The notes below the pieces were generated by a model, which had not been told where the DNA came from, did no database searches, and saw only the letters and a program-made list of their open reading frames with translations. From Crambe crambe (taxonomy: Eukaryota > Porifera > Demospongiae > Poecilosclerida > Crambeidae), in the NCBI GenBank assembly GCA_963924555.1, contig OZ004595.1, positions 4,272,599 to 4,336,598 on the forward strand: 64,000 nt of DNA, written 5' to 3'. The first letter of the stretch is position 1; each line of letters starts with the position of its first letter. The position numbers and the translations under genes are program-made. Below, in pieces: positions 1 through 64,000 of the stretch.

Positions 1-235
1 GCAGCTGCATACATGCTTACCTCAAAGCACTTAGATAAGCCTAGTGCCTACAAGCCGCTTAGATAAGCCTCTTGTGCCTGCTGCCCAAAAGGCTGTAGAA
101 ATGTTGAGCTTGCTTTGCTGTTGTGTTATGTAGCTAAGTGGCAGGCAGCTGCATGCATAGAAAGCTAAGTACTTACCACAAAGCACTTGGATATGTCTAG
201 TGCCTACAATCCACTTAGATAAGCCTAGCCCTACT
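1..235. repeat. Two diverged copies of a ~145-bp unit
   Basis: The block at 1-70 (GCAGCTGCAT...AAGCACTTAGATAAGCC) recurs in diverged form at 147-230, including the phrases AGTGCCTACAA and CTTAGATAAGCC. No reading frame resembling a known protein is seen on either strand. Confidence 0.6.
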
Positions 236-355
236 ATCCACCATGCTATATACAAAGCGATGTAGAAATCAATCAATTGCAACTGGAGCATGCGCATAAA
301 TGCACGCGCAGGGGCGCTACTATTGCACGACACGTACGTACGTACGTACGCCTGG

Positions 356-560
356 GGCATTTTGGAGTGTAGACCTAGATATATATATATATTTAAAATT
401 TCAATGAGTCATGACCTGAGAGTCAGCTCACTCGCTTCGCTCGCTCGCTGCAAATGAGGGTGGAAAGGTCATCATCATTAGTGTGGGGCTTGCTTCACTC
501 ACATATACAGAACAGTTTCAATGAGTCATGACCTGAGTTGCTCACTCCACTCGCTCGCTG
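356..560. repeat. Dispersed repeat with CAATGAGTCATGACCTGAG / CGCTCGCTCGCTGCAA motifs, two tandem copies
   Basis: The motif CAATGAGTCATGACCTGAG followed by a CACTCGCTTCGCTCGCTCGC block occurs at about 401-455 and again at about 508-562. A related inverted copy lies at 16483-16560, and GGGCATTTTGGAGT recurs near 49758. It behaves as a short dispersed element of unknown class. Confidence 0.6.
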
Positions 561-1379
561 CAATAAGGATCTGATCCTTATAACTAGTTAGTTTTCAGTA
601 TGACAATAATTATGTTTGGTTTTGGCCTTGCAAAGTTTAATTATTGGCTAGCTAGACCTATTCAATAGCAGCTTGATGACTGTACTAACTACTCAAATGA
701 ACTATGTTTACAGTTAGCACCAGCCCATTAATCTATATGGGGAAAATGGCAAATCCCTACTTAGAGCAGTAGGATACTCTCTGATCATGGCAGCCATATA
801 GTCAGACAGATTTAAAAACAAGAAAACAAACCAAACAACAAAGAAACAATAGTGAATTATAGTTATGCCCACTTAGTTAGCTACCAAGTATTGTGTTGCA
901 AAAGACATAAAATGTCAAGTTTTTCAATTGCAGGTAGTCCCAACACATTTAAGCGAATATCTCCTTGTACACATGCTTCATAGTGTATTGCATGGTAAGT
1001 GATCAATTAAAAGGTTCCTCAATAATTTCATATGTATCTTCCCCCCTGTACGAAGTTCCAAGCAATCTGTAAGGCCATATACCTACCACATCCTTGATGA
1101 GTTGAGCTTCACAGAGGATGCGAAAAGCCCTTGTGCCTAAGAAGTATAAGCTCTCAGGAACACCAGTATCCAAAATCAACCATGTTGTTTGGTATATGTA
1201 GTAAAACTATACCAAACCGTCTAAGACATGCCTCATCAGGTGTTCATCACTGAAGGAAATTCTCAAAATTTCTTTTGAAAAGGCCTGTTCATATGTCATC
1301 CTCCAGATCTTGCTTCTAATGTTTTCTCCTTGAAGAATTTGACGTCCAGACTCCTATACACCTAATTCTATCCGTTACT
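561..1379. other. No gene recognised
   Basis: AT-rich sequence with stop codons in all frames. I see no conserved protein, structural RNA or clear repeat here. Confidence 0.5.
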
Positions 1380-2470
1380 GTTGGTATCAGTAGCCGTGCG
1401 TGGGAAGCCAAGGTCTGGCGCTGCCGACCCTTTACCAATATATGTTGATAAAGGGTCGGCAATGCCCGATCGATCCGCGATCCGACTAGAACTTTATCCA
1501 AGATTGCCACCACTCAGCCTCCTGCTTTTGCTGCACTCACTCATGGATTCTACACTTTTCCCGTAGTCTCATCCCCACTAGCTAATCTATTACTGGAAGA
1601 CCACCACCTAATGATTCTCTGCCATCAAGACTAGGGGGATTGGGCCTCAACAATCTGGCTAAACAACGTGTCTTATAGTTCAAAACCTCTATTTTGCAAC
1701 AAAACTCTGAGTATTCATATGATTGCATAAAAGCCCAGATGTACGTCTGCCAAGTTTTTTATCAAGCAACAACAACGGGAGCAAGTTACTCATGAAGCTG
1801 ATGATATCAGGAAACACCTCACACCTCCAATTGGCTAACATCACTACCAATCACAGAGTTTGGCTTAAGTCTGCACAAGGGAGCTTTTGTGGATGCTCTC
1901 TCCCTCCAATATGGTTGGCCACCTCCAGGTACTCCCACACACTGTGTCTGTGGCATAAATTTCTCAAGTTCTGTTGAACATGCATTCTCGTGCCCCCATG
2001 GTGGTTTCCCTTCTATCTGCCATAATGAAATAAGTCCTATCTGAAGTCTGTCACATGTCATGGTGGAACCTAATCTTCAACCGTTGACAGGTGAAGTCCT
2101 TGATCATAAATCTTCAATTACTACTGAAGGTGCCAAGCTTGATATCTCAGTGAATGGTTCTGGGGTGGTCATTTTGAGAAGTCTTTTCTGGATGTAAGAA
2201 TATTTAACAAGAAAAGCAGCATTTTAAGTTGTTACTGAAAACACGAAAATGAAAAGAAGCAAGCCTATGAACAACGTATTCGTGAGGTTGAACATTCCAC
2301 CTTTACTCCTTGCCACTGGGGGTATGGCTAAACAATCAAAACACATTCTATAAGAGGCTAGCATCCCTAAGAATGGGACCAGCACTACAGTTTCACTTTG
2401 TTCTGGCTGCGTACTTGATTATCATTTTCCTTCCTGAGATCAGGCATACAGTGCACTACTGGGACTGGAC
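1380..2470 (+). pseudogene. Decayed retroelement (LINE-type) C-terminal reading frame
   Basis: Conceptual translation in shifting plus-strand frames gives pieces in the order seen in the C-terminal part of a widespread animal reverse-transcriptase protein: SRAWEAK near 1390, LTHGF near 1538, DALSLQYGWPPPGTPTHC near 1890-1945, EHAFSCPHGGFPS near 1978-2018, EPNLQPLTGE near 2066, GAKLDI near 2132, and AYEQRIREVEHSTFTP near 2260-2308. The Cys/His cluster and the GARLDI/FFDVR blocks suggest the nuclease-like tail of such proteins; that assignment is from family memory. Many stops and frameshifts make it non-functional. No reverse-transcriptase core is visible, so it is 5'-truncated. Confidence 0.7.
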
Positions 2471-2594
2471 TCACTAGAGAATAGTTTGTTGTTGCAGAAC
2501 AAGGTTCGAACATGACTTGAGTCTAATTACTTTTGGGGCTAAAAATATAATTTTGATTAATGAATTCTATACTTGAGACTGACTATTGTGACAG

Positions 2595-3049
2595 CTCTGC
2601 ATGTCTGCTAGCGCACTGCATGCAGACAAACTAGCCTGACAAGGTCGAAATTGCTTTTGCAGGGTGTTATGGCTATGGCTATGGCGTTGAAGTGGGTTTC
2701 TACACCTACAATTGGAAATAAAAAGTGCATTTATTAATTTTGTTTCAAAGTTGGGAATATTCGTAGTCATAAATGATCTCAGTGAAGGAGGTGATTTAGC
2801 TACTTCTCACCAGCAGGTAGCTATTACCATCTCTATGAGGAATTGATTGTCTGTTTTAAGGAGGTTAATTGTCTGCTTCTGGGAAGGTCAGTCCACTAAT
2901 TTTGTATTCTAGTCCAATCCAGTAGTCCAGTCCAGTAACCCGCCATAGCCATAGCCATGGATATAGCTAGTGCAAAAAATCGCAGTTTCAAGTTTTTGTC
3001 AGGCTAGTTTGCGTGCACTTCAAATTATCCGCATAGCATGCTAGCAGAC
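2595..3049. mobile_element. MITE-like element with ~95-bp imperfect terminal inverted repeats
   Basis: The left arm at 2595-2690 (TGTCTGCTAGC...AAACTAGCCTGACAA...TATGGCTATGGC) is matched in reverse complement by the right arm at about 2942-3049 (GCCATAGCCATAGCC...TTGTCAGGCTAGTTTG...GCTAGCAGAC). The interior has no coding potential. The transposon superfamily and target duplication were not determined. Confidence 0.65.
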
Positions 3050-3747
3050 AATTATCAGTATAAAGCAATAATATCTGGACAAGAACCTTGCTCATAAATA
3101 CAGTATATAGCTAGCTATATAGTAGCCAGATTCTTGGACTCAGAGGTATACCAATTGCAAGCATTATACAGCATGGACATGATTATCATGCTTATATATA
3201 GCTAGCTACTGCTACTTATTGCAAATAATATGGGGAAAATGGATTGGCTGTTTTGGAGGCAGATTCATATTGCAGCTGGCAAACTCATGCAGTTGTAGCT
3301 AGCCATGGTTGCCACAATAATAGCTACTATATAGGTTAATGAGTGAACAGGAACTCAATTCTTATAGCTATTGCTATTGATATTGTTGTGTAACCAGGCA
3401 GCTGCAGACATGGGAAACTTATCACGTCCTTAGATATGAGTTATGCTAGCTAGCACTTACAATAATTTAATGCTTGTAATTGCAATAGCGAGCCTACATG
3501 AGACAGTCAGCTATGCTCACTGGTTATGGTAGGTATACACTAATCTTTAGTGTTTCTGGTTGACAGTGTGTCTGTGTTACTACCAGCTGGTAGAGACTAA
3601 GAATCTAAAATTGAAAATTCTCCTCTACCTGATCCAGTTTCATTTTCCTTGTAGATGGAGCAAACTCTGAAGTGAGTCTACTGGTAGCTAGCTATATAGC
3701 TATATCCACTGTACTTTGTTAGAACTTGAAAATGAGTGCGGTGCATG
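3050..3747. other. No gene recognised
   Basis: AT-rich spacer with repeated TAGCTAGC words. No supported coding region or element was found. Confidence 0.5.
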
Positions 3748-3840
3748 GATCCAGGAATTTGAAAAGGTGGGGGGCATGATGCCCATGTGCACCGTAAGAC
3801 CACTTGCCAGGGTTCCATTGAGGAATTTTAATTGGGGTAG
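3748..3840. repeat. Dispersed repeat, second copy at ~63617-63700
   Basis: The string AGGAATTTGAAAAGG, then GGGGCATGATGCCCATG and TTCCATTGAGGAAT, occurs here and again at 63629-63697 in the same order and orientation. It is non-coding in both places. Confidence 0.65.
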
Positions 3841-3910
3841 AAGTAGTGATACCGGATGCTAAGGTGGGCGGGGTCAATTTTTTATACGTAAAGATAATAC
3901 TGCAGGACGG

Positions 3911-3982
3911 TGTTGCAGTGATTTCTGTTTCCCCGGGTTGCGTGTTTCCCCGCACATATAACCCTAGGGAGGAATGTTTCCC
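3911..3982 (+). repeat. Left terminal inverted repeat of the Ginger1 element
   Basis: 72 bp matching 17820-17891 in reverse complement, with one difference at the 21st base. It contains two GTTTCCCC motifs (near 3927 and 3944) and a further GTTTCCC near its inner end. The ACGG duplication precedes it at 3907-3910. Confidence 0.92.
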
Positions 3983-4406
3983 AACGGGGGGTCAAAGGTC
4001 ATCACAAAGTTTCCAGGGCTGGATGTTTCCTTGGTTCTTGCTTGCGGCGCTGCATCAGAGCTCCTAGCCAGCTTTTTAGTTGCAGTTTTCTCTCTGACAG
4101 GTATCATGTAACCAGTCATGTTTAATATTTGGTCCTGCGATTGTTGTCCATAGCAATTGGCCTATGACTGCTGTCATCTCAGGTATCTATAGCTGCATCT
4201 AGTCCAGACACATTAATTTTTTATCAAGGAGTGATAATGCAGGATTATAGAACCAGGCACTCAAGAGCAATTGGTCTCCAAATAAGAAATGCAACGTACT
4301 TGAAGTGATGGAGACTAGAATAACCAGTCTTCTTACAGCACAGTTCCTACTGTGGCCAGAGATCATAACTAGCTATAGTAATTGTTGATTATAAGATTAT
4401 GCACAC
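3983..4406 (+). pseudogene. Left subterminal region with a displaced copy of the transposon's last-but-one exon
   Basis: Around 4310-4370 the sequence reads ACAGCACAGTTCCTACTGTGGCCAGAGATCATAAC. This closely matches the exon end and splice donor at 16256-16290 (ATAGCACAATTCATACTATGGCCAGAGGTGATAAC). The translation, TSLLTAQFLLWPE, parallels TGLHIAQFILWPE in the gene. The copy is isolated: no neighbouring exons are found and the GT donor has become AT. The rest of the segment is non-coding. Confidence 0.6.
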
Positions 4407-4860
4407 TTTTAGTGAAGGAATAAGCAGGGGAAACACATATCCCTGATCAGTGATATGCGTTCCCCTGACATGAAATTTGCAGCAAAGGGATTATACATTC
4501 CTGATCAATATACCCTGATATATGTAAGGTAATATTCCTCACTAGAGGTTTCTTTTATTGAAGGAATAAGCAGGGGAAACATATATCCCTGATCAGTGAT
4601 ATTGTTCCCCTTACATAAAATTTGCAGCAAAGGGAATACACATTCCTGATCAGTGTACCCTTGCCTGACATAAGATAAAATCAATTAGCTATAATGACCT
4701 GATATTTCTTTTTGTGAAGAAATAAGCAGGGGAAACACATACCCCTGATCAGTGATATGTGTTCCCCTGACATGAAATTTGCAGCAAAGGGATCATACAT
4801 TCCTGATCAGTATACCCTGATATATTATGTAAGGTAAAAAATCAATTATTCCTAAACCAC
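4407..4860. repeat. Satellite array, left block (three diverged ~150-bp units)
   Basis: Three copies start with CTTTTAGTGAAGGAATAAGC or a close variant at about 4407, 4552 and 4710. They contain GGGGAAACACATAT / CCCTGATCAGTGATATG / GTTCCCCTGACATGAAAT, the same plan as the main block that resumes at 5770. A LINE insertion separates the two blocks. Confidence 0.9.
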
Positions 4861-5765
4861 CTTTTTGGACATGTGATTCAGGGCTCGCTTGCTAGCTGCT
4901 ACTAAAAAGGAGTCTGGGGCATGGCTACATGCGTTGCCAGTATCGTGTCTTGGACTGAGACTTGATGATGACACCATTAGAATTGCTGTTGGCCTGTTAC
5001 CTCATCTCTGTAGTCACTGTGGTTCCCCTGTAGATGTCCTTGCCACTGCAGAAAGAGTTAGGGGACACATTTGAGGCATAGTTCCATCAATGCCTTGATA
5101 AAAAGATCTTTATCATCTGCAAAAATCCCATCTAAATTAGAACCAAGTGGAATCAGTAGAAGTGACGGAAAGAGACCTGATGGAGTCACCCTTTGCCCTT
5201 GGTATGGGACTTCACTTTTTCTATATTGCACGTCAGCCTGGCTGCTTGAAGCACGAAATGTGGCTAATGAAGCGGAACACAAGAAGAAGGTCAAATATTC
5301 AAACTTAGGAGATCAGTACCTCTTTGTCCCGTTGGCAGTGGAGACATCAGGATCCTTTGGTTCAGCTGCCATGTCATTCTTTGGAGAAGGATTAGGGAAA
5401 ACACTGGGGAGATAAAGTCTTACTTTTATTTAGTGCAGAGATTGTCCATAGAGATACAAAGAGGCAATGCTTCTGCTGTGCTGGGGACTTATTAACTTTA
5501 ACCATATTATAGTTTTTTTGTTTATTTGTTTGTTTATTTTTTGTTTTTTTGTTGGCATTTCATTATTGATTCTCCGTTTCCGGATTCCCATCTCATTTTT
5601 GTATCTAGAACTCGTTATTATTATTATTATTATTATTACAGTCATGTTATTGTTTTTGTTTTTGTTTTCCACTAGCTTTCTTCTTGGTATTTGTTTGTTC
5701 TAGAAAAAAAACTTCTGATCCTGAAGTTGAATTTACACCTGTTTAAAAAAAAGAAGAAAAAACCT
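4861..5765 (+). mobile_element. 5'-truncated LINE (non-LTR) insertion inside the satellite
   Basis: The insert splits one satellite unit: satellite sequence stops near 4855 (TCAATTATTCCT) and resumes near 5762 (CCTCACCAGAGG). From 4868 it encodes, with a frame break near 5070, [56 protein letters not shown] and finally RLSIEIQRGNASAVLG, ending near 5487. These blocks match, from memory, the C-terminal nuclease-like part of animal reverse-transcriptase proteins, a family distinct from the one at 1380-2470. A T-rich, probably untranslated stretch follows, then an A-rich tail at 5743-5761. Truncation at the 5' end plus a 3' A-tail is what target-primed reverse transcription produces. No functional protein is left. 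Confidence 0.75.
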
Positions 5766-8700
5766 CACCAGAGGTTAGCTACTTTTAGTGAAGAAATAAG
5801 CAGGGGAAAGATATCCCCGATCAGTGATATGCGTTCCCCTGATATGAAATTTGCAGCAAAGGGAATACACATTCTGTACCCTTGCCTGACATCAATTATA
5901 CCTAACCTGAGGTTTCTTTTAGTGAAGAAATAAGCAGGGGAAACACATATCCCTGATCAGTGATATGCGTTCCCCTGATATGAAAGTTGCAGCAAAGGGA
6001 ATACATATTCCTGATCAGTGTACCCTTGCCTGACACAAGGTAAAATCAATTAGACTCTATACCTTACCTGAGGTTCTTTTAGTGAAGGAATAAGCAGGGG
6101 AAACACATATCCCTGATCAGTGATATGCGTTCCCCTGACATGAAATTTCCAGCAAAAGGATTATACATTCCTGATTAATATACCCTGACATACGTAAGGC
6201 AATATTCCTCACCAGAGGTTTCTTTTAGTGAAGGAATAAGCGGGGGAAAGACATATCCCTGATCAGTGATATGTGGCCATGATACAGCAAAGAGATTATA
6301 CATTCCTGATCAGTATACCCCGACATATGTAAGGTAAAAAATCAATTACGTATTCCTCACCAAAGGTTTCGTTTAGTGAAGGAATAAGCAGGGGGAACAC
6401 ATATCCCTGATCAGTGATATTTGTTCCCCTGACATGAAATTTGCAGTGAAGGGAATATACTATACATTCCTGATCAGTATACCCTGACATAAGGTAAAAT
6501 CAATTATACTTCACCTGAGGTTTCTTTTAGTGAAGAAATAAGCAGGGTGGGAAACACATATCCCTGATCAGTGATATGCGTTCCCCTGATATGAAATTTG
6601 CAGCAAAGGGAATACACATTCCTGATCAGTGTACCCTTGCCTGACATAAGGTAAAATCAATTATACTTCACCTGAGGTTTCTTTTAGTGAAGAAATAAGC
6701 AGGGGAAACACATATCCCTGATCAGTGATATGTGTTCCCCTGATATGAAATTTGCAGCAAAGGGAATACACATTCCTGATCAGTGTACCCTTGCCTGACA
6801 TAAGGTAAAATCAATTATACTTCACCTGAGGTTTCTTTTAGTGAAGAAATAAGCAGGGTGGGAAACACATATCCCTGATCAGTGATATGCGTTCCCCTGA
6901 TATGAAATTTGCAGCAAAGGGAATACACATTCCTGATCAGTGTACCCTTGCCTGACATAAGGTAAAATCAATTATACTTCACCTGAGGTTTCTTTTAGTG
7001 AAGAAATAAGCAGGGGAAACACATATCCCTGATCAGTGATATGTGTTCCCCTGATATGAAATTTGCAGCAAAGGGAATACACATTCCTGATCAGTGTACC
7101 CTTGCCTGACATAAGGTAAAATCAATTATACTTCACCTGAGGTTTCTTTTAGTGAAGAAATAAGCAGGGTGGGAAACACATATCCCTGATCAGTGATATG
7201 CGTTCCCCTGATATGAAATTTGCAGCAAAGGGAATACACATTCCTGATCAGTGTACCCTTGCCTGACATAAGGTAAAATCAATTATACTTCACCTGAGGT
7301 TTCTTTTAGTGAAGAAATAAGCAGGGGAAACACATATCCCTGATCAGTGATATGTGTTCCCCTGATATGAAATTTGCAGCAAAGGGAATACACATTCCTG
7401 ATCAGTGTACCCTTGCCTGACATAAGGTAAAATCAATTATACTTCACCTGAGGTTTCTTTTAGTGAAGAAATAAGCAGGGGAAACACATATCCCTGATCA
7501 GTGATATGTGTTCCCCTGATATGAAATTTGCAGCAAAGGGAATACACATTCCTGATCAGTGTACCCTTGCCTGACATAAGGTAAAATCAATTATACTTCA
7601 CCTGAGGTTTCTTTTAGTGAAGAAATAAGCAGGGTGGGAAACACATATCCCTGATCAGTGATATGCGTTCCCCTGATATGAAATTTGCAGCAAAGGGAAT
7701 ACACATTCCTGATCAGTGTACCCTTGCCTGACATAAGGTAAAATCAATTATACTTCACCTGAGGTTTCTTTTAGTGAAGAAATAAGCAGGGGAAACACAT
7801 ATCCCTGATCAGTGATATGTGTTCCCCTGATATGAAATTTGCAGCAAAGGGAATACACATTCCTAATCAGTGTACCCTTGCCTGACATAAGGTAAAATCA
7901 ATTATACTTCACCTGAGGTTTCTTTTAGTGAAGAAATAAGCAGGGCGGGAAACACATATCCCTGATCAGTGATATGCGTTCCCCTGATATGAAATTTGCA
8001 GCAAAGGGAATACACATTCCTGATCAGTGTACCCTTGCCTGACATAAGGTAAAATCAATTATACTTCACCTGAGGTTTCTTTTAGTGAAGAAATAAGCAG
8101 GGGAAACACATATCCCTGATCAGTGATATGTGTTCCCCTGATATGAAATTTGCAGCAAAGGGAATACACATTCCTAATCAGTGTACCCTTGCCTGACATA
8201 AGGTAAAATCAATTATACTTCACCTGAGGTTTCTTTTAGTGAAGAAATAAGCAGGGGAAACACATATCCCTGATCAGTGATATGTGTTCCCCTGATATGA
8301 AATTTGCAGCAAAGGGAATACACATTCCTGATCAGTGTACCCTTGCCTGACATAAGGTAAAATCAATTATACTTCACCTGAGGTTTCTTTTAGTGAAGAA
8401 ATAAGCAGGGGAAACACATATCCCTGATCAGTGATATGTGTTCCCCTGATATGAAATTTGCAGCAAAGGGAATACACATTCCTAATCAGTGTACCCTTGC
8501 CTGACATAAGGTAAAATCAATTATACTTCACCTGAGGTTTCTTTTAGTGAAGAAATAAGCAGGGCGGGAAACACATATCCCTGATCAGTGATATGCGTTC
8601 CCCTGATATGAAATTTGCAGCAAAGGGAATACACATTCCTGATCAGTGTACCCTTGCCTGACATAAGGTAAAATCAATTATACTTCACCTGAGGTTTCTT

Positions 8701-9110
8701 TTAGTGAAGAAATAAGCAGGGGAAACACATATCCCTGATCAGTGATATGTGTTCCCCTGATATGAAATTTGCAGCAAAGGGAATACACATTCCTAATCAG
8801 TGTACCCTTGCCTGACATAAGGTAAAATCAATTATACTTCACCTGAGGTTTCTTTTAGTGAAGAAATAAGCAGGGGAAACACATATCCCTGATCAGTGAT
8901 ATGTGTTCCCCTGATATGAAATTTGCAGCAAAGGGAATACACATTCCTGATCAGTGTACCCTTGCCTGACATAAGGTAAAATCAATTATACTTCACCTGA
9001 GGTTTCTTTTAGTGAAGAAATAAGCAGGGGAAACACATATCCCTGATTAGTGATATGCATTCCCTTGACACGAAGTTGGCAGCAAAGAGATCATAGTTAT
9101 ATTCCTGATC
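5766..9110. repeat. Main satellite array, alternating 154- and 157-bp units
   Basis: Counting the marker TTATACTTCACCTGAGG from 6505 to 8986 gives spacings that are mostly 154 or 157 bp. The 3-bp difference is GCAGGGTGGGAAAC or GCAGGGCGGGAAAC in place of GCAGGGGAAAC. The core (about 6505-9010) is almost uniform while both edges are diverged. Each unit contains a near-perfect hairpin (AGGGGAAACACATATC / GATATGTGTTCCCCT) and a second weaker palindrome, both centred on TGATCA. The repeat lies between the left TIR and the promoter of the transposon gene. There is no coding potential. Confidence 0.95.
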
Positions 9111-9580
9111 ATTATTTTGCTGAATATCAGATTTATTACTTACCCTTGGTTGGGCATAATATTCCACTCAGCCTATGGCCTCTTGAAATATTGCCACCAT
9201 GTAATAAGTCATGATAATATTATTCAAAGCATGAATGTGCAATAAATACCTCACTTGAATTTAGTGAAGGAATTAGCAAGGGAAACATATGCATTCCCCT
9301 GACATTATTCCTGATCAGTGTATACCCTTGCCTGACATGAGGTAAATCTTACCCGAGGTTTCATGAAGGGAGTGATATGTGTTCCCCTGACATACTGATG
9401 TATAATCCCTTTGCTCTGATCAGGGATATATTTTCCTGCTTATTTCTAAGAGGTATAAGCTATAATATCAGGGTATCTGTATCTTTGCTGCAAATTTCAT
9501 GTCAGGGGAACACATATCACTGATCAGGGATATGTGTTTCCCCTGCTTATTCCTTCACTAAAAGAAACCTAAGGTGAAGT
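9111..9580. repeat. Decayed satellite followed by an inverted copy of the unit
   Basis: From 9111 to 9370 only fragments of the unit remain. From about 9395 to 9567 the unit appears in reverse complement: GATCAGGGATATATTTTCCTGCTTATT near 9418, then TTTCATGTCAGGGGAACACATATCACTGATCAGGG and TTTCCCCTGCTTATTCCTTCACTAAAAG at 9496-9564. The array therefore ends in opposite orientation to its start. Confidence 0.85.
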
Positions 9581-9976
9581 GAACGAAATTGATGTTGAAG
9601 CAAAAGTATATTATAAGGTCTAATTTTTCTCAATTTTAATTTCTTAAGTGTCCGCAACCATCCCATATAAGCATTCTTCCCTAGGGCCCTCTCATGCATG
9701 CATGAGTAACTATGACTGAGCATGCTCAGTTTCAATCCATATGCAAGGTCGACCACGCCTACTTGTGTGACCACACCCATCACTGAGTAAAACAACAGCA
9801 ACAACAACAACAAACAACAACAACAGTTGCTGTGTGGCCAGCTTTGGACAAGTTTTTTCTTGTTTCTTGATTTGTGCTGTTTGTGCACTATGTAATCCTT
9901 GTAGTGGTTTTGGTTTTGTGCATGTCTTTTCTTGTCTTTACACTCGGTGCATGTTTTTTCTTGTCTTGGTGATTTT
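9581..9976. other. Upstream region of the transposon gene
   Basis: Non-coding. A 20-25 bp phrase, GTGCATGTCTTTTCTTGTCTT, occurs twice just before the TATA box (about 9917-9937 and 9948-9967), a possible duplicated upstream control element. A CAA-rich low-complexity stretch lies at 9790-9825. Confidence 0.5.
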
Positions 9977-10012
9977 TATATAAATAGGAGCATTCTAGTT
10001 GTAGTCAGTTTA
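9977..10012 (+). promoter_or_regulatory. Core promoter of the Ginger1 transposase gene (TATA + Inr)
   Basis: TATATAAATAG at 9977-9987 is a strong TATA box. An initiator-like TCAGTTT follows, with its A at 10007, 30 bp from the start of the TATA box, which is standard RNA polymerase II spacing. The first in-frame ATG is at 10083, leaving a short 5' leader. Confidence 0.7.
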
Positions 10013-10082
10013 TTGTAAAGTTCTATAGCTAGTGGGACGAAAAAATCTATCTTCTGATTTGGCTTTCATCTATCCTTCAAAC

Positions 10083-11177
10083 ATGGATGATAAACAATAT
10101 GAAGCTCTGTACCTTTGTATTAATGATGGAAAATATCCCCTTGGATACAGCAAAAGTGAGAAGTTCGTGCTACGAAGGAGTAGTAAAGATTTCCTTGTTC
10201 AAGGAGAGCAGTTATTTTATATCTCCAAAAGACCTGATGGCACTTCCTTTAATCGTTTAGTACTATGTGGTCAGAAGAAGCTGAAAGGGCTTTTTTAGAA
10301 TGTCATTTGACTACTGGTGGTCACAGAGGGAGGGATGCTACCACGAGTAAGATAAAGGAAAGATACTATTGGCCTCTCTACTACAAAGAAATTGAAGAAA
10401 AGGTTTGTGTTTAAGCATAGGTTCACTTTTTGTTACATGGTAAAGAAAAGTTTTTATAGGTAATAATACGGTAATTTCCTCCCATGATATTTCTTCCTTA
10501 TAAATATATAGTTCTTTAATGGGTGTGCAGGCATTACCCGTGTGTGTTTACAGTTATCCAGTGTGGATTTCTGTTGATTTATCAATGCTATGTACTAACT
10601 GATTCTGAGGGACCTTAATTGGTTCTACTTCTGCAGATCAAGAGATGTGACAGGTGCCAAAGGAATGCATCACAGCTGAAAAAAGCTGTAGTTGAGCTTC
10701 AACCAGTAGCTGTTGAGCCACAGGTGTGGTATCTGGTTGGAATGGATATAATTGGTCCTTTTCAAAAAAGTGCCAATTTCTCATATATCCTCACAATGAC
10801 AGACTATTTCAGTAAATATGTTGAAGCAGTGCTGATAGAAGATAAATCAGCAATCTCAGTGGCCAAAGCTATTTACAAGGTATATTGTAGACATGGAGCT
10901 CCTGTGAGCATTATTTGTGATCAGGGAAAGGAGTTTACAAATCAGGTATTTTTTAAAAAATAATAGCTGACTGTTAATTTCCTTGTAAAGTTGAAATTCT
11001 TTTTATATTGAAAGCTTATTGAAACACTTCATCAAAGCTTTATGGTCAAAATGCGGATTACCTCACCATACCATCCACAATCAAATGGCTTAGATGAACG
11101 AACTAACCAAACACTTAAGAGGTAATGGTGGCACAGTAAATAGAGAAATCTCCTTAGTCGTCATCATCACATTAATG

Positions 11178-11268
<91 letters not shown>

Positions 11269-11891
11269 CCTAATTTCATATGCATTTCAATAGGTCACTA
11301 TCCAAGCTCATGTATGATCACGATGATGACTGGTGTCACTATCTTGATGTTGCAGTCTTTTCAATTAATACAAGTATCCAGCTCACTACAAAGTATTCTC
11401 CATTTAGGATGATGTTTGGGAGAGAGCCACGTTTCCCACTGGAAGCAGAAAAACAGGGACAGAGGGAATGCTTTGAAAATATTTTAAATACTTCTGAAGA
11501 CATTGAAGGAATAATGCAGAGATTTATCAAGAAGCAGCAAAATATCTTTGTGTCGGCTGAGCTGAACATACAAAAATCACAAAAAAAGCAGAAAGAGCAA
11601 TACCTAAAGCGCAAAGGAATGCTGCAATATGGATTTAAAGAAGGTGACATGGTATTGCGAAGAAATATGAGACAAAAGACAAAAAAAGGACATAAAAATG
11701 AAGACAGATGGTAATTTTGAAAGACTAAACACAGTCGTGTATTATTTGTTAATTTTGTAAATTCAGGTTGGGTCCATATAAGATTTCAAATATGAAGAAG
11801 TCAACCTGCCAGCTAGAGACCAAACTGGGGAAAAGGCTGAAGACTCGTGTTAACCTCAGTCAGCTGAAACCTTACAGTCAGCCTACATTGG
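10083..11891 (+). CDS. Ginger1 transposase, integrase module (exons 1-5)
   Basis: This part encodes the DDE integrase that cuts and joins the transposon ends. Exons: 10083-10402, 10637-10945, 11015-11121, 11294-11710, 11767-11891, all GT-AG. Exon 1 carries the zinc-binding H2C2 module (ECHLTTGGHRGR...RYYWP, then KRCDRCQR in exon 2). The catalytic core follows: D in GMDIIGPF, D in ICDQGKEF, and E in NGLDERTNQTLK. The GPY/F motif hallmark of Gypsy-type integrases reads RWLGPYKIS across exons 4-5. Exon 1 needs a +1 frame change near 10260: the N-terminal frame ends in a stop at 10298, while LECHLTTGG is in the next frame. This is either a real frameshift or a sequence error. ATG 10083 was chosen as the first in-frame ATG after the TATA box. 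The downstream exons continue into protease modules. Confidence 0.85.
11178..11272. repeat. (AAT)n/(ATT)n microsatellite with a palindromic switch
   Basis: About 19 AAT units followed directly by about 11 ATT units, in the intron between integrase exons 3 and 4. The transcript could fold into a long AU hairpin. Confidence 0.9.
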
Positions 11892-11971
11892 GTAATAATG
11901 ATGCCATAGAGCATATCTTACTACAGTTAATTTCACTAGCTAATAATACAAGGGTGTTAAATAATTTATAG

Positions 11972-12275
11972 TTGGACCCATATCAAAAGCTAAAGTGTTA
12001 TGTATGATACAACAGTTCCATGGGGTCATAGCTTTCTTATTAAAATTGAAGGCATTCCTTCATGTCCAAAATCTGAAATTCCTCCTCCTCCTCCTCCTCC
12101 TCCTCCCCCTGCTGTTGCTGCAGCTACTACTATTGCTATTAAAGAAGAAGTTTATGAACTTCCCCCTCCTGCAAAGAAATTCTGTGCCATCTCTGAAGAA
12201 AAACTTACGTTAAGCAATGTGGTAAGTGAAGGTTAACTAATAAACTTCCTCCACCTTCACTCCCAACTCAACCAG
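11972..12275 (+). CDS. Ginger1 gene, proline-rich linker exon
   Basis: The frame starting at ATG 12000 reads MYDTTVPWGHSFLIKIEG, then ten consecutive prolines (12082-12111), then VYELPPPAKKF and a good splice donor (GTG|GTAAGTG at 12219). It looks like a linker between the integrase and the protease modules. The frame that continues directly from exon 5 is one base off: it becomes leucine-rich, while the proline frame has a stop at 11991. So either a third small frame break lies here, or the second half of the gene is expressed separately from the ATG at 12000. Confidence 0.45.
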
Positions 12276-13905
<1,630 letters not shown>

Positions 13906-14040
13906 CAATAATGAGTATTAATTCTATGCAGAGGAATGTTGTAATCATTCTCTACTCTACTCCTCAAATATCAGTAAGAATTACCTCTCTATAGCTACCA
14001 CAATTTAATACTTTCTACAACCTACACAACATACATTCAG

Positions 14041-15446
14041 GTACATATTTTGAAAACTGATGTCAGTAATTTACAAATGGAATTAAAGGTAAATCATAAT
14101 GTATACGTAGCAGTTATACTTATCATCATTGCGTATCATTTAATAGGACTTCAGCATTGAGGAGGAAATGAAGGTATAGCTAGTGATCATAATGATAGCT
14201 AAGTTTCTGAATAATGATAACACATTTCGCAGGAGAACTGAGTGCTTTCGTTATCTTTGTAGATTGTTTCATCTTTCAGTGACTCGCTGTTAGAATCAAG
14301 CTTATGGAGATTAAATGATAGTGAATGGCTGGATGATGTGGTAAATAATGTGAATGCATTATCAAATGCATGCATGATGATAAAAGGGCTCGTTTGCTCG
14401 TAGATTATCAACAAATATTTTTCACTTATTGTTGATGAGAGTGCTTCTGATGCTAAGGTGAGATGACTAGCTGCAGCTCTCTACTGCTCTTATTCTTATA
14501 TCTATTATAAATAGCTCAAAGTTGCAGCAGCAAATACCTTTTTGGTACCTCTTTTTTGTTGCATGGTTATATAAAATCAAAGAAGTACTTCCCTGAGGTA
14601 AGAGTAGCTGTATTGAATTTGAATTCTGATGTCAGATATTATAATTTCCAGAAAAATTGCTTTGACAACAACATTATTTTAATTCCATGGAATATACACA
14701 GTTCTCACTGGATATTAGTGGTAAGTAATAAAATTCATTATACAACATTAATCATCATTATTACACAGGTTATAAAACCAAAGGAAAGAAAAATGATCTA
14801 CATGGACTCTTCTCTAGAGCTTTCCAATTCTAGTATTGAAAATAATATTTGGTAAGACTATAAGCATGAAAATTAATGACACGTGCAGCTAAAGTGCCAT
14901 AATTATTATAGGTATTTTTTATGTGAGTTGAGTCAGGAGTCTGGACATATCGGTGAAATGGACCAGACTGAGTGGAAGAGGTGGAATTCTGAAGTAAATG
15001 ACTTGATTATTATAATTATGATTATTATCAATCTGTTTCACCATGCACAGATGGGATGTATGCCATTACAGACTAATACATCTGACTGTGGAGTATTTAT
15101 ATGCATGGTAAGTTGAATGATTGACACAAAATAGTGCAATGTTGTGCAAAACCATATTCCTGCACAGATTCAGGCAACAACCCATGTACTTTGTATTTAT
15201 ACGTCCCCCTCCCCCCTCTCCCTATAATCTTCCCCCTGTACTGAATAATATCTTACTTACAGGCTGCTCGCTTCATAGTAATAGCCTTCCTTCAGCCAGG
15301 TATGGTATGGTCAAAATTTGCTACTAATATTTTTTATTGTTGTAGCTAATAGGCCGACATACCTCACTTAAGGAGGGTGATGAAGAATGAGCTAAGACAG
15401 GGGAAATTGATGCCCATCAAATTCAAGGAAAATGGTGTAGATTCTG
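14041..15446 (+). CDS. Ginger1 gene, Ulp1/SENP (C48) cysteine protease module
   Basis: Ulp1-family enzymes cleave SUMO or similar modifiers. The module is split into about ten small exons between 14041 and 15446. It opens with the family hallmark LWRLNDSEWLDDVV|IINKYF (14300-14425). The catalytic residues are all present: His in NIHSSHWILV (near 14710), Asp in IYMDSS (near 14800), the oxyanion Gln and the nucleophile Cys in PLQTNTSDCGVFICM (15065-15110). It ends with ARFIVIAFLQP and RRVMKNELRQGKL. Near 14550 the frame (ANTFLVPLF) shifts by one at a run of six T before LLHGYIKSKKYFPEV, so one base may be missing there by error or mutation. Ginger1 transposases are known to carry Ulp1 or OTU proteases at the C-terminus, which supports the assignment. 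Confidence 0.8.
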
Positions 15447-15489
15447 TATGTAATTAAAATAAGGCAATAAACTATCATAATTATAAGCA

Positions 15490-16428
15490 GAGTCCAAAAG
15501 AAGTGAATCAGATAATCAAAGTGAATCCAACAAGGAGTCAGGATCAAAAGCTAATGGTAATTTCAGCATAGTCAATAGACTACATGTATCTGTCTTTGCA
15601 AAAAAATGAACTTAAACTTGCTAATTATGATAATCAGTCTGATTTTCAGCTCTTTTGATCATTAGATTTAAGTGATTCAGTATTGCCAGCAAACTTCCTA
15701 TTCCCATCCTTCCAAGAAGACCAAACAAATTATGATAGTGATGATATTTTCACTTTTGATAAAAGAAGCATAAAAGACAGGTGGCTGGATATAGCAAAAA
15801 TGTATTATCGTGATAAAAAAGGTCCTATTGCTTCAGACAGGTATGTATAATAGGGGAGTAATCTTATGGTAGTATGCAAAGCATTGATATTTTCATTAAT
15901 ATTAGTCACTGTATCTTCAAAAGGGAATTTGTGAGAAGGGTGATCAAAGAAAATGAGGTAGCTATTTGATTTAAAATTTAATACAAAACTATAATGGTGC
16001 TAATTGACAGGAATTGTGGAGAGGAATCATAGAAGGAAGAGTTTCAAGTTCATACACTACATATCCTACACGTGCACAGAGAAAAAAAATAGCATCTCAG
16101 TGGCCTATAGAGCTGGTGGACTTGGTACATAATAATTATAGCTAGCTAATAATTATTCTACTATCTCTAATTTTTTTAGGGATTTGAAGTGGAACATTAT
16201 CTTAAAGCACTTCAGTGCGATGTGCAGCAGATAAACAATATCACGGGTCTTCATATAGCACAATTCATACTATGGCCAGAGGTGATAACTATGAAATTGG
16301 TGTATAGTATAGTATTAGTTACTGTTGTATAGGCAATGATCCAGCTCATTAAAGAACGATTTGAAATCAAAAGAACTGAAGCGGACAGAATATACAAAAA
16401 TCAAATTTGTTTAAGCACCTTTAGCTAA
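15490..16428 (+). CDS. Ginger1 gene, C-terminal module of unknown function
   Basis: Exons at about 15490-15557 (SKRSESDNQSESNKES, Ser/Lys-rich), 15664-15840 (FTFDKRSIKDRWLDIAKMYY), 15921-15957 (REFVRRVIKENE), 16011-16124 (ELWRGIIEGRVSSSY), 16180-16280 (GFEVEHYLKALQ...ILWPE) and 16333-16428, ending STFS with a TAA at 16426. No known domain is recognised. The splice signals are good and no stops interrupt the frame, so it is probably part of the same protein. One exon of this module has a stray copy at the left end of the element, near 4310-4370. Confidence 0.6.
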
Positions 16429-16910
16429 CATTTTATTTTATGTAATTTCAGTGTTATTTCTCACTATAATCTGTATAGCTACGTATACGAGCGAGCAGAG
16501 CGAGTGAGTTGACTCTCAGGTTATGAAATTGTAGATACACTCCAAAATTCCCCATAAGATATGTATGTATGTACATGTCCTGAGTTAGTATATACCACCA
16601 CCCCGAATTAGTAGCACCTGTCCTTATAGTATTTTAGGTATGAAAAGGGATAGCTATATTAATTCCTTCAAAGTCAAGCTTATTATGCTTTTCACTAATT
16701 ATTGAACTCATTATAGCGATTAAAATGGTTTCTGCACTAGCTAAATGACACCTGCTAAATGACACCTATTATTTCTTTGTTTTGATACATACAAATGGCA
16801 CCCCAATATTATACTGCACTGATATGGGAAAAAAATAAAATTGGGTTGCATAAAGAAAGGACATAGCTAACCCTGACTGATGATACTTATTGCTGGACAT
16901 ACATACATAA
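16429..16910. other. Right subterminal region of the Ginger1 element
   Basis: Non-coding. At 16483-16560 an inverted relative of the 401-560 dispersed repeat appears (GAGCGAGCAGAGCGAGTGAG...CTCAGG...CACTCCAAAATTCCCC). I see no polyadenylation signal that I can place with confidence. Confidence 0.5.
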
Positions 16911-17279
16911 GGCCACATCAAATTAATTACTTGTTTATCATCCTAATTTCTTCAAAAATTAGGAGAGGAGGGGAGGGTTTTATTTTTATTTTTTATTGGT
17001 TTCCATGGCAATTATTTAAAAAGCTATTATGAAAACATACAAAAAGCTGAAGTTCCACAAAAAAAAGCTAAGTTAAAAGTAGTAGCTGCACACTTTATTT
17101 GAAGAATAACAAACACCATAATTAATAGTTGCCAAAACTGAAATTACACTGAAAATCATGCCTAAATTTCAAATAAAGTACACCATGCACATGCTCAGTA
17201 GAAATAAAATTAAAAGTCCAGAAGAGCAAAAATTAGGAGAGGGAGGGGATGATAAACAAGTAATTAAGTTGACGTGGCC
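16911..17279. mobile_element. 369-bp MITE with GGCCAC termini and TAA target duplication
   Basis: Left end GGCCACATCAAATTAATTACTT at 16911 and right end AAGTAATTAAGTTGACGTGGCC near 17255-17279 are inverted repeats extending over TTGTTTATCATCC. TAA flanks both ends (16908-16910, 17280-17282). The TIR resembles that of the 1.4-kb element at 24060-25463, so both belong to one family; a 3-bp TWA duplication is typical of PIF/Harbinger elements. Inside the arms is a second short inverted match, AAAATTAGGAGAGG. Confidence 0.75.
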
Positions 17280-17282
17280 TAA

Positions 17283-17819
17283 ACTAAATGAAACACAGTT
17301 GAGATAATTATTAGCTATATATGATGTAGAGGGAACTTGGTGTTCCCTAATTTCTTTAGTATTCAGGACATGTCGCTTAGGCCGAGCAGAGTTTATCGTC
17401 ACCTCCCTCATCATCAAAATATTGAATTTTTAGTGAGGCATTTCAGACAAAAATTTGAAAAATTGGTACATTTTATTCATTTGATTATCCAAAGTACAAT
17501 ATTGAATGGTGACCAGGTTCCCTCCCTCATGGAAATCTGAAAGTCTTGTGTTTGTGTGGCCTTATCAGGGAAGTGAATATGTTCCTCTGCTGGTTCTTTC
17601 ACATGTTGGGTGGCTCATACTTATTATTAGCTGGTTAATTAGCTAGTTTATCATGTCATGTCCCTTACAACACGGAACGACTGACTAGCTACGTTGCAAG
17701 AGACTAGCAGATAATACAGATCGTAGCTATAGCTAGCTATTCGCGATGGAAACATTCTACCCGGGGAAACACTTACCACTGCCGGCAATGAATCTTCGCA
17801 GTTCAGTGCTCAATGTGCG
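17283..17819. other. Right subterminal Ginger1 DNA, no gene
   Basis: Non-coding. Near the end (17750-17830) GGGGAAAC or GGAAAC motifs are spaced through the sequence (17763, 17819, 17852), the same core that appears in the TIR and in the satellite units. Confidence 0.5.
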
Positions 17820-17891
17820 GGGAAACATTCCTCCCTAGGGTTATATGTGCGGGGAAACACGCAACCCGGGAAAACAGAAATCACTGCAACA
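17820..17891 (-). repeat. Right terminal inverted repeat of the Ginger1 element
   Basis: Reverse complement of 3911-3982 with a single mismatch. It is followed by ACGG (17892-17895), the same 4 bases that precede the left end. Confidence 0.92.
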
Positions 17892-18093
17892 ACGGCACCA
17901 AAAGTGACCAAGATATAACCTGGCTGCGAAGGTCCAGATCCAAAGAAATTCAGAAAAAAAGCATATCAACAGAATCCTAATATTCTAGAGAATCTAACTG
18001 TGACAGTTTCTTTTAGATATAGTGCTAAAATTAGATTTGATGTTCAAAAACATATTTAAATTTCGATTTTCTTATAATATAACGCTTGAATAG

Positions 18094-18216
18094 GTCATGA
18101 AACCATATTTTTTGGAAACTGCATCAAAAACTGATTCTGATACCTTGGATAACTTCTTGCATCAAGCGGAAAAGAAGGCACGCAAGAAGGATAAGGCATT
18201 CAACTTATATAACTGA
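18094..18216 (+). CDS. Possible terminal exon of an unidentified host gene
   Basis: After an acceptor TTGAATAG a frame of 40 codons runs VMKPYFLETASKTD...LHQAEKKARKKDKAFNLYN to TGA at 18214. The lysine-rich helical end and clean stop look like a real 3' exon, and an AATAAA occurs at about 18325. No upstream partner exon was found; the Ginger1 insertion immediately upstream may have separated them. It could also be chance. Confidence 0.3.
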   Translation, partial: VMKPYFLETASKTDSDTLDNFLHQAEKKARKKDKAFNLYN

Positions 18217-18972
18217 TAGGTCAAAGTTCACGACCTCAACCCTTTCCCGCTAAATTTGAATCTGTGCTGCCTCAGGTGAATAGCCTAACCCCCCTCACCC
18301 CCATAGTACACATTTTAATGTAAAATAAAAGTTGTGAAAAAGGTTTGAATTCTGAATCAATCTCTGAACAACATAAATCAGTTCTGGCTGTGGAGTCATA
18401 GTTGATTAATGCTGCAGTCTGAATTCCTTAATAACAGCAAAGCTCTCAGATCCTGTACATGACTTTGAACATCAATCACTGTCCACTGCAAAGCTTGGAA
18501 GCAGAAATTGCAGGTTTAATGCCACAAATTCTAAAATATAGCAAAGCCGTAATACAGTAAATTTGAAATGAGCAACCAAAAACACATTTTAGATGGGGAG
18601 GGTAGGCCTACTCAAGTTCCTAACTTTGTCAATGTTGTGTACATTCAGAACAGGGACAGACTCTAGGACAAATTAACAACGATTGTACAACAGTTTTACT
18701 AGTCCAGACTACATGGCCTTTTTTTTTAAATTTACCCTTAGTTCTATACTCACTTTCATACTCTTCCATATGAACTTTGTTTGAAGAAAATCCATCCAGT
18801 AGATCCTAAGATACGAGCAAAAGATTGCAGTACTATTAGCCATTATGACCTTTAACCTACTTGGAAAGGTGCCATTTTTTTAATTAAAAGAAAGTAAAAT
18901 TTTCCTGTACAATTTCAATTGTAAAATGTTACGTATCTCTGCTTCTACTGGATGGATTTCTATCGGATAAAG
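18217..18972. other. No gene recognised
   Basis: AT-rich spacer between two transposons. No coding, RNA or repeat signal beyond simple A/T runs. Confidence 0.5.
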
Positions 18973-18973
18973 C

Positions 18974-19009
18974 TTAGATAATTAGACTACGTACACAGGA
19001 TTGGAAACA
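18974..19009 (+). repeat. Left TIR of the P-type element
   Basis: 36 bp, an exact inverted match to 23864-23899 by eye. Preceded by the target duplication GGATAAAG and one extra C. Confidence 0.92.
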
Positions 19010-19063
19010 GCTCACGTGCGCCCATTATGCTAATACAAATCGTCGCGGACGATCCGTGTTGCT

Positions 19064-19134
19064 ATGCGCGAAGGAAAATTGGAAATTTATTCCTTGTTTC
19101 TCGAGTATACTTTTCATGAAAGGAGAATAAACTG
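19064..19134 (+). other. Likely 5' exon of the P transposase transcript
   Basis: A segment ending ATAAACTG|GTGAGT at 19134 looks like a first exon. Joining it to the next acceptor at 19600 puts its own ATG (19064) out of frame with the transposase, so it is more likely an untranslated leader exon. Confidence 0.35.
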
Positions 19135-19607
19135 GTGAGTTTTAGCATCGAATAAAGGGCTACTTTATAGAGTATGTTCCAGGGATGTGAAATGTGTTTC
19201 TTAAGTATAGTTAGTTTGCTCATGAAACAGTTTTCCATGGAGATTTTTATCACCCTAGCAACGGATAAAGCTTTTTCCTTCTTTCATTGCAAAGGCATAA
19301 TTCCTGTGTCCTTTTAATGAAGTTTATGTTGTTGAGTGATGCTTGCCATACGGAATGGTGCGCATAACATAAATTTTTGTCCTGAATCTTTGATGCTTTC
19401 TGGCTTTTTCTGCGTTTGGAGGTGTATATTTTTGCTTTCTTTCACACAAAAGGCACTGTTGCATGAGCAATGAAATTTTGCTAACTGATAGAGTTAGTGC
19501 TGCAGTTTGGAATAGCATCAATCCCATAAGCTGCAGTGACCAAAATTATAGCTAATGTACATGCTAACTTATCCACATTAATTTATTACTATACAATAGT
19601 TACAGCT

Positions 19608-22516
19608 ATGCCAAGGAGGAAAAAAAGCAAACTGTGTGTCAAAAAACATGGAAGTAAGAACATTCTCAAGGTGCCATCTATTCCTGTGCCAGTATCTTCA
19701 AGTCCTGCTTCTAGTATCAGTGATCTTTCAATCACCCTGGACAGACTTCCATCTAAATGGGTCAGATTGAAAGAGCCCAACCTCACCTTGGTAAAACTCT
19801 CAAAAAGCCCAAATTCCACAGCAGTTTGTTCACTCTTTAGTGTTACCATAATGGAAGATTTCAAATGGTTCCTGGCTATTAGAGATGTAGAGGTTGATCA
19901 TGTGAAAATTAAGGCCACTGCCAATGCACCGATACTTATGTCATCACCATTAGATGTGATACATCTTCTGACCCTACTGGATGATTGTAAATTTTGTCGA
20001 GGACACCCAGATAAACAATTTATAAAATTAATAAATGATCGTAATGGGACCATATGTAATCCCTCAGGTAGGTTACAGTTTCTTCATTAGCTGCATGAAC
20101 ATTAATTTCATCAAAACTAATAGGTACATCCATAACAGCATACCAAGATCAAAAGTTGCCTCCCTACATGCCAACTATCAGACACAGGTCCTGTGAGCTC
20201 ATTTTACCAGGAAGCTTGCATGGCAAAACTTGCACTGCCTGTAAACACTACAGGAAAGTTCTCCGGGCATTAGATAGCCGGGCTAAAAAAAATTCTCATC
20301 AACAACTCGATCCTAGCAGTCACATCAACTATCGCTACTTAAAAGGTCCTGCCAAAAACAAAAGGATGAAAGAACTGTATAAAAGAAATAGAGCCACCAA
20401 GAAATGCATTGCCAGATTGAAGAAGAAGATTGACAGAATAACAAGAGAATCAGGAGTAGATTTGGACCAGCATATGACAGGGGATATCATAAGCATTGTC
20501 CAAGAGCATCATGATCAAGTTATATCAAAACATCCCTGTGGATCATTTCTTCATACCTTTTGGAATCAGCAGCTTCAGGCTGCAAAAAGGAATCGAAATG
20601 GTATGCGTTGGCATCCACTAATGATACGGTGGTGCATCTACCTGCGTCACAAATCTTCTGGGGCATACAATCTCTTACGAGAATCTGGTGTTGTTGCACT
20701 CCCATCCCAAAGAACTCTCAGGGACTACACCTATTACATCAAAACTACCACAGGTTTTTCTGATGAGGTGGATGAAGAGCTAATGGAAGCTGCATGTGCG
20801 TATGTGTATAGCCGATAATAGGTGCACATAATGATAAGCTAGCAAATTGTAATTACGTATAATCATTATTATAGCTGCATGTGCCCAAACTTCTGAGGAT
20901 TGGCAAAAGTGTGTGGTGCTAATTCTGGATGAAATGCACATCAAAGAGGACTTGGTCTATGACAAACACACTGGTGAGCTGGTTGGTTTCACTAACCTTG
21001 GCAGCATCAACCAGCATCTTCAAGTATTTGAGAGATCCTTGGAGCAAAGCACCAGTTTGGAGCCACTTGCAAATTCCATGCTCGTGATGATGGTGAGGGG
21101 AATCTTCACTAAACTGCAGTTCCCATATGCACAGTTTCCTTGTGCCAGTCTGACAGGAAACTCACTTTACTCACCATTCTGGGAAGCAGTTAGCCGCATT
21201 GAACTTGTTGGCTTGAAGGTACACTGTAGCTATAATTACATATGACATTGCTCATTGCTAATAATATACAATAGGTACTTGTGTGCACGTTTGATGGAGC
21301 GACAGTGAATCGTCGTTTCATTAAACTTCATGACATGGATCAAGTTGATATCATGTATAAAGTGAAAAATCCCTATGCTGCTGATAATAGGGATTTGTTC
21401 TTTATATCAGATCCTCCACACTTACTCAAAACCACAAGGAACTGTTGGTCATCAAATAAAAGAACCCTGTGGGTAAATGACCATGCTGCAGATTATTATT
21501 AGCTATAATTATATAATCTCTATGCAGAAAAATGGAAAATCCATATCTTGGACCCATTTGTACAACTTGTATGTAAGGGATCAAGGTGATGGAGTGTGTA
21601 CTAGAATGCTTCCCAAGTTGAAGTACGAACATCTACATCTTACTTCCTTCTCAAAAATGCGAGTAGACTTGGCAGCACAAGTAATAATTAAATAATTATA
21701 GTTGTATCTATAATTACTGTGTGATGAATAATGATAGGTTCTCAGTGATTCTGTCTCAAAAGCTCTTCTTTTGACTGGGGGAGCAGAGGCATCTGAAACT
21801 GCAAAATTCGTGGGCATGATGGACAAATTTTTTGATAGCCTCAATGTAGCCAACTATACAGCAGGAATGTATGCCCGTAAAGCTTTTCAGTCACCTTATC
21901 GAAGTTCAAAGGACTTTCGATTAAAAGTAAGAATAATTATACAAGTTGTAGCTACATATTGATTTAGTACTATAGTGGCTACAAAATGAATTTCTTGTCT
22001 ATTTGGATGAATGGGAACAAAGTGTGAAGGCAAGAAATGGTTTCAAAAAAGGCCAGAAAAAAAAGATGCTCCTTAGTGCAGAAACTTTGCTTGGCCTCCG
22101 TATTACAGGTATAGCACCCATACATGTAGTCACATTGTACATTATAGCTTGAGCAAATACTTACGGCAGTTATTAATTATATATCTTTAACAGTTAAATC
22201 TTTCATTGAATTTGTACCCTACCTCTTCTCTCTCCATGGAGTGAAGTCGTTCCTTAGTCAGCGACTTTGCCAAGACCCTTTGGAACGTTTTTTTGGCTGC
22301 CAGCGTCAGCGAGGAGGAACACATGAAAATCCAAATGTGAAAGAGTTTTGCAAGAACACGCAAGCCCTCAGAGTTGTGAATTCTTTCTGTAGACCACCTA
22401 CAAATGGAAACTGTAGAAAGAGACCCCAAGAAACTGAAGAGAGTGGGAGTGAAAACATGCAACTGAAAAAACGCCGAAAATTGCAGAGGAAAAAATTATC
22501 CTCAGTCTCAAAGTGA
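19608..22516 (+). CDS. P-element-type transposase (THAP9-like catalytic region)
   Basis: Exons 19608-20067, 20124-~20800, ~20874-21218, 21274-21472, 21527-21680, 21738-21926, 21976-22108, 22194-22516. Start ATG 19608 gives MPRRKKSKLC, a basic N-terminus. A small Cys/His segment, CKFCRGHPDKQF, replaces the usual N-terminal THAP finger, which I do not find. The middle has the family signatures WHPLMIRWCIYLRHKSSGAY and LPSQRTLRDYT. The RNase-H-like catalytic core shows LILDEMHIKEDLVYD, TFDGATVNRRF, SDPPHLLKTTRNCW and the late acidic box DPLERFFGCQRQRGGTHENPN. The C-terminus is Lys/Arg-rich. Only the junction at 20800-20874 is awkward: a 10-base direct repeat CTGCATGTGC flanks the presumed intron and no GT-AG choice keeps the frame. 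Apart from that the frame is open throughout. Confidence 0.88.
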
Positions 22517-22573
22517 CATTCATTCAGAAGCTTTATATTATAATAGCTACGTACATAATTATTCATGATAATT

Positions 22574-23770
22574 TTATTGAGGGTCTTTTGTAGCCTTAGT
22601 AGCACACAACTTCTTCCTTATGCCCTTGGTTTTCTGCGTTGATTTCTTACTTGCCATTTTATACTTTTCCACCCATGAGCTAGCAAAGGCAAAGCCTCGT
22701 ATGGTGATCCAAAGGTCCACTATCATTTCAAATAGCACTTTGCTCTCCTCTTCATCCCAATCCTCAGAAATCTCAGACCATCTACATCTGATTTCACTAT
22801 TTTTGTACATTCCTTCTTTAATACTTTTCTTGATGTTATCAATGGGCTTTATCAAATGATTTTGAACTTCTTTCTCCATCTCTACCATGAAACTATACAT
22901 GGAGTTTGAAATGTGGACTAATCCTCCCCTGTCAACCAAGTCTATCCAATCCTCTGATTCTTCATCATCATCATAGTCATTTTCTAACAAATCATCGATA
23001 CAACATATTAATTCTTCTTTTAAAGGGTGAGATGAATGTTTTAATCTCTTATGCAGAGCCCTTGGGATGTATCCTGCTGCATACCGCAATGCATTACTCT
23101 CTTTGTAAGTAATTACATGCTCATGATCATGCTGGGAGGTGGAGCTGAGGTCACTTGAAATAGGGCAGTTATTAAGAATTACTCGTTCAAATAACACATC
23201 TGTAATTTTCTGGTACAGGAGGGGTGAAGGGTCCATTGCTATACCAGCTTGACCAAAAAAATCTTTCCAGATTTTCCGAAACTCTGTGGTGGTTCTAATT
23301 TTATGGTACTGCCCCCACATAATTCGTTGTATTTTCTCTAAGGGACGAGGGTCAATACAACATTCAAGTAATTTTATTAGGTGTGCTTCAAAGCAATTCA
23401 ACATTTCATGGCTTGAAGGATTTGTGCACCACTCAAGAGCTGCTGTAGCAACTTCTCGAGCAGCAATATTGTGTGGACGAGAGAACATCTTAGTCTTCAC
23501 AATTTGTTGCAAAACTTGGACAATAATTCCACTAGGATCTATAGTTAAAGCAATTAAGCTCAATGAAGTGGTCATATAAGCTTCAGTATAGTTAATAGCT
23601 AGCTAGCTAGGTCGCTAGCACTGTAAATTAGCAGCTTTTATTGGCCAGCTAGCTGATAGAGCTAACTAGATCATAGCTAGGTCTCTTAGCACTGGCTAGC
23701 CAATAACAACACAATTTTTACCTTGTAAATTAGTTCCTCCTTCAGTTGAGAGAGGATTTTCCCCAGCCAT
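22574..23770 (-). CDS. Companion gene of the P-type element, unknown function
   Basis: Two exons: 23770-23722 (MAGENPLSTEGGTNLQ) and 23580-22574, joined through a 141-bp intron with GTAAAA donor and CTGAAG acceptor. The product is about 351 aa. Visible features: ALRYAAGYIPRALHKRLK, an acidic run (NDYDDDEESEDW), DLVDRGGLVHISNSMYSF, and the C-terminal block LWITIRGFAFASSWVEKYK followed by a Lys-rich tail (KKSTQKTKGIRKKL). From memory, similar VDRGGL...IRGFSFAS...WVEKYK proteins recur in cnidarian and sponge genomes, but no enzymatic motif is recognised. Its place inside the TIRs, convergent with the transposase, argues that it belongs to the element. It might help or regulate transposition, which is inference. 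Confidence 0.8.
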
Positions 23771-23863
23771 ACAAGCAATAACAAGCCACACACTTAGAGA
23801 AACAAACCACTGTAAACAGCTGCAATAATTTGGCGCAACGCGCATGGTCCGCGCGCGAATAAT

Positions 23864-23899
23864 TGTTTCCAATCCTGTGTACGTAGTCTAATTATCTAA
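23864..23899 (-). repeat. Right TIR of the P-type element
   Basis: Inverted copy of 18974-19009, followed by GGATAAAG at 23900-23907. Confidence 0.92.
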
Positions 23900-24059
23900 G
23901 GATAAAGTTTATCTGGCTGAGGAAAGAGAGCTTAATATTTTTAAGAAATGAATTTATAGTTTTATAGTATTTTAAAAAATAGCCCGGTATCACTAGTAGA
24001 AGCTTAAAGGTAGGCTACACAGCACACGAAAACAAAACTCATTGTCATTTGTTTGATAA

Positions 24060-25463
24060 GGCCACTTAAAATTAATTATTAGTTTCTCATCCCCGCCCGC
24101 ATCAATTTTTACCTACCGCATCAGAAAAATGTGATGGCTCACCCGGTCTTTTTTGAACGGTTGTCAGCTGAGTGTGAAAAGGCGGCAAGATGGTGTTTGT
24201 TGTTGTGCAAATCAGGTCTAGCAGGGTGTTAAAGAACTGGTATGGCTGTTCTGTCTCTGAGCAAGGTAAAGTATATCTGGCTAAGCCATTCGCTCTGGAT
24301 TGCTAGTAGCTACTAGGCCTAGTAGGGATGGGAGAGGAAGAGACTAGAAGGCTAACCACAATCAGTACAGTATGGGGGCAGAAATTTAGCTAGCTATAAC
24401 TCTCCTCAACAGTTTGGGGGGGGGGGGGGGGGGGGGAGTCCCATCATTTGTTAGCTTGCTATTAGTATAGCCTATAGCTGAGATGCTGTGCTGATTATTG
24501 TGGTTTTAATTAGCCTTCTTGTGTTCATTAATTTTGTTCATTAATAATTAGTAACCCTGTTGGAACTGTTCACACTCTATGCCTCTGGACAGCTTGATGG
24601 AACTTCATCTATCCCTGACGAATTGGTTTCTGCTATAATTAACTGTTTGATTGGTAAAAATAAGCAAGAAATGGTTCGTGTTAGTACCAAAGTGAAGGTT
24701 GGGGAAGCTGTATCGAGTTTAGGACAGTTTATTGAGTATTTGTATGGTAAAGATGATACTACTGAAGAACATTGCCCCTCGAAAAAGCTTGCAGAAAAGA
24801 AAGGAAATGGAATGCCATTTACTCCCACAGCACAGTATGCAAGAAATGTTGATGTTGTGATTCAGTGTCATGAATGTGAGAAGTGGAGGCTGCTATATGC
24901 AAAGAATGTAGTTACTCGCTGGGAGAAAACAAAGCTAGAAAAGATCCTAGAAGAAGTCCAATATTCCTGTGGTAGCAGTTTACAGGATATCGATGATGAG
25001 TCATCGATTCTGTGTCGAGTGTTCACTAGAACAAACCTGCTATGTTCGTCACCTATGGAAATTCCATATTATGGAACTTACCATGAGCCTCTCTGCTTCT
25101 ATTGTGGTTGCTCTGATGTGGCTGAGGATGATGATTTGCAAGACAAGTATCCAATTTGTAACAATTGTCTTCACAAGAAGCCTGCTGTATTAAAGCGTAA
25201 AAGGTAAGTCCCTTCTCAATCCAGTGGTGCCAAGAAGAGAAAGAAGTAACTGCTATTTTTTATTCATTCATATAACATTTATTTAATATTCAGTGTAATA
25301 ATTTTGTGTGGCTATATAGCTGTAATTTGTACTGTTGACCTTGCTTCTTGAAGTTCTATGTCCTAAAATAAACAGGTTACATAATAAATAATAAGTACCC
25401 GCACACCGCATTAAAAACAGGATGTGGTAAGGATGAGAAACTAATAATTAATTTTAAGTGGCC
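24060..25463. mobile_element. 1.4-kb TIR element carrying a zinc-ribbon gene, TAA target duplication
   Basis: The left end GGCCACTTAAAATTAATTAT...TCTCATCC and the right end GGATGAGAAAC...TTAATTTTAAGTGGCC are inverted repeats of about 34 bp. TAA flanks both ends (24057-24059, 25464-25466). The TIR resembles the MITE at 16911-17279. The only gene inside (24190-25207) lacks transposase motifs, so the element is probably non-autonomous, mobilised by a PIF/Harbinger-like transposase elsewhere. Confidence 0.75.
24190..25207 (+). CDS. Transposon-borne zinc-ribbon protein, function unknown
   Basis: Exon 1 24190-24265 (MVFVVVQIRSSRVLKNWYG) joins exon 2 24552-25207 through a phase-1 intron with a GTAAAG donor; together about 242 aa. 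The C-terminal half is rich in paired cysteines: CHECEKW near 24870, YSCGSS near 24968, LCSSPMEIPYYG near 25043, then CFYCGCSD and ICNNCLHKKP. This suggests two or three zinc ribbons. The protein ends in a basic tail (LKRKR). Very similar cysteine-ribbon proteins (…ARNV…LxCSSPxEIPYY…CxxC) are, from memory, common as uncharacterised proteins in cnidarians and sponges. Nucleic-acid or protein binding is a guess. A run of about 20 G lies in the intron (24416-24436). Confidence 0.7.
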
Positions 25464-25466
25464 TAA

Positions 25467-25804
25467 AGAATAATAAAGATAAAGACTTACACAGGTAGAA
25501 TTGCTGGATATTGAACAGGCTCTATTTTCTCTTGAAATTTTAGCTCATTACGACTTTTAAGCACCTCTTTACTAGCAACATAGCCACTGACATTGTCCAT
25601 TCTTAGTCTTGAGTGATTTTAGGATTGAGGATGCGCATTCCAAATAACTCAGTTCTTTATATTATAAAAAATTATTAAAAAAAAAAAAAAATGTTCATCA
25701 TCTGGCACATGCGCAGTTAAATCGTTGGATGTGGCAAACTTGGCCTCCGGACTCATTTCCTGCTGAGCGAGCGATCGGGTACTACACTTAGTAGCGAGGC
25801 TAAA
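25467..25804 (+). promoter_or_regulatory. Upstream region of GBP gene 1
   Basis: The last 165 bp before the ATG contain GCACATGCGCAG at about 25706-25717, resembling an NRF-1-type GCGCATGCGC half site, and no clear TATA box. The remainder is A/T-rich and non-coding. Confidence 0.35.
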
Positions 25805-27379
25805 ATGTCGACAAAGAAGTTTACTAAGCGTTTGCTCAGTGGAGCTATCCATCGCTCTATGCCGCTGATCATACCCAATGATACCAGCTACGATATCTCG
25901 ACCAACAAGTTGAATAAAATCCATGACGAGCGTCGCACCAGCCTCAAGCTGGTCCCTGAAACCCTACACCTATTGGAAAGCATCCAACGACCCCTAGCTG
26001 TCTTGGCAATAGGCGGACCGTGCCGTACGGGAAAGTCGTATGTGCTTTCACGGGCTCTAGGCTCACCTGATGCTTTTGCTCTCGGTCACACTATGGAAGC
26101 CCAAACGTTTGGTATTTGGATTGGAACGACTGTAATGGAGTGTGACGAGTTCACAGTTCTCCTGATGGATACTGAAGGGATCGATTCAACTAATGCCAAA
26201 GCCAGGGATGATGCTAGCATTCTAGTGATGACTGTACTTCTCAGTTCATACTTTATCTACAACTCAATTGGAGTTCCCAAAAAGAATGATTTGCAGAAAA
26301 TGAGGTATGGTGTAATGGATTACACATTGTTAATTTTATATTATAGCTACAGCTAAGCGACCTATCTCCACCACCGTTGGTTTGTGGTATATTGCTGTCC
26401 CCAAATAATGTACACAACCTATAGGTGCACTCTTCTCTAATTTAATTTTTCTTAGTCAATACTTTGAAATTACTTATCAAAAAGTGTTATGCAGTAAAGA
26501 ATATATTTGACAGGCTGTTTCTCCAGCTTTTAGATATTTGGGACTAGAAAGATAGCAAACCAGTTTTAGCTGAGGTTTGAAATTTCAATAGCACTTAGCC
26601 TTGACCCCAATAGAGCCTATAGTATCAATTGTTTGCGTATGAGTGTAGTATACAGGCAATAACCTGAAAGCTTACTGACTTTCTCTTTTTCTTTATTATT
26701 TTTTGTCCAGTTTTTCCATACCATTCGCTACTGCAGTAGCTAGCTACTTTTCCAAAAGACTGTCTTTAGTTATTGATTGGTGCTCAGATTATTTTTTCTA
26801 TTCCGTTTACGGAGAGTGTATACAAATTCCGAGGCTATGAATAACCGATACCAGGCTCTCTTTAGACAGGTCACAAAAGAGTACCTGGGGCTGAAGTGTT
26901 ACACTGAGCTACTGGGAGTGCATACAACACTCTCCCAGACCCACCTGGCATGCTATGTGCAAAGTAATACCTGACCACTTAATTTTTTGTCACTCTGCCA
27001 CTTCAAACGATCAATCTCTGTTGTTTTTGTTCATTGCTGTCATTTAGTCAATTCTCTGCATGTCATAGCTAATGTGCTTGATTTGCAAAGACACCCAAGA
27101 AGCATCAGCACTCTCCTCATGGTGTAGAGTTACTGCATAGTGACTGTGAGCCTGAGCCTAAGTCTGTTTAATACATTATTGTAGTAGAGCTTGTGTAGGC
27201 TAGCTAGCTCTAGAGGTGAATGCATGTGCATTGTGCATCAGCCTTTGGAGCTGTGCCTCACCACTCCTGGTGCCGAGATCAGCTCAGTTTAAACATTGGA
27301 GAGTATCGTCTAGACTTACTGAAATTGAAGCGCTCTAATCACTACTGGCTGTGTACATAGTCAACGTAACACACACACA

Positions 27380-27418
<39 letters not shown>

Positions 27419-29886
27419 GTGCACACACACACACACACAATTGAGTACTATAAACCTTGTGCATGCACTGAGGGTTAATAAAAAAGTACCACCTCAGGCA
27501 ATAATTGAGGATATCCGACCCCCCCCCCCCCCCAAGCTATAATATTGTCTTTTCTTTTATGTTGTTACTACAGCCACTTTGCTAAACTTGCAACATCAAT
27601 CGCTATAAAGGATGTGTCGGATCCTGAAACTTTTGAACTTAAAAATTACTTTCCCAACTTCCTATGGCTTCTTCGTGATGCTGTGCTCAAGGTTCCTTCT
27701 GGACAGACTCCAACTGACTATCTCAAGACAGTCGTACTTAAGCGTGGGAAATCCTTTGATGAAACAGCAAATGATAAGATTGGTCGGGTTATTCTGACAG
27801 TGTTTCCATCAATTGAGTGTAGGACAATCCAACCTCCTTCAGCAGATCCAGAAGTCATGCAGAACATTGTTGCAAAACAGGACAGCCTTGAGCCTCGATT
27901 CAATGAACAAATTGAAGATTTGATCAAGTATCTATTTCAAAACGTAAAAGCAAAGAGTGGCTTTATGGATGGAAAGCTGGTCGATGGTCCATTATTGGCA
28001 GCAATGGCCAGTCAATTCCTTGATGCTGTTAACAATCCTGATGCTATTCCCTGCATCACCGACACCTGGCAGACTGCTGTTGAGATAAGGTGCAAGAAAA
28101 TGCTGGATCAGATGACCCAGGAGTACATTGAAGAAATGAATGTAAAGATTGCTGATATAGGTCTTCCGATGGAAGAAGACTCGGTTTCTAAAAATGATTC
28201 ATCAAAGCCATGCACACTTTTTAGTTTGCATCGTTCAACACTTTTACAAAAGACAGAGCTTCTCTTGAAAAAAGTAGGTCACTTTATTAGTGGTCCCATT
28301 TCAAGTGCTGAAGGAGGTACATCCTCTTACAACAGGGAAACTCTCATTGCTGAACTTGAGAAACGAATTGCTGTTTTTTCAGAAGATACCATTTTACCAA
28401 TGGATGGCCCAAACATGCGAAAGAAGAAGGTGATTGGAGGGGCACTTTTCGAGTTTGTCCAGCATAACAATTCAGAATCTCGTTCATACTGCCATGCACT
28501 CTTCAAAAAGCTCTATATGAAAATTGAAGAGAAGATAGAAAAAGGAGATGAAAGCTACACTTTTGAGGAGCTCTCAAATGATCTAAAAATGCTACAGGAA
28601 GAATATCATCAAAAAGCTGTTGGTCCAGCAAAATGGGAGGTTTACACTGAAAAGGAATCATTCATCAAGTCTCAGGGAGAAAATTATAAACGCTTGCATG
28701 GTTTCAAGAAAAAGACTTTTGATGCACTTCAGAAGGCAGCAGAAGAAAAAGCCAGAAATGATCAACTAAATAATGTGCTGGACGAGCTTCAAATTCAGAC
28801 GAAAAATGATGCTGAGATGAACCAAAAGAAAATAGAGGCAATGGAAAAAGAGCATAAGGAAGAAATGAAAAATCTTCATAAAGAACAGGAAGAAAAGATG
28901 AAAAAAGATCATGAGAAATACGAAGACTTTATGAAGGCACAGCTTTCTGATATGGCAGAAATAACACAGGAGAATGCTAAGAGTATGAAAGAAGCATATG
29001 AAGAAAGGTTCAAGTCCATGGAAGCATTATATGAACAAAATCAGGAGGCACTAAAAGTTATGAATGCTTCAGTTTATGCAATGAAACAGGCTATTGAAAA
29101 TATGCGTAAGTTCATTTTCCACTTATACAGGAAGAGCTGAGCTTAAACTATACTTAATTTTTTGATTTCCTTATGATAATGCATGCCTTTTTGAAATGAG
29201 GCTCATAATTAATTGCACCTTTTCCTATCTATTATATAGCTCGTAAAACAACTTGCTTTGTGGCTGGTACTATGGTGAAACTGAGTGATGGACAAGAGTT
29301 ACCAATAGAAAAACAGAGACAAGGGATCAAAATACTTGCCTTGGGTGGAGAAACGACCACAATTACGTATGAATTCGTTCAGCATACTCTGAAAGAAGGG
29401 CAAAAGCTTTTTGGGTTCAATGATGACACACCATTTGCAGCCCTTCATCATCCCTTCTGGACGACTGAGGGATGGAAATGCCTAGATCCTGAAACAGCCA
29501 AGGAAGAGAATCCTGATGTTGACTTCAAGTTGTTACAAGTTGGCGATATCATCTTTCGCATTGCCCAAACAAACCCATTTCTCTATGAGCCTGTTAAAAT
29601 TCACAAATTCACATTTTTGTCACTTGAAGAGCCAACAAAAATTTATGGTCTTCACCTTGATGGGCCTCGCTCATACCACGCTAATGGCTATGCTGTCATG
29701 GCCAACTACCCAGTTCTGACCAAGAAAAGGATTCGTGAAGGGATGAAGAAACTCAGTGAAGAAGAGAAAGAAAGCTTGGCATTTGCTCTCTCATCTGCAA
29801 AAGTCGAACTTACGAAAGTTCTAGGCAGCTGGGCAGAAGATGCTCTTAGTGATCTAGGACTCACTACAAATGATATGGAGGACTGA
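25805..29886 (+). CDS. GBP gene 1: guanylate-binding-protein GTPase fused to a C-terminal Hint domain
   Basis: Exons 25805-26304, 27574-29105, 29240-29886 sum to 892 codons. The N-terminal large-GTPase domain has the P-loop GGPCRTGKSY (residues 70-79), DTEG (122-125), the GBP signature VLLSSYFIYNSIG, and the LRD nucleotide-contact motif (FLWLLRD) early in exon 2. A helical region follows, ending in a Glu/Lys-rich coiled coil (about 560-670). The last exon encodes a Hint domain, the self-splicing/self-cleaving fold of inteins and Hedgehog: nucleophile Cys683 in TTCFVAGT, a block-B-like LHHPFWTTEGW, LLQVGDIIFRI, and a YHANG...MANY end, followed by about 60 residues of helical tail. GBPs act in cell-autonomous immunity in vertebrates, usually membrane-anchored by a CaaX lipid. 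Here Hint replaces CaaX, suggesting autoprocessing or adduct attachment, which is inference. Long intron 1 (1.27 kb) holds CA and C microsatellites. Confidence 0.9.
27371..27439. repeat. (CA)n microsatellite in intron 1 of GBP gene 1
   Basis: About 30 CA units with small interruptions (ACATAC, ACGCGTGC). A pure C run follows at 27520-27534. Confidence 0.95.
29240..29883 (+). other. Hint-domain exon of GBP gene 1
   Basis: A single exon entered through a phase-1 intron (C|CT) encodes the whole Hint module plus tail. The stretch from GGGCAAAAGCTTTTTGGGTT (29399) to about 29845 is about 97% identical to the Hint exon of gene 3, whereas the first 155 bp of the exon are clearly diverged. In block B the residue expected to be Thr (TxxH) appears to be Ala, and the usual terminal His-Asn pair reads Ala-Asn. 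Confidence 0.8.
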
Positions 29887-30541
29887 GCTATGTTCTTGTG
29901 ACCGTATTCTTTGTAGCTAGCTATACAAACAGATGGCTATTGTGAGTTAGGATTTACCATGCATTCATGATTTGTAAACGCGGCTTAAATTGATGAATGA
30001 ATTCCCCACAACTGTGGTTTTATCTAAACAAACAGGATACTCTTATCTGGACCCAAGACCGGTCCTTATTTGGAAGTAGTAGCAGAGTATAGTGGTAGCT
30101 AGAACAATATATGCCTGGACCACAGCAGTATAACTCTATGAGCATATTCTTGTTGCAAAACTGGCTAGACCAAAGATACTGTAGATTTCATGTCCTATAT
30201 AATTATACAATCCATGCAGTTGTGTAAATCATAGAACAAAAATATATCCACCTATTCCCCAAATCTTCTTGACAATCAACCCGCAATGGACAGTAAGTTA
30301 GTACATTTGTGCAAACTGAATGTATCCATGCTAGCCTCGTACCAAGGCTCCCCTCCCCCTCCCCCCTCCCCCTCCCCCCCAAAAGGGCCTGGGTACAAGA
30401 CTAGTATCCATGCAGGAGATATTTTCTATCTGCCAACCAAATCCACCATGAAATTAGCATACTTCAAATAATTTTACAAGTATTATTAAATATGCTAGCT
30501 AGCTAACCAGAAAAGTAAAAATATCTACTTGTTTGGTGAAA
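29887..30541. other. Spacer between GBP genes 1 and 2 (convergent)
   Basis: No coding region. A short inverted phrase flanks a C/T-rich run: CTAGCCTCGTACCAAGG at 30331 and CCTGGGTACAAGACTAG at 30388, the outline of a small repeat element. Confidence 0.5.
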
Positions 30542-33500
30542 TCACATGATAGAACATGATGCTGCTGCTGTGGAAAAGAAAACACATTTAGCACAATCAG
30601 TCATTAGCTATAATGATTTAAATCATAACGTCTGTATCCCAATTATGATATGGCTACTTTATGCATGATTAGATATTTTTGTTTAATTACTCACCTACAA
30701 CTGCTGTTAGGGCTTTCTCTGCCACACTCACAAGCATATCACCCCAGCTATAGTGTCCATTTTGTGCACCTAATACATGTTCACATGAACACAAAAAAAC
30801 AAACAAAAACAACAAAACAATGCATTAGTCGATAACATCCATGCATGTCTTGCATAAGACCACGAAATTTACCCAAGCTGATGGCCACAATACTTGCCAC
30901 AACACCCATAACTTGAGTATATTAGGAGAGACCTTGTGACTACCAATATCTTGGCAAGATAATGGCTGATGGCCACAATACTTGCACCCATAACTTGACT
31001 ATATTAGGAGAGACCTTGTGACTACCAATATCTTGGCAAGATAATGATATAGCTAATCATAGAGTACTTTCTTACTTCCTTACCAGCAGTGTCAGCTGTC
31101 AATTTGTTCACTCTATCACTGAGGACAGAGATCTCTTCTTTATTTTGCGTCATAATTTTGTCCATCTTTTCCAGCATTGAGTCATGCTGCTCTTTCATCT
31201 CTTTCTGGTGTTCTTTTGACAGCTCTGCCATTTCTTGCATGTGTGCTTTTGTCAAATCTTCATACTTTTTGCGATCCAATTCTATTCGATCTGCTTCTTC
31301 CTTGTGGAGTCGTTTCATTTCTTCATTGTGTTCATTCTGAATTGCTTCCATCCTTTTCTGGTTGAGTTCAGCATCATTCCTCATCTGTACTTGAAGCTTG
31401 CCGACATTATCAGCAAGTTCAGCTGCTTTGGCTCTTTCATCTGCTGCTTTCTGAATTGCTTCAAAACTCTTTTGTTGGAATCCTTTTAATAATTTAAAGC
31501 TCTGTTTCTGACTTTGAATAAATCCTCGCTTCTCATTGTACACTTCCCATTTTGCTGGACCGACTGCTTTCCTGAAGTAGTCGAGTTGCAGCGTCTTTAA
31601 ATCTTGAGAAAGTTCATCAAAGGAATATTGCCCACTAGAAATTTTCTCTTGTATTTTTTGCTCATATAATTTCTCAAAAAGAGTGTGACATGCAGACCGA
31701 GATTTTGAGCAGTTTTGCTCAGCAAACTTCAAGAGAATTCCTCCAATCACTTTCTTTCTCTTCTCCTTAACTGGCTGTGCCTCGATCTCTCCTACCACCT
31801 GCTCTTCGTCAAATCTGGCAGTGCAGTGGTCAAGCTCAGCTACAAGACTCTCCTTGTTGAAGGTATCTGTGGAAGCACTCACAAGATGACTCACTTGATT
31901 CAAAAGAGTTTCAGTCTTTTTAAGCAATATAGAGCGGTGTATTCCAAACAGTGAGCAAGGCTTTGCAACTGCATCATCAGGTGAATCTTCTTCTATTGGT
32001 AAACCCACATCAGAGATGTGTATCTCAATTTCTCTGGTATATTCTTCGATCATATTTTTCAAAACTTGCTGGCATCGTTTCTCAACTGCAGCATTCCATG
32101 TGTCATTAATACATGGAACTGCATCTGGATCATTAACTGCCTTGAGGAAATCATCAGCCATAGCTGCTAAAATTGGGCCATCTACCAAATTTGAGGTAGC
32201 AAATCCTTTCTTGGTTCGAACACGTTGAAGTAAGTATCGGACAAGTTGCTCTACTTGTTCATTGAATTTTGGATCAAGACTGGCTTTTCTTCTTGCAATA
32301 TCTCGCACCACCTCAGGATTGCTTGAGGGTGACTGGATCGATTTGCACTCAATGGTTGGGAAGAAGGTTAAGATTGCTCGACCAACTTCATCACTTCTAC
32401 TTTCTTTGAATGACTTGCCACGACGCAGCACTTTGCTCACCAAGTACTCGGTGGGGGTGACCTCTGACCCATTATCCCCTGTCGGTAGCAGATGGACATC
32501 ACGTAAAAGCCAAAGGAAATCTGGGAAGTGTTTTTTGAAGTCAAAAGCATTCTCGTCCCCCTCAGATGATTTCTTCACCACAATGGAGCTAGCAAGGTTT
32601 GCAAAATAGCTGCAAAACAAAGAAGTAAGAATCAGAGTGTATCTTATATTATAACATGGACCCTAACATTGCAAGTTAGAGTATGAAAGACCAGTCTTTA
32701 CACTATACACATAATAAAACAATAAATTCTGGCACTGCATGTGTCTCATACCTGATCAGTACTAAAAGGAGTTGGAGTAATTCTAACATGTAGCTACATA
32801 ATTATTAACTATAATATGTGCATTATTCAGGAGTTTAACTTTTCTAATCACACCATAGCAGTGACTTGCCTTATTCTGTAGATTCTAATTAAAGTGCCAG
32901 ATGTTAAAAATATTTAATGCACTAATGGAGTTACACCAATAGAGAGCCAAGGTCACACTTTCACTGCCAAAAAGGTTTTAAAGTGTGACCTTGGTGATAT
33001 CACTGTAAAAATGAAAGTGTTTACTGTCCCAATGCGCACACTGTTTTGTTCTTAGTGTGTGTGTGTGTGTGTGTGTGTGTCTTGGGATAATTTAATGTGC
33101 AGTACACACTTTCAATTTTACAGTGTAGCTATAATCAGAAAACCCATTATGGTACTAACACAAGAAGCACTGCTATGTAAACAATCAGAAGACGCCATTC
33201 ATGCAGCTCTCATGCATGCTCTTATCATGATTGGTCTGATAAATACACCTAGCTACTCCAAGTGGTCATGCACCTTTACAGTTGCCAGAGAACATAGAAA
33301 TTTGATAAAATACTAGCTAGCTAAAGGTATACAGCTATAATCTCTGCAGAATAAATGTTAAGTGTTTGAAATTGTGACCTCCTTGGCAGCTACTGCTGGT
33401 GGGGAAGAGGATGCTACAATCACCATTTTCAATCTTGAACAATGTTAATCATTGATAGTATTATAGCATAATGGAGCCACAAACCCACTTGAAAACCATA

Positions 33501-33996
33501 TACTAATGCAAAAATCTGGTCATTATCACCTGTCTGTCATCAAATTTCTTCATCAAAATGTGCAGTGTGAGCAACTGGGCCAGCATCCAAACATAAAACT
33601 GATAAACTGACATATTATAGCTAAAATTTATTTAGCTACTAGCTATAATAATTAAACACCTTTGAAATATTTTTAAACTAAGGAAATGCAAGCACTGTGG
33701 CAAGCGAAGCTTAATATCTGATGATATCACCATGCACATCACAAAGGACGGAACCGGAAGAACGTGCTTACGACTATTGCCCTCTCATTCGACCTCCTAG
33801 TGGTTCGCTTCGCTTGCAATAATATATAATAATAATGATAATAATAATAATAATAATTCAAACTCTGCTTATTATTCTCAGCTAACATGATAAAAATTCA
33901 ATCGAATTTTTGTATCACCCTGATGAAGGCTAGAGTATTCTGGTCGAAACGTTGGTGGTTTGTTTCATAAGCTAATTTTATGAGAACTAATTCTAT

Positions 33997-34067
<71 letters not shown>

Positions 34068-35154
34068 ACTACCAAGTAGAAAATTAATAAAAAATTTGTT
34101 TCTGCTCTTACATGGACTCTAGAGCTTCATTCTTCCCATCTCTGTATTCACTACTGTCATGAAATTACACGCCATCTTCTCTTTCTCAGCCATTGCTCAG
34201 CAAACACATGCAGGTAGTTCAGCCAGTGGAACCATTTTTCCCCTAGCTACATAATTAGACGTCACGTACTAACGTGTTATATCGGCGACCCTTATCTAAT
34301 TCATGCATGCATGCCAGGAGATAGTCTCGTCCCCAGACCCTACCAGGAGATAGTTCTAGAACAGCAAAGAGTCGTGTGGAAAAATCACTAACAACTAAGG
34401 TGGGTTTTCCAGCCTATTATCTGTGCTACCTTCAGTACCTTGTTGCTCATACCTTGATGCTCATAGCTTTGTTGCTCTTCCCTAGGCTTTTCTTCAGCTA
34501 GCACAATAGATGGAAACCCCACCCCTTGTAAAGCTTATGCATGTGATATATAACCTTTACCAAAATTCTAGCTAACTGCTCAAAATTCTACTTGGTATGC
34601 AGTTGGCCCTTGTAATAACAATAATAGCATGCCACCCCTTCATACCTCATTTGCTCCAAGTCAGTATGATGGGGGACTCCAATAGAATTGTATATGAAGT
34701 GTGAGCTGAGAAGAATAGTCATCACCAAAAGACACGCATCATCTCTGGACTTTGCAAAGACAGAGTCGATGCCTTCTGTATCCATCAAAAGAATCGTGTA
34801 CTCACCATGATCAAGAACAGTAGTTCCTATCCAAATGCCCAGAGTTTGGGGATCATAGGTATGCCCGAGGGCAAAATCATCAGCGGAACCAAGCATTCGC
34901 GAGAGTATGTACGACTTTCCACTGCGACACGGTCCACCAATGGCCAACACGGCCAATGGACGTTGTATAGTTTCTAGCAGGCGAAGTGTTTCTGGAACAG
35001 TCTTGAGGCTAATACGCTTCTCGCCAGGGATTTGCACGAGCGTGTTGGTGGAAATATCATAGCGAGTATCGTTGGGAATGATGAGCGGCATAGACCGGGG
35101 AACAGATGAAAAGTTGGGATGTATGAGAGAGCGTTTTGTAGCCGTAGAAGACAT
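30542..35154 (-). CDS. GBP gene 2: guanylate-binding-protein GTPase ending in a CaaX box (CSIM)
   Basis: Exons 35154-34646, 32609-31084, 30769-30695, 30567-30542 sum to 712 codons (711 aa). The GTPase domain has GGPCRSGKSY, DTEGID, ILLSSHFIYNSIG and FLWLLRD. The helical and coiled-coil regions follow as in gene 1, with which it shares exon structure. After the same phase-1 intron the C-terminus differs: a small exon (GAQNGHYSWGDMLVSVAEK) and a final 8-codon exon ending AAASCSIM-stop. CSIM fits the C-a-a-X prenylation signal; a terminal Met favours farnesylation. Human GBP1, 2 and 5 end in CaaX boxes, so this is the canonical architecture. The 2-kb first intron holds MITEs, AAT repeats and a hammerhead ribozyme motif. 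The gene starts 61 bp from gene 3, divergently. Confidence 0.9.
32945..33125. mobile_element. Small palindromic elements in intron 1 of GBP gene 2
   Basis: CCAAGGTCACACTTT at about 32947 pairs with AAAGTGTGACCTTGG ending near 32996. Immediately after, ACTGTAAAAATGAAAGTGT (33002) pairs with ACACTTTCAATTTTACAGT (ending near 33124) around a (GT)n tract. The second element has a relative at 61838-61948 with the same TGTCCCAAT / GTACTGCACAC blocks. Confidence 0.7.
33815..34067. repeat. (AAT)n microsatellites flanking a ribozyme motif
   Basis: AAT/TAA runs at about 33822-33857 and 34001-34065 bracket the hammerhead motif. This is the usual tail context of a retroelement fragment. Confidence 0.85.
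33915..33958 (+). ncRNA. Minimal type-I hammerhead ribozyme motif (Penelope/retrozyme type)
   Basis: All hammerhead core elements are present in order: stem I strand UCACC (33915-33919), CUGAUGA (33920-33926), a six-pair stem II GGCUAG/CUGGUC around loop AGUAUU with two G-U pairs, GAAA (33946-33949), a very short stem III (C-G), cleavage triplet GUU, and the other stem I strand GGUGG (33954-33958). Minimal hammerheads with tiny stem III are known in Penelope-like retroelements, so this is probably the remnant of one. It lies antisense within intron 1 of GBP gene 2. Confidence 0.75.
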
Positions 35155-35215
35155 ATTTGAACTTTAAACTCGTATCGAGCCACACCCTTGTTGGATTTAT
35201 GTCAACGAACTAAGA
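35155..35215. promoter_or_regulatory. Shared divergent promoter of GBP genes 2 and 3
   Basis: Only 61 bp separate the start codons of gene 2 (minus) and gene 3 (plus). There is no TATA box; the segment includes ACTTTAAACTCG and GAGCCACACCC. Transcription start sites must lie within or very near this gap unless unseen 5' exons exist, so co-regulation is likely. Confidence 0.6.
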
Positions 35216-38200
35216 ATGGAGGACGGTGGCTCTGATCGTGTTGCTGGAAAGGCGCTTAAAACACCGCCTAAATCATTACCAAAACCAACCAGTCGAGAAC
35301 GCTCTCGTAGCAGTGCAGGGTTTATAGACACGCAGTCACTCAAGAAGCCATCATTAGTTGGGAAGGGTATAAAAAGTGATGCAAATGAGTGGAAGATGAG
35401 AGCCTTAAACTTTCACGACCAAGTTGTGAAGGAAGTTGAAAGATTAATTCAAAATGTTGAGGACAAAGAAGTTTTAAATAAAGCATGTGATCTCCTTAAA
35501 AAAGTGCAGGTTCCCCTGAAAAGTCGTAATAAGCTGACTCCAGAAAAATTTGTGGAGAAAACAGAGCCTGTGGTGACACTTTTGCAAAGAATAGAACTTC
35601 AACATCCAGCAGTTCTTCGACCTCCACCTGTGTAAGTCATTTTATGTGCATGGGTATTGGTGTCTTTGTGGAATGCTTGAATTCGGCTAGCTATATGGCC
35701 AAAACTACATCAAAACCAGCTACAATAAGTACCTGGTCGCAGGCCATCTCATGTTGGAAACCCAGGATTGCAAGAATTAACTCATGACTTGCTAACATAT
35801 TCCAATAAAGAGTTCCTATGGAAATTTTGCCTACCTACTGTTATTTATTGTTATGGCATTATAGTATAGCCTTGTCCCCAGGTCATTCCACGCACAATTA
35901 TTATGGAATCGCCTGCATGGGGATGAGCATTAATTTTCTGAACTTTAGACTTATCTGTCCTATTAAGACTCTAGTATTTGATTGTACTAGATAGCTTTAC
36001 TTCAACCACATTGCATGCATGTCTAGAGCATGCACATACTACCAGTCTCCAAATTAGGTCAAGGCACATTGTCCACTACCTATAGCTATAAGTTGCCTTG
36101 AATTACTGGAATTAGCTAGCTACAAAGAATTTTCACAACAACAACACCCGAAAACAAAACAACCATAAACTCATAACTCAGTATAGCTATTTTAGCAAGA
36201 ATTGCAGCTGTTTCTTGTATGCAGTTTATCGCTATCAAGAGCCACGAGCTATAGCTATATGCTGCAACTTAATAGCAACCAATTTGCATTAAATTTTAGA
36301 AGCCAGTGTACTGTAAAATCACGCAAAGGCTGGTGAATTTCACAGCTTTGCAGTGATCCCATGCAATTTGAGGTTGTTGTTTAAGAAATTGACTGTATAT
36401 TGATCATGTAGGAAGGAAAAGAAGAAAAGAGTAAGTGTACCGAATGTTGGCCATCTAACACCAGCACAGTTACAGCAGTTAAATCTTGAGTCGACTATCA
36501 TGTCCAACTATTACCAAAGCTATGATGTTCCAGTAGCCGGTGATACAACGGGTCAACTTGGCAAAGGTTCTGCAATACCACTTTGCTATCCAAATGACAT
36601 GGAATGGGATCCAAAGCGAAACAAATGCAGACGTCTGAAAGATGTAGAACGAAAAAAACTCATACTCAATCCTCAAGCCTTGGAGATTTTGCGATCAATC
36701 TCTGGTCCTGTTTGTGTCATTGCCATCGTTGGTCCATGTCGTTCAGGAAAATCTTACATCCTGAGTCGTCTGATCAGCAGCAAAGGAGAGAAGTGTCATT
36801 TCGATCTTGGCCATGAGATGGATCCCAAAACAATGGGCATTTGGATGTGGGACCAGCCCTTCAAAATGAAGCTGAGTGGTTGCGAGGAGGAGGTTACAAT
36901 CATCTTGCTTGACACCGAAGGGATAGATGCTGCAAATGCCACCGATCAAGGAGACAGTCAGATATTTACTCTCAGCGTTCTGCTGAGCTCCTTGATGATA
37001 TATAATTCAATGAATGTGCCAAAACGTGAGGATCTTAACCAGATGCAGTATCCTATAAAGTTAATACATATGTCCAGTACAAGTAATCCTATTACATTAT
37101 AGAACATGCAACAAAAACAGTTTGGTTGTTATAACTAATGCATATTGGTTATTTTAGCTAAATATAGTCACTTGAGTTGAAACTCGGGTAACCAGGTTTA
37201 ACCCAATATTCTTGCAGAGAGTCTTTATATAGAGTGTCCAAAGATGGTCTTATATAATTTAAAGTATATACTTAATTAATATAATACGTAATAAGAACAA
37301 AGCTGTCCAGTGTTGACCTTTACAAGCTGTTACCAGTTTTGTTGCTAATCTCTCTAAGAGTATTCAAGTGCAGGCTGGGAGATCGGCAACAGGAGAGGAA
37401 GGGATGAAGATGGCAGATTCCAATCCCAGATTCATGTGGCTCCTCAGAGATGTGATCTTATGTCCAACGGATAAGAATGGAAGGCCATGTCACATCAAAG
37501 ATTATCTCTTACAGAAGGTAGCAATGCCATAGGAAAGAAGGCTTCTATAGAGATTTATAGCTATTGTAAGAAAAATCGCAAAAAAAATTACACACCAAGT
37601 AGAAAAATCTGTATACATTTTAGACATCATCTAAAGCTATGAGGGAAACTTCTAGTCCTGTGCCAGTGGAGCTATTAAATTGTCAGACCATCTGACCTTA
37701 GTTGCTTAGACCCTCGTAGGGTTTTAAAAATTCTGTAAACACCAAGGTTTTCCTATAGGGGATTGAACTCCTTTCACTATGGATGATATTGTTTGATGTC
37801 GGCACTTCCTTATAGGTTCTTGTAGAAGATACAACAGATGATGAAACACAAAAGGAAATCAGGCAATGCATTTTGAGCTTCTTCTGTGCATTTGATGCTG
37901 AAACACTGCCTCCTCCTTCCACTGATGCTAATGTTATGTGGAATATTGAGGATCCTCGCTACCAGAAGGATATCAGCCCAGCATTTATGAGGCAAGTGGA
38001 GTATGTCAGAAAGAAAATTTTTAACAACTGTGCTCCAAAGAAGGGATTCACCGGAGGAAGTGTTGTCAGTGGATTACGTACGTTCAATATTGTAGTATTA
38101 TGACCCAGTAGTACACTGTAACATACTCATGCAAACTATGCATGCAGGTGGTTTGAAGTCAATTTTAGGAGTTTAATTAGGAATAGTTTAATGGTCACAC

Positions 38201-41200
38201 TGCAGCAATTAACTTAGTAAAACTTTGGTTATATAGACTAGTGATCTTGCAGAACAGCAAAACCAAAATTTACATAGCTAACCTCCTTTCAGGGACTTTA
38301 TAACTGTGGCCTTGGAGCCGGTCTACTTAAAAGGAAACTATGTGTAAATTTTGGTTTGATGTCATATTGCAAGATCACTGCATTCCACTGCTAGTGATAA
38401 CATTGGTTCTACATCTGATGTTCTGATTCTTGGAGTGAGACCACCAGAGAGAAATCTTGTTTGATACACTGCAAAAAATTTTGGCCATAAATTATTGGCT
38501 GTTTAATAGTTACCCAGGTTTTGCTTTTATTACATGCAGAGCTTGCCCACATGGTTGAACTGTATGTTGATGCCCTCAACTCTCCTGATGGTATTCCAGT
38601 GATTGGTTCCACATGGCGACGTGTACTGGAAGCCACCTACACAGATGGCATGGAAAATGCAGCCAAGATCTACAGTGAAAAAATGAAAAATACTGTCCAT
38701 TTACCTATGGAAGATGAAGATCTGCTGAAGTGTCACAGGAAAGGAGTGGAAGAGGCAATGAAAAAGTTCAATCAGGCGGCTTCACTGGACAGTGAGAGTG
38801 AGCTCTATCAAACTTACCTCGACAAACTTATGGTAATTAGCTATCACCATAGTAATACTATTATGGATGCAAGCCACACCCATTATAGGTGTATAAGCAG
38901 TTGAGAAATACAGTGGAACTTAAATACACTTTGGGATCAGCTAGTTCAATTTTATTAGCAGTATTTTTGCTTCCTTGAAAACATCAAGGTTTTCTGTATT
39001 GCATCCTGAGTTCACTGTATAGTCTGGACATATGTAGCTACTGTTATGATTGTCGTCAAATAGAATGGAGAAATTAACCGCTCCTGTGTCAGACTCTCAT
39101 TTTGAGACTATTTGAGTTTTCCATGTTATTGTGCAGGCAAAATTAGCTGAGTTTGATGAAAATGGAGATTGTAAGAGTGGCCAACTAGCACTATACCTGG
39201 AGAAAAACCATACAGAATCTAAATCAGTATGCCAAGCTCTTATGAATTCCCTGAAGGAAAAATATCTTGATCCCTTGACTAAAAGTCTCTCTCCACAAAC
39301 TGACTTCAGAAAGATAGAGAGTGCCTTTATAAGTCTAATCTCTGCTTACAATGAAACGTGTGTTGGTCCAGCTTCACATGATGTACTGGATGCATTCATA
39401 CAGGTAAGAACTATGTCTGTGCTTATTATACAATCTATACTCTTAGAAGCTGCATCTCACACACACATTTATTACTGTAGGAAGAAGAGAAACAACGAGA
39501 ATTCTTGGAAACCCAACTAAAAACAATCAAAAACTATGATGACCAGGCAAAACTGAGAATGAAAGAACTGAAAGAGCAACAATGTCTCATGGAACAGAAA
39601 GAGGTAATACAATTAGTGTACAGCAGTAAAGCTATGTCACTTATAAAGTGTTAGCTATGGTAGTTTATTTTTTATAGATTGAAATGAAGCAACGTATGGA
39701 ACAATCCAAGATCGATCAAGAAGCAAAGGTTAGCTGTATTCTATAGTTATCATCATAGTAGGACTGAAGCATGCACATGCATGCAGTACAAACCATACAG
39801 CTTATACAATGCATGATTTTAAAAAAAGCTTTGAGTATCACAGTAGCTAGCTATGGTTTATGTAGTTTTTCATCATTATTAGCTTCAAGCATTGAAGAAT
39901 AAATTTGCTATGGATGCTGAGAATTTGCGACAACAAAATGCAAAGCAGATGGAGGAGCAGGAAAAGAGGCTTCAGAACATGACAGTAGCTAACCTTCAAA
40001 AACTAAGAGACGAAAATTCTCAACAAGTGGCTCAGTTGAGGAGAACCTTGGAGCAGAAGGAGAGAGAACTGCTCGGGCACAATGAAAGACTAAATGCTGA
40101 GATTCGAAGGAAGCAAGCAGAAGCAGCACAACTAAGACAGCAACAAGAAGCTGCACGGCACAGGAAAAAGGGAGGTGAGGCTACTTGCACCCTGTGATCT
40201 GTTTTAGGCTGTAAAATGAGAAGTGCCCATTGTTGTTCATGGCAGCATGCAGGTGCCCTACCTCTGCAATGGTATTCTGCATATTATCAGAGAGCAGTAG
40301 CTCTCTTTATGTAGCACGTGCCGCATAATAATACAAAAGTGAAATTCTAGACTTAACAAAAGCTACTGTGAATGATTATCCAGCCTACTAGAGCCTACTA
40401 CAAAGTACAGACCACGGGGAGCTTACCGTTTCACTATTCTTCTTCTTCTTCTTCTTCTTAGATAACCATATCTCTCGAACCACTCAAGCTACAGCTATGA
40501 TTTCTGGATAAATCCACTCCAAATTCTTCCAGCTACGATCTTTTGTATTCGTCAATCCTTGAAAGAGTCGATGTAAATGGAGGCACAGTACTCGACTAAC
40601 CTAATTATCGGAAGCCTTTTTTTCTTTCAATAGTACGGATGCGCATGTATCTGATATGAAGGATGGAAATGGGATCAATCTTTGTTCTGTATATCCAGCC
40701 AACAATCCCTATATATACATCAGGTAGCTTCAGATTATAGTGCAGTAATTTATGTAGGGATAGTTGGCTGGATATATACAGAACAAAGATTGATCCCATT
40801 TTCCCTACCCTTGTTTCCTTACTTTTTCGAGCAATGGTCATCCCTACATTTTTTTCTTCCTTCATTTCACAGAAATATTTTTCCCCTTTCTCTCTTTATG
40901 GTTTTATGTAGCTATGTACGCTTTATTCTATGTGCATGCAGAAACAGAAGTTTCTTGAGATGTATAGTTCTCCAATAGCATGATATCAACTTGAAGTGTT
41001 GAGCCATAGCTAGTAAGTTGGAGGCAGATAGAGTCTACCGGTAGATGGATTGATGAATCTAAAATCCCCGAGTTGATAGAGTAGTCTATGATCTAGCATG
41101 CACATAGTCACATAATATATCTAGATCTAGCTAGCTGAGTAATATTATAATTTTGGGATTGTTTCCTTACTTTTACAAGCATTGGTCATCACTACATTTT

Positions 41201-42618
41201 TTTTTCATTTCATGAAAATGTTTTTTTCCAATGTACATATTTTTTTAATCACTATTATAGTGAGCTAACGTTTATGATGGTCATAGCTATAGCTTGTTTG
41301 CTTTCAGCTTTCTCAGGACTTGTGACTTTATACCTTCTTTTCTTACTACTTAAAGACTACTGGGTGGGGAGAAGCCCCCCCCCAAATTTTTTATGTTCAT
41401 AAGGTGAAAAAAATTTAACTACAAAAAAGTACTACTGAGGTTGTTACCTGTGGTCACCAAAGGGAGTAATTAAGGACCAATTTAGGATACTTCAGAGTAG
41501 TAAGCTTTTTTGGCTTGCTTCGCATGGGAGGGGGATCCCTCCCATACCCTCCCCCTTGCCGTGGCTTACGGCCACACAATCAGTAATCTTCCCCCAAGGT
41601 GAAATTTCTAGATGAAACCCAGGGTTTCTCGTAGAGCTGGCTCTCTTGCAGATGATCTTGAGCTTTGTACCCAGGAGGTTATTCTATTATTGCTTCGTTG
41701 TTTTGTCTCAAAGGTCCTATCTTCATCATTCACCACAGACTTTCCCAAAAGAGCTGTATATGAAGCTGGTATTTTCCAACATGCACGCTCTACTGCACGC
41801 ATGAGCAGTAGATTGACATTTTCAATACACGGGGGTGGACAGGAAAGAATTATTCTATTAATAGTGGCCTTATCATTGTAACATTGTCCTTTGTTCAGAG
41901 AGTGTTCTTTATTGGAATGTCACTGTAGCTACTAGCTATGATCATTCATACTCACAACTTCATACTCTATATAATTTTCACAGGCTGTTTCATAGCTGGT
42001 ACTAAAGTGGTGCTTACAAGTGGAATTGACTTTAGCATCGAAAAACAGACCGGAGGATTGAAGATTATGGCAATGGCTGGTGAAGTTACAACTATAACGG
42101 ATGAATTTGTGGATCATGTCCTGGATAAAGGGCAAAAGCTTTTTGGGTTTAATGATGACACACCATTTGCAGCCCTTCATCATCCCTTCTGGACGACTGA
42201 GGGATGGAAATGCATAGATCCTGAAACAGCCAAGGAAGAGAATCCTGATGTTGACTTCAAGTTGCTACAAGTTGGCGATATCATCTTTCGTATTGCTCAA
42301 ACAAGCCCATTTTTCTATGAGCCTGTTAAAATTCACAAATTCACGTTTTTGTCACTTGAAGAGCCAACAAAGATTTATGGTCTTCACCTTAATGGGCCTC
42401 GCTCATACCACGCTAATGGCTATGCTGTCATGGCCAACTACCCAGTTCTGACCAAGAAAAGGATTCGTGAAGGGATGAAGAAACTCAGTGAAGAAGAGAA
42501 AGAAAGCTTGGCATTTGCTCTCTCATCTGCAAAAGTTGAACTTACGAAAATTCTAGGGAGCTGGGCAGAAGATGCCCTTGATGATATGGGACTCACTACA
42601 AAATATATGAAAGAATGA
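35216..42618 (+). CDS. GBP gene 3: N-extended guanylate-binding-protein GTPase fused to a Hint domain
   Basis: Ten exons (35216-35631, 36412-37047, 37337-37517, 37816-38077, 38540-38832, 39137-39403, 39481-39603, 39678-39728, 39883-40174, 41984-42618) sum to 1,052 codons. The first ~150 residues are a Ser/Pro/Lys-rich extension with a helical part not present in genes 1 and 2. The GTPase follows: VGPCRSGKSY, LLDTEGIDA, VLLSSLMIYNSMNV, FMWLLRD. The helical domain and a long Gln/Glu/Arg coiled coil (exons 7-9) lead to the Hint exon, entered through a phase-1 intron. The junction reads KKGGCFIAGT: Gly-Cys-Phe is exactly the autocleavage triplet of Hedgehog, with Cys842 as nucleophile. Block-B-like LHHPFWTTEGW and a YHANG...MANY end match gene 1. 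The gene is more finely split by introns than genes 1 and 2, so it is an older paralogue. Confidence 0.9.
38238..38382. mobile_element. Palindromic MITE in intron 4 of GBP gene 3
   Basis: AGTGATCTTGCAGAACAGC...ACCAAAATTTACATAG (38241-38278) is matched in reverse complement by CTATGTGTAAATTTTGGTTTG...GCAAGATCACT (38338-38380). It would form a long hairpin and has no coding capacity. Confidence 0.75.
40664..40804. mobile_element. Long palindromic (fold-back) element in the last intron of GBP gene 3
   Basis: AATGGGATCAATCTTTGTTCTG...CCAGCCAACAATCCCTA (40669-40711) pairs with TAGGGATAGTTGGCTGG...CAGAACAAAGATTGATCCCATT (40757-40800), giving arms of about 45 bp. A phrase just downstream (TTTCCTTAC...AATGGTCATCCCTACATTTTTTT, 40816-40855) is repeated at 41164-41205. 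Confidence 0.75.
41984..42615 (+). other. Hint-domain exon of GBP gene 3
   Basis: One exon holds the entire Hint module and C-terminal tail, as in gene 1. From 42129 to about 42575 the DNA is nearly identical to 29399-29845, with about a dozen differences by eye. Upstream of 42129 it diverges sharply. Confidence 0.8.
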
Positions 42619-43018
42619 ATGAATTTTGTTAATTATCAGTTTTATCTATGAGTTTAAACCTCAAAAAATTATACACTTTTTCATAGCTGTCCTTAAAAAT
42701 ATATACTTGACTTTACATCACTCTGTATCTCCTTTAAAAATACTGTTATTCCTGTGTTAGGGAATTGCACCATCTGGAATCAGAAGCTAAGTAGACTTTT
42801 ATATGAAGGTGAGGAACAAACCTGAATTCTAAAGTCCTGTCTGGACTAGCTAGCAGGCTCACAAACCAGGAAAAGAAACTGTTTTACAATGGCATGACCA
42901 AATGCTGAGTGTGCATGACTGAGTATAGATTTGCATGTGAGCTTATTTTATCTACACTCATGCAACAGCTATCAGTCACTTATTGCTGGTGTATCAGTGA
43001 TCATTCTGATAACACCGA
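42619..43018. other. No gene recognised
   Basis: 3' flank of GBP gene 3, A/T-rich, no coding signal. Confidence 0.5.
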
Positions 43019-43200
43019 CAGGATGTTAAGGATTGGAAACAGGTCATGTGTGTCCATAACAACAATAATATAAACAATCCATGTAGGTAGCTGTTCGTCC
43101 TAAAGTGCCCCAAACAAACAAGGGAAGAGAAGTAGCTGTTTGCCAAGTACCTCTTATGGATTATATGCGCACATGCCTGTTTCCAATCCTGTGCATGCAG
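43019..43200. mobile_element. Short P-type MITE remnant
   Basis: AGGATTGGAAACAGGTCATGTG at 43029 and CACATGCCTGTTTCCAATCCTGTGCATGCAGTCTA near 43170-43204 form an inverted pair. The sequence GGATTGGAAACA and the outer GTCTA-containing part match the TIR of the complete P element at 18974-19009, so this is a small non-autonomous relative. Confidence 0.7.
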
Positions 43201-43214
43201 TCTAGTAGCTATAT

Positions 43215-43695
43215 CTGTGCGTACAACATATTTGAAATTCTTCAAATTCTGTTACGTCATTAAAGGGTTATTACCATATCTCAAAAAACCATCAGGGGGA
43301 TTTCTATGAAATTACAGAATACAGTATATCCCTACGACATATTTAAAATTCATAGAATTACATTAAGGGGGTATTACCATAATACCATCTCTTAATAATA
43401 ATTATATATCCCTACGACATAATTATATGAATTCTGTTAAGTTATTAATGGGGTTATCACCATAATACCATATCTCTAAAACCATTAAGTCGATCATTAA
43501 GGGTTATTAGCTACCATAATATCATATCTCAAAAACCATCGGGGATTTCTATGAAATTACAGATATACAATATACTAGTATATCCCTATGACATAATTCT
43601 TCTTATTCTGTTAACTCATTAAGGGGTTATTACCATAATACCATATCTCGAGAACCATCACATACATACGTACATATCTCAACCAAAGCCTTATA
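43215..43695. repeat. Degenerate tandem repeat (ATTAAGGGGTTATTACCATAATACCATATCTC)
   Basis: The phrase TTATTACCAT(AATACCAT)ATCTC with neighbouring ATATCCCTACGACATA recurs about five times at irregular spacing of about 65-130 bp. Non-coding. Confidence 0.7.
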
Positions 43696-44071
43696 AACAT
43701 TAAATTTGGATATTCAGTACCCTGTAATAAATTTTGGTCGGATATGCAGTTATTTCTAGCTCTGGAACCATGTACTAGTGGAACTGTTTAGTTTGTTGAA
43801 AACAGGCCTGAACAAAAACATAAGGATCAGGAGGAGGGAGGGAAGATGATCCTACGGTATAGATGTCACTGTATGTGCGTGCACCCACATAACTCACTAC
43901 TTGTTAGCCAGTTCAGGGGTCATTGAGAGACTTGACTAGAGACGTCTGACTGCACAGTCTCAATATTTTCCATGATTACTGTGATCACATCCACTAAAAA
44001 GTAGCATTTTTCACTTCACTATAGCTATTTGCTAAGGTTCAAATAACAAAATAACGGTAAATATCATTTCC

Positions 44072-44108
<37 letters not shown>
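44072..44108. repeat. Poly(C) tract, 37 bp
   Basis: Uninterrupted C run. Other homopolymer G or C runs occur at 24416-24436, 46124-46140, 50624-50641 and 58209-58220. Their exact lengths may be sequencing-dependent. Confidence 0.9.
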
Positions 44109-44519
44109 AGGCATGTGGAATGCACTACCTTTATTTTCACAGCTTGTGTAACTCTCCAGGAACTGTTCTTGCAACTTCTTGGGAGGCTGGCCTCATGAAT
44201 TATTCATCATCTTCAATATGCATAGCTATAGCATAAAAATATCAGTGAGACTAACCTATTCATGGCCGGAGACACTGCTATGGCTGGTACGGCCAAGAGT
44301 TTTAACAATGATGCATTGCCTTGAGATCATACACAGATTGAAATTGAATCAATTTTTTTTGAGTTGGCTCTGAAATTTATTAATAGGATTTTTGTGTCTG
44401 AAACACTTTCAGATAGCTAACTAGCTAGACGGACACTGAAACTAGCTAACTAGCTCAACTAGCTTATAGCCTTTCTTAGGTTAGAGTGGGCGCCCCGCGA
44501 AAAAAATAAGTGGATGGCC

Positions 44520-44637
44520 ATATGATGGCTCGCGCATGCGTATGGCATGGCACCGGTTCCAATTAATTAATTCCGGATGTTTACAAAGGAGGCGGGGCTT
44601 GCTCGTTCACTCGTTCGATCCTTTCGGGACAGAAGCT
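44520..44637 (+). promoter_or_regulatory. Promoter-proximal region of the PAF-AH gene
   Basis: CTCGCGCATGCGTATGG at about 44528-44544 contains GCGCATGCG, resembling an NRF-1 palindrome, about 100 bp upstream of the ATG. No TATA box is seen. Confidence 0.35.
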
Positions 44638-47132
44638 ATGGCTAGTCCAGTGCAAGAAGGATGGAAGAGGAATGCTGGTTTTATAAAGGGACCAGGAATT
44701 CCTGCTCCCTCGGGACAGTACAGAGTGGGTTGTGTGGACCTAATGTACCAGCTGGAGGGAGATGATAAAGGAGGTCTGCTCCTTCGTCTCCACTACCCCA
44801 CAGATGCCACACCAGAGGCAGGCTATTCTTACAGTTTGTGTACTCCTCATTCAAGATATATTAAGGGCTATTATGAGTATCAGAGTTCAAAATTTCCTGG
44901 ATTAAAGGCTAGTGTGCTCTCAGTTCTAACATGTAAGTTGACACTATTATCTAGCTAAATGTTTCCAGCTAGCTATCAAGTTCTTCATTTCTTTCATAGC
45001 TCCCAAAATACCAGCCTTGGAAGGAGCACCCTTGTTTGGAAACAATAGTGAAACCACAAGTGAGGACCATTCCCACTGTCGATAAGGTTAAGGGTGGTGT
45101 AACAAGTTAGATGATTCATAGGCTTGAGCCTAATATGTTTTATTATGCTTTGAGCAATTCCCATGAAAGCTACCTGTTATGCTCAAAATTATGCTTGAGT
45201 TATGCCCACAATTTAGTTGTAGATTAATTAAGGTCACCTGTCAAACTGAATAGTAAGTAGTCCATGGCAGCTGTATTAGAGTAGGAGTGATAATGCACAA
45301 CAGAATAAAGTAATAGACTTAGAAGCTGCTGAGGATTAATCGTCTTTTGAAGGTTGTGCTTGCCTGTAGCTACATGCATAGGAGCTATTACTAAAATTTG
45401 CAATTGGAGAGCCAAGAAAAATACCTCCAGGCCAGGAGGTGTAGAAGATTAATATACATTAAAAACATATAGCCATATGCATCTATTATGGCCAGAATGT
45501 CAGATATTTTGCTCTAGCATATTAGGCTCAAGCCTATGATGAGTGGTGTTACTACACTGGCAGCATGATAATATATTAGGAAATGTGTTTCATCTCTAGA
45601 AGGGAATATTCTACTAAGCCCATATTCTGCTATGAGGTTAGGGGAGCAAAGTTACATCAAGCTGGCAGCCTCATACAAAGGCAGCCTCATACAAATTAAC
45701 TAATGTGACTTTGTTCCCCTAACTTCATAGTGTTACACCACCCACCCTTAATAATCATCATCATCATTAATTTTGTAAAGCTCCTCCCACATTTCCCATT
45801 GTCGTGTTCTCCCACGGTCTTGGGGCTATGCGTTCTCCCTACAGTGCGATAGCCTGTGATCTTGCTTCCCATGGCTATGTGGTAGCATGTGTGGAACATA
45901 GGTACAGTTAATAAGTAGCCATGCAGGGAGTGAGTAAGTCTTTTGTTGTAGGGATGAGTCGGCTTGTGTGACATTGCAGAGAGTTCCCAAGCCAGGGGGG
46001 AAGGAGGGAGAGTTGCAGGATAAGTGGATTGAATATCGCCATACTCCTCAGCGTGATGAAAAAACAGACATTAATTATTCATTGAGAAAGGAACAGGTGA
46101 GTATCAGTATCATTTTCTTATCCCCCCCCCCCCCCCCCCCACAAAGATTGACTGTTGATATTTCTTAAGGTCAAGCAACGTGCTGATGATGCAAGGAAAT
46201 CCTTGGATGTTCTCTACTTGTTGAATGAAGGAGCAGAAATCAATGACATGCTTGGAGGTAGTTATGACTTCAAGCAGTTCAAAGGTCGTTTGGATGTTGC
46301 TACAGCAGCCATTATGGGGCACTCCTTTGGTGGGGCCACCACAGTCCAGACACTCTCAGAGGACACCAGATTCAAGTGGGTTATAGCTCCAGGGCTTACT
46401 GTAATATGCAATGTTCTTTCTCTGTTGACAGGTGTGGCATTGCATTGGATAGTTGGATGGTACCAGTAAGAGAAATCTGTGAAAATCCATCCAGTGTGAC
46501 TCAACCACTCTACTTCATCAATAGCTACAATTTCCAGTGGGAATTAAATCTACAACGAATGCTTTCCCTGACTACGCCACCTGATGCCAACAGTATGACT
46601 CCATGCAGAGTCCTGACATTGAAGTATGATGATATTATTTCATTTCAGTGGGTGGGGTTTTATGCCAGTGTGAGTGGGTGGAGTTTATGCTTAGTGTGAG
46701 TGGGTGGGGCTTATGCTCAGTATGAGTGGGTGTGGCTATGCTCAGTGTGAGTGGGTGTGGCTTGTGCTGCAATGTGCCTTTTAATCTCTTGCCTGCCTGT
46801 AGGGGCACTAACCACTTCAATCAATGTGATCTCTACTTCACAATGCCACAATTTTTGACTCGCTCTCTACAACAAGGAAACTTATCTCTGGATGCAGTGA
46901 CTGCCCACCAGGTCAATACAAAGATCTGCCTTGCCTTTTTCAAGCGACATCTCTTGAAGAGTAAGAATAGAAAATTGTAATCTGAATGATGTCATGAAAT
47001 TCACATCCATCAGCTTCCCAGGGACCTGAACCAAACCTGGATGGGACTGAGGGTCATTCTGAACACATCCTATTTGGAACCAATCCGTCCTGCACGAAAG
47101 AGGGAGGGAACGAGAGAGGAGGGGAAATATGA
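44638..47132 (+). CDS. Platelet-activating-factor acetylhydrolase (group VII/VIII PLA2-like, PAFAH2-type)
   Basis: Eight exons (44638-44932, 45000-45059, 45781-45901, 45952-46096, 46170-46375, 46432-46623, 46803-46960, 47014-47132) sum to 432 codons. The enzyme removes the acetyl or short oxidised acyl chain from the sn-2 position of PAF-like phospholipids. Family landmarks: [27 protein letters not shown] (FSHGLG oxyanion region), nucleophile Ser in GHSFGGATT, catalytic Asp in ALDSWM, catalytic His in [10 protein letters not shown]. There is no signal peptide ([12 protein letters not shown]), so the cytosolic PAFAH2-like form is more likely than the secreted plasma enzyme. Intron 2 contains a TTAA-flanked MITE; intron 6 contains 26-bp tandem repeats. 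All frames and splice sites agree, so the gene looks intact. Confidence 0.9.
45092..45747. mobile_element. 656-bp MITE with TTAA target duplication, in PAF-AH intron 2
   Basis: GGGTGGTGTAAC at 45092 and GTTACACCACCCACCC ending at 45747 are inverted repeats. Longer inner arms include CATAGGCTTGAGCCTAATATG (about 45119) and CATATTAGGCTCAAGCCTATG (about 45518). TTAA flanks both ends (45088-45091, 45748-45751). TTAA duplication occurs in piggyBac and Kolobok elements; the superfamily is not settled here. Confidence 0.75.
46640..46775. repeat. ~26-bp tandem repeat (GTGAGTGGGTGGGGCTTATGCTCAGT) in PAF-AH intron 6
   Basis: Four to five copies with small changes. It occupies most of the intron and ends just before the acceptor region. 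Confidence 0.85.
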
Positions 47133-47478
47133 CTGATCTTCTTATTATAATAATATAACTAAACTAATGTGTGGAAGAAAAAATTTTTTTTAAAATAAAA
47201 AGTGAAGTAGGGATAGTTAAAGAAGTCATAATCATAACTAGCTAAAAAACTAACTCTGGGAAAATTCATTTCCCAAGAGTTTTACCATTCAACAGATTCA
47301 GTAGTTCCAGTAGCATGTAATAGTAGTCGTTATAGTAGATTGCTAAAGCACTCTGAGAAACACCACAATCAAGGACTCCCTGTCTTGTTCCTTATAGTCT
47401 AGCACAACAATAACTTCAGGGTACAAACATCCTCTCAAAGTAGTGAACTGGAAAATAACACTCCTTTGATAATTAGCT

Positions 47479-47529
<51 letters not shown>

Positions 47530-48549
47530 AATTATTTCTGTATAATATTATGTGTTGTTCTAAAATATTAATATTATAGCTAGCTAAAGAGAGTCATAGA
47601 CAGAATGATCCATGCAGGAGAAGCCAGCAGGTACACGTAGCCACATGGCCAGAAAGTGTCACTGAAACTTTTCAGGATTTCACATGGTAGCTACTTCCTC
47701 TTCCTACAAGTAAGTAGCTATCTCTTCAAATTATTAGCTAAGTATCTAGCTATGTACCTAGCTTATGTTGATAGTAGCTCATTAACTATGTTAAATAGGC
47801 AGACTGGGCCCTATCTCCTGCTTCCACTGGCGAATTCTATACTGATGAGCTCCAAAAAGAGCAAAACGGAATGATCCAGTAGGTAAACTGAGATAACTGC
47901 CATCTCCGGATAGGTCATCTAATAGGATGAAGTAAATTAGCAGCTCAGGAGTTATGGAGTTCAGTTACCTTGACACTAGTCAAGCTGAGCATTGCTCACA
48001 ATCATCACCTATTACTAATAGCTAATAGGAACTGTAGCAATTAACTGCTGGTCTGATCACTTTTGGGGGTAAGTTAACCTTTGACGCTTATTCAATTAAC
48101 TAGCTCATGAACTACATAAGTGAGACCATAATACTATGTAGCCACACCCATTTCATTTGAACACCCCACTTACTAAAATTTTGCTTCCTACATAATTATT
48201 GTGTAATCATGCATTATAAAAATATAAGTCAAACACACAGCTAGCCATAAATGTATTAAATGATCAGTAGGTCAGAATTTGACCACTGCATACAGCATTA
48301 GCTATATGAAAACAAAGTAGCTAAGTTTGTGTCGTGTCTTAAGCGCAGGTCACCAGAACAAGAACTTAATCAAATGTACTCACTTTTACAGACTGACAAA
48401 AAACCAGTTGTATCTAGACTAACATGAATAATGATGTAATGATATAATTGTGAGCATGCTCAATACAACATACACATAAATTACCACATTTTGTCAGTAG
48501 CTAGAGTGAAGGATGATTGATTGCCACATGTTGAAATCTACGTATTAGC
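47133..48549. other. Intergenic; (GT)n microsatellite at 47481-47528
   Basis: No gene recognised. A clean GT dinucleotide run of about 24 units lies at 47481-47528. The rest is AT-rich. Confidence 0.5.
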
Positions 48550-49019
48550 TACTGTGCAGAGTCAATAACTTCATAGATTACATCACCACCTGTCACCTCA
48601 GACTCACCCTCTATGTTAGCTTGTGGCTTAGCTACTCCTTGAGGAACCATATGATGGGGTTTCAAATCTTGCCCCAACTTGTGGCTTGGATCCATATGCA
48701 AGATTATCCTTCAAGTCAAAGCTTGCCTCCACTTGTGAGTGATTTTGTGGAGAGTGCTGAATCCTTCTCTTATAGTGTATGGTGGTGGCCAAGAGCAGCA
48801 GAATAATAGCAATCAATACCAGAACTATCAGCACTAAAGCTATCACTCCAATTGTTCCTGACAATGGAATACCTATACAGTGACAATAAATATATAATTA
48901 GTCTTAAAAAGGACTCAACACAACTGTATAGCTGTAGGCTACAGGCACTAAAATTTCAATTTTCATTTCTGAGTCAGCATTTTTTGAGTATTGATTACCA
49001 TTATAGCCCTCCATTTTTG

Positions 49020-50300
49020 AGGCACTAATATTTTGAGGATAATTATTTCGTGGAATAATTTCAAGGATCATTAAAATTTTAAACCCCGCCTATGAAATGA
49101 AAATAATATAGCGCACACACATAGAACTGCGTGCTTTTGCAGCTCCCCTTGATGGTAGCTGCTGTCTCACTCAGAGAATTTGCCAGCATAGTGGGGTTAC
49201 ACCATGTTCTACTGCTCTTCTTCCTATTCAGCCTTTTTTCGATGAAATCTAGTGTATAGCCCTCTGGTGGTAGATCTCTGCTTCAACATGGTAGAGACTT
49301 TCGAGTTTGCTGCTTCAATAGAAGAGGGGGAACTGTCAGTGACATTATACCACTAGGATCTGGTAGTGGAAGATTTGTATGCTTTGAAGGATTTTTAGAG
49401 CTATAATAACGACAGAGAGCTGCACTGTACTACAGTTTGCACATGTGCGTACATGACATGTGGCTACGTCTATGTAGGCAAAATTATTTGAGGGCACAGT
49501 TTTCGTTTTCATGAAAATCTCGCAAATAAAGTGCCTCGAAAATAAAGTGCTATACGGTAAAATGGAAGCATAATTATTATTATAGAGGATTGAGTAGTGC
49601 TTGGTAAAATTGTTGTTCCAGTAAGGTCTGCATGAGAAATACCAACAGCTGATAATCATCATGAGCTGTGACTCATTTAGTTAGATAATTTAGCCAAGTG
49701 CTGAGAAGTTAGAGCATTAAATTTTGTGCAGTATGCATGTACAGGGACTACCTTATGCCTGGGGCATTTTGGAGTTGGTGTATTTATATGTCAGCTGAAT
49801 GAGCTGATCAGACTTATACAGCAGAGGCTGGTGGTGTCTTGAGTGGTAAAGATGCACCATCTGTGGTGGTGATGAAGTCAGGCGTCTTCATTCCAAGGAT
49901 GAGTTGGGAGCACCAGCAAGTGTGTCTTGAGTGTGGTAGGGTGAAGGTTTGGGCTCTATCAGACTGCAGATTGTAAGCTACTACCTGGCAATGCCGCATA
50001 GCTAACACTGATGGGTTGGTTCATTGTAGATGGTAAGGCATTGTGATAGGATGCAATTATTGTTAATTAGCGAGTGGCAGTTCTGTGCAGAAATACATTT
50101 TTAAGGGTTGCTAAACAGTAAAATAGCCAGAATAGAGCTTATAGTGGTAGTTAGAGCAGCAAGAAAACCAGTACCTAACAGTGAATATATGCTTAATTAA
50201 CCACATCCACCGGGGTGACCCAGGGGTCTAATTTGCATCTGGGGGTTTGACGAGAAACTGGGAATTAAGTTTGTGTGGCCTTATTAGTATGGTATAACTA
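49020..50300. other. Long intron region of copy B, no exon recognised
   Basis: Part of the tandem duplication: 49810-50040 matches 57575-57770 (GGTGGTGTCTTGAGTGGTAAAGATGCACCATCT...GGGAGCACCAGCAAGTGTGTCT). No frame is shared cleanly between the two copies, so I regard it as intron. Confidence 0.5.
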
Positions 50301-53090
50301 TAAATGCCTATTCTTGACTCATCAGTGGTGGTGGGGTTGGTAGGTGGAACTAAGACAGGGGGGCTGCTTGCTACACCTGATACTCCATTCCTGGCAGTCA
50401 CAAAGAACAGATATTTGACACCAGGGATCAGACCTACAGTAGTAAACACACTATGGATTTATGGAATGTGAGAGCTAATCAAAAAGTGGCTCGCTACAGT
50501 AAGTCCTTGGAGTGAATGATTAATGTCAGAGTATTATAGCTAGTGACAGATACAGATGCATGCATGAGAGAGTAAATTAATCATGACTCATTGCCAAGTG
50601 CCTTAGAGTGAGATGAATAATTGTGGGGGGGGGGGGGGGGGAAGGAGGGTCAAGTACACTGATTTGCTAGAAATACTTGGTAAAGATGGTCAAGTGCACA
50701 TAGTATTATTCAGTATAGCTACACATGCACAGTCAGCTTTGCACAGTACTGCACTGCACATGCATATACCAGTAATACCTGTGATAGTTCCCCTTGTAGT
50801 GTTGACTATAACTGCTTCTACATTAACAGAAGCTCCTTCTTCTTGATAGAACAAGACATAGATAGTGTCGTTCCTTCCACCAAAGTTCACTGGGGGGTCC
50901 CACACCAAGGTGACTGAGTCAGAAGTCTGAGACTCTATTTGAACATTTGTTACTGAGGAAGGGGGTTCTGAGGAGAAAGTTTCAAATTCAACATTTTTAG
51001 TGTGCATATAACACTTCTGTTTTTTACAGTGTGCATTAATTTTTAGGCCGGGCAACATTTATCTACAATAATGTTTCCAAGAATGCAAAAATTACTGACA
51101 TCAATGGTTCCAACTGGGACCAATTTTGCTGAGGAAAATTTGGTGACATGAGTGCCCCCCCCTCTTTTGGGAGGAGGGGCTATGTACAGTCAACAGAAGG
51201 AGGGGAGGGGACCATTTTTTGATAACATAATGGTTGCCTCTGAAAATCCTTGTATAGATGCTAGTGGGCTATGTATGATCATGACACAACTGACCATTTC
51301 TGGCAACATGAAAAGTCCAGATTCCCCCTTGATAATAATAATGGCCTCAATGATGTTTAGACAACACTCTCCCAATTGTGGGGTTTGGTCCAAAATTTAA
51401 TGTGTGTTGACTAGGGGACAATTATTGGGAAGATGTCTCTATAGCTATCCCATTATAGGCAATATAAAATAAGCAATGAATCAATCAAGACTGGCAGTAA
51501 ACATTATTCATCTCAGCATTATGTAGAATGCCTAGCGCCTTCAAGGGCTGTAGCTATGTGATTTGTCACCCAAGCCCTGTAACAAGGGAGTAACTCCTGT
51601 ATAAATTACATACTGCCCAAGGTAAAGGCTTGCTATAACAGCCACCTGGTAATGTTTACATAGCTAGCTACATCATCTGCTAGAAGGTAGCCATGCAACT
51701 AGCTGTATACGTTTGTAAGGTTGCAGTAATTTTTGGCAAGCAGCTGCACTAGCTAGCTAGGTAGTATCTGGGAATGTACTATAATTATGGATGTTGAGAT
51801 CACAATAATATCACCACTCATTGAAGCTGAAACTGCCAACTTTGCATACAATGATGTACACTTGATATGCATGACCAGGTTGCAATTAGCTAACCTGGTA
51901 TAGCTAGCTAGGTCTAGACTCAAGATCAACAAATTTTTCAATGTTTCTAACCATTCATAAATTTCCAGGGCTGACATAGAAGTGTCTAGACAGCAGGCCT
52001 AATACATTCTAGGAAACTGTTGTTATCATAAAGATAATAAAAGTAGGCACTTCATATCAACCACTATGAAAAATAGGAGATATCCTAGCCTGAAACCTGT
52101 AGGAAACTTGGTAAAGAAATTCATAGAATACGCAAGCGCACGGCATGTTTCTGTGTTTCCTATTCAAAATCTTATGAAATATGCCGTGCCCTTGTGTATC
52201 TTACAAAAAAAACACTGCGTTTCCTTCAAGTTTCTCTTGGAAATGCAAAGGAAATCTCTAATTTTTTCATAGTGAACTGTCTGGCCTTTGAAGTAGCCAT
52301 GCACAATGTACAACTGATGGCTTCAAGGTTGATGTATAGGCTGTAATTACTTTTATGTATAGGTTAGATCACACAGTGAGTGACTGCCACTGTCTACGAG
52401 GTTTATAATAGATACGGAGGCGGAGCCGAGGAATAGTCATGCCAGAGTATATAAACTGTGTACAGTCTTATGACAACCACAGGTCACTAAGTTGATCAAG
52501 TGGACACATAATATGAAATATTACAGACCATTGGTTATGACAAACCCACTGACTTAATTATGTGCATTATATGTAGAGGTGCATTATCATGAGTCTAGCT
52601 GTTTCATGCCTTTGATTCTTGCATTCATTGCAGGTGTATGCACTATCTCAGTCCATGTGTGTAATGTGCAGTAGTAAGTCTGTTAAAGCAGTCAAGGTCT
52701 TTGTTAAGTAGTACTCCAACTTCTGTGTCTGTACCTCTAGCTAAATCAGATGAGCATAAACAAAGAACTATCAGTGCAAAAGCAGTACAGTACTGTTCGG
52801 GAAATTGTGGTGGCTAATTTAAGCTACCAGGTGCTCAATTTTATACCAAAGCTATTCTTGAGTCATCCTAATCCTGGGAACACTCTGGCTTACGGGTGCA
52901 TGGAGGGTCCTCCTCTCCTGGTGCTCTGTAGTAGCCCTCCACACAGGGACATACCACCAACCCATGTTCCACACCCACACTGTTCTCAGGACAGTTACGA
53001 CACTCACCATAAGTCATTGACAGGTAAGTACCAGCCATACAACCTATAAACAACACAGAGTTACAGAGTTTCATATTCACAATGATATTT

Positions 53091-53306
53091 TTTAAAGGTG
53101 TTATCATGTAATGAGATGGTGAAGGAGGATTGAAGAAAAACTGGCAACCCAAGTGACCCCGCAACCCACCAGCTGAGTTTGAACCCACAGCATCTGACTT
53201 TAGCCGTCATAGCCACAGGACCCAACCGAATGAGCCACCAGGCACCCAGGAACCAGCTCTCTCCAATCCACCTTATATACTGCATTACATGATAACACCT
53301 TTAAAA
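53091..53306 (-). mobile_element. Inverted-repeat element containing a tRNA-derived SINE-like body
   Basis: TTTTAAAGGTGTTATCATGTAATG at 53090-53114 pairs with CATTACATGATAACACCTTTAAAA at 53283-53306. On the minus strand the interior has pol III-type boxes: TGGCTCATTCGG (A box, about 53237-53226) and GGGTTCAAACTC (B box, about 53186-53174), about 45 bp apart. The combination looks like a tRNA-derived SINE captured within, or forming, a MITE-like unit. It lies in an intron of copy B. Confidence 0.6.
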
Positions 53307-54322
53307 CATGCTTAGATGAGAGATAACCATCGTTTGTGAATTTTCACAATGATATTATCCTTAATAGTCTAACCTTCATTACATGAGGCTCCATTCTCTG
53401 TTGCCCGGAATCCTTGGTTACACTGACAACCTGACACAACACTCCATGTCCCTCCTGGGCTACAGGTCAGAATTGGTGCTGCTCCACTCTCTGTACCACC
53501 ATTAGCTACACACTGTCCTGTCACTCTGAGTGACTCTTGACTTGGTGTTGTAATTCGAGGGGAAAGGGTCTCTGGTCGAATCATAAGTCCTACAGTTTCT
53601 TGGGGGCAGACATTGTAGAATACTATGACACGAGTAACTGTTAAACATGTATCTTCATCTCTAATAGCAAGGTAGAATCCACTTTCATTAGTTGCAAAGT
53701 TGAGATACCTGGTCTGATTCTGTAAATCGCCATGATCATTTGGGACTAATCTACTTATTAGCACATAGTTACTGGTATTCCTGGCTGAAACACTGTTAAT
53801 AGTAGATGTCTCATATCCGTACCATGAGGAGATCCTTGAGCAGCCCTCAATACAACCTTCCTGCTCAAATTCGATTTTGAGGCAAACGAGTCCCATCGAC
53901 TATTGTTCTGTTGATGAACTGTGTAATCAGCCAGTTATCCTGGACACCATCTCTGAAACCACATGCAGTCACTCTCTGTCGGCAAGCATTGTCAGCACTC
54001 TGGAACCACTGCAAATATAAAACACACTAGAAGTAAAATACTAGCAAATCCACTTCTCTTACAGTAGCTCCCCTGCCTTCTGTCTGAATACCATCAACAT
54101 CCACCTGCTGCCATACAGCACCACTTAGTGATGAATGTAGTGGTAAGAGTCCATCAGTATCCTTGCATCGACAGGGTATATTGGAGGAGCAACTCCTAGC
54201 ACATTGGGTAAAGTATTTGAACAGAATGAGTTACCATCTCCAGGAGCCTGAGCAAGGACCACTGATGGCAGAGCAGTCAAAAACATGAAAAAAATACCAC
54301 TATACATCATGCTCATAGCCAT

Positions 54323-56044
54323 ACCAGTGGACTAGTTAGTTGCTGCAGTAGTTAGCTATAGTGTAGCTAGAGGAAAATAGATAGTTAGTTAGTATAGTTA
54401 GTTCAGTAGTTAGCCACTGAAAAGTATGGCTTTTATCAAGAATAGCTAGGTATAGCTCAGACTTTATGGCTCATATTCTAGTAGCTATAGATGACATCTA
54501 TCAAGCTATCAGTCTAGCACTGAAGTAGCAAATAATGGGTGTGGCAGAAGCTTGGTATTCACATGATACTTGATATTATAGCCAGTCAGATAGCTAAGGA
54601 AGTTACAGCAGGAGTCATGGCTATAGCTACCTATGTACTAAGAACAAGCTGATTTAATAATGTCAGGGATGGTATATATGTACATCATGGTAGAATTTTG
54701 AAGGAGTTCTTAATGAGATTCATAGGTGCTGATGAATTTTTTCATATCCAATACATACAGCTTGCTTGCTTAGTAGTAGATTTGATTACTGTTTAAGATT
54801 CTACTTAGCTTGGTGGTGTTGCTAATAAGAACCATTCAGTGACTTATGGTGAGTGTCCTGAGAACAGTGTGGGTGTGGAACCTGGGTTGGCAGTACAGAG
54901 CATCAGAAGAGGACGACCTTCAAATGCACTCAGAATCTCTCCATTATAAAATAGTTATAGTTATTCTCTCAGTCTTCATAACCCCCTTTTCCAGTGAGAT
55001 AAGTAGTTTCTTAGACCATAGATACTGTACATACATGAGTATGTATGTACAGTATCTATGCTTAGACCCTTACTCTAATTATGTGGGAACCCCCAGAAAG
55101 GGCACATGTAGTCTCTCTTGTCTTAAAACATAATAAAAATAAGAAGGAAATTCTATTCATGGGGAGGCATTCATATGCTCTAGCTCCCTAGCCTCCCTCA
55201 TCATCTCCACATGTAATTAATATGACATGTCATGCAGGATTTTAGATTTTAATGGAGCAGGGATAGATTTCATGGTGGTCCCTGGATTCCTGCATTAAAT
55301 TTTAAAGACTGTCTGTCTTAATTATTAGACCACTTTCTAATGCATACCAATTGGTTTTATCTATCATTCCCAACCAAAGACCACCCTATTTTGGACCACT
55401 TCTGGTGAATGAGCTGAAATGAAACTGACCTTACTCTATAACTGAAGAATAATCTTTGGCATGGGACGATTATTTATCCCAGTAGCTACCAATTTTCAGT
55501 GTACAGTTGAACCTCGGTTATCTGAACATCTTTGTCCGAACTTTTTTTTCCAGGTCCCAGCATCAGAAATAAGAGAATTGGTCATAAGCATAATTTTTTT
55601 TTGTCAGACATCAAGTGCTGGAAATTGCAGGCCAGCCATTTGTTGCTGTGATATTTCCACTAATTTGCTTCCAATCTTTACCTTTCCCCTCTTTGGAGCT
55701 GATGATTTTATAGTAGCTATAATGTATTATATTAAGACTAACCGATTTTTAATCGTGGCTGTCTGCTCACAAAGATCAATGAACATGCACTCAATATACG
55801 TATATATAGGATAATGAAATCAAACACCTACTATCACTTTAGTAGCTAACTCTTATAAATTGTATAGCTATTATATCAGACACACAGCTAGCTAGTGCTA
55901 TAAATAATCAATAGATCAATATAAGTAAGTATTTGATCATAACTGAATGCACAAATGTTTATTAAAACAACTTTTTTTTATTATGTAGCTATCTAACAGC
56001 GAAGGATGATTACCACATGATTGAACTCTTCCATTAGCTAGCTA
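54323..56044. other. Spacer between Eph-like copies, with an inverted exon fragment
   Basis: At 54843-54920 the plus strand carries a piece of the GCC exon in reverse orientation relative to the array (ATGGTGAGTGTCCTGAGAACAGTGTGGG..., translating GECPENSVGVEPGLAV in shifted frames). ACTGTACATACAT / ATGTATGTACAGT at 55026-55056 forms a short palindrome. Otherwise no coding signal. Confidence 0.6.
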
Positions 56045-59000
56045 TTACTGTGCATGGTCAATAACTTCATAGTTTCCATCACCACCTGTCATCTCAGACT
56101 CACCCTCTATGTTAGCTTGTGGCTTACTCCTTGAGGATCCATACGATGGGTTTTCATTCAGGTCAAAACTTGCCCCCACCTGTGGCTTGGATCCATATGC
56201 AAGATTACCCTTCAAGTCAAAGCTTGCCTCCACTTGTGAGTGACTTTGTGGAGAGTGCTGAATCTTTCTCTTATAGTGTATGGTAGTGGCCAACAGGAGC
56301 AGAATAATAGCAATCAATACCAGAACTATCAGCACTAAAACTATTACTCCAATTCCGGCTCCTGACAATTGAATACCTATAGTGACAATAATAGTATTGT
56401 CTATGGAATAATAATTAGTCTTAAAAAAGTCTCAACACAGCTGTATATTAATTACTAGCTAGCTGTAGGCTATAGACACAAAATTCAGGCTCGTGCAAGC
56501 AGAAGTAATTTTCATTGTTGAGTCAGCATTTTTTATTATTGATTAAAATAGAAGCATATTATTATGATGGTCTAACTTAGTATTCTTTGTGTATCAAGAT
56601 GGTGTCCTCGTTGCTGTCTCACTTTCTTCCTTGGCTCAAATACCTGTGTCATTGTTCTTGGCTTACTAATTGTCCAGCTCTGTTCATGGACATCTAGTCT
56701 GGAGTCTCTGGCTTCATTTTCTCGTAGTCTCCTGGTTCAATCTCTGATATTTCTTTCATGCTGAAGCTCTGGGTTACAAAATCTGGCTGGCCTGAAGTAG
56801 CTGTAGCACATCTGCACAGCTAATGACATCTATACTAATGACATACCAACCATCAACCAACTTAGCACTTTGTCTTGGCACTCCAGTACCAAGACCAAAA
56901 ATTATGACTAGAGCATTGTGGGGTGAGCCTGGTGATCCTGATCTGTATGTGGTTAGATGTTTGTTGTGCATGGTGAACTGCTTGATACGTGTATTTGCTT
57001 GATATAAGATGGAATGGACTAAGAAGGCAATCTAAGAAAAATCATTGTGTGGTGCATATTATTTTACATGTGATTTTTACTGATGGATGATTAACCATAA
57101 CTTCGAGCTATCTGTGCTCTGTGTGTGATGTAATCATAAATGGTACACATGTGCATACGCTATGTGCAGAAGAAAACACTGAAGTGTAGATGTATGTAGT
57201 ATTTTATAATGTGCAACATTTGACAGCAAGTGAACAAGTATAGTACTCCAGTAGCTTTTGGTGAATATAGGCTTCATGCTTCTCCTTACATAACTAAGAT
57301 TTGCTGCTTTTCCAGCCAGGCAGGTGTATAAATTGGAAGCTGTATAATCCTTACCGCAGAGTACTTAGCTAATAAGCCATGCAAGTACTGAGAAGTTGGA
57401 GCATGCGCAATATGATGTGCAGGGGCACTACCTAATGCCTGGGAATTGTAAGCGATGTGAATAGCCAGTTTCAAAGTGATGCATCACTTACAGAAAAAAA
57501 TTGTTCAAGATGACAGAAGAGTTGCATCTATATGTCAGCTGATCACAGTTATTTCTTCATCTCTACTACAGTAGAAGCTGCTGTGGTGTCTCGAGTGGTA
57601 AGGATGCACCATCTATAGTGGTGATGAAGCAAGTGTCTTCATTGTTGGCTTTGGGAGCACCAGCAAGTGTGTCTCGAGTGTGGTTGGGTGAAGGTTTGGG
57701 CTCTATTAAACTTCGGGCTGCAAGCTGCTATACTCGGCAAAACACTGATGATCGTAGATGGTAAGGCATCATGATAGGATGCTATTATTGTTTAGTTGCT
57801 CCATGCAGCCAACAATCACTACAGAAAACTCTTAGTCAAGATGAGTGTATAACAGATTTGTTTCACAGAATTAAGTCTTCGCTATTGTTTGGGATATATC
57901 ACTGCTATGGTGATGTACACACACATGAAACTGAAATTCACTATACCTGGGATTTAAATTTCAGGAGAGAAGCACCACTACAGAAAACTCTTAGATACGT
58001 AGTTATGTTTGTTTCACAGAATTAAGCCTCCACTATTGTTTGAGATATACGTATCACTGCTATGGTGATGATTACATACACATGAAACTGGACTTCACTA
58101 TTTAATCTAAACTTTTTAATGTGTAGTGTCGTGAAGTAATAACTTCATAAGTGCAGTTCTGATTTGTGTTGTTTGAAGATCAGTTATATAACATAGGTGT
58201 AAGAATGCCCCCCCCCCCCCAAAAAAACAAACAAAAAAAAAACAAAACAAAAAACAACAACAACAACGAAAAATTATGATGAGGAGAATATTCCAAACAC
58301 AAAAAAGGAGTATTTGCCATATGGACCCCCCCCCTCAATCAGAAATTTCAGTGTACGTATATAGTCAAGTTCCTCATAGCTATCTACATAATGCAATGCA
58401 ATAAAATGAAAGCATATGGTACAGTTTCAGCTTCCAATTATACAACTTATAGTATTACTCTTGACTCACCAGTGGTGGTGGGGTCAGTAGGTGGAACAAA
58501 GACAGTGGGTTTGTTTGCTACATCTGATACTCCATTCTTGACAGTCACAAAGAACTGATAGTTGACACCAGGGGTCAGACCTGAGGCACCACACATACAC
58601 ACACACATCAGAAAAATGCATGATTAGTTAGCTCTATAAGATTGAGAGAGCCATACACTTGTACAATCAAAAGTGGCTTGCCACAATAAGGCCATTAGCT
58701 AGTATAGCTGCAGACATATCCATGCATGAGAGAGTAGTTAAATTAATCGTACTAATTTTAACGTTGTTCTTAGGGTAGTCCATTTTTTATATAGTAGATT
58801 CTACACTATCAGATCTAACATATTAGAGCCTAATGACAACTAACAACTAAGATATTTCTAATATTTGGCTAGCAAGCAGCTTAGTCGCTAAATGAGAACC
58901 ATCTACTTAAGATACCCGCCAAATCCGAAAGTGCTAAATCAGTACTCACTAAAAATACCAGGTAACTGCTATGTAGCTACCTGTGATAGTTCCCATGGTA

Positions 59001-61768
59001 GTGTTGACCGTGACTGCCTCTACATGTCTATAACTTCCTTCTTCTTGATAGAACAAGATATAGACAGCGTCATTCCTGCCACCAAAGTTCACTGGGGGAT
59101 CCCATGCCAAGGTGACCGAGTCAGAAGTTTGACACTCTATTTGAACATTCCTCACTGGGGATGGGGGTTCTAAGGAGGAAAAAAATAGCTACTGAATTTA
59201 TTAACAACACTATTCACAAAACGGATCAAGAAAATGAAATCAGAATCACATCAACTATAGCACATCACTCTTACATAATGAATTCCAGTGCATTAGTGTA
59301 AGTGAAATGTGTCACTCAATTATTGTGGGTAGATGACCTGGCATGCAAATATTGGTCCTCCCCAAAGAATATATAGTCTGGGGAGGGAAGGGGACCATTT
59401 TTAGCACCTCTGATAATCCTTTCAGATGCTGGTGGAATAATTATGTAGCTATGGTCATGATAACTGACCGTTTCTTGCAACATGAAAAATCTGGAAATCC
59501 TCTTAAAAGAATGATCAACTGAAAGAGGAGGGGGCCATTTTGGCTAAATGAAAGGTCTCCCAATAATTATTTATCTATTCAAAGGGGGCCATTATCAAAC
59601 CCAATTGGTGCATGTTTAAGAGTCATGCATGTGTGTATGTGCGTATCTGTTACATTGATTCCACAGCCAGTAGTTAAATAATTCTTCGAAATCATGATCA
59701 AGACCGGCAGTAAAATCCTGCTTTAGCTACTAGCTTCATTTTATGGCACCACGGACTATATAACATGGGGACCGGATCTGTTACAGACACACTAACTTAA
59801 ATATAAATAATGTGCATAGTACAGTGCCGAGGAACCATATTGGCTTTGTCCTTAGTTACTCTCTCACCAGCACCGGCAAGGTAGCTGTCCCTACAACAAT
59901 TTCTGTCTCGATAATTATGTCATAACTAATTTCACTGGCTAATTCAGCTTCAACATTAGGTTGTGGTTATGGTGGTGCAGGTGCATGCAGCAAAGATTTA
60001 TAGCACCAAATGAGGATGAAATTGAACCTTTTGGCATCGTAGTTGAACCATACTATGATTTGTTACATTGCTAGCTTTATTATTACTGCTCTTGGATTTT
60101 CCATTAATGTGGCGTAAAGGTCCACAAAGAAGACAGTTTGTTGGTGGATACTGTTCATCATTACATTTTCAGAAAAGGTCTCAGATAGTACTTGTGCATC
60201 AGTGCACTGTAAAATGTAGGTACTTGGGTCCTCCAAAAAAAAGTTGCTATTTCTACAATCTTTGCATTATTCATACACTATGAACTAAATTTTTAAGAGG
60301 TGTTTCGGGTACCAATTAACCTTCCCCAAGTTTAGAAAGTTCTTCCTCACTGGTAAAGTTGAAGCAAGGGAAGGGCTGGTCAGTATTAGGAGGGTGTAAC
60401 AGGTCATTGTCGGGATCAAAAAAAAACTAGTCATCCTGTGGGTGTAGCACCAACATTTAGCAGTAGCAGTATATTCACACTGCTTCATACGTACATTTGA
60501 TTCATGGATTCATTCAATGAGCAAGAACTTTATGAGGCAAGAAAGATTGGCCGGTTCAAATCATGCTCATCTGGTAAAGGAACTAATATGCAATTTACTC
60601 ACGGGTGCATGAAAGGTCCTCCTCTCCTGGTGCTCTGTAGTAGCCCTCCACACAGGGACATACTGCTAACCCAGATTCCACACCCACACTGTTCTTAGGA
60701 CAGTTATGACATTCACCATAAGTCATTGACAGGTAAGTACCAGCCACACAAGCTGTAAACAACACAATGTTTCATATTCACAATGATATTGTCCAGAGCA
60801 ATCTAACCTTCAGTACATGAAGTTCCATTCTCTGTTGCCAGGAATCTTTGGTTACACTGACAACCTGACACAACACTCCACGTCCCTCCTGGGCTACAGG
60901 TTAGAATTGGTGCTGCTCCACTCTCTGGACTAGCATTTGCTACACACTGTCCTGTCACTCTGAGTGTTTCTTGACTTGGTGTTGTAATTCGAGGGGAAAT
61001 GATCTCTGGTCGAATCATTAATTCTACAGTTTCTTGGGGGCAAACATTGTAAAATACTAGGACACGAGTAACTGCTAAACATGTGTCTTCATCTCTAATA
61101 GCAAGGTAGAATCCACTTTCATTTGTTTCGAAGTTGAGATACCTGGTCTGATTCTGTAGATTGCCATCATTTGGGACTAATCTACTTATTAGCACATAGT
61201 TACTGGTATTCCTGGCTGCAACACTGTTAATAGTAGACGTCTCATATCCATACCATGAGGAGATCCTTGAACAGCCCTCAACACAACCTTCCTGCTCAAA
61301 TTCTACTTGTATGCTGACTTGAGGCAAATGAGTCCCATCAACTATTGTTCTGTTGATGAACTGTGTAATCAGCCAGTTATCCTGGACACCATCTCTAAAA
61401 CCACATGAAGTCACAACCTGTCGGCAAGCATTGTAAGCAGTCTGGAACCACTGCAAATATAAAACACACTAGAAGTAAAATTCTAGCAAATCCACTTCAC
61501 TTACTGTAGCTCCTCTGCCTTGTGACTGAATACCATCAACATCCACCTGCTGCCATGCAGCACCAGTTTGTGATGATAGTAAATGGATGTAGTGGTAAGA
61601 GTCCATCAGTATCCTTGTATTGACAGGGTGTACTGGAGGAGCAACTCCTGGCACACCAGGTAAAGTATTTGTACAGAATGAGTCACCATCTCCAGGAGCT
61701 CGAGCGATTATCACTGATGGCAGAGCAGTCAGACATATGAAAAAAACACCACTATACATTATGCCCAT
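56045..61768 (-). CDS. Eph-receptor-like membrane protein without a kinase (intact copy A)
   Basis: Six exons (61768-61505, 61450-60808, 60752-60603, 59169-58981, 58580-58470, 56376-56045) sum to 563 codons. Order: signal peptide (MGIMYSGVFFICLTALPSV); Eph-type ligand-binding domain (AWQQVDVDG, WLITQFINRT, CSRISSWYGYE, GFYLAIRDEDTC, FYNVCPQETV); a Cys-rich segment (GQCVAN...GGTWSVVSGCQC); a GCC2/GCC3 repeat (YGECHNCPKNSVGVESG); one FN3 domain split over two exons (TLAWDPPVNFGGRND, LTPGVNYQFFV); one transmembrane helix (VIVLVLIVLVLIAIILLLL); and a tail of about 80 residues with two NxxYGS units in an ASFDLxxN setting and a terminal GNYEVIDHAQ. True Eph receptors continue into a tyrosine kinase; here the stop follows the short tail. 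The tyrosines could be phosphorylated by other kinases. It could act as a co-receptor, decoy or scaffold, which is inference. Confidence 0.88.
56400..58460. other. Long intron 5 of copy A
   Basis: No exon recognised. 56735-56800 and 56930-57000 resemble 63178-63440 downstream of the third copy's tail, and 57575-57770 matches 49810-50040. A C run and A-rich stretch lie at 58209-58260. Confidence 0.5.
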
Positions 61769-61837
61769 ATAGCTATTGCAGTAGTTACTTTATTCAAGAT
61801 AGCTAGGCATCTCAGACTCTATTGCTCATATGATTAT

Positions 61838-61950
61838 AAAGTGTGTACTGCACACTAAATTGTCCCAATACACACACTAAAAACAAAACAGTGTTTGTAT
61901 TGGGACAAAATGGGGTGCAGTGAACACTTTCATATTTACATTGTATAGCT
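61838..61950. mobile_element. Small near-palindromic MITE, relative of 33002-33124
   Basis: AAGTGTGTACTGCACACTAAATTGTCCCAATAC...ACAAAACAGTGTTTGTATTGGGACAAAATGGGGTGCAGTGAACACTTTC folds on itself. The blocks TGTCCCAAT, ACTGTTTTGTT and the AAAGTGT...ACACTTT ends are shared with the element in the GBP gene 2 intron. Confidence 0.7.
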
Positions 61951-62229
61951 AGTTTAGCTAGCTACAATGACATATTACCAGGCTATTAGTATTCACATGC
62001 ATAGTTGATATTATAGCTAGTTCATCCAGATAGTTAAGGAATTAATAGCAAGAAGTATAAGAACAAGCTGATCAGAGTTCTTAATAAGATTCATGGCGAG
62101 TTTTGAAGGAGATTCATAGTTAGCTAGGTGCTGATGAATTAATTCTTATCCAATACATGTTGCTAGCACTTCTAATTTCTTTAATAGCTGCAGGTAGCTA
62201 TAGGTAGCTGCTATAGTATTCGAGTATCA

Positions 62230-62345
62230 TCATAGCGCTGCCTCTACATGACTAGTTCAATTTCCTTCTTATTGATAGAACAAAACATAGACAGTATCAT
62301 TCCTGTCACCAAAGTTGGGGATCCCACACTAAGGTGCCTTCTTGT
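62230..62345 (-). pseudogene. Remnant of the FN3 exon of a third Eph-like copy
   Basis: TTGATAGAACAAAACATAGACAGTATCATTCCTG...ACCAAAGTT...GGGGATCCCACACTAAGGTG matches the FN3 exons at 59040-59120 and 50840-50905 with small deletions. It is too short and broken to be coding. Confidence 0.7.
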
Positions 62346-62614
62346 GGTATTTATATATGTACTGTTCAACTAAATAACAGCAATCTTGCTAAGTCAACTG
62401 TATTTAGCTAATGTGACCTGCACAGTGGCAATTCATCTAAAATGGAACTGTGGGTATAATACATAGAAAAACTCCCTAAGGCCATGGATGCACATTTATC
62501 TGCATGAAAGATCTCCTCTCTCCTCTCTTCATAGGTTGGGAGGGGGGGCCCAGTGCATATGCCCCCTTGAAATAAATTTCCCCTTTGGTGCCCCCCTCCA
62601 TATCATCTTCCCCT

Positions 62615-62650
62615 ACCAATGCTCTTGGTGCTCTGTAGTAGCCTTCTTTT
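62615..62650 (-). pseudogene. Trace of the GCC exon of the third copy
   Basis: CTTGGTGCTCTGTAGTAGCC matches CCTGGTGCTCTGTAGTAGCC in the GCC exons at 60628 and 52918. Nothing else of the exon is recognisable. Confidence 0.4.
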
Positions 62651-63018
62651 CCTGCTATGTATTGTGCATACCCTATTATGGATCTGCTATTTGGGGAAAG
62701 TGGACCTGGTAAAGGTCAGTCACACCTTCTCCTAATCTCCTACTGGCCACGACCTTTGTCACATCGCTATGTGCAATGACATAATTACTACACCTCCATG
62801 CAGTGATGTCATCACTGTACTTGTGCCATACATTGGCTGCACACCTCCCTCTATTATCTATAGGATAAAAATCTCTCAAACACAGCTATAATTATACGCA
62901 AGTGCTAAAATCTATCATCAATAGGTCAGTCTTTTGATTGACCAAATGCATGAAGATCATGATGAAGTTCGTTAGTAGAGTAAATGAAGGATGATCGCCA
63001 CATGTTGAACTCTTCCAT

Positions 63019-63172
63019 TACTGTGCATGGTCAATAACTTCATAGGTTCCAGTCATCTCAGACTCACTCTCTATGTTAGCTTGTGGCCTACTCCTTGAGG
63101 ACCCGTATGATGGGGTTTCAAATCTTGCCCCAACTTGCTTGGATCCATATGAAAGATTATCCTTCAACATGT
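63019..63172 (-). pseudogene. Isolated cytoplasmic-tail segment of a third Eph-like copy
   Basis: The minus strand reads LKDNLSYGSKQVGARF, TPSYGSSRSRPQANIE, SEMTGTYEVIDHAQ and a stop at 63019, an open tail like copy A with three tyrosines. The transmembrane part is missing: just beyond 63172 the sequence jumps to material matching the intron of copy A near 56735. It is an internally deleted copy, and the array appears to continue past the window's right end. Confidence 0.75.
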
Positions 63173-63616
63173 TCAATCTCTGATATTTCTGAGGCTCTGA
63201 GTTCTTTCAGAAACTCTGGGCTACAAGATCTGGAGTGCATAACAAGCATCTAACCACATTAATCAGGATCATCAGGCTGCCCTGTTTTTCTCTCTTCTCT
63301 AGTCATGCATAATTTTTTGTCTTGTCACCAGAGTGCCAAGACAAAGTACCAAGTTGGTTGGTGGTTGAACATCATTAGTAGCTTGCATGTGAAATGATGT
63401 CATTAAATTAGCTGTGTGCATGGTGAATACAGGGGCCCTCTCATTTCAATCACCCTTATCAAAAACCCAAAATTTTCCTGGGGGAGCATGTCCCCAGACC
63501 CCCTAGATGGTGCACTTCACACGTTGTGTACAAGCTTCTACCAACATCAGTCCATTCCATCTCTCAATGGTTATATCAAGCAAACATAAATGCATCAAGC
63601 AATTCATCATTCCAGG

Positions 63617-63700
63617 AATGGATTCAGGAATTTGAAAAGGGGAGAAGGAGGGGGAGGGGCATGATGCCCATGCGGCAGGTTTCCATTGAGGAATTATAAT
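63617..63700. repeat. Dispersed repeat, partner of 3748-3840
   Basis: GGAATTTGAAAAGG...GGGGCATGATGCCCATG...GGTTTCCATTGAGGAAT, in the same order as at 3751-3833. Confidence 0.65.
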
Positions 63701-64000
63701 TTGTTGTTTTTCTAAGATTTGATCATTTGTGTAATTTATTATGTCCTTGAACGATTAACTAGTTTTGTGCTCATAGCACAGAAGGGTGAGCGAAGCAATG
63801 CTTTTGTAAAAACTTTAAATGTTGCATTATGATATTTTGGAGTTGCATGCCCTCTAGTCTCAGAGTCTATAAGCCCTTGATACTACCCTAGCTTCTCTTT
63901 GTTCAGCAGACTCTGAATCTAATCTCTGCCTTTTTTTGTCCATCATTATTTCCCTGTCACTTTCAGATCTGCTCTCCTTTTTTCTCTATCTCTTTCACTT
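63701..64000. other. No gene recognised
   Basis: Low-information sequence at the right edge, T/C-rich at the end. Confidence 0.4.

Follow-up and report, generated by a model that had tools for sequence, protein, structure and literature searches.

GBP GTPases act at membranes, and several of them get there by prenylation. A C-terminal CaaX box marks the prenylated members, and it is neither universal in the family nor defining of it. The nearest described counterparts of the arrangement considered here are found among other GTPases. According to published reports, AIG1-family GTPases with a C-terminal Hint domain occur in the coral Acropora millepora (PMC3723955), AIG1/GIMAP-type GTPases with such a domain occur in the snail Biomphalaria glabrata (PMC7053062), and GmGIN1 of Glomus is an AIG1-like GTPase with a Hog domain (PMC2362128). 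In the open-licence literature we found no GBP-Hint or GBP-intein fusion in print, in agreement with an earlier note on this DNA that knew of none; AIG1-Hint fusions were already known. The words "guanylate" or "GBP" are absent from the main text of some sponge immune papers. Here we describe two immune-type GBP GTPases of the sponge Crambe crambe whose last part is probably a self-cutting, intein-like domain; their sister genes have a lipid-anchor tail in this position. The arrangement suggests that an immune protein may be finished by an unexpected route.

The window is the whole 64,000-nucleotide stretch that was analyzed, and genes 1, 2 and 3 are gene models built from its sequence. All of their introns are GT-AG and none of the frames contains an internal stop, so that the three linked GBP genes of the earlier note are indeed readable; the predicted products are 892, 711 and 1051 amino acids long, respectively. 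On the plus strand, gene 1 encodes a GBP GTPase and coiled coil at 25805..29105 (exons 25805-26304 and 27574-29105; residues 1-677 plus one base), followed by a terminal exon with a Hint domain and a helical tail at 29240..29886 (residues 678-892). Gene 2 is on the minus strand, a point left unstated earlier, and comprises a GBP GTPase and coiled coil at 31084..35154 (exons 35154-34646 and 32609-31084), a 25-residue exon 3 at 30695..30769 with phase 1 on both flanks, and a terminal CaaX exon at 30542..30567 with the reported ending AAASCSIM. Gene 3, again on the plus strand, encodes an N-terminal extension, GBP GTPase and coiled coil in nine exons at 35216..40174 (35216-35631, 36412-37047, 37337-37517, 37816-38077, 38540-38832, 39137-39403, 39481-39603, 39678-39728 and 39883-40174), and its terminal exon 10 (41984..42618) again holds a Hint domain and helical tail. 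As had been proposed, the terminal module is entered through a phase-1 intron in all three genes; gene 2 has two such introns, which precede its 25-residue exon and its CaaX exon. Imperfect direct repeats (78-88% identity) lie directly past gene 3 at 43236-43659, and a direct repeat of 88 columns with 92% identity lies near the gene 2 exon 2/3 intron at 30877-31046. An open frame at 44641-44935 on the plus strand resembles, by eye, the start of a platelet-activating-factor acetylhydrolase gene.

Family membership was assessed with Pfam. The GBP (GTPase) model scores 144.7, 152.7 and 159.2 bits for genes 1, 2 and 3 (cut-off 21.1), the helical GBP_C model scores 43.2, 29.6 and 82.8 bits (cut-off 24.3), and AIG1 is not among the Pfam matches of these genes. 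A C-terminal CaaX is present in gene 2 (CSIM) and in a disrupted fourth gene (CSLL), and is absent from genes 1 and 3. Genome-wide (G000), 20 exons match GBP (PF02263), on contigs C18, C19, C11, C3, C16 and C13. The same genome yields 96 AIG1 (PF04548) matches at E <= 0.001, suggesting a large GIMAP-like expansion; the AIG1 model also matches in 12 of 14 control genomes, and some of its matches are other GTPases. A pattern for the silicatein active site, sought as a sign of a sponge, picked up four cathepsin-like sites, a result neutral as to the attribution.

If the Hint exons were separate genes or pseudo-exons, they would never be joined to the GTPase part. In gene 3 the last intron spans 1.8 kb and the Hint frame has an upstream in-frame Met, which is intronic; both features are compatible with separate genes. 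The Hint exon of gene 1, however, has no in-frame Met upstream of Cys1 in its own frame, and its nucleophile therefore needs the upstream exon. In both Hint genes the phase-1 donor and acceptor also match. Furthermore, single frames combine the two parts: P0001, a frame of 741 residues, has precomputed GBP and GBP_C annotations together with a Hint domain 73% identical to that of gene 1, and P0103 (579 aa) contains an AIG1 GTPase (46.8 bits, cut-off 27), a coiled coil and the same Hint module. By eye, P0001 seems to read through a short open intron ahead of the Cys. A six-frame search of the 143-Mb genome found two copies of the Hint exon, a lower bound because the search was six-frame; since these are the two window exons, P0001 must come from elsewhere. 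We thus regard separate genes or pseudo-exons as highly improbable.

Gene 4, a GBP paralogue of gene 3, is located just left of the window on the minus strand (L042:2340-9080, contig C18). As far as the end of the coiled coil it aligns with gene 3 in seven stretches (77-93% DNA identity), and its last exon codes for DTSCSLL after a phase-1 acceptor. This CaaX exon and the bases that follow resemble the CaaX region of gene 2 (88% over 42 columns, E 2e-6). Because of an in-frame stop and a change of frame, gene 4 is probably a dead copy, and the CaaX form may thus be dead in the gene 3 subfamily. In the two GBP subfamilies, each of which has had both endings, CaaX and Hint, the two kinds of terminal exon share one phase-1 boundary. 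Body identity is 55% between genes 1 and 2 and 32% between genes 1 and 3, yet the latter pair share 85% identity in their Hint exons. Along these two exons, DNA identity is 38-67% at first and then mostly 93-100%; the corresponding dS values are 1.57 (46 codons, near saturation) and 0.109 (164 codons), a pattern such as gene conversion would leave. A search for a hidden CaaX exon beside genes 1 and 3 covered 82 and 198 candidate acceptors and returned one weak Cys-x-x-x ending for each gene; the positive controls were recovered for gene 2 (plus one chance ending) and for gene 4 (1 of 134 acceptors). As for the exon shuffling proposed in the earlier note, exchange of exons fits, and so does an ancestor that held both exons as alternatives, with later sorting.

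The terminal exons contain all of the motifs listed in the earlier note (CFxAGT, HPFW..EGW, QVGD and YHANG); the gene 1 exon does start at residue 678, and the nucleophile Cys itself is residue 683. With the exon as sole query, Pfam, NCBIfam and single-sequence PDB searches are too weak to decide the fold. Against PF01079 the gene 1 exon scores 16.2 bits (cut-off 29.7), and a Pfam search with the gene 3 exon gave no Hint match at E <= 1. PF01079 had no match in the whole genome and missed both window Hint exons too, so it does not measure the Hint content of this genome. The Pfam check proposed earlier thus remained below its cut-off, and the structure-based comparison did return a Hint fold: the gene 1 exon was modelled with a pLDDT of 88, and the nearest folds are BIL2 of the Tetrahymena BUBL locus (6y75, 6tmm) and a Clostridium BIL (2lwy), with the Hedgehog Hog domain (1at0) more distant. 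On this structure model and these fold comparisons, the terminal exon is a Hint fold. The label "BIL-like" rests on fold and residues, not on BIL type A or B profiles. The Pfam AXH model (ataxin-1/HBP1) also matches the HPFW..GW..GD part of Hint domains, in Olivibacter (L012:7800-9100, 33.3 bits at a cut-off of 33), in P0100 (28.4 bits) and in 3 of 49 members of A1; a link between AXH and Hint is possible from these sequence matches.

The fold comparison bears on Hedgehog-like lipidation, in which the Hint domain would form a thioester, the helical tail would present a sterol or other lipid alcohol, and the GBP would gain a C-terminal lipid as an exact stand-in for CaaX. BIL2 rather than Hedgehog is the closest fold, however, and PF01079 stays below its cut-off. 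The same Hint domain and tail also occur in bacterial proteins, and bacteria are mostly without sterols. Lipidation of this kind is therefore unlikely. Of the earlier proposal that the Hint exon substitutes for CaaX as another way to process or lipidate the GTPase, the processing part is retained and its Hedgehog-like form is disfavored.

The active-site residues are Cys683, His748, Asp780, His824, Asn833 and Tyr834 in gene 1 and Cys842, His907, Asp939, His983, Asn992 and Tyr993 in gene 3. Conservation was counted on 78 rows, with P0004 (gene 3's own frame) dropped and P0003 (100% identical to gene 1) kept. Cys1 is present in all 39 rows that reach the site, the other 39 beginning downstream. 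Among rows covering the respective sites, block-B His is found in 76/76 and the Asp of the GD motif in 77/77, and the YHAN His, the terminal Asn, the +1 Tyr and the +2 Pro are each found in 78/78. Gly or Ser occupies position -1 in 36 of 39 rows, the codon being part intron where the frame runs in from an intron. Block-B Thr is replaced by Ala in both window genes (12 of 77 rows keep it), and none of the 78 rows has the penultimate His (Ala in 64, Met in 13, Glu in 1). Among 29 homologs collected later, 26 contain the Hint region; Cys1 and Asn are kept in all 26, and position +1 holds Tyr in 25 of them and a single Phe (P0092, a bacterial-type row). The exons thus have the fold, nucleophile Cys and block-B His of the Hint superfamily, lack the penultimate His and the Cys, Ser or Thr at +1 of inteins, and carry the terminal Asn without a +1 nucleophile that characterizes BIL domains (PMC7664689).

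With block-B Thr and the penultimate His lost, Hint activity could be weak or absent, and the fold might be kept for another purpose, such as binding or oligomerization, without self-processing. On the other hand, Cys1, block-B His and Asn, which are the reaction residues of the fold, are invariant in the covering rows, bacteria included. According to a review, several inteins without conserved His residues remain functional (PMC7664689). A fold that does no processing is an unlikely alternative. Intein-like splicing, in which the Hint domain would be excised and the tail or another C-terminal stretch ligated to the GBP, would agree with the retained terminal Asn and F-block His, and ligation by a BIL domain that lacks a nucleophilic side chain is announced in the title of one reference. 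Nevertheless, neither the Tyr at +1 in all 78 aligned rows nor the Phe of P0092 is a usual splicing nucleophile, and splicing is very unlikely here.

From the gene anatomy, the modelled fold, the conserved active site, the shared phase-1 boundary and a GBP-Hint frame in another genome, we propose that genes 1 and 3 probably end in a C-terminal self-processing, intein-like (BIL-like) Hint domain with a conserved helical tail, replacing the prenylated CaaX tail. Cys1 (Cys683 / Cys842) would attack the preceding carbonyl, helped by block-B His (748 / 907), to form a thioester. With Tyr at +1 and no penultimate His, this thioester would be resolved mainly by cleavage at the Cys1 bond, with water or another nucleophile, and for BIL domains without a +1 nucleophile a review likewise describes mainly cleaved products (PMC7664689). 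The GBP would be released with a new C-terminus, free of Hint and tail, and cyclization of Asn833 / Asn992 may also shed the 59-residue tail. The thioester could end with water, an amine or a lipid, all three being possible. A more speculative version, which we consider doubtful, is that the Hint-made GBP thioester would be transferred to an amine or a lipid, and the GTPase would in this way conjugate itself through its new C-terminus. The target would be a membrane lipid or a protein at the infection site, in a single-use, E1-free reaction replacing prenylation. The analogy is with BIL domains, which are reported to yield activated ubiquitin-like proteins (PMC9200820).

The origin of the module was examined with 106 homologs, comprising 77 proteins (P0004, the window's own, and P0003, identical to gene 1, among them) and the 29 later ones. 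Full-length relatives have a different N-terminal domain and the same Hint domain and helical tail. Those that are named are all bacterial (P0002, Spirochaetota MAG; P0083, uncultured Paludibaculum; L009, Legionella sp. MAG), and P0100 is from a eukaryote collection. A scan of genome contigs with P0002 confirmed no relative, a scan with A2 gave four loci, and viral contigs gave nine distant loci that were excluded from the trees. A fold search with the N-terminal domain of the bacterial relatives returned a list filled by Hint entries, and PADLOC gave one weak match, within the Hint part of L009. This Legionella sp. MAG contig (L009:1488-5216, 7995-10853) carries a 952-residue Hint relative with an extra C-terminal domain and, nearby, a 1242-residue frame that by eye is like a filamentous-haemagglutinin protein. 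The first 150 residues of P0101 and P0102, ahead of the N-domain and Hint, look beta-trefoil-like by eye and have no Pfam match at E <= 0.01.

A first tree of 100 rows contained the two window exons, 93 of the 106 proteins and five rows from four bacterial loci; its motif filter had removed 13 proteins, eight of them full-length bacterial-type relatives with a variant motif. A second tree of 106 rows added these eight and removed P0003 and P0004. In the first, the window exons lie among bacterial-type rows with an open fork. In the second, they fall in a 60-row clade (100/97) within a 70-row clade (100/98) that also includes N-domain-Hint proteins such as P0060, P0061 and P0069, some of them on large contigs, and whose sister is a 29-row group containing the named bacteria (84/73). 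Neither of these groups takes in P0100, P0073 or P0076. Since nesting gave way to a sister relation, the direction of transfer is withdrawn. Horizontal transfer in either direction, followed by capture of the Hint domain as an exon, is likely from these trees, with MAG labels, long branches and the midpoint root as sources of doubt.

Paralogues that differ mainly in their terminal exon offer a directly testable question, namely whether autoprocessing can replace prenylation in placing an immune GTPase, and given the exchange with CaaX, membrane delivery is the first outcome to consider. The AIG1-Hint proteins of coral, snail and fungus, together with P0103, suggest that immune-type GTPases have been joined to Hint domains more than once, and the locus points to a self-processing module, shared with bacteria, that is used here as an exchangeable exon. 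Like genes 1 and 3, the AIG1-Hint GTPases combine an immune-type GTPase with a C-terminal Hint domain. In the accessible text of those reports, however, the GTPase is AIG1 rather than GBP, the domain is assigned to a Hint/Hedgehog or Hog model, and no exchange with CaaX is described, whereas the Hint exon described here has BIL as its nearest fold and does not reach the PF01079 cut-off. The Hedgehog Hog domain shares the Hint fold, Cys1 and a region following Hint, but in genes 1 and 3 the terminal Asn is kept, the relatives are bacterial and the fold match is more distant. CaaX GBPs have GBP and GBP_C in common with genes 1-3; genes 2 and 4 end in CaaX, whereas genes 1 and 3 end in Hint. The bacterial proteins P0002, P0083 and L009 have the same Hint domain and helical tail behind another N-terminal domain. 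BIL2 of BUBL and the Clostridium BIL share the fold, Cys1, block-B His and terminal Asn, and BUBL is likewise an intracellular eukaryotic host protein (PMC9200820). In genes 1 and 3, by contrast, the penultimate His is replaced, and the Hint domain sits with a helical tail at the C-terminus of a GTPase rather than between ubiquitin-like domains.
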